Source: Nitrospinota bacterium
Lineage (GTDB): Bacteria > JADFOP01
Length of the DNA stretch: 64,000 nt
NCBI GenBank assembly: GCA_022562795.1
Contig: JADFOP010000002.1
Coordinates: 31,322-95,321 of the forward strand
Reading direction: 5' to 3'
This document shows positions 1-64,000 of this stretch, piece by piece. Below the pieces are notes generated by a model that did not search any database, had not been told where the DNA came from, and was given only the letters and a program-made list of their open reading frames with translations. How positions within the stretch are numbered: the first letter of the stretch is position 1; every line of letters begins with the position of its first letter. Position numbers and translations under genes: made by a program.

Positions 1-1
1 C

Positions 2-895
2 ACCGATGAGCCTGAGATGGAGGAGCTGGCGCAGGTAGAGCTCGCCTCGCTCAAAGCGAATCGGGATGAGTTGACCCGATCCCTGCAGCAGCTTCTGCTG
101 CCGAAAGACCCCAACGAGGGCAAGGACGTCATCGTGGAGATCCGGGCTGGCACAGGTGGTGAAGAAGCCGCTCTATTCGCCGCTGAGCTCTTCCGCATGT
201 ATAGTCGCTACGCCGAGGCGAACGGATGGCGTACCGAGATTCTCCATACGAGTCCCACCGAGATGGGTGGGTTCAAGGAAGTCATCGGGTCGGTGAGCGG
301 GCCCGATGCATACAGGAGGCTCCAGTTCGAAAGCGGCACCCACCGGGTCCAGCGGGTTCCGGTGACCGAGGCGGGTGGACGAATTCACACCTCTGCGGTC
401 ACGGTGGCCATTCTACCTGAAGCCGAGGAGGTGGAGGTCGAGATCGACCCCAAAGACCTTCGCATCGACGTTTTCCGCTCCTCGGGCCCCGGCGGCCAGA
501 GCGTCAACACCACCGACTCGGCGGTCCGCATCACCCACCTCCCCACGGGGCTTATCGCTTCGTGTCAGGACGAAAAGAGCCAGCACAAAAACAGGGCCAA
601 GGCGATCCGCGTCTTGCGGGCCCGTCTGAAGGACCGTCTCGAGAACGAGCAGCTTGCGGCAATACGGGAGCAACGGAAACTCCAGGTCGGCACGGGTGAC
701 CGGAGTGAGCGGATACGGACGTACAATTTCCCTCAGAACCGCGTCACCGATCACCGCATAAATCTCACCTTGCACAAACTCGATGCCGTGCTGTCCGGCG
801 ACCTGGACAATCTGATCGAAGCCCTGCTCCAGGCACACCAGGAGGAGGCCTTAGCAACCCTTGCTCCATCGGGCGAGTCGTCAGTGACCCACTAG
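2..895 (+). CDS. prfA: Peptide chain release factor 1 (5' end cut by window)
   Basis: RF1 recognises UAA/UAG in the ribosomal A site and triggers release of the finished protein. The reading frame is open from base 2, so the usual ~360-residue protein lacks only its N-terminal ~60-65 residues; the ATG at 17 is internal. The class-defining PxT codon-reading motif is present as [14 protein letters not shown], which is RF1 rather than RF2 (SPF), and the catalytic GGQ is in [15 protein letters not shown]. prmC, which methylates the GGQ glutamine, follows 72 bases later, the usual pairing. Identification is secure. Confidence 0.97.
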
Positions 896-967
896 GTAAT
901 GCAGCTCGGCCGGCCCGTGTGAGACGCCAGGCCCCCCAGGGACCAAGCCGTTGGTCGGAGTTCCCGG

Positions 968-1828
968 ATGACATTTGAGCTAGGCGAGTTATTGGCGGAA
1001 TCCCGCCACGCCCTGCGAGAGGCGGCGATCGCCTCGGCCTCACTCGATGCCGAACTCATTTGCTGCCATGCCCAGGGATGGGACCGAGCGCAGCTGTGGG
1101 CCCATCCCGAGGAGAGTGTTGCTCCAGATGTGGTCGAGCGGTGTCGCGCGATGGTAAAGCGCCGCGTGGACCGGGAACCCCTCGCCTATATTTTGGGGGT
1201 CAAAGAGTTCTGGTCGTTGGAGTTTCGGGTCACCCCGGCGGTCTTCATCCCTCGCCCTGAGACCGAGACGCTGGTCGGGGCCGTCCTCGATCATCTGGAT
1301 GTGGAGACGACAGGCCTCCTGATCGAGGTTGGCACCGGCAGTGGCTGTGTCGCCGCGGCTCTCGGCACCGAGCGGCCCGGCCTACGAGTCGTGACCACGG
1401 ATATATCGCCCGATGCCATCGCTGCTGCACGAGAGAATTTTGTCCGTCACGGCTTGGGTGAGCGGATTCAATGCCTTGTATGCGATGTGGCCCTTGCCAT
1501 AGCCCCGGACCAACCCGTCCTTGGGGTCGTGAGCAACCCGCCTTATGTGCCTCGGTCCTTCCTTTATGACCAGGTGGATGAGGAAATTCGCTACGAGCCG
1601 CCTGAGGCCCTCGACGGCGGGCCCACAGGACTGGAGCTTGTACGAGTCGTCGTCGAGCAATCGGCGGCCATCTTGCGGCCCGGCGCCTTTCTTGCGATAG
1701 AGGTCGGCCCTGAACAGATGGCGGAGGTGGGCGTCATGTTGGCCGAGGGGCCGTGGGATCATATTGAGTTCGTCGAGGACCTCCAGGGGGTGCCACGGGT
1801 GGTGATGGCCGACCGGATGGAGGCTTGA
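968..1828 (+). CDS. prmC: Release factor glutamine N5-methyltransferase PrmC/HemK
   Basis: PrmC uses SAM to methylate the glutamine of the GGQ motif in RF1/RF2, raising termination efficiency. The 286-residue protein has the N-terminal helical substrate-binding region followed by a Rossmann methyltransferase domain. The SAM loop is EVGTGSGCVA and the glutamine-binding NPPY motif is in VVSNPPYVPRS. Length is typical. The ATG at 968 has a weak GGAG-type site upstream. It sits directly behind prfA and 7 bases ahead of murA, so the three genes are probably co-transcribed. Confidence 0.96.
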   Translation: MTFELGELLAESRHALREAAIASASLDAELICCHAQGWDRAQLWAHPEESVAPDVVERCRAMVKRRVDREPLAYILGVKEFWSLEFRVTPAVFIPRPETETLVGAVLDHLDVETTGLLIEVGTGSGCVAAALGTERPGLRVVTTDISPDAIAAARENFVRHGLGERIQCLVCDVALAIAPDQPVLGVVSNPPYVPRSFLYDQVDEEIRYEPPEALDGGPTGLELVRVVVEQSAAILRPGAFLAIEVGPEQMAEVGVMLAEGPWDHIEFVEDLQGVPRVVMADRMEA

Positions 1829-1835
1829 CCGACGG

Positions 1836-3095
1836 GTGGATAAGATTGTCATTGAGGGCGGCGTGGCCCTTGAGGGCGTGGCCCGGGCCAGCGGATCGAA
1901 GAACGCGGTCCTTCCCCTCATGGCCTCAGCGCTCCTTACTGACGAACCCTGCCGCATATCCAACGTCCCCAGCCTTCGCGATGTCGAGACGTTTCTAACC
2001 CTCCTAGAGCGAATGGGCGTGGAGGGCGCCTTCGACCGCGAGACAGGCTTTCTCACCCTCCGTGCCGGAGAGGCGATCGCCACCGAGGCGCCCTACGAGC
2101 TCGTCAAGACCATGCGCGCCAGCGTCTTGGTGTTGGGGCCGCTCGTTGCTCGCTGGGGCGTGGCGCGGGTCAGCCTGCCCGGTGGGTGCGCGATCGGTGA
2201 GCGACCCATCGACCAACACCTCAAAGGAATGGAGGCGCTAGGGGCCACCATTGCCCTCGATCGAGGTTACATCGTCGCCCGGGCCGACCGGCTCGCCGGA
2301 GCCGAGATTATCTTCGACCTGGTCACCGTGACGGGGACCATGAACGTGCTGATGGCGGCAACCCTTGCAAGGGGCACCACGGTGCTGGAAAACGCTGCTC
2401 GGGAGCCCGAGGTCGCCAATCTAGCCCAGGCGCTCAACAACATGGGGGCTCGCATCGAGGGCGCCGGCGGCGGCACCATTGTCATCGAAGGGGTTGATAG
2501 CCTCCGTGGGGTGGAACATGCGGTCATCGCCGATCGGATTGAGACCGGCACCTTGCTGGCGGCAGGAGCCGTCACCGGCGGCCGAGTGATGGTTGAGGGC
2601 TGCATCCCCGAGCACCTCGAGGCCGTCACTCTGAAGCTGCAAGAGGCCGGGGCTTCTGTGGAGAAGGGGAAGGATTGGGTTCGTCTAGAGGGTCCGGCGC
2701 GTCTCAACCCCTTTATCTTGGAGACCGCTCCCTACCCAGGTTTCCCTACGGACATGCAGGCGCAACTTATGGCCCTGGCGACCCTGGCAGACGGCACCAG
2801 CTTCATCACGGAGAACATCTTTGAGAACCGTATGTTGCACGTCGCGGAGCTTCGCCGCATGGGGGCCGACATCACGCTAAGGGGCAACACGGCTATAGTC
2901 CGTGGCGTGGACCGGCTATCTGCCGCACCCCTCATGGCTTCGGATCTAAGGGCCTCGGCCGCGCTCGTCCTGGCGGGTCTGACGGTCAAGGGGCGAACCG
3001 AGGTCTCCCGAGTCTACCATCTCGATCGAGGCTACGAGCGGTTGGAGGAGAAGCTCCAGGCCTTTGGGGCGGCCGTTCGGCGGGAGCCGGCGTAA
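1836..3095 (+). CDS. murA: UDP-N-acetylglucosamine 1-carboxyvinyltransferase MurA
   Basis: MurA transfers enolpyruvate from PEP to UDP-GlcNAc, the first committed cytosolic step of peptidoglycan synthesis and the fosfomycin target. The 419-residue protein has the family's duplicated inside-out barrel architecture. The N-terminal substrate residues appear in GSKNAVLP, and the active-site loop [11 protein letters not shown] keeps the reactive cysteine (E. coli Cys115), so fosfomycin sensitivity of the enzyme is expected. The start is GTG. It lies 7 bases after prmC and 19 bases before hisD, recalling the murA-his linkage of many Proteobacteria, but without hisG between. Confidence 0.97.
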
Positions 3096-3114
3096 GGGTG
3101 GAGGGCGCAAAGCC

Positions 3115-4419
3115 GTGAAGCTCTACCGAACGGGAGAAGCGGCCTTCGACGAGGCCTTGGAGCGGCTCACCAGCAGGATGGAGCTATTCAGCTCCGATGT
3201 CATTAAGGTCGTCGACGACATCGTGGCCGATGTACGCGCCGAGGGTGATGAGGCCCTGGTGCGCTACACGGAGCAGTTCGATGGGCTGCGGCTCTCCCTG
3301 GAGGAGATTCGCGTGCCTCCATCGGCTTTCAAAGAGGCCGCCCGGCGGGTCGGGCGCTCCACCTTGCGGGCCCTGAGGGTCGCCGCCGATCGAATCGAAG
3401 CCTACCACCGGCGTCAGGTGGAAGACGGATGGTCCTACGATGAAGATGGGGAGATCTCCCTGGGGCTCCTGGTTCGGCCCCTCCACCGGGTGGGGCTATA
3501 TGTGCCGGGGGGAAAGGCCGCCTACCCATCAACGGTGCTTATGAGCGCCATCCCCGCCCGAGTGGCCGGGGTGGAAGAGCTCGCCATGTGTGTGCCCTCG
3601 CAGACGAAGCGTCCGAAGCCCGTGGTCCTGGCGGCGGCCCTGGTGGCTGGCATTGAGGAGGTCTACCGGGTGGGAGGCGCCCAGGCCATCGCCGCCTTAG
3701 CCTACGGGACGGAGACGATCCCACGGGTGGATAAAATCGTCGGTCCGGGCAATGTCTACGTGGCGGCCGCCAAGCGGGCCGTCTACGGGCTGGTGGATAT
3801 CGACATGCTGGCTGGGCCGAGCGAAATCGTCGTGGTTGCCGACGAGTCGGCGGAGGCAGACTTCGTCGCCGCCGATCTCCTCTCCCAGCTTGAGCATGAC
3901 GAGCTGGCGGTGGCGGTCCTAGTCACCACGTCGGAGGCCCTGGCGAGCGATGTTAAGCGGGAGGTGGCGGCGCAGAAGCGCCGGCTTAAGAGAAAGCGAA
4001 TTATCGGGGCGGCCCTTAAGGGCCTATCGGCCATCTTCGTCGTGGAGAGCCTCCTTGAGGCGACGGAGGTGGCAAACGCCGTGGCGCCGGAGCACCTGGA
4101 GCTTGCGGTGAAGGAGCCATTAAAGCTTCTGCCCCTCATCTCGAACGCAGGGGCCGTCTTCCTGGGCAACTACACGCCCGAGGCGGTCGGGGATTATCTG
4201 GCCGGCCCAAGCCACGTGCTCCCGACGGGCGGCACGGCCCGATTCTCTTCACCTCTGGGGGTCTACGATTTCATCAAGCGCTCTAGCGTCATCTCCACAT
4301 CACGGGAGGCGCTCAAGAAGCTGGCCAAGACGACCATAGCCTTGGCAGAGCTCGAGGGGCTCGACGCGCACGCGGAGGCCGTACGCCTGCGGCTGAGGCG
4401 CCGCAGACGAAAGAAATGA
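3115..4419 (+). CDS. hisD: Histidinol dehydrogenase
   Basis: HisD oxidises L-histidinol to histidine in two NAD-dependent steps, the last stage of histidine synthesis. The GTG at 3115 is chosen because a GGAGGG ribosome site lies 9 bases upstream; longer frames run back into murA. This gives 434 residues, normal for HisD. Conserved signatures include YVPGGKAAYPS, VGGAQAIAALAYGT, KIVGPGNVYVA and GPSEIVVVAD. The C-terminus is a run of arginines and lysines. It opens the his cluster; an AT-rich gap of ~150 bases separates it from hisC. Confidence 0.97.
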   Translation: MKLYRTGEAAFDEALERLTSRMELFSSDVIKVVDDIVADVRAEGDEALVRYTEQFDGLRLSLEEIRVPPSAFKEAARRVGRSTLRALRVAADRIEAYHRRQVEDGWSYDEDGEISLGLLVRPLHRVGLYVPGGKAAYPSTVLMSAIPARVAGVEELAMCVPSQTKRPKPVVLAAALVAGIEEVYRVGGAQAIAALAYGTETIPRVDKIVGPGNVYVAAAKRAVYGLVDIDMLAGPSEIVVVADESAEADFVAADLLSQLEHDELAVAVLVTTSEALASDVKREVAAQKRRLKRKRIIGAALKGLSAIFVVESLLEATEVANAVAPEHLELAVKEPLKLLPLISNAGAVFLGNYTPEAVGDYLAGPSHVLPTGGTARFSSPLGVYDFIKRSSVISTSREALKKLAKTTIALAELEGLDAHAEAVRLRLRRRRRKK

Positions 4420-4434
4420 GAAAATCCGGGTCCT

Positions 4435-4503
4435 TTGAGGAGTCGGTTCATAATTCTTAATCTCTCGTCTACTTTTTTTAGTAAAACTCCTGTAGATTAA
4501 GAA
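4435..4503 (+). promoter_or_regulatory. AT-rich hisD-hisC spacer with candidate promoter and 10-bp inverted repeat
   Basis: The 4420-4574 gap is clearly richer in A/T than its surroundings. TTGAGG (4435-4440), 17 bases, then TAATCT (4458-4463) resembles a sigma-70 promoter reading into hisC. The -10 lies inside a perfect inverted repeat, TTCTTAATCT at 4454-4463 and AGATTAAGAA at 4494-4503, with 30 bases between. It could be an operator pair or a hairpin. No his leader peptide or attenuator with a histidine run is visible. Confidence 0.4.
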
Positions 4504-4574
4504 ACCATCGAAGGAATGTATTGATTTTCTGACCCTCAGGTGCGAGGCCCTCAGGGCCCGTCGGGGTGGTGGTT

Positions 4575-5648
4575 ATGGACCCAAGCCGACTCATCAAGCC
4601 GAGCGTTAGGGCAATGGAGGCCTACGAGGCCCCAGTCTACCCCTGCCGGGTAAAGCTCGATGCCGCCGAAGGCCCCTACCCGCCTCCGCCGCCCTTGGCC
4701 GAGCGGCTGGCCGCGCTGGCCCGGAGCCTCCCTTACCATCGCTATCCGGCGGCCGACGCGGCGGAGTTGAAGAAGGCCCTTGCGACCTGGTACCGCACAG
4801 GCCCGGAGACAATGGTCGTCGGCAACGGCTCGGATGAGCTCATCCAGCTTCTCTGCACCGTCTTTGGGGGCGCGGGCACAAAGGTCCTCCTGCCCGACCC
4901 GACATTCGCCATGTACGGCATTATTGCACGGACTCTGGAGATGGAGCCGGTTGAGGTGGCTCTCGAGAAGGACTGGTCTCTCGACGGGGAAGCTATGGTC
5001 GAGGCCCTGGCCGACGAGGCGGTCCGTCTCGTCTTCCTGGCCTCGCCGAACAACCCCACGGGCAACCGCTTCGACGAGGAGACGATCAGGGCCATCGTCG
5101 AGGCAGAGCGGGCCCTCGTCGTGATTGACGAGGCGTACGGCGAGTTCGCCGCCTCGAGCCTAACGGGTTTAGTCGAGCGGAGCCCGCACGTGGCCGTCCT
5201 TCGGTCGTGTTCTAAGATGGGCTTGGCGGGCCTTCGCCTGGGCACCCTCATCGCAAGCCCTCCGGTGGTGGCGGCGGTGGAGAAGGTGCGATTGCCCTAC
5301 AATGTCAACAGCTTCACACAGGCTGCGGTCCGGCTGGCGCTGGAACACCGTGAAGCCCTGGAGGAGCAAATCGAGGCCGTACGGGCCGATCGGGCCAGCC
5401 TCTTCAAAGCCCTCGAGGCCCAGCCGGGGGTCACTCCATATCCTTCGGAGGCCAACTTCGTGCTATTTAGGGTGGACGAGGTTGGGGCCGAGACCGTCCA
5501 CGAGCGGCTCCTTGAGGCCGGGGTTCTGGTGCGCTTCTTCGGTGGGCCGGGCCGGCTGGGTAAGTGCTTGCGAGTAACCGTTGGTAGACCCGAGGAAAAT
5601 GAGGCCTTCGTGACGGCCCTGGGCGCCGCGATTAAGGCCGAATCGTGA
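4575..5648 (+). CDS. hisC: Histidinol-phosphate aminotransferase
   Basis: HisC is a PLP-dependent class II-type aminotransferase that converts imidazole-acetol phosphate and glutamate to histidinol phosphate. The ATG at 4575 is preferred for its GGGGTGG site upstream; GTG codons at 4566 and 4569 are in frame. Signatures are GNGSDELIQ (cofactor phosphate region), [18 protein letters not shown] with the pyridine-binding aspartate, and the PLP lysine in [14 protein letters not shown]. The 357 residues are normal length. HisC of this type often also accepts aromatic substrates; that cannot be judged here. Confidence 0.95.
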
Positions 5649-5658
5649 GGAGACGAAA

Positions 5659-6246
5659 ATGGCGCGGAATGCGGAGGTAGAGCGCAAAACTAAGGAGACC
5701 CAGGTGCGCGTGAGCCTCGATATCGACGGGACCGGCGCATACGAGGTGGATACCGGGGTCCCGTTCTTCGACCACATGCTCAACCTCTTCGCCAAGCACG
5801 GCCTCTTCGACCTCACGGTGGAGGCATCAGGCGACGTCGAGGTGGACTACCACCACACGGTGGAAGATGTGGGCATCGTCCTGGGCCAGGCCCTACGGGA
5901 GGCCGTGGGTGACAAGGTGGGCCTCCGGCGCTACGGCCAGGCCACCGTCCCCATGATCGAGAGCCTGGCGACCTGTGTTCTCGACCTCTCCGGCAGGTCA
6001 AATCTCGTCTACCGGGTCGATGCCGCCAAGGAGAAGGTGGGGCAGTTTGATGTGGAGCTCGTCGAGGAGTTTTTCCGGGCCCTCGCGGGCGAAGCCGGCC
6101 TCGACCTCCACCTCACGCTCCACTACGGCTCGAACTCGCACCATATCGTCGAGGCTCTCTTCAAGAGCTTCGCCAAAGCGCTCGACGCCGCTACCTCGAT
6201 TGACCCCCGCGTGGAGGGGGTGCCGTCGACCAAGGGGACCCTCTAG
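5659..6246 (+). CDS. hisB: Imidazoleglycerol-phosphate dehydratase
   Basis: HisB removes water from imidazoleglycerol phosphate to give imidazole-acetol phosphate. At 195 residues it is the monofunctional dehydratase, without the N-terminal phosphatase half found in E. coli. Metal-binding motifs are in [25 protein letters not shown] and the C-terminal [23 protein letters not shown] ribosome site precedes the ATG. A separate histidinol phosphatase must be encoded elsewhere, because none is in this window. Confidence 0.97.
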
Positions 6247-6257
6247 ACGAGGCTATA

Positions 6258-6884
6258 GTGATTGCGATCATAGACTACGGGGTGGGCAACCTCCGAAGCG
6301 TCCAGAAGAGCTTCGAGAAGGTCGGCCACGAGGCCCTCGTCACGAGCGATGCGGAGAGCATCGCCGCAGCCGACGCGGTGGTCCTGCCGGGGGTGGGCGC
6401 ATTCCGGGCCTGCATGGAGAACCTCAAGGAGTACGGCCTCGTCGAGGCCGTCTACCAGGCGGTGGAGAGCGGTAGGCCCTTCCTCGGCATCTGCGTGGGC
6501 ATGCAGATTCTATTCACCGAGTGCGATGAGTTCGGCCACGCCAAGGGTTTGGGCATCTTTGAGGGCCCCGTGGTCCGATTTCCTGATGGAGAGTCGGCCG
6601 GGGGGCAGGCCCTTAAGGTGCCCCATATGGGTTGGAACCAGCTCACTATCCAGCGCTCGGCGCCCATCTTCGCCGATGTGGCCGAGGGCGAATACGTCTA
6701 TTTCGTCCACTCCTACTACCCGCAGCCGGCCGACCCGTCCATCGTATCGGCTACGACCACCTACGGGGTGGAATTCGCAAGCTCCATCTGGAAGGAGCAT
6801 ATTGTGGCAACCCAGTTCCACCCGGAGAAGAGCCAGACCGTGGGCCTCAAGATTATCAAAGCCTTTGGAGCGCTTGTAGGGTGA
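6258..6884 (+). CDS. hisH: Imidazole glycerol phosphate synthase, glutaminase subunit
   Basis: HisH is the class I glutamine amidotransferase that supplies ammonia to HisF in the step linking histidine and purine synthesis. The GTG-started 208-residue protein carries the nucleophile cysteine in GICVGMQILF and the histidine-glutamate pair in ATQFHPEKSQ; the N-terminus IAIIDYGVGNLRSVQ is typical. Its TGA overlaps the GTG of hisA (GTGA, 6881-6884), implying translational coupling. Its partner hisF lies two genes on. Confidence 0.97.
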   Translation: MIAIIDYGVGNLRSVQKSFEKVGHEALVTSDAESIAAADAVVLPGVGAFRACMENLKEYGLVEAVYQAVESGRPFLGICVGMQILFTECDEFGHAKGLGIFEGPVVRFPDGESAGGQALKVPHMGWNQLTIQRSAPIFADVAEGEYVYFVHSYYPQPADPSIVSATTTYGVEFASSIWKEHIVATQFHPEKSQTVGLKIIKAFGALVG

Positions 6885-7609
6885 TTCTATATCCCGCCAT
6901 CGACATCCAGGGGGGCCGGTGCGTCCGCCTGTTTCAGGGACGGATGGAAGAGGCGACGGTCTACGGGGATGATCCGGCGGCGATGGCCCGCCGCTGGGTA
7001 GATGAAGGAGCCGGGGCCCTCCACGTTGTCGACCTCGATGGTGCGCGGAATGGTCGGCCCCAGAATGTTGATGAAGTGCTCGCCATTCGCAGCGCGGTGG
7101 CCGTTCCCATCCAGGTCGGCGGAGGGCTGCGCTCCCACGAGGCCGCGGAGGCCTATCTCGAGGCGGGAATCGAGCGGGTAGTGCTCGGCACGCGGGCGGC
7201 GGTGGACGCGGATTTTCTCGCAGAGCTTTGCGCAGCCCACCCCGGCCGGGTGGCGGTGGGCATTGACGCCCGGGACGGCCGGGTGGCCCTTAAGGGCTGG
7301 ACGGAGATCATCCCACTCGAAGCGGGCGAGCTCGCCCGGAGGGTCGAGAAAATTGGAGCCTCAGCGATAATCTATACCGACATCGCCCGCGACGGTACCC
7401 TCACGGGGCCGAACGTGGAGGCCGTCGCGGCCGTGGCCCGAGGGGTAGCGCTCCCGGTCATCGCCTCAGGCGGGGTCGCTACGGTCGAGGACCTTCGCTC
7501 GCTCAAGGCCCTGGCTGCCGACGGGGTCGAAGGCGTCATCGTGGGAAAGGCTCTCTACGAGGGGACCGTCTCGGTCGCCGAGGCCCTGTCGGTCCTGTCG
7601 GAGCCGTGA
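6881..7609 (+). CDS. hisA: ProFAR isomerase (HisA)
   Basis: HisA is the TIM-barrel isomerase that opens ProFAR to PRFAR. The true start is the GTG at 6881, which overlaps the hisH stop; a much longer in-frame extension reaching back to 6632 lies inside hisH and is not real. The 242 residues begin ILYPAIDIQGG with the catalytic aspartate; the second acid is in YTDIARDGTLTGPN and the C-terminal phosphate loop is SGGV. hisF follows 3 bases later. Confidence 0.96.
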   Translation: MILYPAIDIQGGRCVRLFQGRMEEATVYGDDPAAMARRWVDEGAGALHVVDLDGARNGRPQNVDEVLAIRSAVAVPIQVGGGLRSHEAAEAYLEAGIERVVLGTRAAVDADFLAELCAAHPGRVAVGIDARDGRVALKGWTEIIPLEAGELARRVEKIGASAIIYTDIARDGTLTGPNVEAVAAVARGVALPVIASGGVATVEDLRSLKALAADGVEGVIVGKALYEGTVSVAEALSVLSEP

Positions 7610-7612
7610 GCG

Positions 7613-8380
7613 ATGCTCGCCAAGCGGGTCATACCGTGCCTCGATGTCCGAGACGGTCGCGTGGTCAAAGGAGTAAAGTTCGTCAACATCCGCGATGCCG
7701 GCGACCCTGTGGAGGTGGCCCACATTTACGATGAACAGGGCGCCGACGAGGTGGTCTTTCTTGACATCACCGCCAGCCACGAGCGGCGTAAGATTCTCCT
7801 GGATGTGGTCCAGGTCACGGCCGAGCGCTGCTTCATGCCCCTTACGGTCGGCGGCGGTGTCCGCGACATAGACGACATCCGGACCCTGCTCCAAAACGGG
7901 GCCGACAAGGTGGCCATCAACACGGCGGCGGTCAGGGACCCCAAAGCGGTTGAGCGCGGGGCGAGGCGATTCGGAAGCCAGTGCATTGTGGTGGCCATAG
8001 ATGCCAAGCGGCGCACCGGCGTGGAGCCTTCCTCTTGGGAGGTCTACACCCACGGGGGGCGGACCCCTACTGGGCTCGACGCCGTAGAGTGGGCCGTCGA
8101 GGTGGAGCGGTTGGGAGCGGGGGAGATTCTGTTGACCAGCATGGACCGAGACGGCACCAAAGACGGCTACGACCTCGAGCTCACCCGGATGGTGAGCGAT
8201 GCGGTGGGCATCCCGGTCATCGCCTCAGGGGGCGTGGGAACCCTGGAGCACCTCTACGAGGGGCTTGCCGAAGGGAAGGCCGACGCCGTGCTCGCGGCCA
8301 GCATCTTCCACTACCGTGAATACACGGTGGGCGAGGCGAAGGCCTATCTAAAAGAGCGGGGCATCCCCGTCCGTCTGTAA
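7613..8380 (+). CDS. hisF: Imidazole glycerol phosphate synthase, cyclase subunit
   Basis: HisF is the TIM-barrel cyclase that uses ammonia from HisH to convert PRFAR to imidazoleglycerol phosphate and AICAR. The 255 residues begin [20 protein letters not shown] with the catalytic aspartate; the second is in [15 protein letters not shown]. Phosphate-binding glycine loops (VGGGVRD, SGGVG) are present. The length is the family norm and the gene is tightly packed between hisA and hisIE. Confidence 0.98.
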
Positions 8381-8393
8381 GGAGGAGAAGCCC

Positions 8394-9056
8394 ATGGAGG
8401 TCGACATACCAGCGGAGCTCAAATACGACGCTCAGGGGCTCATCCCGACCGTGGTCCAGGAGCTCGACGGACGGGTCCTCATGGTGGCGTACATGAATGC
8501 CGAGAGCCTGTCCATGACCATCGAGAGCGGCTATACCCACTTTTGGAGCCGATCGCGCCAAAAATTCTGGAAAAAGGGTGAGACGAGCGGCCACACTCAA
8601 AGGGTCCGCCGCCTATGGTACGACTGCGACTCCGATTGCCTGCTCGTCCAGGTGGAGCAGACGGGCCCGGCCTGCCACACGGGCGAGCCGACCTGCTTTT
8701 TCCAGCCCGTCGAGGCCGACTTCGGCGAGGCCGTCCCGCCCGCCGCTGGGCCGGAAGTTTTCGACCGCCTGGCCGCCGTCATCGAGGATAGGAAGGCCGA
8801 CGATCAGGATGATTCCTACGTGGCACGCCTTTCGAGGGAGGGCGGATCTGGAATTTCCCGGAAAATGATGGAGACCGCCGAAGAGGCGGCCCGTGCGGCA
8901 CATGATAAAGACCCCCAAGCCCTGGTCCAGGAGATGGCCGACCTCTGGTTCCACACCCTGGTATTGCTGGCCGACTCGGGTGTCGAGCCTAAGAACGTCT
9001 ACGGCGAGCTGGCGAGCCGATTCGGCTCCTCCGGGATGAAAGACGACGAGGGCTAA
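8394..9056 (+). CDS. hisI: Bifunctional PR-AMP cyclohydrolase / PR-ATP pyrophosphatase (HisI-HisE fusion)
   Basis: This fused enzyme performs the second and third steps of histidine synthesis. Residues 1-~110 are HisI, with metal/zinc motifs in [14 protein letters not shown] and [13 protein letters not shown]. Residues ~120-220 are HisE, a MazG-like helical pyrophosphohydrolase with the [11 protein letters not shown] and [13 protein letters not shown] helices. AAGGAGGAG precedes the ATG. It closes the cluster and meets a convergent gene. HisG (and HisZ) are absent from the locus although HisI/HisE need their product. Confidence 0.96.
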
Positions 9057-9128
9057 GAAACGTCATACGTTAGGGGCGCTCTAGAGTAAAATTGAGACAA
9101 AAATCCTAGCAAGCTACCTCTCGCCACT

Positions 9129-9971
9129 TCAGCGTTCGGCGGCCATCTGGCCGATTGCGACGCGGGCCTTCGCGGCGAGGTGGTGGGAGGGATATTCGGT
9201 CTCCAGCTCCTTCCATCGCTTGAGAGCTTGAACCTTGTCATTGAGCCTGTGGAATGACTCCCCCGCATGATAGAGCGCATCGGGCCGCTTGGGGCTCTCG
9301 GGAGCCCTCTCGAGCAGCTGGCTTAAGCTCGAGGCAGCCGCCATCGGTCGGCCTCGGGCCAGCTCTGCCCGGCCAATGAGCAAAAGCGCCTCATCAGCCT
9401 TCTTCCCATCCTTGGTCCGCTCTAGGTAGAGTTCCAGCTTCTCGACAGCCGCCTCGATCTCTCCGGCCTCAAAGTGACGTTGGCCGAGCCGGAAGAGCTC
9501 ATTGGACGACCGCTCTCTGATAATCGAAATTGGACGTCGTACAATCTTGTTGAGGCGCGAGAGGACTGAAGCCACTTTTCCCGTAGCCGATTTCAACACC
9601 GTAGGCGGAGGGGGTGGAAGGGGCGTAGCCTTTGGTGATGGGTCTTTAGGGGGCGGGCGGCGGGCGGCCAGGGGAAAGGGCTCTTCGGTCGGCGCCGGCA
9701 GATTCGCCAAGGGATTATCGCCAACGGAGGATAACCACGGGTGGTCGGAGAGGCGCGCCATCTTGCGCTCGACGGAGTCGAGACGTCGGGTAAGCTGGTC
9801 CCGCTCACGGCGTAGCGAGGAGACCTGACCCTCCAGATCCTCCACATGCTTCTCTATAAAGTAAGTATCGGGAGCGGCGTCCCTTCTCATGCGGGGCAGG
9901 GCCGTGCAGCCAGCGATGAGGAAAAACATGGCGCAGCAGCATGCAGCAACCACCTTTCCCCGTATTCTCAT
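9129..9971 (-). CDS. CpoB/YbgF-like lipoprotein with coiled coil and TPRs
   Basis: Probable envelope lipoprotein, 280 residues. The N-terminal signal ends in the lipobox LIAGC (Cys ~21). A coiled coil follows (EKHVEDLEGQVSSLRRERDQ), then a proline-rich linker, and residues ~160-280 carry TPR-type repeats of the YbgF family (LFRLGQRHFEAGEIEAAVEKL onward). CpoB coordinates peptidoglycan synthesis with Tol-Pal during constriction. Here tol and pal genes are not adjacent, so the assignment is by architecture. It is the last gene of a minus-strand run with the bactofilin-TPR gene and rimI. Confidence 0.7.
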   Translation of the reverse strand: MRIRGKVVAACCCAMFFLIAGCTALPRMRRDAAPDTYFIEKHVEDLEGQVSSLRRERDQLTRRLDSVERKMARLSDHPWLSSVGDNPLANLPAPTEEPFPLAARRPPPKDPSPKATPLPPPPPTVLKSATGKVASVLSRLNKIVRRPISIIRERSSNELFRLGQRHFEAGEIEAAVEKLELYLERTKDGKKADEALLLIGRAELARGRPMAAASSLSQLLERAPESPKRPDALYHAGESFHRLNDKVQALKRWKELETEYPSHHLAAKARVAIGQMAAER

Positions 9972-10040
9972 GCTGCCCTCGTTCAGAATTAAGAGAGTAG
10001 GGTCGAGCGCGCCAGGGGTCTTGTCTCTCCGCCGGGCTCC

Positions 10041-11816
10041 TTAGCTTCCGGAAATCGGCCTCTTAGCGGCCCTCTTAAACTTCGCCAACCGGCTCCGGTA
10101 GTATGGTTTATCGGGGGCCTTATTTATGGCATGTTGAATCAGGCGAAGGGCCTCTTTGTACTCTTGGCGCTGGAAGCGAACCTCGGCTAACGTGTCCAGG
10201 AAGATGGGGCTTTCCGGTTTAATCTCCAAGGACCGCTGCGACATCCTTGCGGCCTCGCCTAAGTTTCGCCCTTGAATGGCATATAGCCAGGCAAGCCGAT
10301 TCAACGCCTCAACATGGTTCGGGTCGTGCTTCAGCGCATTCAACAAGGCTTGCGTAGCCCGATTTAATTTTTTCTTCCTATAGAGCAAATGGCCTATGCG
10401 GTAATGGACTTCAGCGTCCTCGGGGTGGCCGGCAACAACCCGCTCCAGAAGCTCAAGGGCATCGGTGCTGCGCCCTTGGGTCTGCAGGCGCTCGGCCACG
10501 CCGACAGAGGCCCGGGGGTTCATGGGCTCTCTCGCCAACACCTCTCTCCAGTGGCGAAGCGCATTGGTCGGCTGAAGCTGAAGACGGTAGAGTTCGGCAA
10601 GCGTCAACCGCAAGGGTACATCGTCGGGCAGGGCGGCGACAGCCTTCTCGAGCGTTGCCATGGCCTTCTTCCGCTTGCCCAACCGAAGGTATATGTCGGC
10701 GGCCGTGCGAAAGGTCTCCAGCCGTCGGGGGTCCTTTGAGGCCACCTCGGCGAAGAGATCGGCAGCCCGTCCACCGTCGCCCGCTTCCAGCATCACCCCG
10801 GCCAGGGCGAGTTTGAACTCAATGTCCTCGGGACGCTTTTTTACCAACGCCTGATACGTTGAGATGGCTTTGCGAAGTTGGCCTTGCCGTTCGTAGAGGG
10901 CGGCCAGTCGGAGGGGAACCTCGGCCTGGTGTGGGTAGAGCTTGCCGAGGCGCTCGTAAATGGCCAAGGCCTGTGCCGACTCTCCAAGCTTTTCATTCAG
11001 TTCGGCCACCGCCAAGAGGAGCGCCTCATCATTGGGGTTCTTTTCCAAAACGCTCCTGTAATGACCTAAGGCCTCTTTGGGACGTCCCTCGATGGCGTAG
11101 AGCTCCGCCAGGCGGCGGCGGACTGCGATGTGTCCTGGAGAGAGCTCGAGGACTCGCTCGTAATAAGATATGGCATCGGACTGTCGACCTTGGACGAAAG
11201 CAACGTTAGCGAGCCCCAAGACCGCTCGTTCACTGCGAGGCTGGGATTGGAAAGCCGTATCGTACAAGCGCCAAGCTCTACCGTAATCCTTCCTTGAGAC
11301 CGCCTCCTCGGCGGCCGCCAGCAGGCCTGGGGGGGGTGTGGAGCTTACCATTGCGGGCCGCGAGCGCGAGAGGGCCCAGCCCCCCGCCAAGAGCAGAAGG
11401 GCGGCGGCCACGGCGATTGGGACGAGCCGTCCCACAGCCTTGGCCCGACGAGACCACCCCAGGGAGACGGGGCGGACGAATCCCTCAGGGCGCTCCATGA
11501 CAACGCGGCCACGCAGGGTGGCGCCGTCCTGGACCGACAGCCACGGCGTATTCAGGGCCCCCTCGACGATGGAGCCGGCAAGCAAGACCAGGCGTTTGCG
11601 GGCGGTTATCGTTCCTTCCAGCCGACCCCGACAAAGAACCTCCCCAACGTCAGCCTCGGCCCGCACAAGACCGGCGGGGCCAACCTCCAGCAAGCCCTCT
11701 GACTCAACCCGGCCCTCGACCGTCCCGTGAACCTGGAAGGTGCCCCGGAAGCGCAACGTGCCTGAGAGGCGGGCTTTGGGGCCGATATATGAGGTGAGGT
11801 GTTTAGGCCGTGTCAT
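10041..11816 (-). CDS. Bactofilin-transmembrane-TPR fusion protein
   Basis: 591 residues starting at the ATG at 11816, chosen for its GGAG site (a TTG at 11840 is in frame). Residues ~1-110 form the bactofilin (DUF583) beta-helix, seen in repeated six-residue turns such as GTLRFRGTFQVHGTVEGRVE. One membrane helix lies at ~131-149, and ~165-575 are many TPRs, ending with the DTLAEVRFQRQEYKEA type. Bactofilins polymerise as cytoskeletal scaffolds; the TPR half should lie across the membrane and bind partners. Bactofilins are usually short single-domain proteins, so this join is unusual. The function is unknown, but a link to envelope assembly is plausible given the CpoB-like neighbour. Confidence 0.75.
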   Translation of the reverse strand: MTRPKHLTSYIGPKARLSGTLRFRGTFQVHGTVEGRVESEGLLEVGPAGLVRAEADVGEVLCRGRLEGTITARKRLVLLAGSIVEGALNTPWLSVQDGATLRGRVVMERPEGFVRPVSLGWSRRAKAVGRLVPIAVAAALLLLAGGWALSRSRPAMVSSTPPPGLLAAAEEAVSRKDYGRAWRLYDTAFQSQPRSERAVLGLANVAFVQGRQSDAISYYERVLELSPGHIAVRRRLAELYAIEGRPKEALGHYRSVLEKNPNDEALLLAVAELNEKLGESAQALAIYERLGKLYPHQAEVPLRLAALYERQGQLRKAISTYQALVKKRPEDIEFKLALAGVMLEAGDGGRAADLFAEVASKDPRRLETFRTAADIYLRLGKRKKAMATLEKAVAALPDDVPLRLTLAELYRLQLQPTNALRHWREVLAREPMNPRASVGVAERLQTQGRSTDALELLERVVAGHPEDAEVHYRIGHLLYRKKKLNRATQALLNALKHDPNHVEALNRLAWLYAIQGRNLGEAARMSQRSLEIKPESPIFLDTLAEVRFQRQEYKEALRLIQHAINKAPDKPYYRSRLAKFKRAAKRPISGS

Positions 11817-11863
11817 ACACGTCTCCGAGACAAGGGCCAAGGAGCCGACTTAGCGTTCACGAT

Positions 11864-12361
11864 TCAAAGCTTCTGCAGCGTCATGATAAGAGCGTCTTCC
11901 CCGTCTCCGTAGTAACGCGCCCTCCGCCCCTCCACGACGAACCCGTAAGAAGAATAGAGCCGTTGAGCGGCCGTGTTGGTCTCCCTTACTTCGAGGGTGG
12001 CTTCGGTGCAGCCCAGGGCTCGCGCCTCATCGAAGCAGTGGTCCATAAGCTGGCGCGAGATGCCCCCGCGCTGAAAGCGGGGATGGACGGCCAGGGTCGT
12101 CACGTGCATCTCGTCTGCCGCCGTCCAAAAGCCCGCGTATCCGACCACACCGGGGTACCGCCGTCGGTCAACAAGATGGGCCACCACCATCGTGGCCTGC
12201 CTATTGTAGCGAATTTCATGGAGGAAAACCGACCGAGGCCAAGGAGTGGGAAAGAGAGCCTCCTCGATCACCTGAACCTCGTGGAGGTCTCCCCAGGCCA
12301 TGGGGCGAATGTCCACGACGATTGGGCCGGGCTCCTTCGGTAAGGCCAGACTCGCTTCCAC
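11864..12361 (-). CDS. rimI: Ribosomal protein S18-alanine N-acetyltransferase RimI
   Basis: GNAT-fold enzyme that transfers acetyl from acetyl-CoA to the N-terminal alanine of ribosomal protein S18. The 165 residues show the RimI pattern: IRPMAWGDLHEVQVIEEALFP at the start, the acetyl-CoA loop HPRFQRGGISRQLMDH and a C-terminal NTAAQRLYSSYGF. Its preserved family core, MHVTTLAVHP, favours RimI over generic GNATs, though small GNATs are easily mis-assigned. It is first in the run with the bactofilin-TPR and CpoB-like genes, 47 bases apart. Confidence 0.82.
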   Translation of the reverse strand: MEASLALPKEPGPIVVDIRPMAWGDLHEVQVIEEALFPTPWPRSVFLHEIRYNRQATMVVAHLVDRRRYPGVVGYAGFWTAADEMHVTTLAVHPRFQRGGISRQLMDHCFDEARALGCTEATLEVRETNTAAQRLYSSYGFVVEGRRARYYGDGEDALIMTLQKL

Positions 12362-12413
12362 GCCACCTCCCCTATCAGGGCCTGCCTTCGTCGGTTAGGA
12401 GGGTTATTTCGCA

Positions 12414-12441
12414 AGTTTATCACAGGAGGAGGCAACGTCAA
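12414..12441 (-). promoter_or_regulatory. Putative sigma-70 promoter for rimI
   Basis: On the minus strand TTGACG (12436-12441), 16 bases, then TAAACT (12414-12419), about 50 bases before the rimI start. It fits transcription of rimI and the two genes behind it. Confidence 0.5.
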
Positions 12442-12473
12442 CCGCGGACCGCTGTCTTTGGCCAGGAGAGAGC

Positions 12474-15377
12474 CTAAGGGCGAGCCAGGAGCTGCTCCAG
12501 CTTCCAGTCGACGGGCATTTCCACAACCCCGGCGCCCTTTCGCTCGAAGCGGAGGTGGCCGTGGTTGAGGCCGTGGAGGAAGAGGTCACGGGTCAGGGCC
12601 ACGTCGTCAGTGCAGTAGGATGTAACCAGATCGAGCCGGCCCTCCTTGAACCAGGCGAGGCTCTGGAGGCCGTCGGCCGTCTTGTCCTGGCCAAGGGTGT
12701 GACGGACCAGCTCCGCAAGCGGAAGCCTGAAGCCCAGCCGACGGTAGAGGTCCTGGAGGATGTCGAAGGTGTGGAAGGTCGAGAAATCCAAGGGAGTATA
12801 GACCTTGAGGACCTCGTAGTCGAACTGCACGATGTTGAAGCCAACGACGAGGTCGGCCTTCTTGAGATGGGCGATGAGCTCAGAGGCCTGGTCCTCGTAG
12901 TAGGTGAAGAACTCCTCCTCGGCCGTATCGTAGACCACCCCTACAGCCAAGCGCATGAGGTGCTTGTTCCCCCATCCCCCAACCTCATCGGCTCCGCGCT
13001 GAGTCTCCAGGTCGAAGAACACCAGGCGTGGCTCGGTGTGGGCCTCCTCGGGCTCAGCCACGACCGTGGGGCTCCAGGTATCGTCCTCCTCTTCTGCCAC
13101 AGCCCGCAGCTCCTCGGCCCGGACGAGATCCACCTCCCCCAGGAGGGCCTTAACGATAAGGACCGAAGCTTCCTTGCTTAGGGGCTTATTGCCGCTTCCG
13201 CATTTGGGCGAGTGGATGCACGACGGGCACCCCTCCAGGCAAGGGCACTCCAGCAGGAGCTTAAGGGTGGCTCTAAGGAGCTCCTCGACTTCTTCGTAGA
13301 CCCGTTCGGCGAGGCCCACGCCCCCTTCGTAGCCGTCGTAGATGAAGATGGCCGCCTTGCCCACTTGGGGATGGACGGAGTAGCAGATGCCGCCGATGTC
13401 GTAGCGGTCGCACATAGCAAACAGCGGAAAGAGGGCGATCGCCGCGTGCTCCACGGCGTGGAGCCCGCCCATGAACTCCTGGGTAGGCCCCTCCACGAGC
13501 CTCCGTACCGACTCCTCGATCTCAATCCAAAGGCCCACCGTCTCGAATGTGACCTCGGGCATATCGAGCTCGTGGGTGCTTACGAGCTCCTGGCCTGCGA
13601 TGCGCCTTTTCTCGTAGCCCGTAACTCGTTGAGTTACTTTAAGCCGCCCCCGGTTGACGACGAAATTGCCCACGGGGCGACGGTCGGAGGTGGCCAGAAT
13701 GGTCGTATCCTTCGTCTGGAGCGGCTGGGTGTAGTAGGCGACATCAACGGGCCTGGCGAAAATGTCGCGATTGGCGTGGTCGAGGCGAACGACCTGGTAC
13801 TGGCGTCCTCGGTGGAGGTAGATCGCCCCCTCGTGGCCTTCGCTGTAGGCCCTAGGGCCGGAGACCGTCCCAATGACCTCTTGGGTAGAGTCTTCCAGAA
13901 TGGTAAAGGCCTCACCCGCGGCTCGGATGTTTACGAATCGGTGAGGGCGGCGACGGACGGCATGCCAGCTCCCGTCGGAGACGGCCTTCACAAGCTCCCC
14001 AGCCTGGCCCAACCCCTCTAAGTGCTCGGCCAGGGCTTCGGGAGAGAAGGCCGGATCGTCGTCGCGCAACGGCAACTCGGCTGCTGCGCAGGGCAAGTGG
14101 GCCCGGAGAATCGGGCCATTGGTCGGGTCGAGAACGGCCCGCTCAAACCCCCGCCGGAAGAAATCATCCGGGTGGCGCATGAAATACTGGTCCAAGGCGT
14201 CAGCCTGGGCGACGAGGACGATAAGGCTCTCGCGGTCACCCCGACCCACCCGACCGCCCCGCTGCCAGGTGCTCATGATGGTTCCGGGATAGCCTACCAG
14301 CAAGCAGGCATCGAGCCCCCCGACGTCGATCCCCATCTCGAGGGCGCTGGTGGAGACCACGCCCCAGAGCTCACCGCTGAAGAGCTTCCGCTCAATCTCC
14401 CGCCGTTCCTCAGGTAAAAAACCGGCTCTGTAAGAAGAGATTTTTCGTGCGAGGTCAGGCTCCCGGTCGACGGTCCACATGTGGATGAGCTCGGTGATTT
14501 TGCGGGCCTTTGTAAAAACAATGGTCTTAAGCCCAGCCTTCAGGCAGTCGGCGAAGAGGCGGGCGGCCAGCGTGTACGGGCTCGCCGTGGGATTGATGAA
14601 GAGGAAGTGGCGGACCGAGCGCGGGGCGCCGGTTTCGGCCACCACGGTGAATGGCCTGCCCACGAGGCATTCAACGAGTTCTTTAGGCTCGGCCGTCGTG
14701 GCGCTTGTCGTAATGAACCGCGGGCTCGAGCCGTAGTGGGCGCATATCCGATGAAGTCGCCTAATCACCTGGGCCATGTGGGAGCCGAAGACACCCCGGT
14801 AGGTGTGGAGCTCGTCTATGACGACGAACTGAAGGTCGCGAAAGAAGGCCTCCCAGTTGGCGTGGTGGGCGAGGATCCCGAAGTGGAGCATATCGGGGTT
14901 TGTCATGAGCACCGTCGGCGGAGACGCCGTGATTTTCCTCCTCCGCCAGCCTGGGGTGTCGCCGTCGTATATGGCCGTGGTTACTGCAGGGTTGCCCGGC
15001 ATTGAGGCGACCAGCTCTTCGAAGGCTTGCTGCTGGTCCTGCTCAAGAGCCTTCAGGGGAAAGATATAGAGCGCCTTAGTCGTCTTATCGGCGAGGGCCG
15101 CCTCCAGAACCGGGAGGTTATAGACGAGGGTCTTGCCGCTGGCCGTCGGGGTCACTACTGCCACGTTCCGGCCGGCTCGGACGGCTTCCAGGGCCTCCAC
15201 CTGATGGGTGTAGAGCCGCTCGATGCCAATGTGCGATAGAGCCTCGGAAAGCTCGCGGGGCAGAGGCTCGGACGGCTCAGCGAAGCGGGAAGGCTGGTCG
15301 GCGATGACCTCGTGATGGACTACTTGGTGAGCGTAATCTTCCGAGGTCTCAATGTGATCGAGAAAGCGGGAGAGCAC
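12474..15377 (-). CDS. MrfA-like DUF1998 helicase fused to MrfB-like DEDD exonuclease
   Basis: 967 residues. The N-terminal two thirds is an SF2 helicase of the YprA/MrfA family: Walker A in TPTASGKTLVY, a DELH box in VVIDELHTYRG (~190), motif V STSALEMGIDVGG, motif VI QRGGRVGRGDR. A DUF1998-type four-cysteine site follows (CPCLEGCPSC, plus KCGSGN) near residues 707-722. Residues ~780-945 form a DEDD exonuclease: FFDLET (~786), VGFNIVQFDYEVL and YCTDDVALTRDLF. In Bacillus, MrfA and MrfB are separate proteins that act together in mitomycin-type DNA damage excision; here both activities lie in one chain. The gene stands alone between divergent neighbours. The domain calls are confident; the repair role is inferred. 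Confidence 0.82.
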   Translation of the reverse strand: MLSRFLDHIETSEDYAHQVVHHEVIADQPSRFAEPSEPLPRELSEALSHIGIERLYTHQVEALEAVRAGRNVAVVTPTASGKTLVYNLPVLEAALADKTTKALYIFPLKALEQDQQQAFEELVASMPGNPAVTTAIYDGDTPGWRRRKITASPPTVLMTNPDMLHFGILAHHANWEAFFRDLQFVVIDELHTYRGVFGSHMAQVIRRLHRICAHYGSSPRFITTSATTAEPKELVECLVGRPFTVVAETGAPRSVRHFLFINPTASPYTLAARLFADCLKAGLKTIVFTKARKITELIHMWTVDREPDLARKISSYRAGFLPEERREIERKLFSGELWGVVSTSALEMGIDVGGLDACLLVGYPGTIMSTWQRGGRVGRGDRESLIVLVAQADALDQYFMRHPDDFFRRGFERAVLDPTNGPILRAHLPCAAAELPLRDDDPAFSPEALAEHLEGLGQAGELVKAVSDGSWHAVRRRPHRFVNIRAAGEAFTILEDSTQEVIGTVSGPRAYSEGHEGAIYLHRGRQYQVVRLDHANRDIFARPVDVAYYTQPLQTKDTTILATSDRRPVGNFVVNRGRLKVTQRVTGYEKRRIAGQELVSTHELDMPEVTFETVGLWIEIEESVRRLVEGPTQEFMGGLHAVEHAAIALFPLFAMCDRYDIGGICYSVHPQVGKAAIFIYDGYEGGVGLAERVYEEVEELLRATLKLLLECPCLEGCPSCIHSPKCGSGNKPLSKEASVLIVKALLGEVDLVRAEELRAVAEEEDDTWSPTVVAEPEEAHTEPRLVFFDLETQRGADEVGGWGNKHLMRLAVGVVYDTAEEEFFTYYEDQASELIAHLKKADLVVGFNIVQFDYEVLKVYTPLDFSTFHTFDILQDLYRRLGFRLPLAELVRHTLGQDKTADGLQSLAWFKEGRLDLVTSYCTDDVALTRDLFLHGLNHGHLRFERKGAGVVEMPVDWKLEQLLARP

Positions 15378-15466
15378 GGCCTCATCCCTGGGTTGCGCGG
15401 GGTAGGTGGCGGGGTGAGGCGAAGTAACATAACATCATCTGTCATCTTAAATGCCGACCCCGAAGG

Positions 15467-15490
15467 TGTCAAGATACCGACCCCTTGACA
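15467..15490. repeat. Short inverted repeat in divergent intergenic region
   Basis: TGTCAAG (15467-15473) and CTTGACA (15484-15490) are perfect inverted arms 10 bases apart, within a stretch that also repeats CCGACCCC on either side. It sits between the helicase gene and the DMT transporter gene. It may be an operator or a REP-type remnant; no clear promoter hexamer pair is visible nearby. Confidence 0.35.
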
Positions 15491-15554
15491 TCCGCAATGG
15501 GAGGAGCCAGCATGAGGGGAGTTGGAGTGGCGTCAGGTGAAGGAGGAGAAACCT

Positions 15555-16490
15555 TTGGCACGCAATCGGGTCGCTATCGCCGAGAGTCCTCGCTTGGGCC
15601 TTGCCAACGTCCTTCCCATGATAGGCCTCTGCTTTCTCTGGGGTGGTTCCTTCATATCTATCAAGGTCTGCCTTCGCGGCATCCCGCCCATGGGGCTGTC
15701 AGCCCTTCGTTTTGCCCTGGTATCGATCTGCCTAGGGCTTTATCTCCACTGGCGGGGGATCGGGCTCTGGTTCGGTCGAGAGAGCTTCCGGTGGCTGGCA
15801 GCCTCCGGCCTTTTGCTGACTATCCAGATGGCAATATTATTCGTTGGGATGCAGTTTACTACGGCGGGGCGGGCCTCAATCCTCCTCAACCTCCAGCCCT
15901 TCTTCGTCCTCCTTGTAGCCCACTTCTTCTTGGACCGCGACTCCTTGACCACCCGCAAAGCCCTGGGAATGACGGTGGCCTTTGTTGGGGTGGTGGTACT
16001 CTTCGCCGACCGCTGGACGGCGGTGGATGTGAGGGGTCTGGTAGGCGACAGCCTGATTGTTTTATCGGCCATGGGGTGGTCGTTGCAGGTCTTCTTGCTG
16101 AAGAGGCCCCTCGCCCATCTGCCGCCGGCCGGAGTGGTCGCCTGGCAGAGCCTTTTCGTGGCTGTGGTAGGGGGCATAGCCGCCCTCGTAGTGGAAGGTT
16201 GGAACGGATACAATATAACCCCCCTCGTGCTGGTCGCTTTCCTCTACCTCTCGTTGGTTGCGGCGGCGTTTTGCTATGTCGTCTACATTCATCTCGTGCA
16301 GCGGACCCTAGCGACCCAGCTCCACAGCTTCGTCTTCCTGACCCCCGTATTCAGCGTGATTGGCGGGGCGATACTGCTGGGAGAGGCGGTAGGCTGGCCC
16401 CTCTTGGTTGGGCTCGCCGGCGTGGCGACAGGGATCATCATCGTCAACACCGGCCTCGCTGTAACCCCTCTTCCGGAGGGGGGCGGCTAG
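15555..16490 (+). CDS. DMT-superfamily (EamA) membrane transporter
   Basis: Inner-membrane protein of ~311 residues with about ten hydrophobic helices arranged as two EamA repeats. The first starts at MIGLCFLWGGSFISIKV with the conserved proline-glycine helix, the second at SLIVLSAMGWSLQVFLLKR. EamA proteins are typically exporters of metabolites or amino acids; the substrate cannot be read from sequence. The TTG at 15555 is preferred because AAGGAGGAG lies 6-7 bases upstream; in-frame TTG (15522) and GTG (15537) are alternatives. It stands alone. Confidence 0.85.
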   Translation: MARNRVAIAESPRLGLANVLPMIGLCFLWGGSFISIKVCLRGIPPMGLSALRFALVSICLGLYLHWRGIGLWFGRESFRWLAASGLLLTIQMAILFVGMQFTTAGRASILLNLQPFFVLLVAHFFLDRDSLTTRKALGMTVAFVGVVVLFADRWTAVDVRGLVGDSLIVLSAMGWSLQVFLLKRPLAHLPPAGVVAWQSLFVAVVGGIAALVVEGWNGYNITPLVLVAFLYLSLVAAAFCYVVYIHLVQRTLATQLHSFVFLTPVFSVIGGAILLGEAVGWPLLVGLAGVATGIIIVNTGLAVTPLPEGGG

Positions 16491-16498
16491 CCGGGCGC

Positions 16499-16528
16499 TT
16501 GACGTCTTCCGGAGCACCCACCTATAAT
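16499..16528 (+). promoter_or_regulatory. Strong sigma-70-type promoter before small secreted protein
   Basis: TTGACG (16499-16504), 18 bases, then a perfect TATAAT (16523-16528), about 58 bases before the TTG start at 16587. It is among the best promoter matches in the window. Confidence 0.65.
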
Positions 16529-16586
16529 TTAACCTGTCTCTCAAGCACGGTCCGGCAATGGTGCTCTAGGACGTGGAGGACAACTC

Positions 16587-17027
16587 TTGGGCTTCCAACG
16601 AATGCTTCTAGCCGTGGGGCTCCTCGCTCTCCTTCTTTTTGCCCCGGCAGGAGCGCAACAGAGCTCGTTCCCCCGCCCCCCACCCAACACGGTCGAGGAC
16701 CCCGAAATCTTAAAGCGGATGGGACCCTTGGACCAGGTTATCTATCGCAAGGAGGTGGAGGAAGACTATCGCAAGGCGCTAGAGCGCCAAAGGCGGCTGC
16801 GGGAGATGGAATTTCGGGACAACCAGCGCCGAATTGTCAAACGAGAGATCTTGAACGTCCACTGCACCTGGAAGCGGACCGAAGGAAAAACCATCACAAA
16901 GGTTTTCAAGCAGCGCGTTGCTTCTTCCTGCGAAGACGCCATTGCCGAACTGACCAGCGACTTGGGTGGGTCGCTATCGGCCGAATGCACCTGCACGGGG
17001 GCGAGTCCAACCTCAGACACTCCCTGA
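16587..17027 (+). CDS. Small secreted protein of unknown function
   Basis: 146 residues with TTG start and GGAGG site ~8 bases upstream. Residues 1-~23 form a signal peptide with a cleavable APAGAQ end. The mature part has a proline-rich start, a highly charged helix (YRKEVEEDYRKALERQRRLR, ~52-71) and a C-terminal part with four cysteines (VHCTW, SCED, CTCTG) that could form disulphides or bind a metal. I recognise no family. It has its own strong promoter and is followed by comF 115 bases later. Confidence 0.6.
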   Translation: MGFQRMLLAVGLLALLLFAPAGAQQSSFPRPPPNTVEDPEILKRMGPLDQVIYRKEVEEDYRKALERQRRLREMEFRDNQRRIVKREILNVHCTWKRTEGKTITKVFKQRVASSCEDAIAELTSDLGGSLSAECTCTGASPTSDTP

Positions 17028-17142
17028 AGGGGCCCTTCCTGCCAACGACGACCAGCCCGCTCCGCACCGTCATATTCCCGGGCAGGCTCACCGATGCCCC
17101 GGCTTCGATGAGGCCCCACGGTCATCAACCTCTTCCGACCTC

Positions 17143-17940
17143 ATGTCCAGCCCCGGCATCCTGAACCCTCTTCTCTACCGTCGCTTGGGGCGGAGCCTTC
17201 GGTGGAGCTCTGTGAGCCTAGGCCGGCTGGTCTCCGATTCCCTCTTTCCTCGGCAGTGCCTTACCTGTGAGTCCTTCCTGTCCGATAGTCCCAACACCTA
17301 TCTCTGCCCAACTTGCGCCGGACAGGTAGCGCGCCTAGACGGCCCGGCCTGCGATACCTGTAGCCAGCCGTTTTGGACCTTCGGAGCCTCCTTCATCGAA
17401 GAGGGAGCCGATTGCGGCCTGTGCCGCACCCATCCCCCTCCTTTCGTAAGGGCGAGGTCCGTCGGCCTTTACAGGGGCCAACTAAAAACCATGATTCTCC
17501 AGATGAAATTCCGGCCCAAGGCTCAAGCCGCCTTCGCTCTGGCGGGCCTTCTCATCGAAGCCTATCCGAGCCTCTTCGGCGAGCTCGTCCCCGATGCGGT
17601 GGTCCCAATTCCTCTTCACACCGAGCGTTTTCTGGAACGAGAGCTCGACCAGGCGACCCTCATGGCCCGCGAACTGGCACGAACAACGGGCTGGCCTCTT
17701 CGGCTCTGGCTTCGGAAGGTGCGACACACCCCACCGCAGAGCCGCCTGAGTCGGGCCGGGCGCCGCGCAAACGTCATGAGAGCATTCGCCCTGGCTCCCC
17801 GGGCCAGGCCCGAGGGCCGGACAGTGCTGTTGATCGACGACGTCCTCACGACCGGAGCGACGGCTCGGGAATCAGCCCGGGTCCTCGTAAGAGCAGGGGC
17901 GAGCGCCGTCTACGTCTACACGGCGGCCCGAGCGGAGTGA
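17143..17940 (+). CDS. comF: ComF-family phosphoribosyltransferase-like protein
   Basis: 265 residues. The N-terminus carries a double zinc ribbon (CLTC, CPTC, CDTC, CGLC) and the C-terminal half is a type I phosphoribosyltransferase fold with the PRPP loop VLLIDDVLTTGATARESA. The VVPIPLH and LRKVRHTPPQSRLSRAGR segments are ComF/GntX hallmarks. ComF supports DNA uptake in competent bacteria, perhaps at the ssDNA stage, but the biochemical reaction is not settled. The ATG at 17143 starts just before the zinc ribbon; a longer frame runs into the preceding gene. Confidence 0.85.
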   Translation: MSSPGILNPLLYRRLGRSLRWSSVSLGRLVSDSLFPRQCLTCESFLSDSPNTYLCPTCAGQVARLDGPACDTCSQPFWTFGASFIEEGADCGLCRTHPPPFVRARSVGLYRGQLKTMILQMKFRPKAQAAFALAGLLIEAYPSLFGELVPDAVVPIPLHTERFLERELDQATLMARELARTTGWPLRLWLRKVRHTPPQSRLSRAGRRANVMRAFALAPRARPEGRTVLLIDDVLTTGATARESARVLVRAGASAVYVYTAARAE

Positions 17941-17952
17941 GGCCAAAAAGCC

Positions 17953-17981
17953 TTGACAAGGCCCAAACCCTATACGAGAAT
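17953..17981 (+). promoter_or_regulatory. Putative promoter upstream of gap operon
   Basis: TTGACA (17953-17958), 17 bases, then GAGAAT (17976-17981). It would start a leader of roughly 165 bases ahead of the gap gene, containing the hairpin at 18049-18070. Confidence 0.4.
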
Positions 17982-18048
17982 ACACCTCGTCGCTCATAGG
18001 TACACGATGGCCGGTCACATGCTCCAAACAACTCATGAAACCCCGGGA

Positions 18049-18078
18049 AGCCGAGGTTTTTGCCTCGGCTGAATTTTC
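18049..18078 (+). terminator. Hairpin with U-rich tail in gap leader (terminator or attenuator)
   Basis: AGCCGAGG (18049-18056) and CCTCGGCT (18063-18070) pair perfectly around a six-base loop, followed by GAATTTTC. It may end comF transcription, or act as an attenuator if the promoter at 17953 drives gap. The U-run is short. Confidence 0.45.
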
Positions 18079-18107
18079 TCTATTCAGCGAGGTTGACTCT
18101 CTTTTAA

Positions 18108-19160
<1,053 letters not shown>

Positions 19161-19207
19161 CCCTGAGGACACCCGCATCGCCAGGGAGTGGCCACGGGCC
19201 GTTTCAA

Positions 19208-20398
19208 ATGAAAAAAACCATCAAGGATATCGATGTCAAAGGCAAGCGGGTCTTCGTCCGGGTCGATTACAACGTTCCTCTGGACGACGATGGGCAAATC
19301 AGGGACGACACACGCATCAGGGCCACTCTGCCCACCATCGAATACCTTATCACTAGAGGGGCAAGGCTCATTCTTGCCTCGCACCTCGGCCGCCCCAAGG
19401 GAAGTCGGCAGCCCGGGATGAGCCTGAAGACCGTTGGCGAGCGCTTGGCCGAGCTCCTTCGACGGCCTGTGGAGATGGCCGAAGACTGCGCTGGTGAGGG
19501 CGTGCAGCATCTGATAGACGGCCTGGCCGAAGGCAACATCCTTTTGCTGGAAAACCTCCGTTTCCACCCCGGAGAAGAGGCCAACGACGAAGCTTTCTGC
19601 CAAGCTCTGGCTGCCCTCGGCGACCTCTACGTAAACGATGCCTTCGGAAGCGCTCACAGGGCCCACGCCTCCACCACGGGTATCACCCTCCTCCTCCAGC
19701 CAGCGGTGGCCGGGTTCCTCATGGAAGCAGAGTTGAGCGCCCTGCACCGCATCCTCCACAGCTATGAATCGCCTTTCATCGCCATTCTAGGCGGGGAGAA
19801 GGTATCGGACAAAATTGGAGTCATCGATAACCTTTTGGCGAAGATAGACACCCTCCTCATCGGAGGAGCAATGGCCTACACCTTTCTCAAGACCCAGGGC
19901 ATCGCTGTAGGCAACTCTCTGGTGGAAGACGACAAGCTAATCGTTGCGTCCACCATCCTCAGGGACGCCGAAGAAAAAAAGGTCGACCTACGGCTGCCGT
20001 TGGACCACGTAGCCGGAGAAAAGATAGCCCCCGATGCAAAGACGGCCATTACCGAGGGGCCCGCTATTCCCGAGGGTTTCATGGGCCTGGATATAGGGCC
20101 CATGACGACTGCCGCCTACAGAGAGGTTATCGCCGGGGCAAAGACCATTCTTTGGAACGGCCCCATGGGAGTTTTCGAGATCGAGGCCTTCGCCGCCGGT
20201 ACGAAGGCGATCGCCGAAGCGGTCGCCGACAGTCAGGCCGTGAGCGTCGTCGGTGGTGGCGACAGCGTGGCCGCCGTCCATGCCGCCGGCGTAGGCGACC
20301 GCATCGGGCATATCTGCACCGGTGGCGGCGCGAGCCTCGAGTTCCTCCAGGGCAAGGAGCTTCCTGGTGTGGCGGCCCTAGACGACCGGGAAGGGTAG
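19208..20398 (+). CDS. pgk: Phosphoglycerate kinase
   Basis: Transfers phosphate from 1,3-bisphosphoglycerate to ADP. The 396-residue two-lobed kinase has the substrate-binding arginine segment [35 protein letters not shown], the hinge-region [11 protein letters not shown], and the nucleotide-binding NGPMGVFE and GGGDSVAAV. It lies 47 bases after gap and 6 before tpiA. Confidence 0.98.
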
Positions 20399-20404
20399 TC
20401 TCTC

Positions 20405-21166
20405 GTGCGGACCCCCTTCATCGCCGGTAATTGGAAGATGCACAAGACGGTCGAAGAGTCGGTGGACTTTGCTAGAGGGCTCCTGAAGGCCCTCAGAGAT
20501 TTTAATGGGGTCGAGGTCGCTGTGGCCCCACCCTTCACCGCATTGCGTCCGGTCGCGGAGGTCCTAGAGGGCAGCTCCATCCGACTGGCCGCCCAGAACA
20601 TCTTCTGGGAGGATAGCGGGGCCTTTACGGGTGAGATAAGCGGGCCTATGCTAGTGGGGGTCGGCTGCAGCCATGTCATCATCGGACACTCCGAGAGGCG
20701 CCAGCTTTTCGGGGAGACCGACGCTACCGTCAACAAACGTCTCTTCGCAGCCCTTGCCGCTGGCCTTCATCCCATTATGTGCATCGGAGAGACGCTGGAG
20801 ATGCGCAACGACGGCAAAACCTTCGAGGTAGTTGCAAGCCAGCTCGACGCCGGGCTCACAAACGTCGGCGCCGATCAGATGGAAAGCGTAGTAATCGCCT
20901 ATGAACCTGTCTGGGCCATAGGGACGGGGATTACGGCCACACCCGAACAGGCTGAGGAGGTTCATCGCCTCATCCGAAACTCCCTGGCCGAGAGTCGTGG
21001 GATGGCCCTTGCCCAAAAGACGCGAATCCTTTATGGTGGAAGTGTGAAGCCTGACAATATTAGAGACCTCATGGCCTGTGAGAACATCGATGGAGCCCTC
21101 GTAGGAGGAGCCAGCCTCCAGGTGGATAGCTTTGCCGCCATCGTAGGGTTCAATAAAGGGTCATAG
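20405..21166 (+). CDS. tpiA: Triosephosphate isomerase
   Basis: Interconverts dihydroxyacetone phosphate and glyceraldehyde-3-phosphate. The 253-residue TIM barrel (GTG start) carries the catalytic lysine in AGNWKMHKT, histidine in IIGHSERRQ, glutamate in [13 protein letters not shown], and the phosphate loop YGGSVKPDN. Length is normal; secG begins one base after its stop. Confidence 0.98.
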
Positions 21167-21167
21167 T

Positions 21168-21479
21168 ATGTTGACGCTCATGATACTCCTCCACGTCTCC
21201 GTATGCCTGGCGCTTATCATCATCATCTTATTCCAGTCGGGCAAGGGAGCGAGCATTGGAGCGGCATTTGGAGGCTCCAGCCAGACGGTGTTCGGCAGCC
21301 GGGGCCCCGCAAGCTTCCTTCACAAGCTCACAACCGTGGCTGCGGTCATCTTCATGTTGACCTCACTTGGTCTCACGATATATAAAGTAAGGCTTGGGAA
21401 GGGAAGCATCGTAACGACCCAGGGCAGAGCTCCCGCGCCCCCTCAATCACCTCCTTCGGAGGCCCCTGCCGGACGGTAG
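21168..21479 (+). CDS. secG: Protein translocase subunit SecG
   Basis: Small inner-membrane subunit that assists SecYEG-mediated secretion. The 103 residues have two membrane helices (~2-22 and ~52-70) separated by the glycine-rich loop GKGASIGAAFGGSSQTVFGS, with the diagnostic FLHKLT before helix two, and a proline-rich tail. The position directly after tpiA is a widely conserved arrangement. Confidence 0.95.
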   Translation: MLTLMILLHVSVCLALIIIILFQSGKGASIGAAFGGSSQTVFGSRGPASFLHKLTTVAAVIFMLTSLGLTIYKVRLGKGSIVTTQGRAPAPPQSPPSEAPAGR

Positions 21480-21516
21480 GCCCCACCTAGCCGGACCACC
21501 GCCCGGCACCCGACCG

Positions 21517-23673
21517 ATGCGCATCCGACGGATCCTCTTCGCCCTGCCCATTCTAGTTGGGGCATCTTTTCTGCTGGCATTTCTCGTAGCTCGGGGTAAT
21601 TTCGACCGAAGAATCAACCAGCTTGTCGTCAGCTCCATAGGCGACGCTGAAAAGCTTAACCCCATACTCCTGACCGACGCATCCAGTAGCTTCATAGCCG
21701 GGCTCGTCTTCAACGGCCTGGTCAAGTACGATGAGACCCAAAAGCACCTAATAGGCGAGCTGGCCCACCATTGGACCGTCACACAGAAGACGTTCGTCTA
21801 TCTTGATCCGTCCGCCGGGCTCACCTCCACCGATGCGGCCGAGCGGCTTGGGGCCCACCTGGGACGGGAGGGACGAGCCACCTATAAGGTGGAAGGCATT
21901 GAGCCGATTGGACCGACGAGCCTGGTCGTGCATCTGGCTACGGCGGGGAAGGCCATCGAGAAACCCCTGCTGGCCGCATTGCCCAGCGGGGCCGTCGCGC
22001 CGATCACCCTCGTGACCGTGCGTTTAGACACCAGAGCCGCCCTCCCCGACGGCGCCCCCCTTTCATCGAACATCCTGGGCTCCCGGCTAAAGAAGTCGCT
22101 AGAGGAGAAACCCCTGCGGGCTGGCCGCCTCTTGGAGCTTGACCCGGAGCACTCCGGTCGTCTGATTCTAAAGGTCCTTGGACCCGCAGAGCTTACTGTC
22201 GAGCGGGTCGAGGGCCTCATCGCCACCCTCACCAAGGATGCCGGGCGTCCGCCGGACAAGCCCGTCGGATCCGTCATCAATCGAGAGGTGCTTGTCGCCG
22301 ACCATCGGCCCAGCATCACCTTTTTTCTGCGCGATGGGGTACGCTGGCACGACGGAGCTCCCTTCAGCGCCGAGGACGTGAAGTTCACCTACGAGAAGCT
22401 CATGGACGAACGGACCCAGACGGTCCGCCGACCAAACTTCGAGCTGGTGAGCTCCGTGGAGGTAATCGATCCCCTGACTGTGAGGGTCACCTACAAGCGG
22501 CCGTACGCCCCAAGCCTAGAGGCCTGGGGAATAGGGATTATCCCAAAACACCTCCTAGCGGACGACCCAGACATCAACACGGCCTCTTTCAACCGCCGCC
22601 CAATAGGCACGGGGGCCTTTAAATTCTACGAGTGGGTCAGCGACGAGCAGATAACGGTGGTTGCCAACGAAGACTACTGGGAGGGGCGTCCCCTGCTCGA
22701 CCGGATCGCCTTCCGGATCATTCCAGAGGCGGCCCTGAAGGAGCTGGAGTTCATGACGAGCGAGGTAGACCAAGACAATCCCCAGCCACACCAGTACGCC
22801 CGAATTGCGGCCGATGAGCGCTTTCGTGTCTTCAGGCGGGTCGGCAACGGTTACACCTACATCGGCTGGAACCTCACCAACCCCCTTTTCGCCGACCGGA
22901 AGGTTCGTCGGGCCCTGACCCACGCGATTAATCGGGAGGAGATCATCGAGTACATCCTGCATGGACTGGGTGTCATCGCCACGGGGCCCTTCCCGCCGCA
23001 GATGTGGTACGCTAACAACGATATTCGACCGCTGGCGTACGATCCGGCCCTGGCGAAGCGTCTGCTGGCCGAAGCGGGGTGGCGCGACACCGACGGCGAC
23101 GGCATCCTAGATAAGGACGGCCGCCCCTTTCGCTTCCGGCTCATAACGAACAACGGCAACGTTGCTAGGCAAAACGTAACCGTGCTCGTGCAAAGGCAGC
23201 TTCGGGAGGTGGGCATCGACGTCGAGATTCTCCTCTACGAGTGGAGCGTCTTCATCTCCCGGAAAATCAACCCCAGAGATTTCGAGGCCTGCGTGCTCGG
23301 CTGGAGCCTGGGGCTCGATCCCGACATATACGAAATTTGGCACTCCAGCCAAGGGGAAAAAGGCTTTAATTTCGTGGGCTACGACAACCCTGCCGTGGAC
23401 CGGCTCATCGAGGAGGGCCGGACCGAGTACGACCAGGCCACGCGAACCCGCATCTACCGGAAAATCCACAGGCTCATTCACGAGGATCAGCCATACACCT
23501 TCCTCTTTGTGGGCGAGGGGACCCCCGCCCTCCACCGGGGAGCCTTCAAACTGCTGGAGACCGCCCCCGACGGACGAGAGCTCCTTCGGCCCATAGACAT
23601 GCCCAAGGCGGGACTGTTCTACCACCTGATCCGGTGGATGCGCACCACTGGGCCTGTTCTGACCCCTAGTTAG
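21517..23673 (+). CDS. Peptide-type ABC transporter substrate-binding protein with large insert
   Basis: Family 5 (DppA/OppA) binding protein, 718 residues against ~530 usual. An N-terminal helix (~5-24) suggests a signal or membrane anchor. The normal N-lobe pattern (SSIGDAEKLNPILLTDASSS, AGLVFNGLVKY) stops near residue 75 and resumes near 267 at ITFFLRDGVRWHDGAPFSA, leaving ~190 inserted residues with no recognisable motif. The rest is typical (YIGWNLTNPLFADRKVRRAL, then LLAEAGW). A calcium-loop-like DTDGDGILDKDG is seen late in the chain. Two permease genes follow; no ATPase gene is present. Confidence 0.88.
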   Translation: MRIRRILFALPILVGASFLLAFLVARGNFDRRINQLVVSSIGDAEKLNPILLTDASSSFIAGLVFNGLVKYDETQKHLIGELAHHWTVTQKTFVYLDPSAGLTSTDAAERLGAHLGREGRATYKVEGIEPIGPTSLVVHLATAGKAIEKPLLAALPSGAVAPITLVTVRLDTRAALPDGAPLSSNILGSRLKKSLEEKPLRAGRLLELDPEHSGRLILKVLGPAELTVERVEGLIATLTKDAGRPPDKPVGSVINREVLVADHRPSITFFLRDGVRWHDGAPFSAEDVKFTYEKLMDERTQTVRRPNFELVSSVEVIDPLTVRVTYKRPYAPSLEAWGIGIIPKHLLADDPDINTASFNRRPIGTGAFKFYEWVSDEQITVVANEDYWEGRPLLDRIAFRIIPEAALKELEFMTSEVDQDNPQPHQYARIAADERFRVFRRVGNGYTYIGWNLTNPLFADRKVRRALTHAINREEIIEYILHGLGVIATGPFPPQMWYANNDIRPLAYDPALAKRLLAEAGWRDTDGDGILDKDGRPFRFRLITNNGNVARQNVTVLVQRQLREVGIDVEILLYEWSVFISRKINPRDFEACVLGWSLGLDPDIYEIWHSSQGEKGFNFVGYDNPAVDRLIEEGRTEYDQATRTRIYRKIHRLIHEDQPYTFLFVGEGTPALHRGAFKLLETAPDGRELLRPIDMPKAGLFYHLIRWMRTTGPVLTPS

Positions 23674-23682
23674 GAGGGACGC

Positions 23683-24642
23683 GTGCCCAAGTATGCAATT
23701 CGCCGCCTTATCCAGGCCGTGCCGGTTTTATTCGGCATCACGGTGCTCTCCTTCATGATGATTCACCTCGCGCCGGGAACACCTATAGGGCTGACCCTCG
23801 ATCCAAAGGTCTCCCCGGCGGTAATCGAGCAGATGCGCAAGAACTTCCACCTGGATGAGCCCTACCACCGTCAATACTGGTACTGGCTGCGGGATATGGC
23901 GACAGGGGAGCTCAAGAGCTTCAAGGATGGCCGACCCGTCTTCACGAAGATTCTCGAACGGCTGCCGGCGACGATCCTTCTCAACCTCGTGGCCACCATC
24001 ATCAGCTTCTCGATAGCCATCCCCTTGGGCGTCTACTCCGCCACCCACCAATACTCCAGGGGGGACCATGCCACCACCATCTTATCGTTCATCGGGATAT
24101 CAATGCCGAGCTTCTGGCTGGCCTACCTCCTCATTCTTCTGCTCGTCCAGGGGTTCGGGTTGCCGGTCCTCGGGGCTCGGACTTTCGGCCTCCAGGAGCT
24201 CTCGATCGGGGCGACGATTGCCGACCGGCTCTGGCACCTGCTGGTGCCCTCGTTGGTCATCGCCTTTGGCTCGGTCGCGGCTCTGTCGCGCTACATGCGG
24301 GGCAGCATGCTGGAGGTGACCCGCCAAGACTACATCACCACGGCCCGTGCAAAGGGGCTCTCCGAGGAGGACGTCCGATATCGACACGCGCTTAGAAACG
24401 CCCTCATGCCCATGATAACCATCTTCGGCTTCCTCATCCCCGAGCTCATCGGGGGCAGCGTAATCATTGAGACGGTATTTGCGTACCCGGGAATCGGGCG
24501 ACTTGCTTTTCAGTCGGTCCTCTCCCGCGACTATCCAACCGTGATGACGCTTCTGGCGATTGCTGCGGTCTTAACGCTCATCGGCAACCTTGTGGCCGAC
24601 CTTCTCTATGCCGTCGTGGACCCAAGGGTCCAGTACGACTGA
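23683..24642 (+). CDS. Peptide ABC transporter permease, DppB/OppB type
   Basis: 319-residue inner-membrane permease with six predicted helices. It begins PKYAIRRLIQAVPVLFGITV, the usual DppB start; SFMMIHLAPGTP follows, and the ATPase-docking EAA-type loop is around DYITTARAKGLSEEDVRYRHA. GTG start with a TAGGAGGG site. It lies 9 bases after the binding-protein gene and pairs with the DppC-type gene that follows. The substrate is probably peptides or another family 5 ligand, but this is not determinable. Confidence 0.93.
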   Translation: MPKYAIRRLIQAVPVLFGITVLSFMMIHLAPGTPIGLTLDPKVSPAVIEQMRKNFHLDEPYHRQYWYWLRDMATGELKSFKDGRPVFTKILERLPATILLNLVATIISFSIAIPLGVYSATHQYSRGDHATTILSFIGISMPSFWLAYLLILLLVQGFGLPVLGARTFGLQELSIGATIADRLWHLLVPSLVIAFGSVAALSRYMRGSMLEVTRQDYITTARAKGLSEEDVRYRHALRNALMPMITIFGFLIPELIGGSVIIETVFAYPGIGRLAFQSVLSRDYPTVMTLLAIAAVLTLIGNLVADLLYAVVDPRVQYD

Positions 24643-24649
24643 GGTGATG

Positions 24650-25564
24650 ATGTCGCTCGAGCGTGAGCACGTTGTGGATCAGGAGCCGGTCAAGGCGGGC
24701 GAGCCGTACCGCCCGTGGGCCGAGCTCGCCCACCGTTTCGCAACCAACCGGCTCGCCCTGGGAGGGCTCGTGGTCATCGGCGCGCTTGTTGCGGTCTCGG
24801 CCGTCTACTTCGGCCTGGAGCTAACGGGAGGGGCTTGGCCCTACGACCCGGCGGCCACCGATGTGGCCAGTCGGTTTCTCGGCCCGTCTTTGGCTCACCC
24901 CCTCGGCACCGACCACCTGGGCCGCGACGTTCTCGCCCGCATGCTCTTCGGAGCCCGCATCTCCCTGATCGTTGGCTTCGTGGCTGTCGGCATCGCCATC
25001 ACCATCGGGGTTGTCGTCGGGGCGACGGCGGGGCACTTCGCCGGGTGGGTCGATAACGTGCTGATGCGTATGGTGGACATCGTCATCTGCTTCCCCCGGT
25101 TCTTCCTCATTCTCACCGTCGTGGCGCTGGTCAAGCCCTCGCTGTGGAATATCATCATCGTGTTGGGGCTGACCGGCTGGACGGGGACGGCCAGGCTCAT
25201 CAGGGGTGAGATTCTTTCGCTCCGGGAGCGGGATTTCATCCAGGCGGCCCGCGCCGTCGGGGCCGGGGCGCCCCGGATAATCCTCCGCCACCTCATCCCC
25301 AACGCCCTCACCCCCGTTCTGGTCTCGGCGACCCTTGGGGTGGCCGGGGCGATCCTGACCGAGGCGGGCCTCTCTTTTCTCGGATTCGGCGTCCAGCCGC
25401 CCCAGCCCACTTGGGGCAATATACTCACAGAAGGGCGCCTCTACATCTTCGACGCATGGTGGCTGACGGTCTTTCCGGGCCTGGCAATCCTTCTGACCGT
25501 CCTGGCCTTCAACCTCGTCGGCGAGGCCCTCCGCGACGCCTGGGACCCCAGGCTCAAAGTCTAA
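24650..25564 (+). CDS. Peptide ABC transporter permease, DppC/OppC type
   Basis: 304-residue permease that would form a heterodimer with the preceding gene product. Helices follow the DppC pattern, with HPLGTDHLGRDVLARMLFGAR before the transport domain and the docking loop DFIQAARAVGAGAPRIILRH. The ATG at 24650 is preferred over 24647 for spacing to GAGG at 24641. The set ends here: a convergent aminotransferase follows, so DppD/DppF-type ATPases must come from elsewhere. Confidence 0.93.
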   Translation: MSLEREHVVDQEPVKAGEPYRPWAELAHRFATNRLALGGLVVIGALVAVSAVYFGLELTGGAWPYDPAATDVASRFLGPSLAHPLGTDHLGRDVLARMLFGARISLIVGFVAVGIAITIGVVVGATAGHFAGWVDNVLMRMVDIVICFPRFFLILTVVALVKPSLWNIIIVLGLTGWTGTARLIRGEILSLRERDFIQAARAVGAGAPRIILRHLIPNALTPVLVSATLGVAGAILTEAGLSFLGFGVQPPQPTWGNILTEGRLYIFDAWWLTVFPGLAILLTVLAFNLVGEALRDAWDPRLKV

Positions 25565-25571
25565 GGGTGAC

Positions 25572-25657
25572 GATCGCGGAAAAAAGTGGATCGCGGAAAT
25601 AGGCAGAAATTAGCGGAAAAAAGAGGATCGCGGAAATTCGCGGAAAAACGCGGAAAA
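25572..25657. repeat. Degenerate GATCGCGGAAA repeat cluster
   Basis: The 93 bases between two convergent genes are built of repeated GCGGAAA words. GGATCGCGGAAAT occurs twice identically (25588-25600 and 25625-25637), a shorter GATCGCGGAAA starts at 25572, and CGCGGAAAA copies follow near 25640-25657. The low sequence complexity is unlike the flanking genes. The function is unknown; it may be a transcription barrier or a small dispersed repeat. Confidence 0.55.
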
Positions 25658-26857
25658 TCAGGAGAGACTGGAGACGGCTTTTCCGATCCGTGCGAGGCCT
25701 TCTTCAATGTCCTCCAGGCTCAAGGCGAATGAGAGCCTAAGGCAGCGGTCGTCGCCGAAAGGGATCCCTGGGACGACCGCCACATTGGCCTCTTCAAGCA
25801 AGAAGGCCGACACATCGAGAGAGCCTTGAAGCTCGCTCTCTTTGAACCGCCGCCCGAAGAGGCCCGAGACGTCCGGAAAGGTGTAGAACGCCCCCTGCGG
25901 GGTGGAGCAGGTGATTCCGTCGATGGAGTTCAGGCCCTTTACCATGACGGCGCGGCGACGGGTGAACTCGCTCAACATCGCCTCCACCTCTTTCAGAGGG
26001 GCGCGCAGCGCCTCGACGGCGCCCCACTGGGCGAAGGATGTTGGGTTGGAGGTAGACTGGCTCTGTATAGTGGTCATCGCGGCGATAACGCCCTTGTCGC
26101 CGGCGATGTAGCCGAGCCGCCAGCCGGTCATGCTGAAGGATTTGGAGAACCCGTTTGCGACCATGGTGCGGGCCTTGATCTCCTCCGATATGGCGGCGAT
26201 GCTCACCGGCTTGAATCCGTCGTAGACGATGTGCTCGTAAATCTCATCGCTCACAATTAGTAAGTCAGCCTCCTCGGCCACAGCCGCCAGAGCCCGGAGC
26301 TCCTCTTCGGTGTAGGCCGCCCCCGTGGGGTTGCAGGGGCTGTTGATGATGACGGCCCGCGAGCGGTCCGTGAGGTGAGCCCTAAGGGTATCGGGCTGGA
26401 CTTTGAAGCTGCCGTCGTCGGCGGGCGGGACGAAGACCGGTGTGGCATCGGCCAGGGCGACCATCTCAGGGTAGCTCACCCAGTAGGGCTCAAGGATGAG
26501 CACCTCATCCCCGGCCTCCAGGCATGCCTGGAAGAGATTGTAGAGGCAGTGCTTCGACCCGCAGGAGACCAGAATTTCCTCGGGGGTGTAGCTGAGGCCG
26601 TTCTCCCGCGCGAACTTCTCCACGATCGCGGCCCTTAGCTCGAGGGTGCCTCCCACTGGGGTATGCTTTGTAAAGCCGTCGGCGAGGGCCTTGGCGGCCG
26701 CTTCCTTGATTGGCCCCGGGGTGTCGAAATCGGGCTCGCCGGCCCCAAAACCGATGACGTCTTGGCCGGCCGCCTGCATGGCCCGGACCTTGGCGGTGAG
26801 CTCCAGGGTGACCGAAGGGTTGACGCGGCCCACCCTCTTTGCGAGTCGCATGCTCAT
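25658..26857 (-). CDS. aspC: Aspartate aminotransferase, class I fold (Ib type)
   Basis: PLP enzyme exchanging amino groups between aspartate and 2-oxoglutarate; relatives also use prephenate. The 399 residues show the I-gamma/Ib motifs: IGFGAGEPDFDTP, SPCNPTGA, VSDEIYEHIVY and the PLP lysine in NGFSKSFSMTGWRLGYIAG, followed by the C-terminal CLRLSFALS. It is transcribed with coaD, 9 bases behind it. Exact substrate preference is not decidable by eye. Confidence 0.9.
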   Translation of the reverse strand: MSMRLAKRVGRVNPSVTLELTAKVRAMQAAGQDVIGFGAGEPDFDTPGPIKEAAAKALADGFTKHTPVGGTLELRAAIVEKFARENGLSYTPEEILVSCGSKHCLYNLFQACLEAGDEVLILEPYWVSYPEMVALADATPVFVPPADDGSFKVQPDTLRAHLTDRSRAVIINSPCNPTGAAYTEEELRALAAVAEEADLLIVSDEIYEHIVYDGFKPVSIAAISEEIKARTMVANGFSKSFSMTGWRLGYIAGDKGVIAAMTTIQSQSTSNPTSFAQWGAVEALRAPLKEVEAMLSEFTRRRAVMVKGLNSIDGITCSTPQGAFYTFPDVSGLFGRRFKESELQGSLDVSAFLLEEANVAVVPGIPFGDDRCLRLSFALSLEDIEEGLARIGKAVSSLS

Positions 26858-26866
26858 GGGGGTCTT

Positions 26867-27352
26867 CTACCGCCTGGTAAGTAGTTTCTGCTCAAGTGCC
26901 TGCTGAACGATCGGGGGGACGAGGCTCTCCACCTTCCCTCCGTACGCGGCGACTTCCTTGACGATGCGGGAGGAGAGAAAGGTATACTCATTGCCCGGCA
27001 CCATGAAGACGGTCTCCACCTCGGGGTCGATCGTGCGGTTCATCAGGGCCATCTGGAACTCGTACTCGAAGTCGCTAACCGCTCTAAGGCCTCGAATAAT
27101 CGTATGGGCGCCCACCGACTTGGCGTAGTCTATCAAGAGCGTGGAGAAGGACTCCACACGGACGTTGCGTATTCCCTGACACCCCTCCTTCATGAAGCGC
27201 AGCCGGTCTTCCAGGTTGAACAGGGGGGTTTTCTGCGGGCTCTCGGCCACCGCGACGATGAGCTCGTCGACGAGCTTCGCCGCCCTGGAGATAATGTCCA
27301 GGTGCCCGTTGGTGACCGGGTCAAAGGTCCCGGGGTAGAGCGCTTTTCGCAT
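26867..27352 (-). CDS. coaD: Pantetheine-phosphate adenylyltransferase
   Basis: CoaD adds AMP to 4'-phosphopantetheine, the penultimate step of coenzyme A synthesis. Starting at the ATG at 27352 gives 161 residues, the family length, beginning RKALYPGTFDPVTNGHLDII with the TxGH nucleotidyltransferase motif. ISSxIV-type signature FLSSRIVKEVA is near the end. An upstream in-frame ATG at 27391 would add 13 unrelated residues. A clear promoter lies at 27451-27479. Confidence 0.96.
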   Translation of the reverse strand: MRKALYPGTFDPVTNGHLDIISRAAKLVDELIVAVAESPQKTPLFNLEDRLRFMKEGCQGIRNVRVESFSTLLIDYAKSVGAHTIIRGLRAVSDFEYEFQMALMNRTIDPEVETVFMVPGNEYTFLSSRIVKEVAAYGGKVESLVPPIVQQALEQKLLTRR

Positions 27353-27450
27353 CTCGGTCTCTTCCGTTATTCGTAGAGGTGAGACCTCCATGAAGATGAT
27401 CTCACCCCAACAGAGAACCAGGGGTACGCTAACCCATTGGCAGAGAAAGA

Positions 27451-27479
27451 ATTGTAAAATGAAGCGAGCGTGATGTCAA
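27451..27479 (-). promoter_or_regulatory. Sigma-70 promoter for coaD-aspC
   Basis: Minus strand TTGACA (27474-27479), 17 bases, TACAAT (27451-27456), about 100 bases before the coaD start. It is a near-consensus promoter in the 210-base gap between the alpha/beta hydrolase and coaD genes. Confidence 0.65.
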
Positions 27480-27562
27480 TCCGCCTGGAGCATTTTGCTC
27501 TCCCCAATGGGCGTGGGCATCTAGGCCGCCAGATGGCCGCAGGAGGCGGTAAGCGTGTTGGC

Positions 27563-28432
27563 CTACTCGCCCAAGCTGTCGAGAAAAGGGAGCATCTCGG
27601 CGAGGACCTCGGAGGGCCGCTCCTCCTGGGGCACATGGCCGCAGCCCGAAAACATCACGATACGGCTTCGGGCGATCTCCTCGCTGTAGCGGTCGGCCAA
27701 GGGTGGCGGTGTGACGCGGTCCTCCTCTCCCCACACTACAAGGGTTTCGGCTTCGATATCAGGCACCCGGGAAACGATGGCCTCCAGGTCCTCGGGCCAG
27801 AGGCGGGCTCCGGCCTCAAGGACGGCCCGCCGCCGCAGCCGGGCGCTCAGGGGGGCGGCGTAGCGCTCAACCAGGGCTGGGGTCAACAACGTGGCGTCGT
27901 AGAAGGCCCCCCCAATGGTTGCCTGCACGATGTGTTTGGCCGGCAAGAATTGGAGCGCTGCCGGGACTCCCGGCCATCGAAGGAGCCCCAGGTACCTGGG
28001 CATCGGCTGAGGGTACGCCGCAGGGGCCAGGAGCACGAGTCCCGCCACCGCCCTTGGCCGCTCGATGGCCTCAAGCAGCGCCAGGCCTCCTCCGAGGGAG
28101 TTTCCGACCCAAACAGCCCTCTCGACCGTCAACGCGGCCAGCGCCGCCTCCACGTGGTTCAAAAGCCCTCGGGGGGTGTAATCGGCTCGACGGGGGGCGT
28201 CGGTGGCGCCGTGGCCCAACAGGTCCACCGCCACCACCCGCCTTTTAGCGGCGATTCCTGGAATGAGGTGCCGCCAGGTGTAGCTCCACGCACCCAGGCC
28301 GTGAAGCAAGAGGACGGGAGGGTGCTCGTCGGGCCCACCCACATCGTAGACGGCCGTAGGGACAGGGCCGCAGGCGGTCTCGGCCACGATTTGTCGGGCA
28401 GGGGGAAAGGACGCCTCGACGTTCGCTGGCAC
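27563..28432 (-). CDS. Alpha/beta-fold hydrolase
   Basis: 289 residues with the full alpha/beta hydrolase triad: nucleophile serine in GNSLGGGLAL, aspartate in VVWGEEDRVTP, histidine in GCGHVPQEERP. The oxyanion region is LLLHGLGAWSYTW. The fold covers esterases, dehalogenases, C-C hydrolases and lipases, so substrate remains open. It lies 16 bases behind tsaD on the same strand and is probably co-transcribed; no functional link is evident. Confidence 0.85.
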   Translation of the reverse strand: MPANVEASFPPARQIVAETACGPVPTAVYDVGGPDEHPPVLLLHGLGAWSYTWRHLIPGIAAKRRVVAVDLLGHGATDAPRRADYTPRGLLNHVEAALAALTVERAVWVGNSLGGGLALLEAIERPRAVAGLVLLAPAAYPQPMPRYLGLLRWPGVPAALQFLPAKHIVQATIGGAFYDATLLTPALVERYAAPLSARLRRRAVLEAGARLWPEDLEAIVSRVPDIEAETLVVWGEEDRVTPPPLADRYSEEIARSRIVMFSGCGHVPQEERPSEVLAEMLPFLDSLGE

Positions 28433-28448
28433 GTGCGTGTGGGCGGCC

Positions 28449-29552
28449 TTACCCGGCCCCCTCCATGACCTCCAGGGCCGTTGCTAACGGGAGGTTGGCG
28501 ACGGCGTCCATCTCCAAGAAGCCATCGGGCGGCCATCCCTCCCGGCGCACCCGCAGCGCGCCGGCCGCGGCGATCATAGCGGCGTTGTCGGTGCAGAGGG
28601 CCGGTGAGGGAATATGGAGGTTGAGGCTTTCAGCGGCGGCCGCCGCATCGAGACGGGCCCGAAGCTCGCGGTTACAGGCCACCCCGCCGGCCACGACCAG
28701 CTCCCGCGTGCCGACTTGGTGGAGCGCCGCCAGGGTCTTGGCCACCAACACGTCTACCACGGCTGCCTGGAAGCTCGCGGCCACGTCTTTGAGCGCCTGG
28801 GAGACCTCGGCCGTCAAGTCCTCCTCGCGGGGTGGGCCCTGGGAGCCGAAGGGGGCAGGGGCGATGGAGTGGTCGTCCACGAAGTACTTCACCGCCGTCT
28901 TTACCCCGGAGAAGCTGAAGTCGAGGGTGTCGCGGTCCATGAGGGCGCGGGGGAAGGCGACGGCTTCGGGATCCCCCTCCTCGCTTAGCCGATCGATGAT
29001 CGGGCCTCCCGGGAAGCTGAGCCCGAGGAGTTTTGCCACCTTGTCGAAAGCCTCGCCGGCTGCGTCGTCCAGGGTCTGGCCCAAAAGCTCGATCCGGCCA
29101 GGCCGGTCCACCCGGTAGAGCTCGGTGTGGCCGCCCGAGACGACCAGCGCCACCAGAGGGTAGTGGTAGTCGGCCCCTTCCAGGATCGGGGCCACCAGGT
29201 GGCCCTCAAGGTGGTTGACCCCCACACACGGTGTTGCGGAGGCATAGGCGAGGGCCTTGGCGCAGCTAAGCCCTACCAGCAGCGCTCCGATGAGCCCCGG
29301 CCCACGGGTGACGGCGATGAGGTCGATCTCTTCGAGCGTTGCCCCGCCCTCGCTCAACGCCGCACGGACAACCGGGAGAATGTTCTCGGTGTGTCGGCGG
29401 CAGGCGAGCTCAGGCACGATGCCCCCGTAGCGGGCGTGGACGTCGAACTGTGTGGCGACGATGGAGGAGCGGATGTCGGAGGCGTCGGCGACTACCGCGG
29501 CGGCCGTCTCATCGCAACTGGTCTCGATTCCGAGAACGAGCATGGGGCGCAT
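28449..29552 (-). CDS. tsaD: tRNA threonylcarbamoyladenosine transferase TsaD
   Basis: TsaD, with TsaB and TsaE, transfers threonylcarbamoyl to A37 of ANN-decoding tRNAs. The 367 residues begin LVLGIETSCDETAAAVV and contain the metal-binding HLEGH in GVNHLEGHLVAP, the nucleotide region VSGGHTELY and the C-terminal CTDNAAMIAAAG. An internal ATG at 29543 is an equally good start. mtaB at 61.5 kb acts later on the same modified base. TsaB, TsaE and TsaC are not seen here. Confidence 0.96.
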   Translation of the reverse strand: MRPMLVLGIETSCDETAAAVVADASDIRSSIVATQFDVHARYGGIVPELACRRHTENILPVVRAALSEGGATLEEIDLIAVTRGPGLIGALLVGLSCAKALAYASATPCVGVNHLEGHLVAPILEGADYHYPLVALVVSGGHTELYRVDRPGRIELLGQTLDDAAGEAFDKVAKLLGLSFPGGPIIDRLSEEGDPEAVAFPRALMDRDTLDFSFSGVKTAVKYFVDDHSIAPAPFGSQGPPREEDLTAEVSQALKDVAASFQAAVVDVLVAKTLAALHQVGTRELVVAGGVACNRELRARLDAAAAAESLNLHIPSPALCTDNAAMIAAAGALRVRREGWPPDGFLEMDAVANLPLATALEVMEGAG

Positions 29553-29575
29553 TATAGGTGAGGCCTAATGATGAT

Positions 29576-30499
29576 TCAACGGGCGGAGATGAGCGTGGAG
29601 AGGGGCACCACGGTGATGCCCGCCTCGGCGAGCTTCGGCAGGTGTTCCTGAAGGGCGGCGATTGTGCTCGGGCGGGGGTGGCCAATGCCGATGGCCTCTC
29701 CATGCCGCCTAGCCACGGCTACGAGCCGGTCCATTTGGGCAGCCACGTAGTCGGCCCCCTCCGGCTCGTGGTCGAGGAAGATGTGGCGCGAGGCTGTCGG
29801 TATGCCCAGCTCGCGGGCGACCTCCGAGACCACAGACCGCGGGCTGGTGTAGCTGTCGAGGAAAAAGAGCCGGCGCTCTTTGAGTATGGTCAGGATGAGG
29901 CGCATCACCTCCTCGTCCTCGGTCAGGCGGCTTCCCATGTGGTTGTTGACCCCGACGGCGTTTGGGACAGCCGCGAGGTCCTCCTTGAGAACTTCCGCCA
30001 TCGCCTCGCTGGTCATAGACTTAAAGATGGCGCCGGGGCCAGGGTCCTTCGCCGGGTAGTCGAGAGGCTCCATGGGCAAGTGAAGGAGCACGTCGCGGCC
30101 CGCCGCCGCCGCCGCCTCGGCGATCTCCCGGGAGTGGGTCAGTTTGGGAAGGACGGCGAAAGTCAGGGGCTGGGGGATGCCGAGCAGGGTTTCGGCTGCC
30201 TTCAGGCTCAGGCCGAGGTCGTCAATGACAATGGCGACGCGCGGTCCGCTGGGTACGGAGGGCTCGGGCGTGGATACGGCCGACGCGGCGGCCTCGGGCC
30301 TCGTGAGGGCGGACGCGGGAGAGGAGGTCGGGCGGGTGGGGGGAGGAGAGGTAGCCGTCCACATGAGCCAGACCGCCACAGCCAGGGCTCCCACGGCCGA
30401 CAGAGCCAACGGAAGGAGCCGGAGGCGGGGGCGACTCGACGTGGGTCCAGCCAGGGCGCCGAACAAGTCGCCTTTGCGCTCTTTGGCCTTTGGTCGCAT
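29576..30499 (-). CDS. Divergent polysaccharide deacetylase family protein (YibQ/DUF610)
   Basis: 307 residues: a charged N-terminus, one membrane helix (~28-47, LLPLALSAVGALAVAVWLM), a proline/serine-rich linker, then a DUF610 NodB-like barrel from ~90. Family motifs are VAIVIDDLGLS, LLHLPMEPLDYP, VGVNNHMGSRLTED and IGIGHPRPSTI. These retain the metal-type Asp-Asp and His positions. In many Gram-negatives this gene neighbours envC and ctp, as here, suggesting a role in wall or envelope maintenance. The substrate is unproven. Confidence 0.85.
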   Translation of the reverse strand: MRPKAKERKGDLFGALAGPTSSRPRLRLLPLALSAVGALAVAVWLMWTATSPPPTRPTSSPASALTRPEAAASAVSTPEPSVPSGPRVAIVIDDLGLSLKAAETLLGIPQPLTFAVLPKLTHSREIAEAAAAAGRDVLLHLPMEPLDYPAKDPGPGAIFKSMTSEAMAEVLKEDLAAVPNAVGVNNHMGSRLTEDEEVMRLILTILKERRLFFLDSYTSPRSVVSEVARELGIPTASRHIFLDHEPEGADYVAAQMDRLVAVARRHGEAIGIGHPRPSTIAALQEHLPKLAEAGITVVPLSTLISAR

Positions 30500-30521
30500 G
30501 GCTCTTAGCGGGGGCGCTGGA

Positions 30522-31868
30522 CTACTGGGTGGTCGGCTGGACTTGGGCTGCCGAATGGGGAGCTATTGGGACTGGAGCGGTTGTAGCGGTCTGATTCGCC
30601 AGAATCTCCCACCCATTCAGGAGCTCGATGGCCCGTTGGAGCTGCTGGTCCTGTCGAAGGGCTTTGGTCCACTCATCCTCCGGGAGATCGGGCTCATCTG
30701 TTTGCTTCTCGCCCTTCAAGGCGCCCTCAAGGTCCCGTTCCCTGAGCATTCGGCGGCGGCGCGACACATCGTCGGCAATCGCGTTGGGGGTGTCGTTGGA
30801 CACCACGATGTCCGGCTCAATTCCTATGCCCTGAATGAGCCGGTCCTTGGGCGTGTAGTACTTGGCAGTAGTAAGCCTTAGCCCAGAGCCGTCGGAGAGC
30901 GGGACGATCGTCTGGACCGAGCCTTTCCCAAAGGTGGTCGCCCCTAGCAGGACCGCCCGTCCGTGGTCCTGGAGCGCACCGGCCACAATCTCGCTTGCTG
31001 AGGCGCTTCCGGCGTTAACGAGCACGACCATCGGATAGTCGGTGTGGCCTGAATTCTGGGCGGTGAAAGGGGGCAAAACTTTTTTGGGGTTGCGGCCCTT
31101 TATGGTCACGATGGGTTTGCCCGACTCCAAAAAAAGACCGGCCGTCTCGACGGCCTGGTCGAGCAGGCCCCCAGGATTGTTACGCAAATCGAGAATGAGG
31201 CGTTTCATGCCTTGGCCTTCCAGATCCTCGAGCGCCTTGCTTAGATCTTTGCTGGTCGTCTTGTTGAAGCTTTTAAGGCGGACGTAACCGATAGAGGGCT
31301 CTATAAAGCGGGTCCGGGTGCTTTGGATGTGAATGAGATCCCGGATGATCATAATCTCCTTCGGTTCCTCGAGCCCCTCTCGAACTACGGTGATGGTGAT
31401 GGGGGTGCCCACCGGGCCCCTCATGAGGCGGACAGCCTCCAGGAGGGTCATCTGCTTCGTGGAGGCGTCGTCGACCTTGATGATCCGATCCCCTGGTTCC
31501 ACGCCGGCTTTGTGGGCAGGAGTCCCCTCGATGGGCGCTACAACCGTCAGGACGTCGTCCTGAATTGTAACCTCTATCCCTAGTCCGCCGAACTGGCCCT
31601 CCGTCTCGACCTGCATCTCCTTGAAGGCCTCGGGCGTCATGTATGCGGTGTGGGGGTCAAGGGAGCGCAACATCCCTCGTATGGCTCCCTGAAGAAGGTC
31701 CTTGCTTTTGACCTCTTCGACGTAGTTCGACTCGACCAGGGAGAGCACCTCGGAGAAGGTCTTGAGGCCTTTGTAGGTGTCTTCCCGACCTTGGGCCGGG
31801 TTTGTCAGAAGAACCACCGCCCAAGCGGCGGCCGTCATAATCGAGCAAAGTTGCTTCATGGTTTTCAC
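30522..31868 (-). CDS. ctpA: C-terminal processing peptidase, S41 family
   Basis: Periplasmic serine protease, 448 residues, with signal peptide (~1-26). A PDZ domain lies around residues 95-170 (GLGIEVTIQDDVLTVVAPIE, GDRIIKVDD), then the tail-specific protease core. The catalytic serine is in NAGSASASEIVAGAL and the lysine in GATTFGKGSVQ, which form the Ser-Lys dyad. Such proteases trim C-termini and often control cell-wall hydrolases. It lies 71 bases downstream of the envC gene, whose product is such a regulator. Confidence 0.94.
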   Translation of the reverse strand: MKTMKQLCSIMTAAAWAVVLLTNPAQGREDTYKGLKTFSEVLSLVESNYVEEVKSKDLLQGAIRGMLRSLDPHTAYMTPEAFKEMQVETEGQFGGLGIEVTIQDDVLTVVAPIEGTPAHKAGVEPGDRIIKVDDASTKQMTLLEAVRLMRGPVGTPITITVVREGLEEPKEIMIIRDLIHIQSTRTRFIEPSIGYVRLKSFNKTTSKDLSKALEDLEGQGMKRLILDLRNNPGGLLDQAVETAGLFLESGKPIVTIKGRNPKKVLPPFTAQNSGHTDYPMVVLVNAGSASASEIVAGALQDHGRAVLLGATTFGKGSVQTIVPLSDGSGLRLTTAKYYTPKDRLIQGIGIEPDIVVSNDTPNAIADDVSRRRRMLRERDLEGALKGEKQTDEPDLPEDEWTKALRQDQQLQRAIELLNGWEILANQTATTAPVPIAPHSAAQVQPTTQ

Positions 31869-31939
31869 AGAATGGGCCCTTCCTACGAGATCGTTTAGTC
31901 CCTCACATATGGTAGCACAGGGGGGGGCTGTTCGCTAGC

Positions 31940-33190
31940 TCATTGTGCGCCGGCCACCATCCACGCTCGGGGGGCGATGGGTCGGCCTCGATGGCGGAGC
32001 TCGAAGTAGAGCCGAGGGGTTTCGGCCGCCCCGCTCGAGCCGACCCGGCCGATGACTTGTCCCGCCTCCACCCGCTCGCCGACCCTGACGGTGATCTCCA
32101 GGGCGTGAGCGTAGAGGGTGTGATAGCCCGTCCCGTGGTCGATGATGCAGATGTTGCCGTAGCCCCTGAAGGTGTCGGCGAAGACGACCGTTCCTGCGGC
32201 CACGGCCTCGATTGGGTCCCCCTCCGATGCCCTGATGGTGAGGCCCCGATGGAGTCGGGCGGCCCGGCCAGATAGCTTAAGGAGACTCCCGTGGACCGGC
32301 CAGGGAAGACGGCCTTTCATTAGGGAGAAAGATACCGGCTGGGAGGCGGCTTCGCGCTCCCTCTCAACGGCGTAGGGGATTAAAGAGCCGCTCTGCTTCT
32401 CGACGACGGAGGGGATATGAGATTCAGGCCGGCTCTCGAGCCTGCCTACAAGCGCCTGTAAGTCTCTGGCAGCCGCCTCCATCTCCTTCAGGGCCTGCTC
32501 GTTGAGGCGACGCTCCCGCTGGATGGAGGCCAGAAGAGATCGTTTGGCTTTCGCCTGCCGGCGGAGGTTGTCGGCCTGGCGAGATAGCGATGCACGAGCC
32601 CTGGCGAGCTTTGAGTCGGTGGTCTTGAGTTGACCACGACGCGCCTGGAGCGCCTGCAGCGTGTCCTTATAGCGCTTGATGCGTCCTCGGTCGAGCTCTG
32701 CGAGCCTTCTGGTGTATTTGGCCTGCTCGGCGGCCGCCGTGAGGGTTGGAGCGGTAAGCAGGACCTGCGCGATCGTCAGAGACCTCTGGCGGTAGAGACG
32801 CCGAAGGTGTTTCGCCAGCGAGCGCTGCTGGAGGGCCTGCTGGGCCTCGAGCTCAGAAATCTCGGCCTCGAGGGTCTTGGTCCGTCCCTGGTGTGTGGCC
32901 ACCTCGCGGGCGGCCAGGTCGGCCTCGGTCCTGATAACGGCCACCTGCCGGTCGGCCGCCTCCAATTCCAACAGAATCGAACGCTCCCGGGCTCGCTCCG
33001 ACTCAATCAGGTCCGACCGTCGCCGTAGCTGGTCCTCGACCTCTGTCAGGGCCTTTCGCTGGCGGCTCAAACGCTCCTGGAGGGCTTCCCTGCTCATCTG
33101 CTGGGCCCCTGCCCCGACGGTCCCCAGCAAAAGTATGGCTACGATGGTGGGCCCAACAATGGATGTAAGGCTGGGGCGAAGCCGAATCAC
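31940..33190 (-). CDS. envC: EnvC-like murein hydrolase activator (degenerate M23)
   Basis: 416 residues with a signal peptide, a long coiled coil (~35-260) and a C-terminal LytM/M23 fold. The metal ligands are mostly lost: the HxxxD element reads LHRGLTI and the HxH element reads PRLYFELR. The domain should therefore be inactive, as in E. coli EnvC, whose C-terminus PSLYFEIRRQGQAVNP is closely similar. EnvC is recruited by FtsEX and activates amidases at the septum. The gene overlaps the ftsX stop, and ftsE precedes, giving ftsE-ftsX-envC. Confidence 0.93.
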   Translation of the reverse strand: MIRLRPSLTSIVGPTIVAILLLGTVGAGAQQMSREALQERLSRQRKALTEVEDQLRRRSDLIESERARERSILLELEAADRQVAVIRTEADLAAREVATHQGRTKTLEAEISELEAQQALQQRSLAKHLRRLYRQRSLTIAQVLLTAPTLTAAAEQAKYTRRLAELDRGRIKRYKDTLQALQARRGQLKTTDSKLARARASLSRQADNLRRQAKAKRSLLASIQRERRLNEQALKEMEAAARDLQALVGRLESRPESHIPSVVEKQSGSLIPYAVEREREAASQPVSFSLMKGRLPWPVHGSLLKLSGRAARLHRGLTIRASEGDPIEAVAAGTVVFADTFRGYGNICIIDHGTGYHTLYAHALEITVRVGERVEAGQVIGRVGSSGAAETPRLYFELRHRGRPIAPRAWMVAGAQ

Positions 33191-34095
33191 GGTAGCCGCC
33201 TCACCACTGTACGGACGGCGTTGGTGCTCCCTACAATGCCCAGCAGTAGGCCGAGGGCAACCACGGCCCCGGCGACCGGCAGAGCAAGTTTCGCCATCGG
33301 CCCCAGACCTATGGCCTCGTGAAGCGCCGCTCCATACCGCGCCTCGATAACCCAGAGTACCAGGACCATTGCTGCCCCGGAAAGGATCCCGCCTGCCAGC
33401 CCCTTTAGGGCGCCTTCGATTACGTACGGTGCCCCCATCGACAGAGGGGGAGCCCCGACGAGCTTCAAAATCTCGAGCTCCTCAAGACGGGTGTAGAGCG
33501 TAAGCTTGATGGTGTTGTTGATCAGAAGGACGAGCGCCGAAGCCATCAAAATGAGCCCTGTCAGGCCCACCACCCGGCCCACTGCGCTCATGGCATCGAG
33601 CCTTCCCAACCACGACCGGCCGTATTCAACCTCATCAACCCCTGGGAGCTCGCTCACGGCTACGGACACCCGGTCGAGAGCGTCCACCCGACGGGCGTTG
33701 GGCTTAGGGGTCACCTCGAAAGAAGCGGGCAGTGGGTTGTCTTCTAGCCCCTCCAAAATATCTTCCTGTCCATTTAGGGAGGCCCGCATGCGACGTAAAG
33801 CCTCGTCCTTGGATACAAAGAGAACGGCCTGCACTTCGTGGAGGCCGGCCAACGTCTGAGCAATTGCCTCGCGTTGGCCATCGGCGGCATCGTCCTGCAG
33901 GTAGACGATGAACCTCGCCTTTTCTCTCCAGCTTGTGGCCAGCCCCTCGAAGCTCAACCATGCCCAGGCGCCCATGCCCGAAAGGAACAGAAGGACCGCA
34001 ATGGATGAGAAGGTCACGAGGCTGGGCCAAAGGTGGCTACGGATGTGGGCCACGGCCTCTCTGAAGTAGAAGGGAATCTGTCCGAGCCCCCGCAT
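33187..34095 (-). CDS. ftsX: Cell division permease-like protein FtsX
   Basis: Inner-membrane partner of FtsE that couples ATP hydrolysis to activation of periplasmic wall hydrolases through EnvC. The ATG at 34095 is chosen for the GAGGAGGTG site upstream; it gives 302 residues with four membrane helices (one at ~18-42, three near the C-terminus) and the periplasmic extracellular-loop domain containing VYLQDDAADGQREAI. FtsX-type LINNTIKLTLYTRLEELEIL is present. It starts 5 bases after ftsE. Confidence 0.95.
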   Translation of the reverse strand: MRGLGQIPFYFREAVAHIRSHLWPSLVTFSSIAVLLFLSGMGAWAWLSFEGLATSWREKARFIVYLQDDAADGQREAIAQTLAGLHEVQAVLFVSKDEALRRMRASLNGQEDILEGLEDNPLPASFEVTPKPNARRVDALDRVSVAVSELPGVDEVEYGRSWLGRLDAMSAVGRVVGLTGLILMASALVLLINNTIKLTLYTRLEELEILKLVGAPPLSMGAPYVIEGALKGLAGGILSGAAMVLVLWVIEARYGAALHEAIGLGPMAKLALPVAGAVVALGLLLGIVGSTNAVRTVVRRLP

Positions 34096-34100
34096 GGCGC

Positions 34101-34763
34101 CTACACCTCCTCGCCAACAATTTTTCCCCATTCCAGCATCAGGGTCCGCTCTGGCATGCGCTCGATGATGCTGTCATCGTGGGTTGCGACCACGACCGTG
34201 GCCCCACGTCCGTGAGCTTCCTTCAGCAGGCCCATGATCGTCATCGTAAGGGTCGGATCGAGATTTCCGGTAGGCTCGTCGGCCAGTAGGATGGTCGGCT
34301 CGGCCACAAGCGCCCGAGCCAGGGCCACCCGCTGTTGCTCGCCTCCGGAGAGCATCGGCGGGAGGGTCTCTACCTTGGTGGTTAGCCCCACCTGCTTAAG
34401 CACGCTCCACACACGCTGCTTCACCTCCCGCTCGGCCATACCGTTGATTCTCAAGGGCAGGGCTATGTTTTGGAAGATATTTTTGTACGGGATGAGCTTG
34501 AAATCTTGGTAGACCACCCCGATTCGGCGCCGAAGCTCGGGAAGCTGACGTGGCCTTAGCTCACCCATTGGGCGACCGATGACGACGACGTGTCCACGGT
34601 CGGCCCTCTCGGCGCCGTAGAGTAGTTTCAGGAAAGTCGTCTTTCCGGCCCCGCTGGCGCCGGTCACGAAGACGAACTCGCCCCGGCGGATGCTGCACGT
34701 AATATTGTCCAGAGCCGGAACCTTGGGATGGTAGTACTTGCTGACCTGGTAGAGACGGATCAT
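34101..34763 (-). CDS. ftsE: Cell division ATP-binding protein FtsE
   Basis: ABC ATPase of the FtsEX complex, 220 residues. Walker A is [14 protein letters not shown], the Q-loop is [14 protein letters not shown], the signature is [15 protein letters not shown] and Walker B is [13 protein letters not shown]. The ATG at 34763 has AGGAGGGG 3 bases upstream; a further in-frame ATG at 34787 lacks such a site. The promoter at 34818-34846 lies just upstream. Confidence 0.96.
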
Positions 34764-34817
34764 GAGCCCCTCCTGCGCCGGTTCCATTCCTGGTAAGGCA
34801 CAGTCTGTGGGCCGATT

Positions 34818-34846
34818 AGATTACTTGAGGTCCGGTGGGATGTCAA
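34818..34846 (-). promoter_or_regulatory. Putative promoter for ftsE-ftsX-envC
   Basis: Minus strand TTGACA (34841-34846), 17 bases, TAATCT (34818-34823), ~55 bases before the ftsE start. The -35 overlaps the stop codon of the upstream TPR gene. Confidence 0.55.
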
Positions 34847-35526
34847 CGATTGGCTGGCGGTAGGCTCCGTCGTCGCTCGAACTTATCCAACCACCCCTCC
34901 AGGGTGGCTACGACATGGGCGGTGCGATCTTCCTCAATAGGTTCAGAGGTTGGTTCGGTAGGAAAGAGAGCGTGAATTTCTTCCACGGCCGAAGAATCGT
35001 CAACCATGGCCTCGAGGCCTTCTTCAGAGGCCTCCTCCTCGTCGGGCCCCGTTACAGGAGGGGCCGATTCGACCTCCTGAGCGGTGGAGGCGGCCGAGAC
35101 CTCTTCGGTCTCTTTGAGCAATTTTTCTTCCAGCCCTTGCAATGTTTCCTTGAGATTCTCGTCATCGGGAGCGAGTTCGAGGAGCCGTTTGGTCTCTGCC
35201 ATCGCCTCCCCCAGGCGGCCAGCCTCCCGGTGGCACGCGACGAGCAGCCTCCCGACGAGGAGGTTCTCGGGCTGCGAGGACAGAACCCGTTTGGCCTCTT
35301 CTTCCGCCTCCATGTGAAGTCCTGAGTCGAAGTAGGCCAGGGCCAGAGCCGCCCTGGCGCCGGGGTAGTCGGGGTGGCGCTCCAGGCCCTGGTTCAGGGT
35401 TTCGATGGCACGCTGAGGCTGGCCAACGGCTCGGAGGGCGTTGGCCAGCGGAACAAAGTAGTAGGAATCAGGGCGCTCAGCCCAACGTTGCTCGTAGACG
35501 GGGAGGATTTCGTAGTATGCTCTCAT
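34843..35526 (-). CDS. TPR-repeat protein of unknown function
   Basis: 227 residues. Three to four TPRs occupy ~1-135 (PLANALRAVGQPQRAIETLNQ, ALALAYFDSGLHMEAEEEAK, LLVACHREAGRLGEAMAETK). A very acidic, low-complexity stretch (~140-195) follows, then a short basic helix (EGWLDKFERRRSLPP). No signal peptide is seen, so it is probably cytosolic and works as a protein-binding scaffold. It precedes ftsE but has a separate promoter on each side. Partner unknown. Confidence 0.7.
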   Translation of the reverse strand: MRAYYEILPVYEQRWAERPDSYYFVPLANALRAVGQPQRAIETLNQGLERHPDYPGARAALALAYFDSGLHMEAEEEAKRVLSSQPENLLVGRLLVACHREAGRLGEAMAETKRLLELAPDDENLKETLQGLEEKLLKETEEVSAASTAQEVESAPPVTGPDEEEASEEGLEAMVDDSSAVEEIHALFPTEPTSEPIEEDRTAHVVATLEGWLDKFERRRSLPPANR

Positions 35527-35573
35527 CTAGGAATCCCTTGCTCCTCTCCGGGGAGGGATAAACCGTCAACCGC

Positions 35574-35602
35574 AATATATCAAAGGCTCCAGTTCGGAGC
35601 AA
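35574..35602 (-). promoter_or_regulatory. Putative promoter for TPR gene
   Basis: Minus strand TTGCTC (35597-35602), 17 bases, TATATT (35574-35579), ~50 bases before the TPR gene start. Confidence 0.45.
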
Positions 35603-35742
35603 CGGACGGAGATCGCAGATAGATAGTAAAGGGGGGTGATTTCAGGTATTTCAGGCGACGGTATAGTCTGGGGAAGCCGCGACAAACCTCCCCACGAATC
35701 CCATAACGTCTTGAAAACAGTCGTCTTATAGTTACTTCGGTG

Positions 35743-35820
35743 GCCGGGGGGAGCGGTGAAGGTGTATTCCTTTTAAAAGGACAAACCATCCTTCCCCCCG
35801 GCACGGACCACAATTGTGGA
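35743..35820. other. Structured intergenic region downstream of HU gene
   Basis: The 344-base gap 35527-35870 has no convincing gene. Within it GCCGGGGGGA (35743-35752) and TCCCCCCGGC (35793-35802) are perfect 10-bp inverted arms. They enclose a 12-bp palindrome CCTTTTAAAAGG (35769-35780); a second palindrome CCACAATTGTGG lies at 35809-35820. No U-run follows on either strand, so it is not a simple intrinsic terminator. It could be a small RNA, a 3' stabilising structure or a protein-binding site. Confidence 0.45.
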
Positions 35821-35870
35821 ATAGGTTGCCGGGCGCCTGGAATAAAGCCTATGGAAGGATCCGTACTATC

Positions 35871-36143
35871 CTAGGAAGCAGCGGCCCTCAGCGCCTTGGC
35901 CGCCTTGAAAGTCGGCACCCGCCGGGCCGGAATCTTAATTGGCTTACCCGTTTGAGGGTTGCGGCCCATCCTGGCGGCCCGATTAGAGATGCCGAAGGTT
36001 CCGAGGCCGGCGATGGCGATTCTTCCCCCTCCACCCAAAGTGGTCTGGATGGAGCTGACGACGCAATCCACCGCTTGGCCTGCCTTCGCCTTGCTGATGT
36101 CGCAATCTTGAGCAACATGACTCACGAGTTCCGCCTTGGTCAT
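35871..36143 (-). CDS. hup: HU/IHF-family DNA-binding protein
   Basis: 90-residue nucleoid protein that binds and bends DNA as a dimer. The start MTKAELVSHVAQ and the core GLGTFGISNRAARMGRNPQTGKPIKIPA with the DNA-intercalating RNPQTG arm are diagnostic. The ATG at 36143 has an AAGGAGAAGG site; a 42-residue upstream extension in the same frame is not real. HU and IHF subunits cannot be safely separated by eye, but the arm favours HU. It has a strong own promoter. Confidence 0.93.
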   Translation of the reverse strand: MTKAELVSHVAQDCDISKAKAGQAVDCVVSSIQTTLGGGGRIAIAGLGTFGISNRAARMGRNPQTGKPIKIPARRVPTFKAAKALRAAAS

Positions 36144-36240
36144 TTCCTTCTCCTTCGTTCCCTGGAGAAGAGCGCTTAAAAATGACTCCCGTTGCCCGCT
36201 GGCCGAGCGGACATGACTCCCTCTATGGTCACTCGCAATT

Positions 36241-36269
36241 ATTAAACGATACATGGAACCACCTGTCAA
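36241..36269 (-). promoter_or_regulatory. Strong sigma-70 promoter for HU gene
   Basis: Minus strand TTGACA (36264-36269), 17 bases, TTTAAT (36241-36246), ~100 bases before the HU start and just after the recJ stop. Eleven of twelve consensus positions match. Confidence 0.7.
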
Positions 36270-36282
36270 GCAAAAAATGCCG

Positions 36283-38040
36283 TCACGACGGGCTTTCCGC
36301 CCGACCCGTTTTTTCTGAGGGCCGAAGGGAGACGAGCTTCAGCTGAACGGTTTCTCGATCGTTCCACCGGTTGATCTGAGCCTCGTAGGCGAGATCGATC
36401 CTGGTCCCAGGGCGGAGGTCAATTTCGGGGAGCCTTCCGGAGGCCCCGAAGCCTATAACATCCATTTGCGCACTGCCGTCGCTGACGCCCATCTTGAGAT
36501 GTGTGCGGTCCTTTCCCACCCACCGGGGCTCACCGTGGATGGTTACGTCCCGTGTGGCGAAGGAGGGCGAGGGGTTCCCCGACCCGAAGGGCTCCAGGCC
36601 GTCGAGGGATCGGATCAGGTCGGTCGTCCAAATGTCCAAAGGCACTTCGGCATCGAGGAGCAATTCCGGCTCTAAGGCGTCGGGCTCGATCATGCTCGCC
36701 ACCGTCTGAGAGAACGCCTCCCTGAAGGCCTCGATGCCCTCGGAGGCGATGGTGCAACCTGCGGCGGCGCGGTGGCCCCCGAACTCTTCGAGCAAGCCGC
36801 TGCATCGGCTAAGAGCCTCGTATAGATTGAATCGGGGAATGGAGCGGCCACTGCCCTTTCCCACGTCGCCGTCAACGCTTATAAGGATGGTGGGACGCCA
36901 ATAGAGCTCGGCGAGCTTACTGGCCACGATCCCAATAACCCCTTGGTGCCAGGCCTCGCTGGCCAACACCAGAGCCGGCGGCAGCGGCCCACCCTCTTCG
37001 ACGAGGATGCGGGCCTCTTCGAAGACGGTCTGCTGAAGGGACTGTCGTCTGCGATTTTCCTGCTCGAGGCGGCGGGCTAGTTTGAGAGCCGCGTCCTGCT
37101 TTTGGGCCAGGAGCAGCTCGACACCAAGGGCCGCGTCCCCCAGCCTGCCGACGGCATTGAGCCGAGGCCCGAGGACGTAGCCCACATGCCCGGCGGTGAC
37201 GCGCTTGCCCTTAAGACCTGCGACCTGCTTGAGGGCGTGGAGGCCGGCCTTGCGAGTGGCGGAGAGCTCGTCCAGGCCGTGCTTGACCAGCAGGTGGTTC
37301 TCGCCCGTCAGTGGGACGACGTCCGCCACCGTCCCGAGGGCGAAGAGGTCTACGTGGCGTTTGAGATTGGGCGGTGTAGTGCCGAAAAAGCCCTCCTTAT
37401 GGAGGGCGCTACGCAACGCCGTCACCAGTTTGAAGGCGACGCCGACACCCGCCAGCCCTTTATAGGGATAGGGGCAGTCGGTGCGGTTGGGGTTGAGCAC
37501 GGCCACAGCGGGGGGCAAGGTAGGTGGTGGCTCATGGTGGTCGGTCACGATAGTGTCGGCCCCTCGCTCGGCGGCGTAGGCCACCTCATTGAAATTTCCA
37601 ATCCCCATATCAATTGTAACGATGAGGCTCGCACCCTCTTCGACCATCTCGTCGATGGCGGTGGTGTGCATCCCGTAGCCTTCGCTGAATCGGTTGGAGA
37701 GGCGGTAGGAGGGCTCTACACCGCACTCACGTAGGAAGGTGACGAGAAGGGCGGTTGCCGTCATTCCGTCTACGTCATAGTCCCCGTAGACGGCGATCCG
37801 CTCCCCGTCTTTGATGGCTCGGCAGAGCCGCTCGACGGCCCGGTCCATATCCCGCATATCGAACGGGTCGTGGAGGGCCTCCAGGGGAGCGTGAAGGAGG
37901 GCCTCGGCTTCGTCGGGGGTTTTCACCCCACGGGCGACTAGGCAGTGAGCCACAAGAGGTTGGATCGAGCAGGACGAAGCGAGCGCCTCTACCTCTTCTG
38001 GCGGCGCGTCCCTTACACTCCAGCGTTGAGGCATCGTCAT
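36283..38040 (-). CDS. recJ: Single-stranded-DNA-specific exonuclease RecJ
   Basis: 5'-3' ssDNA exonuclease of recombinational repair and mismatch repair. The 585 residues carry the DHH-phosphoesterase motifs: YGDYDVDGMTATALL, VTIDMGIGN, the signature IVTDHHEPPPTLP, then DHHA1 with FGGHRAAAGCTI and a C-terminal OB-like domain (VGKDRTHLKMGVSDG). The start overlaps the dacB stop (ATGA at 38037-38040), so the two are translationally coupled; an ATG at 38034 is also possible. Confidence 0.96.
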   Translation of the reverse strand: MTMPQRWSVRDAPPEEVEALASSCSIQPLVAHCLVARGVKTPDEAEALLHAPLEALHDPFDMRDMDRAVERLCRAIKDGERIAVYGDYDVDGMTATALLVTFLRECGVEPSYRLSNRFSEGYGMHTTAIDEMVEEGASLIVTIDMGIGNFNEVAYAAERGADTIVTDHHEPPPTLPPAVAVLNPNRTDCPYPYKGLAGVGVAFKLVTALRSALHKEGFFGTTPPNLKRHVDLFALGTVADVVPLTGENHLLVKHGLDELSATRKAGLHALKQVAGLKGKRVTAGHVGYVLGPRLNAVGRLGDAALGVELLLAQKQDAALKLARRLEQENRRRQSLQQTVFEEARILVEEGGPLPPALVLASEAWHQGVIGIVASKLAELYWRPTILISVDGDVGKGSGRSIPRFNLYEALSRCSGLLEEFGGHRAAAGCTIASEGIEAFREAFSQTVASMIEPDALEPELLLDAEVPLDIWTTDLIRSLDGLEPFGSGNPSPSFATRDVTIHGEPRWVGKDRTHLKMGVSDGSAQMDVIGFGASGRLPEIDLRPGTRIDLAYEAQINRWNDRETVQLKLVSLRPSEKTGRAESPS

Positions 38041-39491
38041 CGCGGCTTCGGCTCCTTGGCGGGGGATGTCACTAGGGCAAGCCCTACGGCGTCCTGGACC
38101 TTTTGCATTAGGGGTAGCCCGCAGGTCTTGTTGTTGATGATGATGGAGAAAGCCAGCTCTTCAGAGTCGGCTGCCACGCCGTATCCAGAAAGGGCGCTCA
38201 CACCGGCCAGGCTGCCCGTTTTGACACGGAGGCGCTGGACGGCCTGGGTCTCTGCGAGCCGCTCGTCCACCGAGCCGTCCATACCCATCACCGCAAGGGA
38301 GACGAGGTACTCGGGTCGGTAGCGAAAATCGCGCCACATGGCGGTGAGCACCGTGGTTATCTGGCGCGTGGTAAGACGGTTGGCCGGCGAGAGGCCAGAG
38401 CCGTCGCCCAAATGGTAGCTCCCCGGCGCGATATCGATGGAGCTCATGAAGTCTTGGACAACCGCAAGACCCTTGTCAAAGCTTCCCGGGGGGCCGTGGA
38501 CGGACGCCCCCATGGTCTTAAGCACCGATTCGGCGACGAAGTTGTTGCTCAGCTTATTCAGGTCCTGGGCGATCCGGCCAAACGGCTTGGACTCAAAGGT
38601 CAAGAGCTCGAGCGCGCCCTTAGGCACGCGGCCCTCCCGAAGCCTGCCCTTGACGGCGATCCCCTCTCGGCGGAGCACCTCGGAGAGCACGGTAGCCAGG
38701 TAGCGCCACGGATGGGTGATGCTCCGGTAGTGGGTGGCCCGCTCCTCATCGTACGGGATTGAGCCGCGGACCACGATGGTGTTGGATCGCTCTCCGCCCC
38801 GACGGTCGACGACGAGGTTTCGCGTGCTGCCGGCGCTACCGGTGGTGGCGCGATTGACCAGCTTCAGAAAGGCCGTCTCCGGGTCGAGGAAGACCCGGGC
38901 GGGCTGCCCCGGCGTCGGGCCGGGCTCGATGTGGACGGCTACGGCGTTGAAGTTGAGACTCGCCGGCGCTACGGGGGCGTAGAACGCGCGTGTGCTGGTG
39001 CGGCCTCCCCAGCTCGGGGCCCGCACCTCGTCATCGAAAAAGGACTCGTCTATGACGAGGTCTCCAGCGACCTCGCGTAGCCCCCTCTGACGCAAGGCAG
39101 AGGCGAGGAGCCAGAGCCTCTCGCTCACCAGCTCCGGGTCGCCAAAGCCCTTGAGGACGAGGTCGCCCTTGAGGATGCCCCCGGCCAGGGGCCCTGCGGC
39201 GTAGAGCTTGGTGGTAAAGCGGTAGTCGGACCCAAGGGTGCGAAGGGCCGCCGCCGTGGTCAGGAGCTTGACGTTGCTGGCGGGAATGAAGAGCCGGTCG
39301 GCCTGGTGGGCGGCCAGAGTGGCGCCGTCGCTGAGGCGAACCACGTGGACGCCGATGTCGGCTTTAGGCACACACGAAGAGGCCAGAGCGGCTTCAACGC
39401 GCCCCTGGAGGAGCGGGCCCGCCTTCGCTGGGCTCACCACCCCAAGGGCGATTGCCAAACCGACGGCGATGCAGGCGCCCCGCCGCCTCAT
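38037..39491 (-). CDS. dacB: D-alanyl-D-alanine carboxypeptidase/endopeptidase (PBP4, S13 family)
   Basis: Periplasmic low-molecular-weight penicillin-binding protein that trims or cleaves peptidoglycan cross-links. With the ATG at 39491 the 484 residues begin with a signal peptide ending near SPAKA. Catalytic motifs are SxxK in PASNVKLLTTAAA, SxN-equivalent LNKLSNNF, and KTG in RVKTGSLAGVSALSG; DGSGLSPAN is the S13 signature. A longer in-frame ATG at 39524 would mask the signal. The promoter at 39646-39674 lies upstream. Confidence 0.95.
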   Translation of the reverse strand: MRRRGACIAVGLAIALGVVSPAKAGPLLQGRVEAALASSCVPKADIGVHVVRLSDGATLAAHQADRLFIPASNVKLLTTAAALRTLGSDYRFTTKLYAAGPLAGGILKGDLVLKGFGDPELVSERLWLLASALRQRGLREVAGDLVIDESFFDDEVRAPSWGGRTSTRAFYAPVAPASLNFNAVAVHIEPGPTPGQPARVFLDPETAFLKLVNRATTGSAGSTRNLVVDRRGGERSNTIVVRGSIPYDEERATHYRSITHPWRYLATVLSEVLRREGIAVKGRLREGRVPKGALELLTFESKPFGRIAQDLNKLSNNFVAESVLKTMGASVHGPPGSFDKGLAVVQDFMSSIDIAPGSYHLGDGSGLSPANRLTTRQITTVLTAMWRDFRYRPEYLVSLAVMGMDGSVDERLAETQAVQRLRVKTGSLAGVSALSGYGVAADSEELAFSIIINNKTCGLPLMQKVQDAVGLALVTSPAKEPKPR

Positions 39492-39645
39492 GACCGTCTC
39501 GCGGGGGTAGCCACGACGAGGCAAGGCCCAAAGACCAGCATCTCGCCGTAGCTGTCGAACACGATATCTGGCCAGTCGAAAATCAGGTTGGGAAGCACTG
39601 AGTGGATGACCTCAAGACCGTGGTATTGGTCTTCGCCTACCGGCC

Positions 39646-39674
39646 ATGATAGCCAGCGCCTTAAGAACCGTCAA
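39646..39674 (-). promoter_or_regulatory. Promoter for dacB-recJ
   Basis: Minus strand TTGACG (39669-39674), 17 bases, TATCAT (39646-39651). It leaves a leader of ~150 bases before dacB. It faces away from the plus-strand promoter at 39695, with only 20 bases between the two -35 boxes. Confidence 0.6.
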
Positions 39675-39694
39675 GCCGAACAGGTTTCCTCATG

Positions 39695-39722
39695 TTGACT
39701 TTTCCTCCGGTCCGGGTACCAT
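39695..39722 (+). promoter_or_regulatory. Promoter for second peptide-transporter set
   Basis: TTGACT (39695-39700), 16 bases, TACCAT (39717-39722), about 40 bases before the ATG at 39762. The back-to-back arrangement with the dacB promoter could allow shared control. Confidence 0.5.
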
Positions 39723-39761
39723 AGGCGAGGAGGCGAAGCCGCCTTCTTCCAGAGGGCCAGC

Positions 39762-41336
39762 ATGACCTATACCCGTACTGCCACGCGAGGGCTGGCCATC
39801 GGCCTTGCGGTGGGCCTCGTCGTGGCCTGCGGCCGGTCCCCGATCGAACGCAAGCCCGGAACCATCATTGTCGGAGTCCAGGCAAATCCCACAATCCTCG
39901 ACCCCCGGCTTGCAATCGATGTCGCCAGCCTACATGTTATCCAGCTGGTCTATAACCGATTGATGAAAAAGGACCCCATCGGGAAGCTCGTCTGCGATCT
40001 CTGCACCCGCTGGGAGAGGCCCGACCCGAAAAGCTATCGGTTCCACCTCCACCGCGGGGTCCGGTTCCACGACGGAAGTGAGCTTACGGCCGAGGACGTC
40101 GTCTACACATTCCTCAGCGTCATGGACCCGGCTCTTCAATCGCCCCGGCGGGTGAGCTATGCGCCCGTCGAGTCCGTTCGGGCTTTAGACCGCTATACGG
40201 TCGAGTTCCGCCTAAAAGAGCTTTATGCGCCCTTTCTTCAGAATGCGGTCATGGCGATTGTGCCCAAGCACCACGCCGCCGGAAGACCCGAGGCAGTCCT
40301 CCGCGAGCCCATAGGGACCGGGCCCTTTCGGTTTATTAAGTGGGGGGCCGATGAGCACGTCCTCCTGGAGGCCTTCGGGGACTACTGGGAGGGTCGATCT
40401 AGGATCGAGCGGATTATTATCAAGGTCATCCCGGACCAGATGGTGAGGCTGCTGGAGCTGGAGCGGGGTGGCTTAGATCTCCTTATCAATCTGGTCCCGC
40501 CCGATTCTCTGCCCCGGCTGGAGCGGAATCCCGATCTGCGCATTTTGACGCGTCCCGGCTCCTCCTTTTCCTATATCGGCTTTAACCTGGAGGATGAGGT
40601 GCTGCGCCACCGGCGGGTGCGGCAGGCCATCGCCCACGCTATTGACCGGCGGGGAATTATCCTCTATATCCTGAGGGGATTAGCCGTCCCCGCCAGGGGC
40701 CTCCTGCCGTCTTCTCACTGGGCATTCGAGCCCGAAGTCCACACTTACGCTTATGACCCCGAGGAGGCCCGCCGGCTGCTCGACGAGGCCGGGCTTCCCG
40801 ACCCGCCGGGGGCGGAGCCCCGCTTCACCATCATCTACAAAACGAGCATGAACGAGGTGCGCCGCCGCATCGGGGAGGTCCTCCAGGCCCAGCTCGCAGA
40901 GGTTGGGATCCGGGTGCTTATTAAGAACTTTGAGTGGGGCACTTTCTACGCCGACATCCGTCGGGGCAACTTCCAGATGTATACCCTCACGTGGGTGGGC
41001 ATCACCGACCCCGACCATTATCACTATATCTTCCATTCCGCGAACATACCCCCCAGGGGCGCCAACCGCAACCGCTACCGCAACCCGGAGATTGACCGGC
41101 TGCTGGAGAAAGGCCGAGGCACGATGGAGCCAGAGGCCCGCCGGGCCGTCTACAGCCGCGTTCAGAAAATTCTGGCCGAGGACCTCCCTTACGTGCCATT
41201 GTGGCACGCCTCGAACGTGGCCGTAATGCGCAAGGAGCTTAAGGGATTCGTCCTCTACGCGAATCAGGACTTCTCGGGCCTCAAGGGGGCCTACCTCGAC
41301 CTGAAGTCATCGGCCCCCGCGACTGCCGGCCGATGA
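39762..41336 (+). CDS. Peptide-type ABC transporter substrate-binding lipoprotein
   Basis: 524-residue family 5 solute-binding protein. The signal ends in the lipobox VVAC (Cys ~25), so the mature protein is anchored in a membrane. Normal family blocks are present: GTIIVGVQANPTILDPRL, YRFHLHRGVRFHDGSELTAED, GTGPFRFIKW, SYIGFNLEDEVLRHRRVRQA. Unlike the 21.5 kb paralogue it has no large insert. It heads a three-gene set with two permeases. Substrate is unknown; peptides are the default. Confidence 0.93.
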   Translation: MTYTRTATRGLAIGLAVGLVVACGRSPIERKPGTIIVGVQANPTILDPRLAIDVASLHVIQLVYNRLMKKDPIGKLVCDLCTRWERPDPKSYRFHLHRGVRFHDGSELTAEDVVYTFLSVMDPALQSPRRVSYAPVESVRALDRYTVEFRLKELYAPFLQNAVMAIVPKHHAAGRPEAVLREPIGTGPFRFIKWGADEHVLLEAFGDYWEGRSRIERIIIKVIPDQMVRLLELERGGLDLLINLVPPDSLPRLERNPDLRILTRPGSSFSYIGFNLEDEVLRHRRVRQAIAHAIDRRGIILYILRGLAVPARGLLPSSHWAFEPEVHTYAYDPEEARRLLDEAGLPDPPGAEPRFTIIYKTSMNEVRRRIGEVLQAQLAEVGIRVLIKNFEWGTFYADIRRGNFQMYTLTWVGITDPDHYHYIFHSANIPPRGANRNRYRNPEIDRLLEKGRGTMEPEARRAVYSRVQKILAEDLPYVPLWHASNVAVMRKELKGFVLYANQDFSGLKGAYLDLKSSAPATAGR

Positions 41337-41350
41337 GGGGGGCATAGCCG

Positions 41351-42271
41351 GTGCGCCGCTACGTTCTTCGACGGATTGGCTTACTCGTCCCGGTCGTGCT
41401 CGGGGTCGTTACGGTGGTATTCCTCATCGTCCATCTCATTCCCGGCGACCCGGTAGAGATTATGCTGGGCGAGCAGGCCCTGGCGGTCGATAGGGAGGCG
41501 CTGCGTCATGAAATGGGCCTGGACAAGCCCATTCATCTGCAGTACGTGGCCTTCCTGAAGGGCCTGGTCCGCGGGGACCTCGGCCAGTCCCTACACACCA
41601 AACAGCCGGTGCTTACGAGCATCGCACGCCGCTTGCCCGCGACCATCGAGCTGGCGGCGGCCGCGATGGCAGTCGCCCTGCTGCTTGCGATTCCACTGGG
41701 GTTGCTCGCCGCCTACAAGAAGGACTCATTAGTCGATCAGGGCTCGATGGTCTTCGCCCTATTGGGCATCAGCATGCCGAATTTCTGGCTAGGTCCCCTT
41801 CTGATTATCGTCTTTTCCTTGAAGCTCGGCTGGTTTCCCGTCTCTGGCCGGGGGAGCCTGGCCCACGTAGTCCTTCCCGCCATCACGTTGGGGACCGCGA
41901 TGGCCGCCATTCTGACCCGGATGACCCGCGCCAGTATGCTGGATGTCATCCAGAGCGACTACATCACGACGGCGCGAGCCAAAGGAGTTCGCGAAAGCCT
42001 GGTGGTGCTCAAGCACGCCTTCCGAAACGCCCTCATTCCCGTGGTGACCATCGTTGGCCTCCAGATCGGCAGCCTGCTGGCCGGAAGCATCATCACAGAG
42101 ACCATCTTTGCCTGGCCGGGGATAGGCCGGCTCACAATCCAGGCGATCAACGCCCGCGACTACCCCCTCGTGCAAGGCTGCGTGCTTATTATCGCCCTGG
42201 GCTACGTGCTGGTCAATTTCGCCACCGACCTCCTTTACGGACTCATAGACCCGAGGATTCGGTATGAATAG
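41351..42271 (+). CDS. Peptide ABC transporter permease, DppB type (second set)
   Basis: 306 residues, GTG start, six helices. It begins RRYVLRRIGLLVPVVLGVVT and contains HLIPGDPVEIMLGEQA and the ATPase-docking loop DYITTARAKGVRESLVVLKHA. It is clearly paralogous to the 23.7 kb permease but not a recent duplicate. The stop overlaps the next gene by 8 bases, so the two permeases are co-translated. Confidence 0.94.
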   Translation: MRRYVLRRIGLLVPVVLGVVTVVFLIVHLIPGDPVEIMLGEQALAVDREALRHEMGLDKPIHLQYVAFLKGLVRGDLGQSLHTKQPVLTSIARRLPATIELAAAAMAVALLLAIPLGLLAAYKKDSLVDQGSMVFALLGISMPNFWLGPLLIIVFSLKLGWFPVSGRGSLAHVVLPAITLGTAMAAILTRMTRASMLDVIQSDYITTARAKGVRESLVVLKHAFRNALIPVVTIVGLQIGSLLAGSIITETIFAWPGIGRLTIQAINARDYPLVQGCVLIIALGYVLVNFATDLLYGLIDPRIRYE

Positions 42272-43100
42272 CCGCTTAGCCCGGTTCGTACGATCAACCC
42301 CCTTGGCCGCCCTGGGGCTCTTGATTCTCCTCGTCCTCGTCGTCGTGGCGATCTTCGCGCCCTATATCTCGCCCTACGACCCGACTGCGATCCGCCTGGC
42401 CGAGGGTCTTTCAGGCCCGTCCATCACACACCCCCTGGGCCAGGATAAGCTCGGCCGCGACATCCTGAGCCGCATAATCTACGGCGCCCGCATCTCGCTC
42501 TACGTGGGAGTGGCCACGGTCATGCTTTCGGCTTTTGTCGGGACTGTCGTGGGCGCCGTTTCCGGCTACGCCGGCGGAGTTGTGGATGAGGTCGTGATGC
42601 GGCTCATCGACATTCTGCTCGCCTTCCCCGGCATCTTGCTCGCCGTAGCCGTGATGGCGATCCTCGGCCCGAGCCTAAATAACATCGTCATCGCCCTGAC
42701 CGTGTTGGGCTGGGTCGGCTATGCCCGCCTGGTGAGGGGACAGGTCTTGGCGCTCAGGGAGTTTGAGTTCGTCCATGCCGCCCGGGCTCTTGGGGCCGAC
42801 GCCAGGCGCATCATCGCCCGCCACCTCGTTCCCAACGTCCTGGGGCTGGTCATCGTCCAGGCGACGTTCGGCATGGCGGGGGCCATAGTAGCTGAAGCGG
42901 GCCTATCCTTCTTGGGCTTGGGGACCCAGCCGCCGACGCCCTCCTGGGGCAGCATGCTCAACGACGGGCGGGAATTTTTGCTCACGACCCCCCATCTGAC
43001 CACCTTCCCCGGCCTTGCCATCATGACGGTGGTGCTCGGCCTCAACTTCTTGGGCGACGGGCTGCGGGACATTCTCGACCCAAAGAGCCGGGCGAGATAG
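42264..43100 (+). CDS. Peptide ABC transporter permease, DppC type (second set)
   Basis: 278 residues with the DppC pattern: an N-terminal helix, HPLGQDKLGRDILSRIIYGAR, the docking loop EFVHAARALGADARRIIARH, and the C-terminal LNFLGDGLRDILDPKSR. It partners the preceding permease. The set ends here against a convergent cytochrome gene, again without ATPase genes. Confidence 0.94.
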   Translation: MNSRLARFVRSTPLAALGLLILLVLVVVAIFAPYISPYDPTAIRLAEGLSGPSITHPLGQDKLGRDILSRIIYGARISLYVGVATVMLSAFVGTVVGAVSGYAGGVVDEVVMRLIDILLAFPGILLAVAVMAILGPSLNNIVIALTVLGWVGYARLVRGQVLALREFEFVHAARALGADARRIIARHLVPNVLGLVIVQATFGMAGAIVAEAGLSFLGLGTQPPTPSWGSMLNDGREFLLTTPHLTTFPGLAIMTVVLGLNFLGDGLRDILDPKSRAR

Positions 43101-43115
43101 TGAGGTATTCAGATC

Positions 43116-43511
43116 CTACTTAGCCGGAGGTGGCGCCGGGGGGGGCTTGGCCTTTTCCGAGAGAGGGGTCAGGCGGCCGTGAGGCCTGCGGGTCGTCCGT
43201 TTAACCCAGGAAATGGCCCACCCTTTGACCTGAATACCGTGGCAGATGCGACATTCCGTAGCTCCCAGGTAGGGCTCTTTCTCATACACGGTGGAGACGA
43301 GGACCAGGTGGGGGTCGGCTTTAAAGTCCTTGTGGCTGTGGCAGCTCGTGCAGTAGCCGGTTATGATTTTGTTGTTTTTCTCCGGAGTGAACTTGCCTGA
43401 GACCGCCCTCTCGATGGGGGTGCGGGAGCACGCCGTCAATGCCGCAAGGAGCATGACGGCAACGGCCCCCAGAAGGTGTATTGAAAGTGAGGAGCTACGG
43501 GGTTTGGTCAT
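43116..43511 (-). CDS. Small di-haem c-type cytochrome lipoprotein
   Basis: 131 residues from the ATG at 43511. The signal peptide ends at the lipobox LTAC, placing the mature protein on a membrane facing the periplasm. Two CXXCH haem sites are seen, CTSCH and CRICH, about 36 residues apart, and the tail is proline/lysine rich. An extra histidine in HSHKDFKADPH could be an axial ligand. The short chain resembles NapB-like or multihaem fragments but matches no family I can name. It would carry or pass electrons; its partner is not in the window. Confidence 0.7.
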   Translation of the reverse strand: MTKPRSSSLSIHLLGAVAVMLLAALTACSRTPIERAVSGKFTPEKNNKIITGYCTSCHSHKDFKADPHLVLVSTVYEKEPYLGATECRICHGIQVKGWAISWVKRTTRRPHGRLTPLSEKAKPPPAPPPAK

Positions 43512-43569
43512 GACGATTGTCGAATGATAGGGCGGCTTCGGGGGCATGTCAAGGGTTAGACGACCGCTC

Positions 43570-45153
43570 TTAGGGGCCGCTCTTCCCTCCCAACCTGCTC
43601 CCCTGCACTTTATACACTATCACGGGCAGCTCGGCTGAGGCGAGACCGGGCTGGTAGAAGCGGGCGACCTCCACGAGCGGCAGCTCCGCCGGCTCCGGCC
43701 CCCAGGCCCGCCGGTAGACTGTCCGGAAGACCTCCTCCGACGCCACGAGGAATCGCACCCCGTGGCGCTCGCAGTAGCTCCACAGCTTTCGACGCCGAAC
43801 CCATGGCAAAAGCTGGTTGTTCACCGAGCCGTCCAGGTCGATCGCCGTCCGTCCGCTCACGTAGCTTAAGATGCCCACGTTGAATCCCGCCAGCCGTGTG
43901 CCCGGCGGGGTATGTTGGGTCACCCACCGCGCCGCTTGCAGGGAGCTCGTCTGCCAGGGGTAGAGCCCCTCCTGCCAGCTTCGCCAGCCCACCCCGATGT
44001 AGAGGACCGCCACGGCCAAGAGCAGGGCGCGGACGGTCGCCCGCCCCCAGGGGCGGTCGGCCAGCAACGCCGCTCCGCACCCGAGGGTGACGGCGGTAAG
44101 CAGCACCACCGGAGCGAGTCGCCAGGGCCTCACAGTCCAGAAGACCGCCCCGTGGACGGCCAGGGTTGCCAGCAGCCCCACGGCCAACGGGCCCAGCATG
44201 AGAGCGATGGTCCTCGAGCGCTGCGGGTACTGCGTTCTCTGGTCCAACGCCCCGATCCCGACGATCAGCAGGGCCGCGATCGCGAGATACGAGAGCCCCG
44301 TGGCCCGAGGAAGGTCGTTAAAGAAGGTCTGGCGGAGGAGGCTTAGCCCCACGGCGGCCCACGGCCCCCACCCCGGGCCCGCCACGGCTTGGAAGTTTTG
44401 ATGCAGGACGGTGGGCGCCGCCCACACGCTCGCGGTGGCGGCTGGGCCGAAGGTCACCCAATTCCAGGCGGCCCAGGGCGCTACGACCAGGGAAGCGCTG
44501 AACGAAATCTTGTAGAGGGCGGCCACTCTCCCCCAGCCCCTATCGACGACGAAGACGGTCCCGAGGAGCGCGACCACAAAGCCGAGGTTGTCGAGGTTCG
44601 CCAGCACAGCCGCCCCGGCGGCCAGGCCGAGCAGCCAGCCACCCCCCGGAGGGCGGCGAACCAAGAGCAAGACGCAGGCGATCAGAAAAAGGAGGCCGGC
44701 GGCCGTCTCCAGTCCGTTGACGCTCAGGGCGACCGCCATGGGATTCCACCAGTAGGCGACCATCCCCACCAGGGCGGCGGTCCGGTTTCCGAAAGCTACA
44801 AGGAAGAGCCGATAGAGAACGAGGGCCGTTAGGCCGTCGAGGAGTACCCCCGCGGTGAGAACGCCGTGCAGGGTAAATGGGCTTTCGGGGCCGAGCAACG
44901 TAGTCAGCCCCGCCACCGCGCCCATCCACAGTGGGTGGAAGCCGTTGGTGGGGGCAAGCGTATCGAAGGTCGGCCCCAACCCCTCGACCAGGTGGCGGCC
45001 TATTGTGAGGTAATGGAACGCGGCGTCGGGGAGCACCTTGGAGATGAGGATAGGCAGAGGTTTCCAGGCGACGGCTAGCCGGACAAGCAGGCCAAGGACG
45101 AAGGCGCCCAGGGCGAGCAAGCGATGTCCGCCGGTAGCTGGAGGAAGCCTCAC
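43570..45153 (-). CDS. Polytopic membrane protein, GT-C glycosyltransferase-like
   Basis: 527 residues with about 11-12 hydrophobic helices and a soluble C-terminal part of ~120 residues. An early loop after helix one, KVLPDAAFHYLTIGRHLVEG, followed by TNGFHPLWMG, resembles the acidic first loop of GT-C enzymes such as ArnT/PMT that use lipid-linked sugars. No direct assignment is possible. The GTG start overlaps the thiDN stop (GTGA, 45150-45153), so it is translationally coupled to a thiamine gene without obvious reason. Confidence 0.6.
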   Translation of the reverse strand: MRLPPATGGHRLLALGAFVLGLLVRLAVAWKPLPILISKVLPDAAFHYLTIGRHLVEGLGPTFDTLAPTNGFHPLWMGAVAGLTTLLGPESPFTLHGVLTAGVLLDGLTALVLYRLFLVAFGNRTAALVGMVAYWWNPMAVALSVNGLETAAGLLFLIACVLLLVRRPPGGGWLLGLAAGAAVLANLDNLGFVVALLGTVFVVDRGWGRVAALYKISFSASLVVAPWAAWNWVTFGPAATASVWAAPTVLHQNFQAVAGPGWGPWAAVGLSLLRQTFFNDLPRATGLSYLAIAALLIVGIGALDQRTQYPQRSRTIALMLGPLAVGLLATLAVHGAVFWTVRPWRLAPVVLLTAVTLGCGAALLADRPWGRATVRALLLAVAVLYIGVGWRSWQEGLYPWQTSSLQAARWVTQHTPPGTRLAGFNVGILSYVSGRTAIDLDGSVNNQLLPWVRRRKLWSYCERHGVRFLVASEEVFRTVYRRAWGPEPAELPLVEVARFYQPGLASAELPVIVYKVQGSRLGGKSGP

Positions 45154-46514
45154 CGTTTTTGGCTGCGTGCCTTACGCGCCAGGGCCCCCTGGATGGCCAG
45201 GACCTTCTCCACAACCGCCTCCGGCGAGACGCCGAGGACGCGGATCATGGGCTCCTTGCCGTGGCCGCCTGTGTCGTAGATGACGTCGGGGACGCTGCCG
45301 GCCCGGCCGATGGCCTCTACGGTGCCCCACTCGAGGCTCGCCCCCTCGCGGCGCCTGACGGCAGGTGGCTCGTTAGAGCGGTCGAAGGCCCCGACCGCCA
45401 GCTTAACCTTCCGGCAGGCCGCGAGAATTCTCTTCTCGTAGCGGAGATTCATGGCTGCGCGTACGGACGGATCGTGGCCCATGGCCGCCAGTATCACGGC
45501 TGCCACGTGCTGGCTCGCCCCAAAGCTCGGCGGGGACACCTCCCGGACGGTCTCGCCCACCCGGTGAATTCTACCGGGGAAGGCGGCCACATCACGGCGG
45601 TCCAGCGCCTTCGGCAGGGCGTAACCCAGGTTGGTCTGGACCTCCGGCACCAGGGTGCCGATCCTAGCGGACTTGAGCCGCTCCAGGGCGGAGGTGAGAC
45701 TATCTATTACGTGGGACCGGTGGAGGGCCTTGTGGATGGTCGCGGCTGGGTCGGCCGGCCCCGTACCGCCTCCGATGGCCAGCCCATGCCGGATGGCCTC
45801 GGTGACGAAGCGCTTTGCACGGTTCACCGCCTCGGCGAGCGAGGCCCCACGGGCTAGGTGGGCGGCGGTGGCCGCTGCGAGGATGCAGCCGGTGCCGTGG
45901 GTGTTGGGCTGATCGATACGCTCGGAGACGAGCTCCGTCACGGTCCGGCCGTCGAAGAAGATGTCGATGGCGCGGCCCCGCCCGTGGCCGCCTTTGACGA
46001 GCACGCTTTTGGGCCCCATCCGCTTGAGGGCCCGGGCCGCCTCGGCCATGTCAGCCATGCTCCGAAGACGCTTTCCCAACAGAACCTCGGCTTCGGGCCT
46101 ATTTGGCGTGATCACTGTGGCCAGGGGAAAGAGCCTCTCCACCAGGGTCCGGACCGCCTCGGGCATAAGAAGCGAGTCGCCGCTTTTTGCCACCATCACC
46201 GGGTCTACCACGAGATTGGGAATCCCGTGCTCGACAGCTTTCTTGGCCACGTGCTCGATTATCTCGACGTTGGAGAGCATTCCCGTCTTTGCGGCGGCCA
46301 CGGGGAGGTCCGAGCAGATGGCGTCGATCTGGCGGCCGATAATGTAGGCCGGCAGGTCGTAGATGTCGGTTACCCCTCGGGTGTTTTGGGCTGTCACAGA
46401 GGTTATAACGCTTGTCCCGAAGACTTCGAGCGCGGTGAAGGTTTTAAGGTCGGCCTGAATTCCCGCTCCGCCACCTGAGTCAGAACCCGCAATTGTAAGC
46501 GCAACGGGAATCAT
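45150..46514 (-). CDS. thiD: HMP kinase ThiD fused to ThiN-type thiamine-phosphate synthase
   Basis: 454 residues. The first ~265 are ThiD, the kinase that phosphorylates hydroxymethylpyrimidine twice: LTIAGSDSGGGAGIQADLK, VVDPVMVAKSGD, and the anion-hole NTHGTGCILAAA. The last ~180 are ThiN, a thiamine-phosphate synthase unrelated to ThiE (TNLGYALPKALDRRDVAAFPGR onward, then YDTGGHGKEPMIRVLG). ThiDN is best known from archaea and a few bacteria. The enzyme would join HMP-PP and thiazole phosphate. No TPP riboswitch is visible upstream. Confidence 0.88.
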   Translation of the reverse strand: MIPVALTIAGSDSGGGAGIQADLKTFTALEVFGTSVITSVTAQNTRGVTDIYDLPAYIIGRQIDAICSDLPVAAAKTGMLSNVEIIEHVAKKAVEHGIPNLVVDPVMVAKSGDSLLMPEAVRTLVERLFPLATVITPNRPEAEVLLGKRLRSMADMAEAARALKRMGPKSVLVKGGHGRGRAIDIFFDGRTVTELVSERIDQPNTHGTGCILAAATAAHLARGASLAEAVNRAKRFVTEAIRHGLAIGGGTGPADPAATIHKALHRSHVIDSLTSALERLKSARIGTLVPEVQTNLGYALPKALDRRDVAAFPGRIHRVGETVREVSPPSFGASQHVAAVILAAMGHDPSVRAAMNLRYEKRILAACRKVKLAVGAFDRSNEPPAVRRREGASLEWGTVEAIGRAGSVPDVIYDTGGHGKEPMIRVLGVSPEAVVEKVLAIQGALARKARSQKR

Positions 46515-46681
46515 TCCGTCCTCCCCTGGTGGGCTCCTTGGAGAGTGTTCGCTACCTTAAGTCTATCACGGGCACGGCCCCTGGGCCATCGGTATTGGGG
46601 GGGTCTCCTCCTCCAGGCATTTCCTATGGGGTGTGGGTGATGTGGTTATTACGGAGTGTGGCCTGCGCCCACATTGAGGTT

Positions 46682-47983
46682 TTATAGAGAGACCCGGTAG
46701 CCTTCCCTGGTTAAATAGCCCCATGCCCGATAGCCCTGCCGGGCCCTAGGGCTCAGGCGTCCGGCGGTCACAAACACCCGCCGATGGGTCGGGGGTTGAT
46801 GCCCGACTTTTCCGACGGCATGGATCGCGCTCTCCGTCTCGGCGTCCCAAAGGACGTAGTCGGAAGGCGCGGCTACGAGCGTCGTTCCGTCGACCGTGTA
46901 GGCGACGGGCATCCCAGCAGCGATCCCCAGCCGATGGATTCGGGCTTCCTTGAGATGGTAGGAGGCGAGCATCTCGGCCGTCTTTTGATAGGAGAGGGCC
47001 GAGGCCTCGTCGGTGGCGTGCAGGGCGGCCTCGATAACGGCTCCCCGGTTGCCAACACCGCTCAGCTGCTCAAGGGCGCCTACGAGGAAGGTCTGGTGCC
47101 GAGGGGAGTATTCCGGGTGATTGATGAAGCGATCGAGGAGCTCCTGCCCAACACCCATCCACTCGAGCTTCTCCTCGTTGATGTCGGCCAGCTCCCCTGG
47201 CGACTTGTCCCTCAGGAGCGAGTTCATTGTGGCGCTGAACTTCCCGAGGCTGACCACGATACCCACCGCCCCGGGGATGAAGATGGCCCCGAGATTGACT
47301 GTTGCCTGACCCGCCGCCCGCTGGGTAGCGATGCTGTTGAGGAGGTCTTGAATCTGCGGGTTTGAGGAGTATACGTCCACATTTAGCTCATCGGCCACCT
47401 TCCTCTTGTGCTTGGCCAGCAAGATCTCCTTCACGAATGAGTCCCGCCGCTTGCTCCGCTTCCTGCCCTTGAAGAGGCGGCCAAGTGCCGCGAACCTCTC
47501 TCCAAGCCCCTGTCCGACGGCCTTTACTGTCTCGACCGGATGGACCACAGTTCTCACCAGCGCCTCCCCCGTTGCTTCGATGCGCTCGCCCGCGGCGTTG
47601 AGGAACTCGTACTCGTTTTTCAGCTCTACGGCCCGATCGAGTATCGATACCTCGTGGACGCGCACCTTGAGCATCTCAAGCGAGACGACGTCGTATCGTC
47701 CGTAGCGGGAACGTAGCGTAAAGTGGTAAAAGTGCCCGTCCGTCGATACCGGGTCGGCGACGGTGTGATACGGGCTTTTGCGGAGGGCCGGGGGAAGGAT
47801 GTCGGCGGCCCGAAGGACCGGCGGAGCCTCGTAGGCCGGTGTCTCGTCCTGGGCCACGGACGCCGAGACTACCACGAACAAGACCACTCCGGTGGATAGC
47901 CACGCCCCCCAGAAGCTCCAACGAGATCGGGCGGAAACGCTGATCAGTTTTCCCTCCAGCAGGAGGCGTTGAGATGGTGTCAC
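46682..47983 (-). CDS. Unknown secreted protein downstream of lpdA
   Basis: 433 residues, GTG start overlapping the lpdA stop (GTGA, 47980-47983). A signal-like helix (~24-43) ends in SASVAQDE. The mature protein has no cysteine and no repeat. An N-terminal beta-rich part (YHFTLRSRYGRYDVVSLEMLK) leads into VKAVGQGLGERFAALGRLF and a basic patch GRKRSKRRDS, then a small hydrophobic segment (VNLGAIFIPGAVGIVVSLG). The C-terminal half is predicted mostly helical. I recognise no family. The tight coupling to lpdA may be incidental. Confidence 0.65.
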   Translation of the reverse strand: MTPSQRLLLEGKLISVSARSRWSFWGAWLSTGVVLFVVVSASVAQDETPAYEAPPVLRAADILPPALRKSPYHTVADPVSTDGHFYHFTLRSRYGRYDVVSLEMLKVRVHEVSILDRAVELKNEYEFLNAAGERIEATGEALVRTVVHPVETVKAVGQGLGERFAALGRLFKGRKRSKRRDSFVKEILLAKHKRKVADELNVDVYSSNPQIQDLLNSIATQRAAGQATVNLGAIFIPGAVGIVVSLGKFSATMNSLLRDKSPGELADINEEKLEWMGVGQELLDRFINHPEYSPRHQTFLVGALEQLSGVGNRGAVIEAALHATDEASALSYQKTAEMLASYHLKEARIHRLGIAAGMPVAYTVDGTTLVAAPSDYVLWDAETESAIHAVGKVGHQPPTHRRVFVTAGRLSPRARQGYRAWGYLTREGYRVSL

Positions 47984-49386
47984 GCTTCTCTTTTCGGCGG
48001 GATATGGATCGCCATGCCGTGGACGTCGTGGACGGCCTCCATAATGGCTTCGGACAGAGTCGGGTGAGCGTGGGTGAGGTCGCCAAGCTCAGAGGCCGTC
48101 ATACCGGCGTGCATAGCGACCGCCGCCTCGTGGATGAGGTCGGCTGCGTGGTCGCCAACGATGTGGACGCCAAGAATCTGGTCGGTCTCCTCCTCGGCGA
48201 TGACCTTCACCTGGCCTACCGTTTCTCCGGCGCACATGGCTTTTCCTAAGGCTCTGATGGGAAAGCGGCCCACCCGGTATGCGAGGCCCCGCTTCTCCGC
48301 CTCCTCCTCGGTGATGCCGACCACCCCCACCTCGGGGATGGTGAAGATACCCGCCGGGACAATGTCGTAGTTCATGACCCGGTTTCGGCCCATGGCGTTC
48401 TCGGCGGCCACGATGCCCTCGGCCGAGGCTTTGTGGGCGAGCAGCGCCCCGCCAACCACGTCGCCGATGGCGTAGATGGCCTCGGTGGAGCTCTGCATCC
48501 GCTCGTTGACCACAATCTCGCCCCCCCCGGTTAAGTCAACCCCGGCGGCTTCGAGCCCAAGCCCGTCGGTGTTGGGGCGCCGTCCGATGGAGACCAGCAC
48601 CAGGTCGGCCTCGACGGTCTCACCCCCCGCCAGCGTGATTAGCACCACTCCGTCCTCCTGGCGCTCGGCCTTATCCACCTTGGTGCCCGAATGGAGGGCG
48701 ATCTTGCGCTTCTTAAGCTCTCGCTCGATGAGACGGCTGGTCTCGCCGTCTTCAAAGGGGAGGGCCCTCTCCATCATCTCCACCATGGTGACCCGGCAGC
48801 CGAGCTCGTGGTAGAGGAATGCGAACTCGCACCCGACGATTCCGGCGCCGATGATGAGCAGGTGGGAGGGAAGCTCCCTCAGGTTGACGGCCTCGTCGGA
48901 GGAGATTATGGATGCGCCGTCGAAGGGGAATGCAGGAATCGAAACCGGGCGGCTGCCGGTGGCGACGATGGTCTTTGCCGCCTCGACGGTCTCGGCGGCC
49001 CCGTCGGCGGCGGTCACCTCGATGGCAGTGGAACTCTTAAAGCGGGCCTGACCGTGAAGGTAAGTAACCCCCCGGCTCTTCAGCAGGGTTTGGATGCCCT
49101 TGACGAGGGTGGCGACGATCTTGTCTTTCCGGTCGATGAGGCGGCCCATATCGACCCGGGCTTCACCTTCTAATATTATGCCGAACTCAGCCGCCTCCTT
49201 TATCTTTTTATAGACCTCGGCCGAGGCGATCATGGCTTTGGTTGGGATGCAGCCCCAGTTGAGGCAAGTCCCGCCTAGCTCGTCCTTGTCGATGAGGACC
49301 ACGCGGCCTCCTAGCTGGGCCGCACGAATGGCCGCCACGTAGCCCCCGGGCCCGGCGCCGATGATGGCGAGGTCGTAGCTTGCCAT
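47980..49386 (-). CDS. lpdA: Dihydrolipoyl dehydrogenase
   Basis: FAD-disulphide oxidoreductase (E3) that re-oxidises dihydrolipoamide of 2-oxoacid dehydrogenase or glycine cleavage complexes with NAD. The 468 residues show the FAD site AIIGAGPGGYVAAIRAAQLG, the redox pair GGTCLNWGCIPTKA, the NAD fold IIGAGIVGCEFA and the active-site HAHPTLSEA with His-Glu base. No E1/E2 or gcv genes are nearby, so the partner complex is unknown. Confidence 0.97.
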   Translation of the reverse strand: MASYDLAIIGAGPGGYVAAIRAAQLGGRVVLIDKDELGGTCLNWGCIPTKAMIASAEVYKKIKEAAEFGIILEGEARVDMGRLIDRKDKIVATLVKGIQTLLKSRGVTYLHGQARFKSSTAIEVTAADGAAETVEAAKTIVATGSRPVSIPAFPFDGASIISSDEAVNLRELPSHLLIIGAGIVGCEFAFLYHELGCRVTMVEMMERALPFEDGETSRLIERELKKRKIALHSGTKVDKAERQEDGVVLITLAGGETVEADLVLVSIGRRPNTDGLGLEAAGVDLTGGGEIVVNERMQSSTEAIYAIGDVVGGALLAHKASAEGIVAAENAMGRNRVMNYDIVPAGIFTIPEVGVVGITEEEAEKRGLAYRVGRFPIRALGKAMCAGETVGQVKVIAEEETDQILGVHIVGDHAADLIHEAAVAMHAGMTASELGDLTHAHPTLSEAIMEAVHDVHGMAIHIPPKREA

Positions 49387-49429
49387 GGATCGCTCCGTAG
49401 GGAGGGTCTTTAATCCAGTAAACGGGGGA

Positions 49430-49459
49430 AGGATAACGGGAGGGGCTGGGGGGTGTCAA
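49430..49459 (-). promoter_or_regulatory. Putative promoter for lpdA
   Basis: Minus strand TTGACA (49454-49459), 18 bases, TATCCT (49430-49435), ~45 bases before the lpdA start in the divergent lpdA-cysK gap. Confidence 0.45.
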
Positions 49460-49506
49460 GCTGGCCTGTTTTTAAAGTCGTTTTATCAATGTCGGTTTGA
49501 TGGAGA

Positions 49507-49524
49507 AAAATAGTTGACTATTTT
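49507..49524. promoter_or_regulatory. 18-bp palindrome overlapping cysK -35 (candidate operator)
   Basis: AAAATAGTTGACTATTTT is an inverted repeat with 8-bp arms around TG, and the TTGACT -35 of the cysK promoter lies inside it. A bound dimeric regulator would block RNA polymerase. The Rrf2-family regulator encoded at 57.1 kb, in the same sulfur cluster, is the obvious candidate; this pairing is inferred. Confidence 0.6.
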
Positions 49525-49541
49525 AGACAGGAATGTATAAT
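49514..49541 (+). promoter_or_regulatory. Strong promoter for cysK
   Basis: TTGACT (49514-49519), 16 bases, perfect TATAAT (49536-49541), ~55 bases before the ATG at 49597. Confidence 0.7.
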
Positions 49542-49596
49542 AGGGGCAGAGTTTTTCGGGATTTTCCATTATTCCCCCTTTTTATGGGAGATTGCG

Positions 49597-50574
49597 ATGG
49601 GCCGGAAATGCTTTACAGACGCCTGCGACCTCATCGGAAACACTCCCCTGGTTAAGCTTCGCAGAACCACGGCGAAGGACGGGGCAAACGTCTACGCCAA
49701 GCTGGAATTTTACAATCCAGGCGGGAGCGTGAAGGACCGGATTGCCCTGTCGATGGTTGAGGATGCCGAGCGACACGAGCTCCTCCAGCCGGGCTGGACG
49801 ATCGTTGAGCCGACCAGCGGGAACACGGGAATCGGCCTGGCGATGGTGGGGGCGGTCAAGGGCTATCCCGTCGTGATCGTAATGCCGGAGGATATGACCT
49901 TTGAGCGGATCAACATCCTCAAGGCCTTCGGGGTTGAAGTGGTCTTAAGCCCTCCCGAGCAAGCCATGCAGGGAGCCGTGGATGAGGCTGGGCGGCTGCA
50001 GGCCGCAAACGAAAACTGGTTCATGCCACAGCAGTTCAACAACAGCGCGAACCCGGAGGTTCACCGACGGACAACGGCGAGAGAGATTCTCCGCTCCTTG
50101 GCCAAGGAGCCCATCCACGCCCTTGTAGCCGGCATCGGCACCGGGGGGACCATCACCGGGGTCGGCGAGGTCCTGAAGGGCCGCTATCCCGATCTATTAG
50201 TGGTCGGGGTGGAGCCTGCATCGAGCGCCGTCCTTTCGGGCAATAAGCCAGGGATGCACATGATTCAAGGCATCGGGGCGGGATTTATCCCGAAGGTGCT
50301 CAACCAACAGATCCTCGATGAGATAATGACCGTGACCGACGAGGATGCCTACCAGGCGGCCAAGCAGGTGGCTGCCGAGGAGGGGCTATTCGTCGGTATA
50401 TCGGCTGGAGCCGCCTATTGGGCGACCCAGAAGGTAGCAGAACGGCTGGGACGGGGAGCGACGGTGGTGACCGTCTTCCCCGACGGGGGTGAGCGGTACC
50501 TCTCTTTTGAGCGGTATTTCAGTTGGCCTGAGCGGGAGGAAGTGGCCGCAGAGGTTTCGGCCGACGGTCGATAA
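49597..50574 (+). CDS. cysK: Cysteine synthase A (O-acetylserine sulfhydrylase)
   Basis: PLP enzyme forming cysteine from O-acetylserine and sulfide. The 325 residues contain the PLP lysine in NPGGSVKDRIALSM, the substrate loop EPTSGNTGIGLAM and the cofactor-phosphate loop GIGTGGTITG. The start is a clear ATG with GGGAG upstream. It stands before the SAM riboswitch, with its own promoter and palindrome, so it is regulated separately from the operon behind. A second synthase (CysM-like) lies at 54.3 kb. Confidence 0.95.
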   Translation: MGRKCFTDACDLIGNTPLVKLRRTTAKDGANVYAKLEFYNPGGSVKDRIALSMVEDAERHELLQPGWTIVEPTSGNTGIGLAMVGAVKGYPVVIVMPEDMTFERINILKAFGVEVVLSPPEQAMQGAVDEAGRLQAANENWFMPQQFNNSANPEVHRRTTAREILRSLAKEPIHALVAGIGTGGTITGVGEVLKGRYPDLLVVGVEPASSAVLSGNKPGMHMIQGIGAGFIPKVLNQQILDEIMTVTDEDAYQAAKQVAAEEGLFVGISAGAAYWATQKVAERLGRGATVVTVFPDGGERYLSFERYFSWPEREEVAAEVSADGR

Positions 50575-50578
50575 TCCA

Positions 50579-50608
50579 TTGACGACCGCAGCGTCGTTGT
50601 GGTAGGTT
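50579..50608 (+). promoter_or_regulatory. Putative promoter for SAM-riboswitch operon
   Basis: TTGACG (50579-50584), 18 bases, TAGGTT (50603-50608). Transcription would begin near 50615, just before the aptamer at 50628, as expected for a riboswitch leader. Confidence 0.5.
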
Positions 50609-50627
50609 CTGCTCTCCCATAGGATAA

Positions 50628-50741
50628 TCTTATCCAGAGCGGCGGAGGGACGGGCCCTTTGAAGCCGCAGCAACCGGCTCCCAGTCCGGGGAGTGTCCGG
50701 TGCTAAATCCCGCAGGGTCCCCGGACCTTGAAAGATGAGAA
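50628..50741 (+). ncRNA. SAM-I (S-box) riboswitch aptamer
   Basis: The 5' leader carries the SAM-I conserved core in order: CTTATCCAGAGCGG, GGAGGGAC (50644-50651), GGCCC, GAAGCCGCAGCAACC (50661-50675), GGTGCTAAATCC (50699-50710) and GATGAGA (50734-50740). P1 forms between TCTTATC (50629-50635) and GATGAGA. With SAM bound, P1 holds its 3' strand and lets the downstream terminator form. Without SAM, GAGAAGA (50737-50743) pairs with TCTTCTC (50773-50779) as antiterminator. It controls the ThrC-like/CysO operon. Confidence 0.95.
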
Positions 50742-50770
50742 GACCCGGCCGGCCTAGCGCGTACGGGAGG

Positions 50771-50799
50771 CCTCTTCTCGCCCCGGGAAGAGGTTTTTT
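50771..50799 (+). terminator. Riboswitch expression-platform terminator
   Basis: CCTCTTC (50771-50777) pairs with GAAGAGG (50787-50793) and is followed at once by six T (50794-50799). Its 5' arm overlaps the antiterminator partner, so aptamer and terminator are mutually exclusive. High SAM should stop transcription 33 bases before the ThrC-like start. Confidence 0.92.
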
Positions 50800-50832
50800 G
50801 CTGGATGCCGGACCCGCTTAAGGGGAGGCGAT

Positions 50833-52071
50833 ATGAGTTTCGTCCTCGGTCTCAAATGTCGTGAGTGCTCGAGGGAGTATCCAAAAGAGCCCCTTCACGT
50901 CTGCGAATACTGCTTCGGCCCCCTGGAGGTGGTCTACGACTATGAGGGCATCGGGAGGGTCATAAGCAGGGAGAGCATCGAGGCCGGCCCCAATAGCATG
51001 TGGCGCTACCGTCCTTTGCTGCCCATCGACGGTGAGCCCGCCGTGGGGCTCCACGTCGGAATGACCCCTATGATCCGGACAAAACGCTTGGGCAAAGCCC
51101 TGGGGCTTAACAACCTCTACGTGAAGAACGACAGCGTCAATCACCCCTCATGGAGCTTCAAGGACCGGGTGGTCAGCGTCGCCATCACTAAAGCCCGGGA
51201 GTTCGGCTTCGAGGTGGTGGCCTGCGCCTCCACCGGGAACCTGGCCAACTCGGTGGCCGCCATGGCGGCTCAGGCGGGGCTCCAAAGCTACATCTTCATC
51301 CCCGCCGACCTGGAGGAGGGAAAGGTTCTGGGAACCCTCATCTATGGAGCGAATCTCATTGGTGTGAAGGGCTCCTACGACGACGTCAACCGCCTCTGCA
51401 GCGAGATTGCCGCCAACTATCACTGGGCGTTCGTCAACATCAACATCAGGCCCTATTACGGCGACGGCTCCAAGACATACGCCTATGAGGTCGCCGAGCA
51501 GCTCGGCTGGAGGGCGCCCGACAACATAATCGTCCCCGTGGCCGGCAGCTCTCTCATCATCAAGATCGACAAAGGGTTCAAGGAGCTAGCTTCCTTGGGG
51601 CTCATCCCTGAGGCCGCGTGCAAGGTCTACGCGGCCCAGGCGACCGGCTGCAGCCCCGTGACCACGGCGATCAAAGAGGGGGAAGACTTCTTCCGGCCGG
51701 TCAGGCCCAACACCATCGCCAAGAGCATCGCTATCGGAAACCCCGCCGACGGAATCTACGGCATCCGGGTAGTCAAGGAGACCGGCGGATGGGGCGAGGA
51801 TGTAACCGACGAGGAGCTCGTCGATGGCATGAAGCTGCTCGCCGAGACGGAGGGCGTCTTTACCGAGACGGCAGGCGGCGTTGTCGTAGCGGTGGCCCGC
51901 AAGCTCGTCAAACAAGGGCGCATAGACAGCGATGACCTCACCGTGCTCTCCATTACCGGCCACGGCCTAAAGACTCAGGAGGCCGTTATCGGAAAGATCG
52001 GCACTCCTTTGCTCATCGAGCCGAGACTCAGCTCGTTCGTCGATATGTTTAATAACCCCAAGAAGGAGTAA
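50833..52071 (+). CDS. thrC: Threonine synthase-family PLP enzyme (ThrC-like) under SAM riboswitch
   Basis: 412 residues with a short N-terminal zinc-ribbon-like CxxC pair (CRECSREY, CEYCFG) and a fold-type II PLP core. The PLP lysine is in NHPSWSFKDRVVSVA, where typical threonine synthases have NPTGSFKDR; the substrate loop is ACASTGNLANSVAA, and the cofactor loop is VPVAGSSLIIK. Threonine synthase acts on O-phosphohomoserine. The SAM riboswitch and the sulfur-carrier gene 4 bases downstream suggest this paralogue may instead make homocysteine from the same substrate. The family call is secure; the reaction is open. Confidence 0.85.
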   Translation: MSFVLGLKCRECSREYPKEPLHVCEYCFGPLEVVYDYEGIGRVISRESIEAGPNSMWRYRPLLPIDGEPAVGLHVGMTPMIRTKRLGKALGLNNLYVKNDSVNHPSWSFKDRVVSVAITKAREFGFEVVACASTGNLANSVAAMAAQAGLQSYIFIPADLEEGKVLGTLIYGANLIGVKGSYDDVNRLCSEIAANYHWAFVNINIRPYYGDGSKTYAYEVAEQLGWRAPDNIIVPVAGSSLIIKIDKGFKELASLGLIPEAACKVYAAQATGCSPVTTAIKEGEDFFRPVRPNTIAKSIAIGNPADGIYGIRVVKETGGWGEDVTDEELVDGMKLLAETEGVFTETAGGVVVAVARKLVKQGRIDSDDLTVLSITGHGLKTQEAVIGKIGTPLLIEPRLSSFVDMFNNPKKE

Positions 52072-52075
52072 CGCC

Positions 52076-52357
52076 ATGGCTATCACGGTGCGCATACCCA
52101 CACCTCTTCAGGGCTTGACGCAGAACCGGGCCGAGGTCGATGCCAAGGGCAGCAACATCAAGGAGCTTGTGGAGGACCTTGATCGGCAGTATCCAGGCAT
52201 CAAAGAGCGCATCTGCGACGAAACAGGCGCCATCCGCCGGTTCGTCAACATCTACCTGAACGATGAGGACATCAGGTTCATCGATGGAGACTCAACTGCG
52301 GTCAGGGAGGGCGACGACGTCTCGATTATCCCCGCCATCGCGGGCGGCTCGTGCTAA
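52076..52357 (+). CDS. cysO: CysO/MoaD/ThiS-type sulfur carrier protein with GGSC tail
   Basis: 93-residue beta-grasp protein: TVRIPTPLQGLTQNRAEVDA, the DLDRQYPGIKERICDE helix and the end VSIIPAIAGGSC. Such carriers bear sulfur as a C-terminal GG thiocarboxylate; most end in GG. Here Ser-Cys follows, so it should be a precursor that needs trimming, like QbsE, which is clipped by a JAMM peptidase. A JAMM gene lies at 56.7 kb. The AAGGAG site and 4-base spacing couple it to the ThrC-like gene. Confidence 0.92.
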   Translation: MAITVRIPTPLQGLTQNRAEVDAKGSNIKELVEDLDRQYPGIKERICDETGAIRRFVNIYLNDEDIRFIDGDSTAVREGDDVSIIPAIAGGSC

Positions 52358-52409
52358 GAGCCCTCTTAGGACTTAACTACAAGCTTCGCATGGTGTGGAG
52401 ATCAGAACC

Positions 52410-53390
52410 ATGACACACCGGGATACGAAAATTAGTATAGATAAGAAGACGTCGGTGAGCTACGGCAAGAGGCCCTACCGTGCAAGGGCTGTAGGGTTGC
52501 TTGGATGCGCGGGGCTCTTCATCTCCTTATTGGTATTTGGGGCGACGTCCTGGACCACCCTGACGGCCTGGGCGGCCGGGTATCCCAACGACCGGCTCCT
52601 GGTTGATACTACCTGGGTGGCCGAGCACGGGAAAGATGAGGGAGTGCGAATCCTCGACGTGCGACCTATTGGAGAGTACATGCAGGGTCATATCCCCGGG
52701 GCGGCTCACTTCGACGTGGCCCAGGTTAGGGTCGAGCGTGGCGGCGTAAAGGGAATGCTTCCTCCGCCTGAGGTGCTCAACGCCATCTTCGGCGACCACG
52801 GGATCAGCCGAGAGAACACTGTTGTCCTATACGACGGGAAAGGAGGGCTTTGGGCCTCGCGCCTCTTCTTCGCCCTGGACTACATGGGCCACCCCGACGC
52901 CCGCCTCCTAAACGGCGGGTGGCTGAAGTGGTCCCGTGAGAGACGGCCCGTAACCCGGGCCCCTGCGCGCGTGGAGCCGGCCACCTACCGCGGACGGCCC
53001 GACCCCGAGAAGCTTGCCGACGCCTCCTGGATAGTTGCCCACCTCAACGACCCGACCGTAAAATCCCTCGATACCCGGAGCGCGGGCGAGTATCTAGGCA
53101 AGGATGTTCGATCCGCCCGGGGAGGCCACATCCCTGGGGCCGTGAACGTCAACTGGGTCGAGAACGTAAGCGGACCGAGCATGGGCTTCAAATCCGCCGA
53201 CGAGCTCCAGGCCATCTACACCAAGGCCGGGCTCACGCCGGACAAAGAGGTGGTGCCCTACTGCCAGAGCCACGTACGGGGCAGCCATTCCTACTTCGTC
53301 CTCAAGCTTTTGGGTTATAAGAAGCTCAGAGGCTACGACGGATCGTGGAATGAGTGGGGAAACCGATCGGACCTACCTTTGGGTAAGTAA
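52410..53390 (+). CDS. Tandem rhodanese sulfurtransferase with N-terminal membrane/export segment
   Basis: 326 residues from the ATG at 52410 (in-frame GTG at 52395). Residues ~29-55 form a hydrophobic segment ending LTAWAAG, so the enzyme is exported or anchored facing the periplasm. Two rhodanese domains follow (~60-190 and ~200-322). The first lacks a cysteine at the active-loop position (VVLYDGKGGLWA); the second has it in PYCQSHVRGSHSYFVLKLLG. It would move sulfane sulfur from thiosulfate or 3-mercaptopyruvate. An export-type sulfur donor in a cytosolic carrier operon is odd. Confidence 0.85.
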   Translation: MTHRDTKISIDKKTSVSYGKRPYRARAVGLLGCAGLFISLLVFGATSWTTLTAWAAGYPNDRLLVDTTWVAEHGKDEGVRILDVRPIGEYMQGHIPGAAHFDVAQVRVERGGVKGMLPPPEVLNAIFGDHGISRENTVVLYDGKGGLWASRLFFALDYMGHPDARLLNGGWLKWSRERRPVTRAPARVEPATYRGRPDPEKLADASWIVAHLNDPTVKSLDTRSAGEYLGKDVRSARGGHIPGAVNVNWVENVSGPSMGFKSADELQAIYTKAGLTPDKEVVPYCQSHVRGSHSYFVLKLLGYKKLRGYDGSWNEWGNRSDLPLGK

Positions 53391-53422
53391 TGGGGAACGA
53401 CACCTAACGTGGGCGGACGACA

Positions 53423-54310
53423 ATGAACCCTATGGATGATAATCCACTACTGGTGGAGACCGCCTGGCTCGACCTCAGGCGGAGGGACCAAGATCTAGTG
53501 ATCTTGGATACGCGGCGACGGACTCAGTATCTGATGGGACACATCCCGGGGGCGGTGAGCTTTCCCATGCGGAAAGTCACCGACGAGCGCTTCTGGAGCC
53601 CTGGCTTCCTCCCCAGCGAGGAGGAGTTGCGGCGGCGTCTGGGCTTGGCCGGATTCAGGCGCGACGATTATCTCGTGGTCTACGATGACGGGGACGGACT
53701 GGCAGCTTCCCGCGTCTTCTGGGCTCTTGATTACCTTGGCCACCCTAGGGTTAGCCTCCTAAACGGTGGGTTTTCCAAATGGAGCTACGAGGGCCGGGGG
53801 CGCAGCCTTCGCCGCCACAAGAGGCCCAAGGCATCATATGAGGGGAGCCCAGTCCAGCAAAGGCTTGTGGGAGCTGAGTGGATCCACCACCGGTTGGCCA
53901 GCGGCCATGAGCTAGTCCTCATCGACTGCCGCTCAGCCGACGAATACACCGGAGCCCGCCGAAAGGCTGCCCGCTGTGGGCACATTCCCGGAGCCGTTCA
54001 CGTTGAGTGGACGCGCAATCTGCGCGAGACGGGGCCCTGTCCCGTCTTTAGGGACCGCGAGGAGCTTTTGGCCCTCTACCAGGGAGCGGGGGCCGACGAT
54101 GGTTTGCCTCTGGTCACTTACTGCCAGGCCCAGGTTAGAGGGTCGCACACCTACTTCGTGTTACGCTGGCTTGGGTTTAAGGCGGTCTACGGCTACGAGG
54201 GCTCGTGGGGCGAGTGGGGCAATGACCCCCAGATGCCCATTGCCACCGGCGACGAGCCGGGACGCATTGTGGAGACCCGTGAGGGGGAAAGGGGCAAAGC
54301 GCCCTTCTGA
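53423..54310 (+). CDS. Tandem rhodanese sulfurtransferase, cytosolic
   Basis: 295 residues with no signal peptide and two rhodanese domains. The N-terminal one is inactive-looking (VVYDDGDGLAASRV) and the C-terminal one carries the persulfide cysteine in TYCQAQVRGSHTYFVLRWLG. It is a clear paralogue of the preceding exported protein, with the same catalytic loop pattern. In this operon it is the best candidate to hand sulfur to the adenylated carrier, a job done by a fused rhodanese in other systems, because the MoeB-like enzyme here lacks that domain. Confidence 0.88.
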   Translation: MNPMDDNPLLVETAWLDLRRRDQDLVILDTRRRTQYLMGHIPGAVSFPMRKVTDERFWSPGFLPSEEELRRRLGLAGFRRDDYLVVYDDGDGLAASRVFWALDYLGHPRVSLLNGGFSKWSYEGRGRSLRRHKRPKASYEGSPVQQRLVGAEWIHHRLASGHELVLIDCRSADEYTGARRKAARCGHIPGAVHVEWTRNLRETGPCPVFRDREELLALYQGAGADDGLPLVTYCQAQVRGSHTYFVLRWLGFKAVYGYEGSWGEWGNDPQMPIATGDEPGRIVETREGERGKAPF

Positions 54311-54344
54311 CCAACATAACGCAAGACGATAAGGAAGAATATCG

Positions 54345-55277
54345 ATGTTGCACGCCAGAGGCCCAATGCTGAACGCCCCGCAGGATAGGGCGTGCCACAT
54401 CTTGGAGCTGATAGGCAACACCCCGCTGCTGCGCCTCAACCATTTGGGGAGGGCCTTTCCCCGCGTGGAGATTTACGCCAAGGCGGAATGGATAAACCCG
54501 GGAGGCAGCATCAAAGACAGGCCCGCGCTTAAGATGCTTGAGGTGGCCGAAGAGACGGGCGAGCTGACAAAGGACAAGACCATCCTCGACTCCACGAGCG
54601 GGAACACCGGCATTGCCTACGCCATGATAGCCAGTATCAAGGGCTACAGGGTCGAGCTCGTCATGCCAGCCAACGTCAGTGAGGAGCGCAAAAAGATAGT
54701 CACCGCATACGGGGCCAACATCATATACTCCAGTGCCTTGGAGGGCTCCGACGGAGCCCAGCTCAAAGCCAAGCGCCTCCTGGAGGAGTATCCTGAGAAA
54801 TACTTTATGCCCGACCAATACAACAATGAGGCCAATTCGCTCGCTCACTACGAGACGACGGGGCCAGAGATTCTCGAGCAGACCGAAGGGACCATCACCC
54901 ACTTCGTTGCTGGCCTCGGCACGAGCGGAACCCTCATGGGCACCGGCCGTCGACTAAAAGAGTTCAATCCCGACATCCAGCTCATCGCCGTCGAACCGAA
55001 GCACGCCCTCCACGGACTGGAAGGCTTAAAGCACATGGAGAGCTCCATCGTCCCGCAAATATACGATAGAAGTTTCCACGACGAACTCATCCCCGTGAAA
55101 ACCGAGGATGGATACGATATGGCCCGCCGGCTGGCTCATGAAGAGGGGCTGTTTATCGGCCACTCGTCCGGCGCCGTGATGGTGGCGGTACTGGAGGTGG
55201 CCTCAAGGATCAAGGAGGGTGTGGTGGTCACTGTCTTTCCCGACGGAGGCGACCGCTACATTTCGACCAATTTTTAG
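54345..55277 (+). CDS. cysM: CysM-like cysteine synthase (thiocarboxylate/OPS type)
   Basis: 310-residue fold-type II PLP enzyme. PLP lysine in NPGGSIKDRPALKM, substrate loop STSGNTGIAYAM, cofactor loop LGTSGTLMGTGRRLKE. The last loop resembles mycobacterial CysM, which uses O-phosphoserine and CysO-thiocarboxylate rather than sulfide. Being in one operon with carrier, E1 and JAMM genes supports that role. AAGGAAG precedes the ATG at 54345; ATG 54366 is an alternative start. Confidence 0.9.
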   Translation: MLHARGPMLNAPQDRACHILELIGNTPLLRLNHLGRAFPRVEIYAKAEWINPGGSIKDRPALKMLEVAEETGELTKDKTILDSTSGNTGIAYAMIASIKGYRVELVMPANVSEERKKIVTAYGANIIYSSALEGSDGAQLKAKRLLEEYPEKYFMPDQYNNEANSLAHYETTGPEILEQTEGTITHFVAGLGTSGTLMGTGRRLKEFNPDIQLIAVEPKHALHGLEGLKHMESSIVPQIYDRSFHDELIPVKTEDGYDMARRLAHEEGLFIGHSSGAVMVAVLEVASRIKEGVVVTVFPDGGDRYISTNF

Positions 55278-55324
55278 CCCCAATACCACCGCCCGGGCTT
55301 TTGCACGTCCACGGGAGGCGTCAC

Positions 55325-55588
55325 ATGGCCGAACGATTCGTTGACCTGACGGTCCCGGAAGCCATGATAAAAGAGCCGATTATATATTCCTTGGGTCAGC
55401 AGTTCGACGTGGTCCCCAACATTTTCCGAGCCGACGTTACCCCAACGACCGGATGGGCGATCCTTCAGCTCGAGGGGGAGGAGTCTGAGATCGAGCGTGC
55501 CATCGAGTGGCTCCAGGGCCACGGCATCACCGTGAAGGTCGGAGGGGAGGAGCTGCTTCAAGCTCGCGACGAGGCCGAGGGCTCGTAA
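55325..55588 (+). CDS. Stand-alone NIL-domain protein 1
   Basis: 87 residues from the ATG at 55325, which has GGGAGGCG upstream; a TTG at 55301 is unlikely. The whole chain is one NIL ferredoxin-like domain (VDLTVPEAMIKEPIIYSLGQ, ADVTPTTGWAILQLEG), known as the methionine-binding C-terminal part of MetN. It has no cysteine, so it cannot hold an iron-sulfur cluster like the archaeal NIL-ferredoxin proteins. It could sense methionine or act as an adaptor. Confidence 0.82.
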   Translation: MAERFVDLTVPEAMIKEPIIYSLGQQFDVVPNIFRADVTPTTGWAILQLEGEESEIERAIEWLQGHGITVKVGGEELLQARDEAEGS

Positions 55589-55594
55589 GGTCCG

Positions 55595-56398
55595 ATGCGT
55601 GCAGAGTTCACAGAAGAAGAGATCCGTAGGTACGGTTGCCAGATGGTCCTGCCCGAGGTGGGCGACGTCGGCCAGGCAAAGCTCCGGGCCGCCGGTGTGC
55701 TCATAATCGGGGCTGGGGGTCTGGGCAGCCCTGTAGCCATTTACCTCGCGGCTGCGGGTGTGGGGAGACTCGGTATAGTGGACAGTGACGAGGTGGAGCT
55801 GTCGAACCTACATCGGCAAATTCTCCACACCGAGGAAGCCGTTGGCCGGCCCAAGGTTGAAAGCGCCCAGACTATGCTTGGGGAGGTCAACCCCCTGGTG
55901 GAGGTGCAGACCCATCCCATGCGCCTTCAGGCGGCCAACATTGAGGCCCTCATCGCCGGCTACGACGTCGTGGTGGACGGGAGCGACAACTTTCCGACCA
56001 AGTTCCTCGTCAACGACGCGTGCGTCTTCGCCGAAAAACCTCTCTCGCTGGCTGGTATTCACCGCTTTGAGGGCCAGGTGATGACCATCGTTCCAGGCCA
56101 GGGGCCCTGCTATCGGTGCATATTCATCGAGCCGCCCCCCGAGGGGGCCATCCCCAGCTGCGAGGAGGCCGGAGTCTTCGGGGCCGTGGCGGGCCTGGCC
56201 GGGTGCATTCAGGCGGTTGAGGTCGTAAAACTCATTCTGGGGATTGGGGAGCCTCTCGTCGGCTCCATCCTGCGCATCGACACCCTCCGGGGCTCTTTTC
56301 GAACAGTCCCGGTCAACCGCAACCCCAACTGCCCCGTGTGCTCCGAGGAGGCGACCATTACGACGCTGGTGGACCAAAGCCTTGTCTGCAGCGAATAA
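55595..56398 (+). CDS. moeB: MoeB/ThiF-like E1 adenylyltransferase
   Basis: 267 residues. ATP site LIIGAGGLGSPVAIYLAAAG, the adenylation arginine/asparagine in DEVELSNLHRQILH, magnesium aspartate in VVDGSDNFPTK and two zinc CxxC pairs (CYRC, CPVC). It should adenylate the GG end of the sulfur carrier so that a persulfide can displace AMP. There is no C-terminal rhodanese domain, unlike many MoeZ proteins; two separate rhodaneses are in the operon. It lies between the two NIL genes. Confidence 0.93.
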   Translation: MRAEFTEEEIRRYGCQMVLPEVGDVGQAKLRAAGVLIIGAGGLGSPVAIYLAAAGVGRLGIVDSDEVELSNLHRQILHTEEAVGRPKVESAQTMLGEVNPLVEVQTHPMRLQAANIEALIAGYDVVVDGSDNFPTKFLVNDACVFAEKPLSLAGIHRFEGQVMTIVPGQGPCYRCIFIEPPPEGAIPSCEEAGVFGAVAGLAGCIQAVEVVKLILGIGEPLVGSILRIDTLRGSFRTVPVNRNPNCPVCSEEATITTLVDQSLVCSE

Positions 56399-56420
56399 CC
56401 CTCACGCGAAGGAGGCGGCC

Positions 56421-56663
56421 ATGGCCATCATCCGTGTGCAGCTTACCTTTCCTCAAGAGTCAGTCAAGCGGCCCGTCATTTACGAGATCGGAAAAGAGTT
56501 CGATGTGGTAACGAACGTCCGACGGGCCAACGTCACGGCGACCTCGGGGTGGGTGGTGCTCGAGCTAAGCGGCGAGCGGGAAGAGATCGAGCGGGCCCTC
56601 GAAGGCTTTAAATCCCGTGGGGTGAGAGTCGATCCGGTTGAGGGTGATGTGGTCAGTCCATGA
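56421..56663 (+). CDS. Stand-alone NIL-domain protein 2
   Basis: 80 residues, ATG at 56421 with GGAGG upstream; an in-frame extension back to 56244 lies inside the E1 gene and is not real. One NIL domain (VQLTFPQESVKRPVIYEIGK, RANVTATSGWVVLELSG). By eye about half its residues match NIL protein 1, including FDVV-N and EIERA, so it is a local paralogue. It lacks cysteine. The role is unknown, but the pair sits inside a SAM-controlled sulfur operon. Confidence 0.82.
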   Translation: MAIIRVQLTFPQESVKRPVIYEIGKEFDVVTNVRRANVTATSGWVVLELSGEREEIERALEGFKSRGVRVDPVEGDVVSP

Positions 56664-56673
56664 GGTTGATTGA

Positions 56674-57111
56674 ATGTTACGGGTTCCAAGCTCTATCGTT
56701 GAGGCCATGTTCGACCACGCTAAGAAAGAGGCTCCTAATGAATGTTGCGGCCTTCTTACGGGCAAGGACGGGCTGGCTACACACCACTACCCGGCGACGA
56801 ACGCCGATAGCAGCCCCACCACATACTCCATCGAGTCGCGTCAGCTCTTTGAGATTCATCGGGCTGCTCGCGACGCTGGGCTAGATATTTTGAGCGTCTA
56901 TCACTCTCACACCATGACCAGGGCGTACCCGTCACCAACCGACGTCAACCGGGCCTTCTGGAATGGGACCGAGCTGGAGACATACCCCGGGTGCATTCAC
57001 CTGATCATTTCGCTGGCCGAGGGTGACGAGCCCGTCCTCAGGGGTTTTCGTATCCCCTCTCGAGAGACCATCGAAGAGGTTCCCGTCACGATTATCAGAG
57101 ACACCACGTAA
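56674..57111 (+). CDS. mec: JAMM/MPN+ metallopeptidase, Mec family
   Basis: 145-residue zinc peptidase. The JAMM glutamate is in NECCGLLTG and the zinc motif is VYHSHTMTRAYPSPTDV (HxHx7Sx2D). Mycobacterial Mec releases cysteine from the CysO-cysteine adduct; QbsD and HcyD also trim carrier C-termini. Here one enzyme may do both jobs: clip Ser-Cys from the GGSC precursor and free the product amino acid. It lies 10 bases after NIL 2. Confidence 0.93.
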   Translation: MLRVPSSIVEAMFDHAKKEAPNECCGLLTGKDGLATHHYPATNADSSPTTYSIESRQLFEIHRAARDAGLDILSVYHSHTMTRAYPSPTDVNRAFWNGTELETYPGCIHLIISLAEGDEPVLRGFRIPSRETIEEVPVTIIRDTT

Positions 57112-57124
57112 GGAGACGAGCCCA

Positions 57125-57592
57125 GTGAAGTTTACCAGTCGCGGCCGGTACGCTGTGAGAGCGATGATTGATTTGGCCTACCACACCCTGGAGCATCCCG
57201 TGAGCCTCGCCACCATTGCTGTGCGGCAGGGGATTTCGCAGCACTACCTGGAGCAGCTCTTCGTGCGGCTGCGTCGGGCGGAGCTGGTCCGAAGCGTGCG
57301 CGGGCCCGGCGGAGGCTACTTTCTAGCTAAAGAACCCATAGCGATCTCCGTACGCGACATCTTCCTGGCCGTAGACGAGTCCCTCAGCACTCCGGAGTGC
57401 GAAAAGTTGACCAATCCCGACCAGGAGCCCTGTGACCGACTCGACGAATGCGTCTCCCGAGTCATTTGGAAGAGGGTGGCCGATCAGGTGGCCCAGGCCC
57501 TTAACTCCGTCAGCCTCGAAGACCTGTGCATGGAGCGCGAGAAGCTCGACAAGAGCGAAGTCTTTTCCCACACTTACGGTTTCAACATCTAG
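57125..57592 (+). CDS. Rrf2-family transcriptional regulator (IscR-like)
   Basis: 155 residues with GTG start at 57125 (GGAGACGAG upstream); the frame's extension into mec is not real. Winged helix with KFTSRGRYAVRAMIDLAYH, ISQHYLEQLFVRLRRAELV and the RGPGGGYFLA wing. Three cysteines (PEC, PCDRL, DEC) with spacing C-x10-C-x5-C match the iron-sulfur ligand region of IscR but with a longer first gap. It probably senses Fe-S or cysteine status. The palindrome at the cysK promoter is a candidate target. Confidence 0.92.
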   Translation: MKFTSRGRYAVRAMIDLAYHTLEHPVSLATIAVRQGISQHYLEQLFVRLRRAELVRSVRGPGGGYFLAKEPIAISVRDIFLAVDESLSTPECEKLTNPDQEPCDRLDECVSRVIWKRVADQVAQALNSVSLEDLCMEREKLDKSEVFSHTYGFNI

Positions 57593-57609
57593 GGGGCTTA
57601 TCCAGGGCG

Positions 57610-58761
57610 ATGAACGTCGGCGTGGGGGTTTCGATAAGCCGCGATGGCGCCGCCGCCGCGGCGCGAGAGGCTGCCGAGCAGGCCTTGAAGCAGGCAGGCC
57701 GGCCTAGGGCTGATGCCGCCTTGTGCTTTGCGACGCCGGATTACTTTTCTGAGGCTGACGTCCTCCTAGATGCGCTCCAGATGGCGTGCGGCACAGAATT
57801 GGTAGTGGGCGCCAGCGGCGCCGGCGTCCTGACGTCCAGGGATGAGGTGGAGGGCGCTCGGGGCGTGGTGGTCTTAACCCTCGCCTCCGAGCGGGTCGGC
57901 ACGAGGCCTGTGGAGGCCTCGAACATCAACGAGGTCGGCGAGGTATGGCAAAAGAGCGTGGGTGAGGTGCCCCACGAGACCAGCCTCTTCGTTTGTCTCT
58001 CCGACACGAACGCCATCGCCCCCGAGGAGCTACTTGCAACCATGAACGAGGTCTCTCCGGGACTGCCAGTCGTCGGGGGGGGAAGCTGCGACGATGGCTC
58101 CGGTGAGCGCGCCTTCCAGTTTGGTCCGGGAGGGGTGGTGCAGGGAGCTGTGGTCGGTTTGGCGCTTACCGGGGTGGAAGTGGACGTGGGCGTCACCCAG
58201 GCCTGCGCTCCTCTGTGTGAGCCCTATGTCATCACTCGATCTGAAGGCTCTATCGTCTTAGAACTCGGCGGTCGGCCGGCCGTCGAGGTGTTGGCCGAGG
58301 TGGTCCGGGGTCGCGACCTGAGCCGGGGGGTCTTCGCCGGCCTATCCTGCGTCGATACCCAGAGCTTCGGGCATGGGGAGTTCGTGGTCCGACCGATAAC
58401 GGGTCTAGACACTTCCTGGAACAGCTTTACAGTGGCGTCGGAAATCACCGAGGGCCAGTCCCTCGTCTTTGCTATGCGCGACCCCAAGGCGGCCCGCCAG
58501 GACCTGGAGCGGCTGCTGGGGCTTAAGAGCCCGTTTGCCCGCGGAGGGTCCGGCCCGGCCTTCGGTCTCTACTTCAACTGTTGCAGCCGGGGTCGCGGCC
58601 TGTACGGCCAGAGCGGGGTCGATACGGCTCTTCTGGGGGCTTACCTGGGCGCTCTGCCGGTGGCCGGCCTATTTACGGGCCTGGAGTTTGCTCCCGTGGC
58701 CGGCCGAAATCGTCTCCAACTCTTCTCAGGGGTGCTGGCCCTCGTTCGCCCCGCCGAGTGA
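57610..58761 (+). CDS. FIST N/C-domain protein
   Basis: 383 residues: FIST_N (~25-215, with FVCLSDTNAIAPEELLATMNE and VVGGGSCDDGSG) followed by FIST_C (~220-375, ending in VAGLFTGLEFAPVAG). FIST domains are proposed small-molecule sensory modules, often linked to signalling proteins; here there is no attached output domain. It starts 17 bases after the Rrf2 gene and is likely in the same transcript. The role in sulfur metabolism is conjecture. FIST_C carries an NCCSRG motif with paired cysteines. Confidence 0.85.
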   Translation: MNVGVGVSISRDGAAAAAREAAEQALKQAGRPRADAALCFATPDYFSEADVLLDALQMACGTELVVGASGAGVLTSRDEVEGARGVVVLTLASERVGTRPVEASNINEVGEVWQKSVGEVPHETSLFVCLSDTNAIAPEELLATMNEVSPGLPVVGGGSCDDGSGERAFQFGPGGVVQGAVVGLALTGVEVDVGVTQACAPLCEPYVITRSEGSIVLELGGRPAVEVLAEVVRGRDLSRGVFAGLSCVDTQSFGHGEFVVRPITGLDTSWNSFTVASEITEGQSLVFAMRDPKAARQDLERLLGLKSPFARGGSGPAFGLYFNCCSRGRGLYGQSGVDTALLGAYLGALPVAGLFTGLEFAPVAGRNRLQLFSGVLALVRPAE

Positions 58762-58806
58762 TGATTCCCACCCAAGCTTCAGGCGCTGGCGAAGACGATT
58801 GACCTT

Positions 58807-59979
58807 ATGCGGACAATTATTCTCTCTCTCTCGATGAGCCTCGTGGCGGTACTGGCTGCCCCGGGATATGCTGGCAATCGCGCGGTGGACGGCGTGAGGG
58901 CCGAAACCAGGGCGCTCTGGGTCACGCGCTGGGACTACAAGACCCCCGATGACATCCGTCTAATAATGGAGCGGGCCTGGGTGGCTCACTTCAACGTCAT
59001 CTTTTTCCAGGTCAGGGGCAACGCCGACGCCTTCTACGACTCGCGCTACGAGCCGTGGGCGGAAGAGCTCGGCGGCCGCCATCCGGGCTTTGACCCTCTG
59101 AGCGTGGCCATCCAGGAAGCGCACCGCAGGGGCCTGGAGCTCCACGCCTACATAAACGTATTGACCGGATGGAAGGGCTCGGCGCCACCACGCTCAACGC
59201 TCCACCTCTGGAGGACGCATCATGGGTGGTTTACCCGCAATGTCGACGGCATCCCCCAGCCCTTGGGCAACGGGTATCTTCAGGTGACGCCCGGGATGAG
59301 GTCCGTGAGGGACCACATCGTGAACGTTGTGGCCGACATCGTCCGGCGCTATCCGGTCGACGGCATCCACCTCGACTACGTCCGTTACCTCTCTGAGCGC
59401 TACAGCTACGACCCGGTCAGCGTGTCGGCCTTCCGCCGGGCCACCGGCCGCCACCCGGCCGATCTCCCCGGGTCTTGGCAGACCTACCGCCGCGACCTTG
59501 TTAACCGGCTGGTTAGGAGGATTCGCGAAACCATGCGAGCCATCAAGCCATCCCTGCCTCTGTCGGCGGCGGTGTTGGGCCGCATTGAGGAGGCCAGGGC
59601 CACCTACGGCCAAGACGTCGCTCATTGGTTGGCCGAAGACCTCATCGACGTAAGCTACCCCATGATTTATGAGAAGAGCCCGCGGGCCTTCGCCGCCCAG
59701 CTTGCCGACCACATCCGAGCCAGCCCCGGCAAGCCCGTCTACCCGGGCATCGGCCTCTATCGTCACGATAGGGCCTCCCAGACGATTCGCCAAATCGAGA
59801 TGGCCCGCACATTAGGCGCCCGGGGCTTTGCCGTCTTCGACTACCGGAGCCTCTTCGGGGTCATAGATGCAGACGGCGGCTCTGCATACGTGAAGCCCGG
59901 CGTCGGCCCGAGGATTTTACGGTCCCTCCTTAAAGGCCCCCTGGCCGAGATTGTTCCGCCGGCGGGGATCGAATATTAA
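58807..59979 (+). CDS. GHL10-type glycoside hydrolase-like protein (DUF187)
   Basis: 390 residues with a signal peptide (~1-22, ending in GYAGN). A TIM-barrel glycoside-hydrolase-like domain follows: RALWVTRWDYKTPDDI, NVIFFQVRGNADAFYDS, GLELHAYINVLTG, and the conserved acid-containing strand VDGIHLDYVRYLSERYSYD. Family members are secreted or lipoprotein enzymes of uncertain substrate, possibly peptidoglycan or envelope glycans. It precedes the M48 protease gene, 32 bases away. Confidence 0.85.
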   Translation: MRTIILSLSMSLVAVLAAPGYAGNRAVDGVRAETRALWVTRWDYKTPDDIRLIMERAWVAHFNVIFFQVRGNADAFYDSRYEPWAEELGGRHPGFDPLSVAIQEAHRRGLELHAYINVLTGWKGSAPPRSTLHLWRTHHGWFTRNVDGIPQPLGNGYLQVTPGMRSVRDHIVNVVADIVRRYPVDGIHLDYVRYLSERYSYDPVSVSAFRRATGRHPADLPGSWQTYRRDLVNRLVRRIRETMRAIKPSLPLSAAVLGRIEEARATYGQDVAHWLAEDLIDVSYPMIYEKSPRAFAAQLADHIRASPGKPVYPGIGLYRHDRASQTIRQIEMARTLGARGFAVFDYRSLFGVIDADGGSAYVKPGVGPRILRSLLKGPLAEIVPPAGIEY

Positions 59980-60011
59980 AGAACTGTGGGAGGCTTGAGC
60001 GCGGAGTGCGT

Positions 60012-61376
60012 ATGATGATCATTTGGCGTTGCTTGCGGGTCGTTTATGGGGCCGCCGCTGTCATGGTGGTGGCCGTCCTGCTTGCCTCGGGGCCGGCCTA
60101 CGGCCAGCTCGGGGGCCTCTTCGGGTTTACCGAAGACCAAGAGGTCGAACTAGGCCGGCGCGCCGCGCTGGAGGTCGAGCGGGAGTTCCCGCTCCTGGAC
60201 GACCCCGACGTGGTCGCCTACATCGAAAAAATCGGACGGAAGCTCGTGGCCGTAAGCGGACGGGCGAACATCCCCTACACCTTTAAGGTCGTCGATTTAG
60301 AGCAGGTCAACGCCATATCCCTGCCCGGAGGCTACGTCTATGTCTTCCGGGGCCTCATCCTTGCGGCGGACGAGGAGAGCGAGCTCGCCGGGGTGATGGC
60401 CCACGAGGTGGGCCACATCGTCGCGCGACACGGGGTCGAGCAGCTCAAGCGGAGCCAACTGTTCGGCCTCGGGGCCGCCGTTTTCGGCCAGATTCTCGGA
60501 GGGGGCGCTAAGAGTGGGTCCGGCCCCAGCATAGGAGAGCTGGCTGTCAACCTGATCGGCACCGGGGCCTATCGCTCCTTCAGCCGCGAGGCCGAGACCG
60601 AGGCCGACCGGTTGGGGGTCCGAATCCTCTATGACGCCGGCTACACGCCGACCAGCTTCGTAACCTTCCTGGATAAGCTCGACGCCCGCAAGGGCCGAGA
60701 CCCGCTGTCCCTCCGCGATTTCTTCTCCACCCATCCGTCTCCCGCCCAGCGGCGGGCCAATGTAGGAGGGCTCATCGCCCGACTCCCCACTAGGCCCGAC
60801 GCGGTGCGCGACACACGCCGCTTCCAGCTCGTCAAGCAGCTCGTCTCCGGGCTGACCCCTCCCCGGCGCGCGGATGCGCCTCCCCCTGCCAGGCCGGGCC
60901 GGCTCACGCGGGTGACGAGCTACCGGGCCACCCCGGGCGAGAGGGGGCTTCATTCATATTCGGATGAGACGGGCCGCCAGCTAATTGACGGCCAATACGG
61001 CACCGATGAGGTCGACTCCGACCTTGGAAGCGGGCGGGGCTACGAGTGGATAGCGTGGAGGAAGTCCAATCCCCGGATCGTCTTCGACCTCGGCCGCCCT
61101 CAAAGGGTCCGCGCCGTCCGCATCCACATCAACCGCCGCTCCGACCGCAGGATCGAGCCACCCAAGACCGTGCGCATTTTCTTCAGCTCCGACGGCAGAT
61201 CGATCAACTACAGCCGGGTCAAGTCCACGACGCAGATAATCTTCCTCGACGGCCGAAGCCGCTCGATCCGTATCTCGACCCCCGGGGCCGTGGGCCGCTA
61301 CGTGGCCGTGGAGCTTACAGACGGCGACCCCCAGAGTTGGATCTTCGTCGACGAGATACTCCTCGAAGCGGGCTGA
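60012..61376 (+). CDS. M48 metalloprotease with C-terminal galactose-binding-like domain
   Basis: 454 residues from ATG 60012 (GTG 60006 also in frame) with a signal peptide (~1-34). Residues ~45-265 are M48: the zinc HEVGH in GVMAHEVGHIVARHGVEQ and the third ligand in SREAETEADRLGVRIL, followed by FFSTHPSPAQRR. This resembles periplasmic BepA/LoiP quality-control proteases. BepA carries TPRs behind this domain; here residues ~300-454 look like a discoidin/F5-8C beta-sandwich (WIAWRKSNPRIVFDLGRPQR, VRAVRIHINRRS). The replacement suggests surface glycan or protein targeting. Confidence 0.85.
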   Translation: MMIIWRCLRVVYGAAAVMVVAVLLASGPAYGQLGGLFGFTEDQEVELGRRAALEVEREFPLLDDPDVVAYIEKIGRKLVAVSGRANIPYTFKVVDLEQVNAISLPGGYVYVFRGLILAADEESELAGVMAHEVGHIVARHGVEQLKRSQLFGLGAAVFGQILGGGAKSGSGPSIGELAVNLIGTGAYRSFSREAETEADRLGVRILYDAGYTPTSFVTFLDKLDARKGRDPLSLRDFFSTHPSPAQRRANVGGLIARLPTRPDAVRDTRRFQLVKQLVSGLTPPRRADAPPPARPGRLTRVTSYRATPGERGLHSYSDETGRQLIDGQYGTDEVDSDLGSGRGYEWIAWRKSNPRIVFDLGRPQRVRAVRIHINRRSDRRIEPPKTVRIFFSSDGRSINYSRVKSTTQIIFLDGRSRSIRISTPGAVGRYVAVELTDGDPQSWIFVDEILLEAG

Positions 61377-61497
61377 GTCGCGTCGCCCAGACCCTGCCCG
61401 GCCACCTCCTCCTTTCCCTGCCCTGATTCTCCCTGGAGCGCTAAGCCTCCATGTGGTACCATGAGGCCCCTCTATGGGCGCGATCGGAGGAGCTACC

Positions 61498-62814
61498 GTG
61501 CGCATCGCTTTTAAAACCCTTGGCTGCAAGCTCAACCAGGTAGAGACCAACATCATGCGGGAGGCCTGTCGGGGGAGCATGATGGAGGTGGTCCCCTTCG
61601 AGGACGAGGCCGACGTCTACGTGGTCAACACCTGCAGTGTGACGGGAAAGACCGACCGTGTGGCCCGCCAGCTGGTCCGGCGGGCGGCGGGGCAAAACCC
61701 GGAGGCGGCCATCGTCGTCACCGGTTGCTACGCGCAGCTACAGCCCGAGGCCCTGGCGGACCTGCCGGGGGTGAGGCTCGTGCTCGGAAACGAGGAGAAA
61801 CACGACCTGCTCCACTACCTCGCGACCATGGAGGAGAACGGCCCAGGGGCCCACATAGCGGTGGGCGACATTGGGCACGCGAAGGAGTTCCGCTCTGCCC
61901 CCCTTCGGAGCTTCACGGGCTACACCAAGGCATTCGTCAAGATTCAGACCGGCTGCGACTTCCGTTGCACCTTCTGCTCCATCTGGACGGCGCGGGGCCC
62001 GAGCCGAAGCGAGCCGCCCGACCGAGTGCTGGAGCAGATGGCGGAGCTCGTCCAATCAGGGGTCAGGGAGATGGCCGTAACGGGGGTCTGCATCGGCTCC
62101 TACGGCCTCGACCTATCGCCCCCGACCACGCTGGCGGCCCTCGTTAGGATGACCGAGGGGGTGGAGGGCCTGGAGCGGCTCAGGATCACCTCGATCGAGC
62201 CTACGGAGTTGACCGACGAGCTGCTGGAAACCATGGCCACCTCCCCGCTCGTGTGCCGCCACCTTCACGTCCCCCTTCAGAACGGCTCCGACCGGGTCCT
62301 GGAAGGCATGAACCGAAACTACCGAACCGACTTCTACCGGGGCCGGATCGAAGCTGCGGCGGCGCTGATGCCCGGCGCCGGAATCGGGGCCGACGTCATG
62401 GTGGGCTTTCCGGGCGAATCCGACGAGGACTTCGAGGAGACGATGGCTTTCATCGAGAGGCTTCCCATGACCTACCTCCACGTCTTCAGCTACTCCCCCC
62501 GGCGCGGCACCCCCGCCGCCGAGCGGCCCGACCAGGTTGACCCACAGGTGAAGAAGGAGCGCTCGAAGCGCCTGAGATCCCTCGGCGAGGCCAAGCGCCG
62601 GGCCTTCATGGCCGACCAGGTAGGCCGAACGGTCCCGGTGCTCGTCGAGTCGACCCGAGACCGGAGCACCGGTCTCCTCAAGGGCTGGTCGGACACCTAC
62701 GTCAAGGTCCACCTGGATGGGCCCGATGCGTGGATGGGCCGGGTCGTACCGGTGGAAGTCGCGGCCCATGCGGACGGCCACCTCGAGGGAGTGGGGGTCG
62801 GGCAGGGCGCCTAG
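61498..62814 (+). CDS. mtaB: tRNA t6A37 methylthiotransferase MtaB
   Basis: Radical-SAM enzyme adding a methylthio group to t6A37, forming ms2t6A. GTG start at 61498 with GGAGGAG 6 bases upstream; ATG 61474 contains that site, so is rejected. The 438 residues hold three N-terminal cluster cysteines (TLGCKLNQ, NTCSVTG, VTGCYAQ), the radical-SAM CxxxCxxC in TGCDFRCTFCSIW and a C-terminal TRAM-like part. The CKLNQ/NTCSVTG pattern favours MtaB over MiaB or RimO. It acts downstream of TsaD at 28.4 kb. Confidence 0.93.
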   Translation: MRIAFKTLGCKLNQVETNIMREACRGSMMEVVPFEDEADVYVVNTCSVTGKTDRVARQLVRRAAGQNPEAAIVVTGCYAQLQPEALADLPGVRLVLGNEEKHDLLHYLATMEENGPGAHIAVGDIGHAKEFRSAPLRSFTGYTKAFVKIQTGCDFRCTFCSIWTARGPSRSEPPDRVLEQMAELVQSGVREMAVTGVCIGSYGLDLSPPTTLAALVRMTEGVEGLERLRITSIEPTELTDELLETMATSPLVCRHLHVPLQNGSDRVLEGMNRNYRTDFYRGRIEAAAALMPGAGIGADVMVGFPGESDEDFEETMAFIERLPMTYLHVFSYSPRRGTPAAERPDQVDPQVKKERSKRLRSLGEAKRRAFMADQVGRTVPVLVESTRDRSTGLLKGWSDTYVKVHLDGPDAWMGRVVPVEVAAHADGHLEGVGVGQGA

Positions 62815-62822
62815 GAGCAGGA

Positions 62823-63641
62823 GTGGTACACACCCTCCGTCCCATAAATCCCATAATAACTCTGATCACCGACTTCGGCCTGGCTGACCCCTACGTTGGA
62901 ACCATGAAGGGGGTGATGGTCTCCATCAACCCCCTGGTGCGCCTCATTGACATCACCCACGAGGTCACGGGCCACGACGTCCTCGAGGCGGCGCTCATCC
63001 TCCAGGCTTCCTACCGCTACTTTCCGGAGGGGACGGTCCACCTGGTCGTCGTAGACCCGACGGTCGGAAGCGAAAGGCGGCCCATCCTCGCGCTCACCGA
63101 CCGCTACGCCTTCGTGGGGCCCGACAACGGCGTGCTCTCGCCCGCTCTCGGCGACCCCACCTTCCAGCGGTGCATCGAGCTCACGGCCCGGCGCTACTTC
63201 CTCGATGAGATAGGCTCGACCTTCCACGGCCGCGACATCTTCGCCCCCGTGGCGGCCTGGCTCGCCAAGGGCGTGGAGCCGGAGGCCTTCGGCGAGGAGA
63301 TTGACGACTTCGTCCAGCTACCGATCCCCGAGGCGACCGTGGGTGAGGAGGCCATCGAGGGCCGGATAATATACATAGACCGGTTCGGAAACCTCGTCTC
63401 CAACATAACCCACCGGATGATCGAGACGCTCCAGGCGCGGACGGGCCGCCAGAAGGTGGCCATCCACATCGCCGGGCGCTCCATCGGGCGCATCATGCCC
63501 TCCTACGAGGCCGGCTCCACCGCCGAGCCGGGCGCCGTCATCAACTCCTGGGGCAACCTGGAGATTTTCGTAAAGCGCGCAGACGCCTCCTCCCTCCTCA
63601 GCGTCCGCCGGGGAGAGCCCGTCGTAGTGAGGGTGGGGTAG
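62823..63641 (+). CDS. SAM hydroxide adenosyltransferase (DUF62 family)
   Basis: 272 residues, GTG at 62823 following AGGAGCAGGAG. The family (relatives of fluorinase/chlorinase) mostly hydrolyses SAM to adenosine and methionine. Motifs: ITLITDFGLADPYVGTMKGV, the catalytic region VVVDPTVGSERRPIL with Asp and Arg, and the histidine in STFHGRDIFAPVAAWLAKG, consistent with the hydrolase Asp-Arg-His set rather than a halogenase. C-terminal barrel contains IIYIDRFGNLVSNI. It lies 8 bases after mtaB. It would lower SAM, but a link to the SAM-regulated cluster is only suggestive. Confidence 0.9.
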   Translation: MVHTLRPINPIITLITDFGLADPYVGTMKGVMVSINPLVRLIDITHEVTGHDVLEAALILQASYRYFPEGTVHLVVVDPTVGSERRPILALTDRYAFVGPDNGVLSPALGDPTFQRCIELTARRYFLDEIGSTFHGRDIFAPVAAWLAKGVEPEAFGEEIDDFVQLPIPEATVGEEAIEGRIIYIDRFGNLVSNITHRMIETLQARTGRQKVAIHIAGRSIGRIMPSYEAGSTAEPGAVINSWGNLEIFVKRADASSLLSVRRGEPVVVRVG

Positions 63642-63723
63642 GGGGGCGGTCCTGCGAAAGAAAGCTTGCGCTGTTTCACCGAATCTTGTAGCATTTTGTA
63701 AATCTCATTTTTCGTTATCAAAA

Positions 63724-64000
63724 TGTAGGGGCAGCCTTTATGGCTGTCCGCGGACAGGGACAAGCCCTGTCCCCGTACAACTAAGCTATTCTGCCCGCCA
63801 CCGGGCGGCTGTGACGATGGGTGAAAACCCCTCTTCCTCCTCAGGCTGCCAGGCGGCGGGTATTTTTATGCGGAAATAAGGTGTCGGGGTCAGGAGGTCG
63901 CAAGCGACCTTTGGTCGCCCGACTACCCATATATAAACCCTCTCCGTACACACGACCCGGCCTTCATACCCACGGACCGGGGTAAACCCTGTCCCTACAG
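63724..64000. repeat. REP-like hairpin cluster at right edge
   Basis: Nothing coding is seen from 63642 to 64000. From 63724 there are several small hairpins: GGACAGGG/CCCTGTCC (63752-63772), GCCCG/CGGGC (63793-63806) and AGGTCGC/GCGACCT (63895-63910). The start TGTAGGGGCAG (63724-63734) is mirrored by CTGTCCCTACA (63989-63999), with one mismatch, so the block may be one ~276-base element with inverted ends. The pattern resembles REP/BIME or MITE repeats. The window ends on it. Confidence 0.6.

Follow-up and report, generated by a model that had tools for sequence, protein, structure and literature searches.

We propose, with a probability of about 0.68, that a gene cluster in a Nitrospinota genome is a SAM-repressed operon in which one protein-thiocarboxylate carrier serves the parallel synthesis of homocysteine and cysteine. 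The cluster lies in a 64,000-nucleotide stretch of contig JADFOP010000002.1 (the window). Profile searches and open reading frames recovered every part named in the original prediction, in the order given there and on one strand: cysK, a SAM-I riboswitch, a ThrC-like enzyme (MetM), a sulfur carrier, two rhodaneses, CysM, a NIL protein, an E1, a second NIL protein, a JAMM peptidase and an Rrf2 regulator (Table 1). The start codons of both NIL genes and of the Rrf2 gene were refined by ribosome-binding sites. As the intergenic gaps from metM to the Rrf2 gene are only 4–52 nt, a single transcript of ~6.8 kb covering these genes is plausible. Together with their neighbourhoods in other genomes, these parts support assignment to protein-thiocarboxylate sulfur amino acid synthesis, and the cluster would link through one carrier two such routes that have been described separately.

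Table 1 Features of the cluster (window coordinates)
Feature	Position	Strand	Evidence
cysK, OAS-type cysteine synthase A	49597..50574	+	TIGR01139, 413.8 bits
SAM-I riboswitch aptamer	50627..50741	+	RF00162, 85.3 bits, E 9e-19
Expression platform, terminator/antiterminator	50736..50803	+	Pairing and constrained folds
MetM-like PLP enzyme, ThrC homologue	50833..52071	+	MetM clade, signature residues, adjacent carrier in other genomes
CysO/MetO-type carrier (ThiS family), tail IAGGSC	52076..52357	+	PDB match to Mtb CysO, 3dwg_C, E 3.6e-22
Rhodanese 1, double-domain, N-terminal signal/anchor segment	52395..53390	+	Pfam Rhodanese; hydrophobic peak 2.26 at residue 32
Rhodanese 2, cytoplasmic double-domain, candidate sulfane-sulfur donor	53423..54310	+	Pfam Rhodanese; CQAQVR loop, no signal segment
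CysM-like synthase, predicted O-phosphoserine/carrier-dependent	54345..55277	+	Lys at Mtb CysM Arg220; TIGR01138, 372 bits, below cut-off
NIL domain protein 1, predicted methionine sensor	55325..55588	+	PF09383, E 2e-15
E1-like adenylyltransferase, MoeB/ThiF type	55595..56398	+	PF00899, 270 bits; GAGGLG, CYRC/CPVC, SCEEAG
NIL domain protein 2	56421..56663	+	PF09383, E 5.6e-16
JAMM/Mec-type metallopeptidase (Prok-JAB)	56674..57111	+	PF14464, E 1.3e-20; HSH-x10-D motif
Rrf2-family regulator (IscR/CymR-like), three cysteines	57125..57592	+	PF02082, 129.8 bits

MetM and predicted homocysteine synthesis

Judged by its sequence, the ThrC-like enzyme is a member of the MetM clade and not a threonine synthase. 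In a quick tree it sits inside a 34-row MetM clade (support 100*, taken from that tree) that includes cyanobacterial and actinobacterial members and lies apart from ThrC; one row labelled ThrC, L171, is a MetM adjoining the ThrC of the same locus. Active-site residues differ as well, with RPYYxEGSK and SFKDRVV in MetM compared with NPYRxxGQK and SFKDRGM in ThrC. The enzyme is predicted to convert O-phosphohomoserine and the carrier thiocarboxylate to homocysteine. Streptomyces MetM is reported to make homocysteine from O-phosphohomoserine (Hasebe 2024, AEM 90:e01247-24, via PMC12172450), and the MetM/MetO system shares with the window a ThrC-homologous enzyme, an adjacent carrier, an upstream SAM riboswitch and, probably, the substrate. 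The window operon additionally has CysM, E1, JAMM, two NIL proteins and Rrf2, and its carrier tail reads GG-SC whereas the MetM/MetO carrier ends in GG. The ThrC-like partner had been predicted to set this cluster apart from described systems, but that half corresponds to published MetM/MetO. Counting against our explanation, work on a Microcystis relative of MetM treated it chiefly as a threonine deaminase, and methionine did not rise when it was induced (PMC12172450).

MetM is likely to be the homocysteine route of this genome, because neither a full-length PF01053 (MetB/MetY-type) enzyme, at E 1e-50, nor HcyBio (PF01837) was found in it; the best partial PF01053 cross-hit scored 31.8 bits over about 85 positions. 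The HcyS/HcyD/HcyF/MetY homocysteine pathway that Krishnamoorthy and Begley reportedly described in 2011 from Wolinella succinogenes resembles the cluster in carrier residues beyond GG, a JAMM protein, a standalone E1 and the homocysteine product predicted here. It uses MetY (PF01053) and O-acetylhomoserine, however, and the lack of a full-length MetY-type enzyme led us to reject the Wolinella-type branch originally envisaged. The L-ASST pathway (HcyBio plus NIL/ferredoxin), in which the NIL domain is stated to bind methionine and regulate the enzyme (PMC12068725), has the NIL domain in common with the window, but this route was rejected as HcyBio is absent. The window NIL proteins have no ferredoxin domain.

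Across genomes, MetM is anticorrelated with the CGS-type and HcyBio routes. A CGS-type enzyme is missing from 30 of 43 MetM genomes versus 71 of 198 others (p 6.5e-5), and both CGS-type enzyme and HcyBio are missing from 26 of 43 versus 39 of 198 (p 2.7e-7). The 13 of 43 MetM genomes that do have a CGS-type enzyme count against our preferred explanation. A 2018 study, which named Aquifex aeolicus, concluded that at least one homocysteine pathway had yet to be discovered (PMC5764234); Aquificaceae records carry MetM, with the carrier adjacent in two. MetM points to how homocysteine is probably made in many uncultured and autotrophic bacteria without the classical enzymes.

Predicted SAM control

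The SAM-I riboswitch was the only one detected genome-wide. Its P1 helix pairs 50628-50634 with 50734-50740, the antiterminator pairs 50736-50743 with 50773-50780, and the terminator (50770-50794) is followed by a T run. Pairing and constrained folds make the antiterminator mutually exclusive with both P1 and the terminator. The element is predicted to be an OFF switch. A riboswitch lies upstream of metM in all 12 MetM genomes that have SAM-I, with further such cases at loci L097, L115 and L144 and at the Nonomuraea locus L200, an actinobacterial form of MetM/MetO. The proposal that SAM shuts the cluster down is supported from metM onwards but probably does not extend to cysK. This gene lies upstream of the riboswitch and is preceded by a strong promoter-like site of its own (TTGACT-16-TATAAT at 49514, promoter scan), and so is probably outside SAM control.

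Carrier, CysM and accessory proteins

The carrier gene starts 4 nt after metM, and the Ser-Cys beyond GG in its product is predicted to require trimming to GG. A single CysO-class carrier is present in 14 of the 16 genomes surveyed, this one among them; MetM and CysM are therefore probably fed by the same carrier, in line with the prediction that both branches run on a single carrier. A role in molybdopterin or thiamine synthesis alone, which would have contradicted that prediction, was rejected: a MoaD-MoaE fusion and ThiS genes are present elsewhere in the genome, and no moa or thi genes lie within the cluster.

CysM is predicted to be a carrier- and O-phosphoserine-dependent cysteine synthase. 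At the position of Arg220 in M. tuberculosis CysM, the phosphate site, all aligned cluster CysMs have Lys or Arg (Lys in the window), versus Gln in nearly all CysKs, the window cysK product included. The C-terminal tail of M. tuberculosis CysM closes over the active site; the window protein ends ISTNF, without this tail. CysM is not the sole cysteine route here, as the genome has both CysE and CysK. No CysE above the curated cut-off was found in 8 of the 16 genomes examined.

The cluster thus resembles the M. tuberculosis CysO-CysM-Mec-MoeZ pathway in its CysO-type carrier, its JAMM protein and its positively charged CysM residue, but differs in the tail-less CysM, an E1 without the rhodanese domain of MoeZ, the addition of MetM and NIL, and SAM control. 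Likewise, it shares a carrier, JAB, E1 and cysteine synthase with operon type 4c of Iyer et al. 2006 (ThiS/MoaD-like, JAB, E1 and cysteine synthase) and an E1 without rhodanese with their type 4e; that paper mentions neither a threonine synthase homologue nor NIL (PMC1779556). The MetM/MetO and CysO/CysM/Mec halves each resemble known pathways, and their merger on a single carrier appears to be little described. As judged from gene content, the cluster combines the two and occurs in several phyla. The neighbourhood comparison suggested alongside the prediction found MetM and carrier together with E1, CysM, Mec and NIL in many phyla, a recurrence that argues against a chance arrangement. Within 117 MetM loci, a carrier was nearby in 106, NIL in 67, E1 in 51, Mec in 32 and CysM in 28, the commonest arrangement being MetM plus carrier without CysM.

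The dedicated rhodaneses of the original prediction did not hold up as a conserved part, and the pair is particular to this locus. Rhodanese 1 is probably exported or membrane-anchored, outside the cytoplasmic pathway, because its N-terminal hydrophobic segment ends in AWA-A; apart from one antisense and one marginal match, no homologue of it was found among the neighbours in other loci. The E1 (267 aa, no extension) has no fused rhodanese, a point against the proposal that leaves several candidates for the sulfur donor; such a fusion is present in 1 of 61 E1s of related loci. At least one clear JAMM was present in 16 of 16 genomes examined. NIL tracks MetM and is often fused to the carrier. 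Neither window NIL protein contains cysteine, and methionine binding fits better than sulfur handling; they probably sense methionine, suggesting a role for standalone NIL domains.

Proposed mechanism and alternatives

In the proposed pathway, JAMM would trim the -SC tail to expose Gly-Gly, E1 would adenylate the carrier, and the thiocarboxylate would form with sulfur supplied by the cytoplasmic rhodanese, by IscS or by sulfide. MetM would then pass this sulfur to O-phosphohomoserine, giving homocysteine, and CysM would pass it to O-phosphoserine, giving cysteine, with JAMM freeing any amino acid still attached to the carrier. SAM would stop transcription via the riboswitch, and the NIL proteins would probably add methionine feedback. 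A broader model, to which we give slightly under even odds, has one protein-bound sulfur pool serving two phospho-amino-acid enzymes, gated by SAM through the riboswitch and by methionine through NIL subunits, with many lineages producing carrier and NIL as one proprotein, which would have to be split by a peptidase such as JAMM.

The operon might instead make homocysteine only, with MetM using the carrier and CysM using free sulfide or serving another role, so that no carrier is shared. The absence of CysM near 89 of 117 MetM loci, the CysE and CysK of this genome and the missing CysM tail all fit such an arrangement. We nevertheless consider it unlikely, given the Lys/Arg phosphate-site signature of cluster CysMs, the single CysO-class carrier in most genomes, the several CysM genomes without CysE and the recurrence of CysM with carrier, E1 and JAMM in distant phyla, including operons without MetM already noted in 2006 (PMC1779556).

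Far less probable is that the ThrC-like enzyme is a conventional threonine synthase encoded alongside CysO-type cysteine genes. Although the window enzyme is a ThrC family sequence that scores above the TIGR00260 thrC cut-off, the genome has a separate ThrC, a second, ThrC-type match accompanies MetM in 41 of 43 MetM genomes, and the riboswitch position, adjacent carrier, distinct clade and distinct active-site residues led us to reject this assignment. We give similarly little credence to a carrier that is mainly a TtuB/SAMP-like modifier for tRNA thiolation or protein conjugation, with the amino acid enzymes as side users. Pointing that way, the carrier matches SAMP1-like and MoaD-family profiles and the JAMM protein a desampylase-like one, all below curated cut-offs, but the carrier's best match is CysO, its linkage to MetM and CysM is consistent, and SAM control is predicted. 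The carrier may have a side role in tRNA thiolation. Annotations of 'threonine synthase' call for caution where a sulfur carrier gene lies next door, as such genes probably encode MetM.

Two further observations concern mobile elements. A 'threonine synthase' on a Chlorohelix plasmid (36%) has no carrier annotated beside its gene. In a phage search, an unannotated record gave one MetM/ThrC-like match; Listeria phage records also matched and may be host sequence.

Predicted SAM control of the metM operon

The anatomy of the cluster and the family membership of its parts are established: an ORF scan with Rfam and Pfam/NCBIfam searches recovered every part of the original prediction, on the + strand and in the order cysK, SAM-I riboswitch, metM, CysO-like carrier, two rhodaneses, CysM, NIL protein, E1, second NIL protein, JAMM peptidase and Rrf2 regulator. 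The riboswitch (85.3 bits) is the single SAM-I element found genome-wide (2.15 Mb, 97% complete). Its P1 helix and a terminator each compete with an antiterminator, and constrained folding gave -94.8 kcal/mol for P1 plus terminator versus -87.8 for the antiterminator form. Judged by sequence, this arrangement is that of an OFF switch, in which SAM would stabilise P1 and transcription would halt ahead of metM. SAM had been proposed to shut down the whole cluster; cysK precedes the switch and has a promoter-like site of its own, so the predicted SAM-controlled unit is reduced to metM through Rrf2.

Coordinates of features in the window, the same genome and related loci
Feature	Position	Strand	Remark
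SAM-I riboswitch	50627-50741	+	
P1 helix	50628-50634/50734-50740	+	competes with antiterminator
Antiterminator	50736-50743/50773-50780	+	excluded by P1 and by terminator
Terminator	50770-50794	+	strong, T run after; competes with antiterminator
Rhodanese 1	52395-53390	+	first of two after carrier
ThiD-like protein	window 45150-46514		C-terminal extension
ThrC, same genome	contig C6:51443-52498		
Third ThrC homologue, same genome	locus L001:1276-3153		625 aa; C-terminal extension resembling LeuA regulatory domain
MoaD-MoaE fusion, same genome	locus L009:1057-1743		GG inside chain
Fourth ThiS-family protein, same genome	locus L012:1435-1665		small, GG end
Carrier-NIL fusions (14 related loci)	L058, L061, L062, L064, L069, L071, L073, L075, L079, L097, L100, L111, L128, L161		NIL in frame directly past AGG

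MetM and the probable homocysteine branch

By sequence, the ThrC-like enzyme is MetM-like. A quick tree of 65 rows placed it inside a 34-row MetM clade (support 100*), separate from threonine synthases and including cyanobacterial, aquificotal and actinobacterial members; fixed motifs are RPYYxEGSK and SFKDRVV in MetM versus NPYRxxGQK and SFKDRGM in ThrC. Conservation is likewise established: of 241 genomes chosen to span the domain, 43 encode MetM relatives (at least 46% identity), and in the GTDB contigs at least 583 candidate stretches code for relatives. At least one further ThrC-type match was found in 41 of the 43. A phage record from human faecal samples ("Bacteriophage sp.", MT836106.1 8536-9729) encodes a 40% MetM/ThrC-like protein, possibly through contamination.

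Twelve of the 43 MetM genomes carry a SAM-I riboswitch, and comparison of positions established its placement upstream of metM in all 12 (within about 0.4 kb in 10, about 1 kb upstream in 2). In the actinomycete Nonomuraea, a SAM riboswitch, MetM and a carrier with a GG end reproduce the layout reported for Streptomyces metM/metO. In the 2024 work of Hasebe, MetM is said to turn over O-phosphohomoserine with thiocarboxylated MetO. PMC12172450, drawing on Hasebe et al. 2024, calls MetM a homocysteine synthase, places a SAM riboswitch upstream of S. albulus metM, and likens metO to the carrier gene adjoining those authors' own thrC.

Neither a full-length PF01053 protein (MetB/MetY/MetC; partial cross-matches of ~32 bits at best, none at E 1e-50) nor HcyBio, of the L-ASST pathway, was found in the window's genome. 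Across the 241 genomes, MetM was anticorrelated with the MetB/MetY-type and HcyBio routes (p = 6.5e-5 and 2.7e-7, optimistic values because genomes are not independent). Together these observations make MetM the likely homocysteine source of this organism. MetM is also encoded in four Aquificaceae records (L134, L138, L153 and L157, among them one under the name Aquifex aeolicus), and in two of the four a carrier gene lies next to it. Aquifex had been singled out in a 2018 paper for having no known homocysteine route.

The proposed cysteine branch and a possible shared carrier

The homocysteine half is of the already known MetM/MetO kind, and the cysteine half would work like CysO/CysM/Mec of M. 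tuberculosis, although it lacks that system's rhodanese-E1 fusion and CysM C-terminal tail. Operons that link a carrier gene to JAB, E1 and cysteine synthase had been described by 2006, without a threonine synthase homologue or NIL (PMC1779556). No description of the combination of MetM, carrier, CysM branch and NIL was found in the open-access library searched.

All aligned cluster CysMs have Lys or Arg at the position of M. tuberculosis CysM Arg220 (sequence checked against 3dwg_A), where nearly all CysKs have Gln. In the M. tuberculosis enzyme, Arg220 contacts the phosphate group of the substrate O-phosphoserine. That CysM works with O-phosphoserine and CysO is confirmed in PMC12910592, and similar catalysis is predicted here. 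CysE exceeded its curated cut-off in 8 of 16 genomes and was missing or below it in 7 of 10 with CysM but no CysK in the cluster; the window's genome has both CysE and CysK. Every genome examined had at least one clear JAMM match.

The closest solved relative of the carrier is M. tuberculosis CysO (E 3.6e-22). A single CysO-class carrier was found in 14 of 16 genomes searched, this one included, which is the main evidence for the proposal that CysM and MetM share one carrier. G002 and G050 had extra CysO-class matches, and in genome G213 the sole copy lies on a different contig from metM. The same genome as the window also encodes a MoaD-MoaE fusion resembling M. tuberculosis MoaX, a fourth ThiS-family protein and a ThiD-like protein whose extension, judged by eye, resembles ThiN.

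NIL proteins and rhodaneses

Carrier relatives have a short tail past GG (55), a GG end (33) or run on into a NIL domain (13 by this count, 14 by HMM). In these fusions GG lies inside the chain and NIL follows directly, so cleavage would be needed to free the carrier end; fused MoaX of M. tuberculosis needs cleavage after Gly-Gly (PMC4326299). NIL occurs near MetM in 18 of 28 loci with CysM and 49 of 89 without, which suggests that it tracks the homocysteine branch. In a methanogen homocysteine system, a NIL domain binds methionine and regulates the enzyme (PMC12068725). The window's NIL proteins, which contain no cysteine, are predicted methionine sensors.

The idea of dedicated rhodaneses as a cluster part did not hold: relatives of the window pair were not found near metM in related loci, bar one antisense and one marginal match. 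The second rhodanese is a candidate sulfur donor. Rhodanese 1 is probably exported, because a hydrophobic N-terminal segment is followed by AWA-A. Among 61 E1 proteins of related loci, one was fused to a rhodanese.
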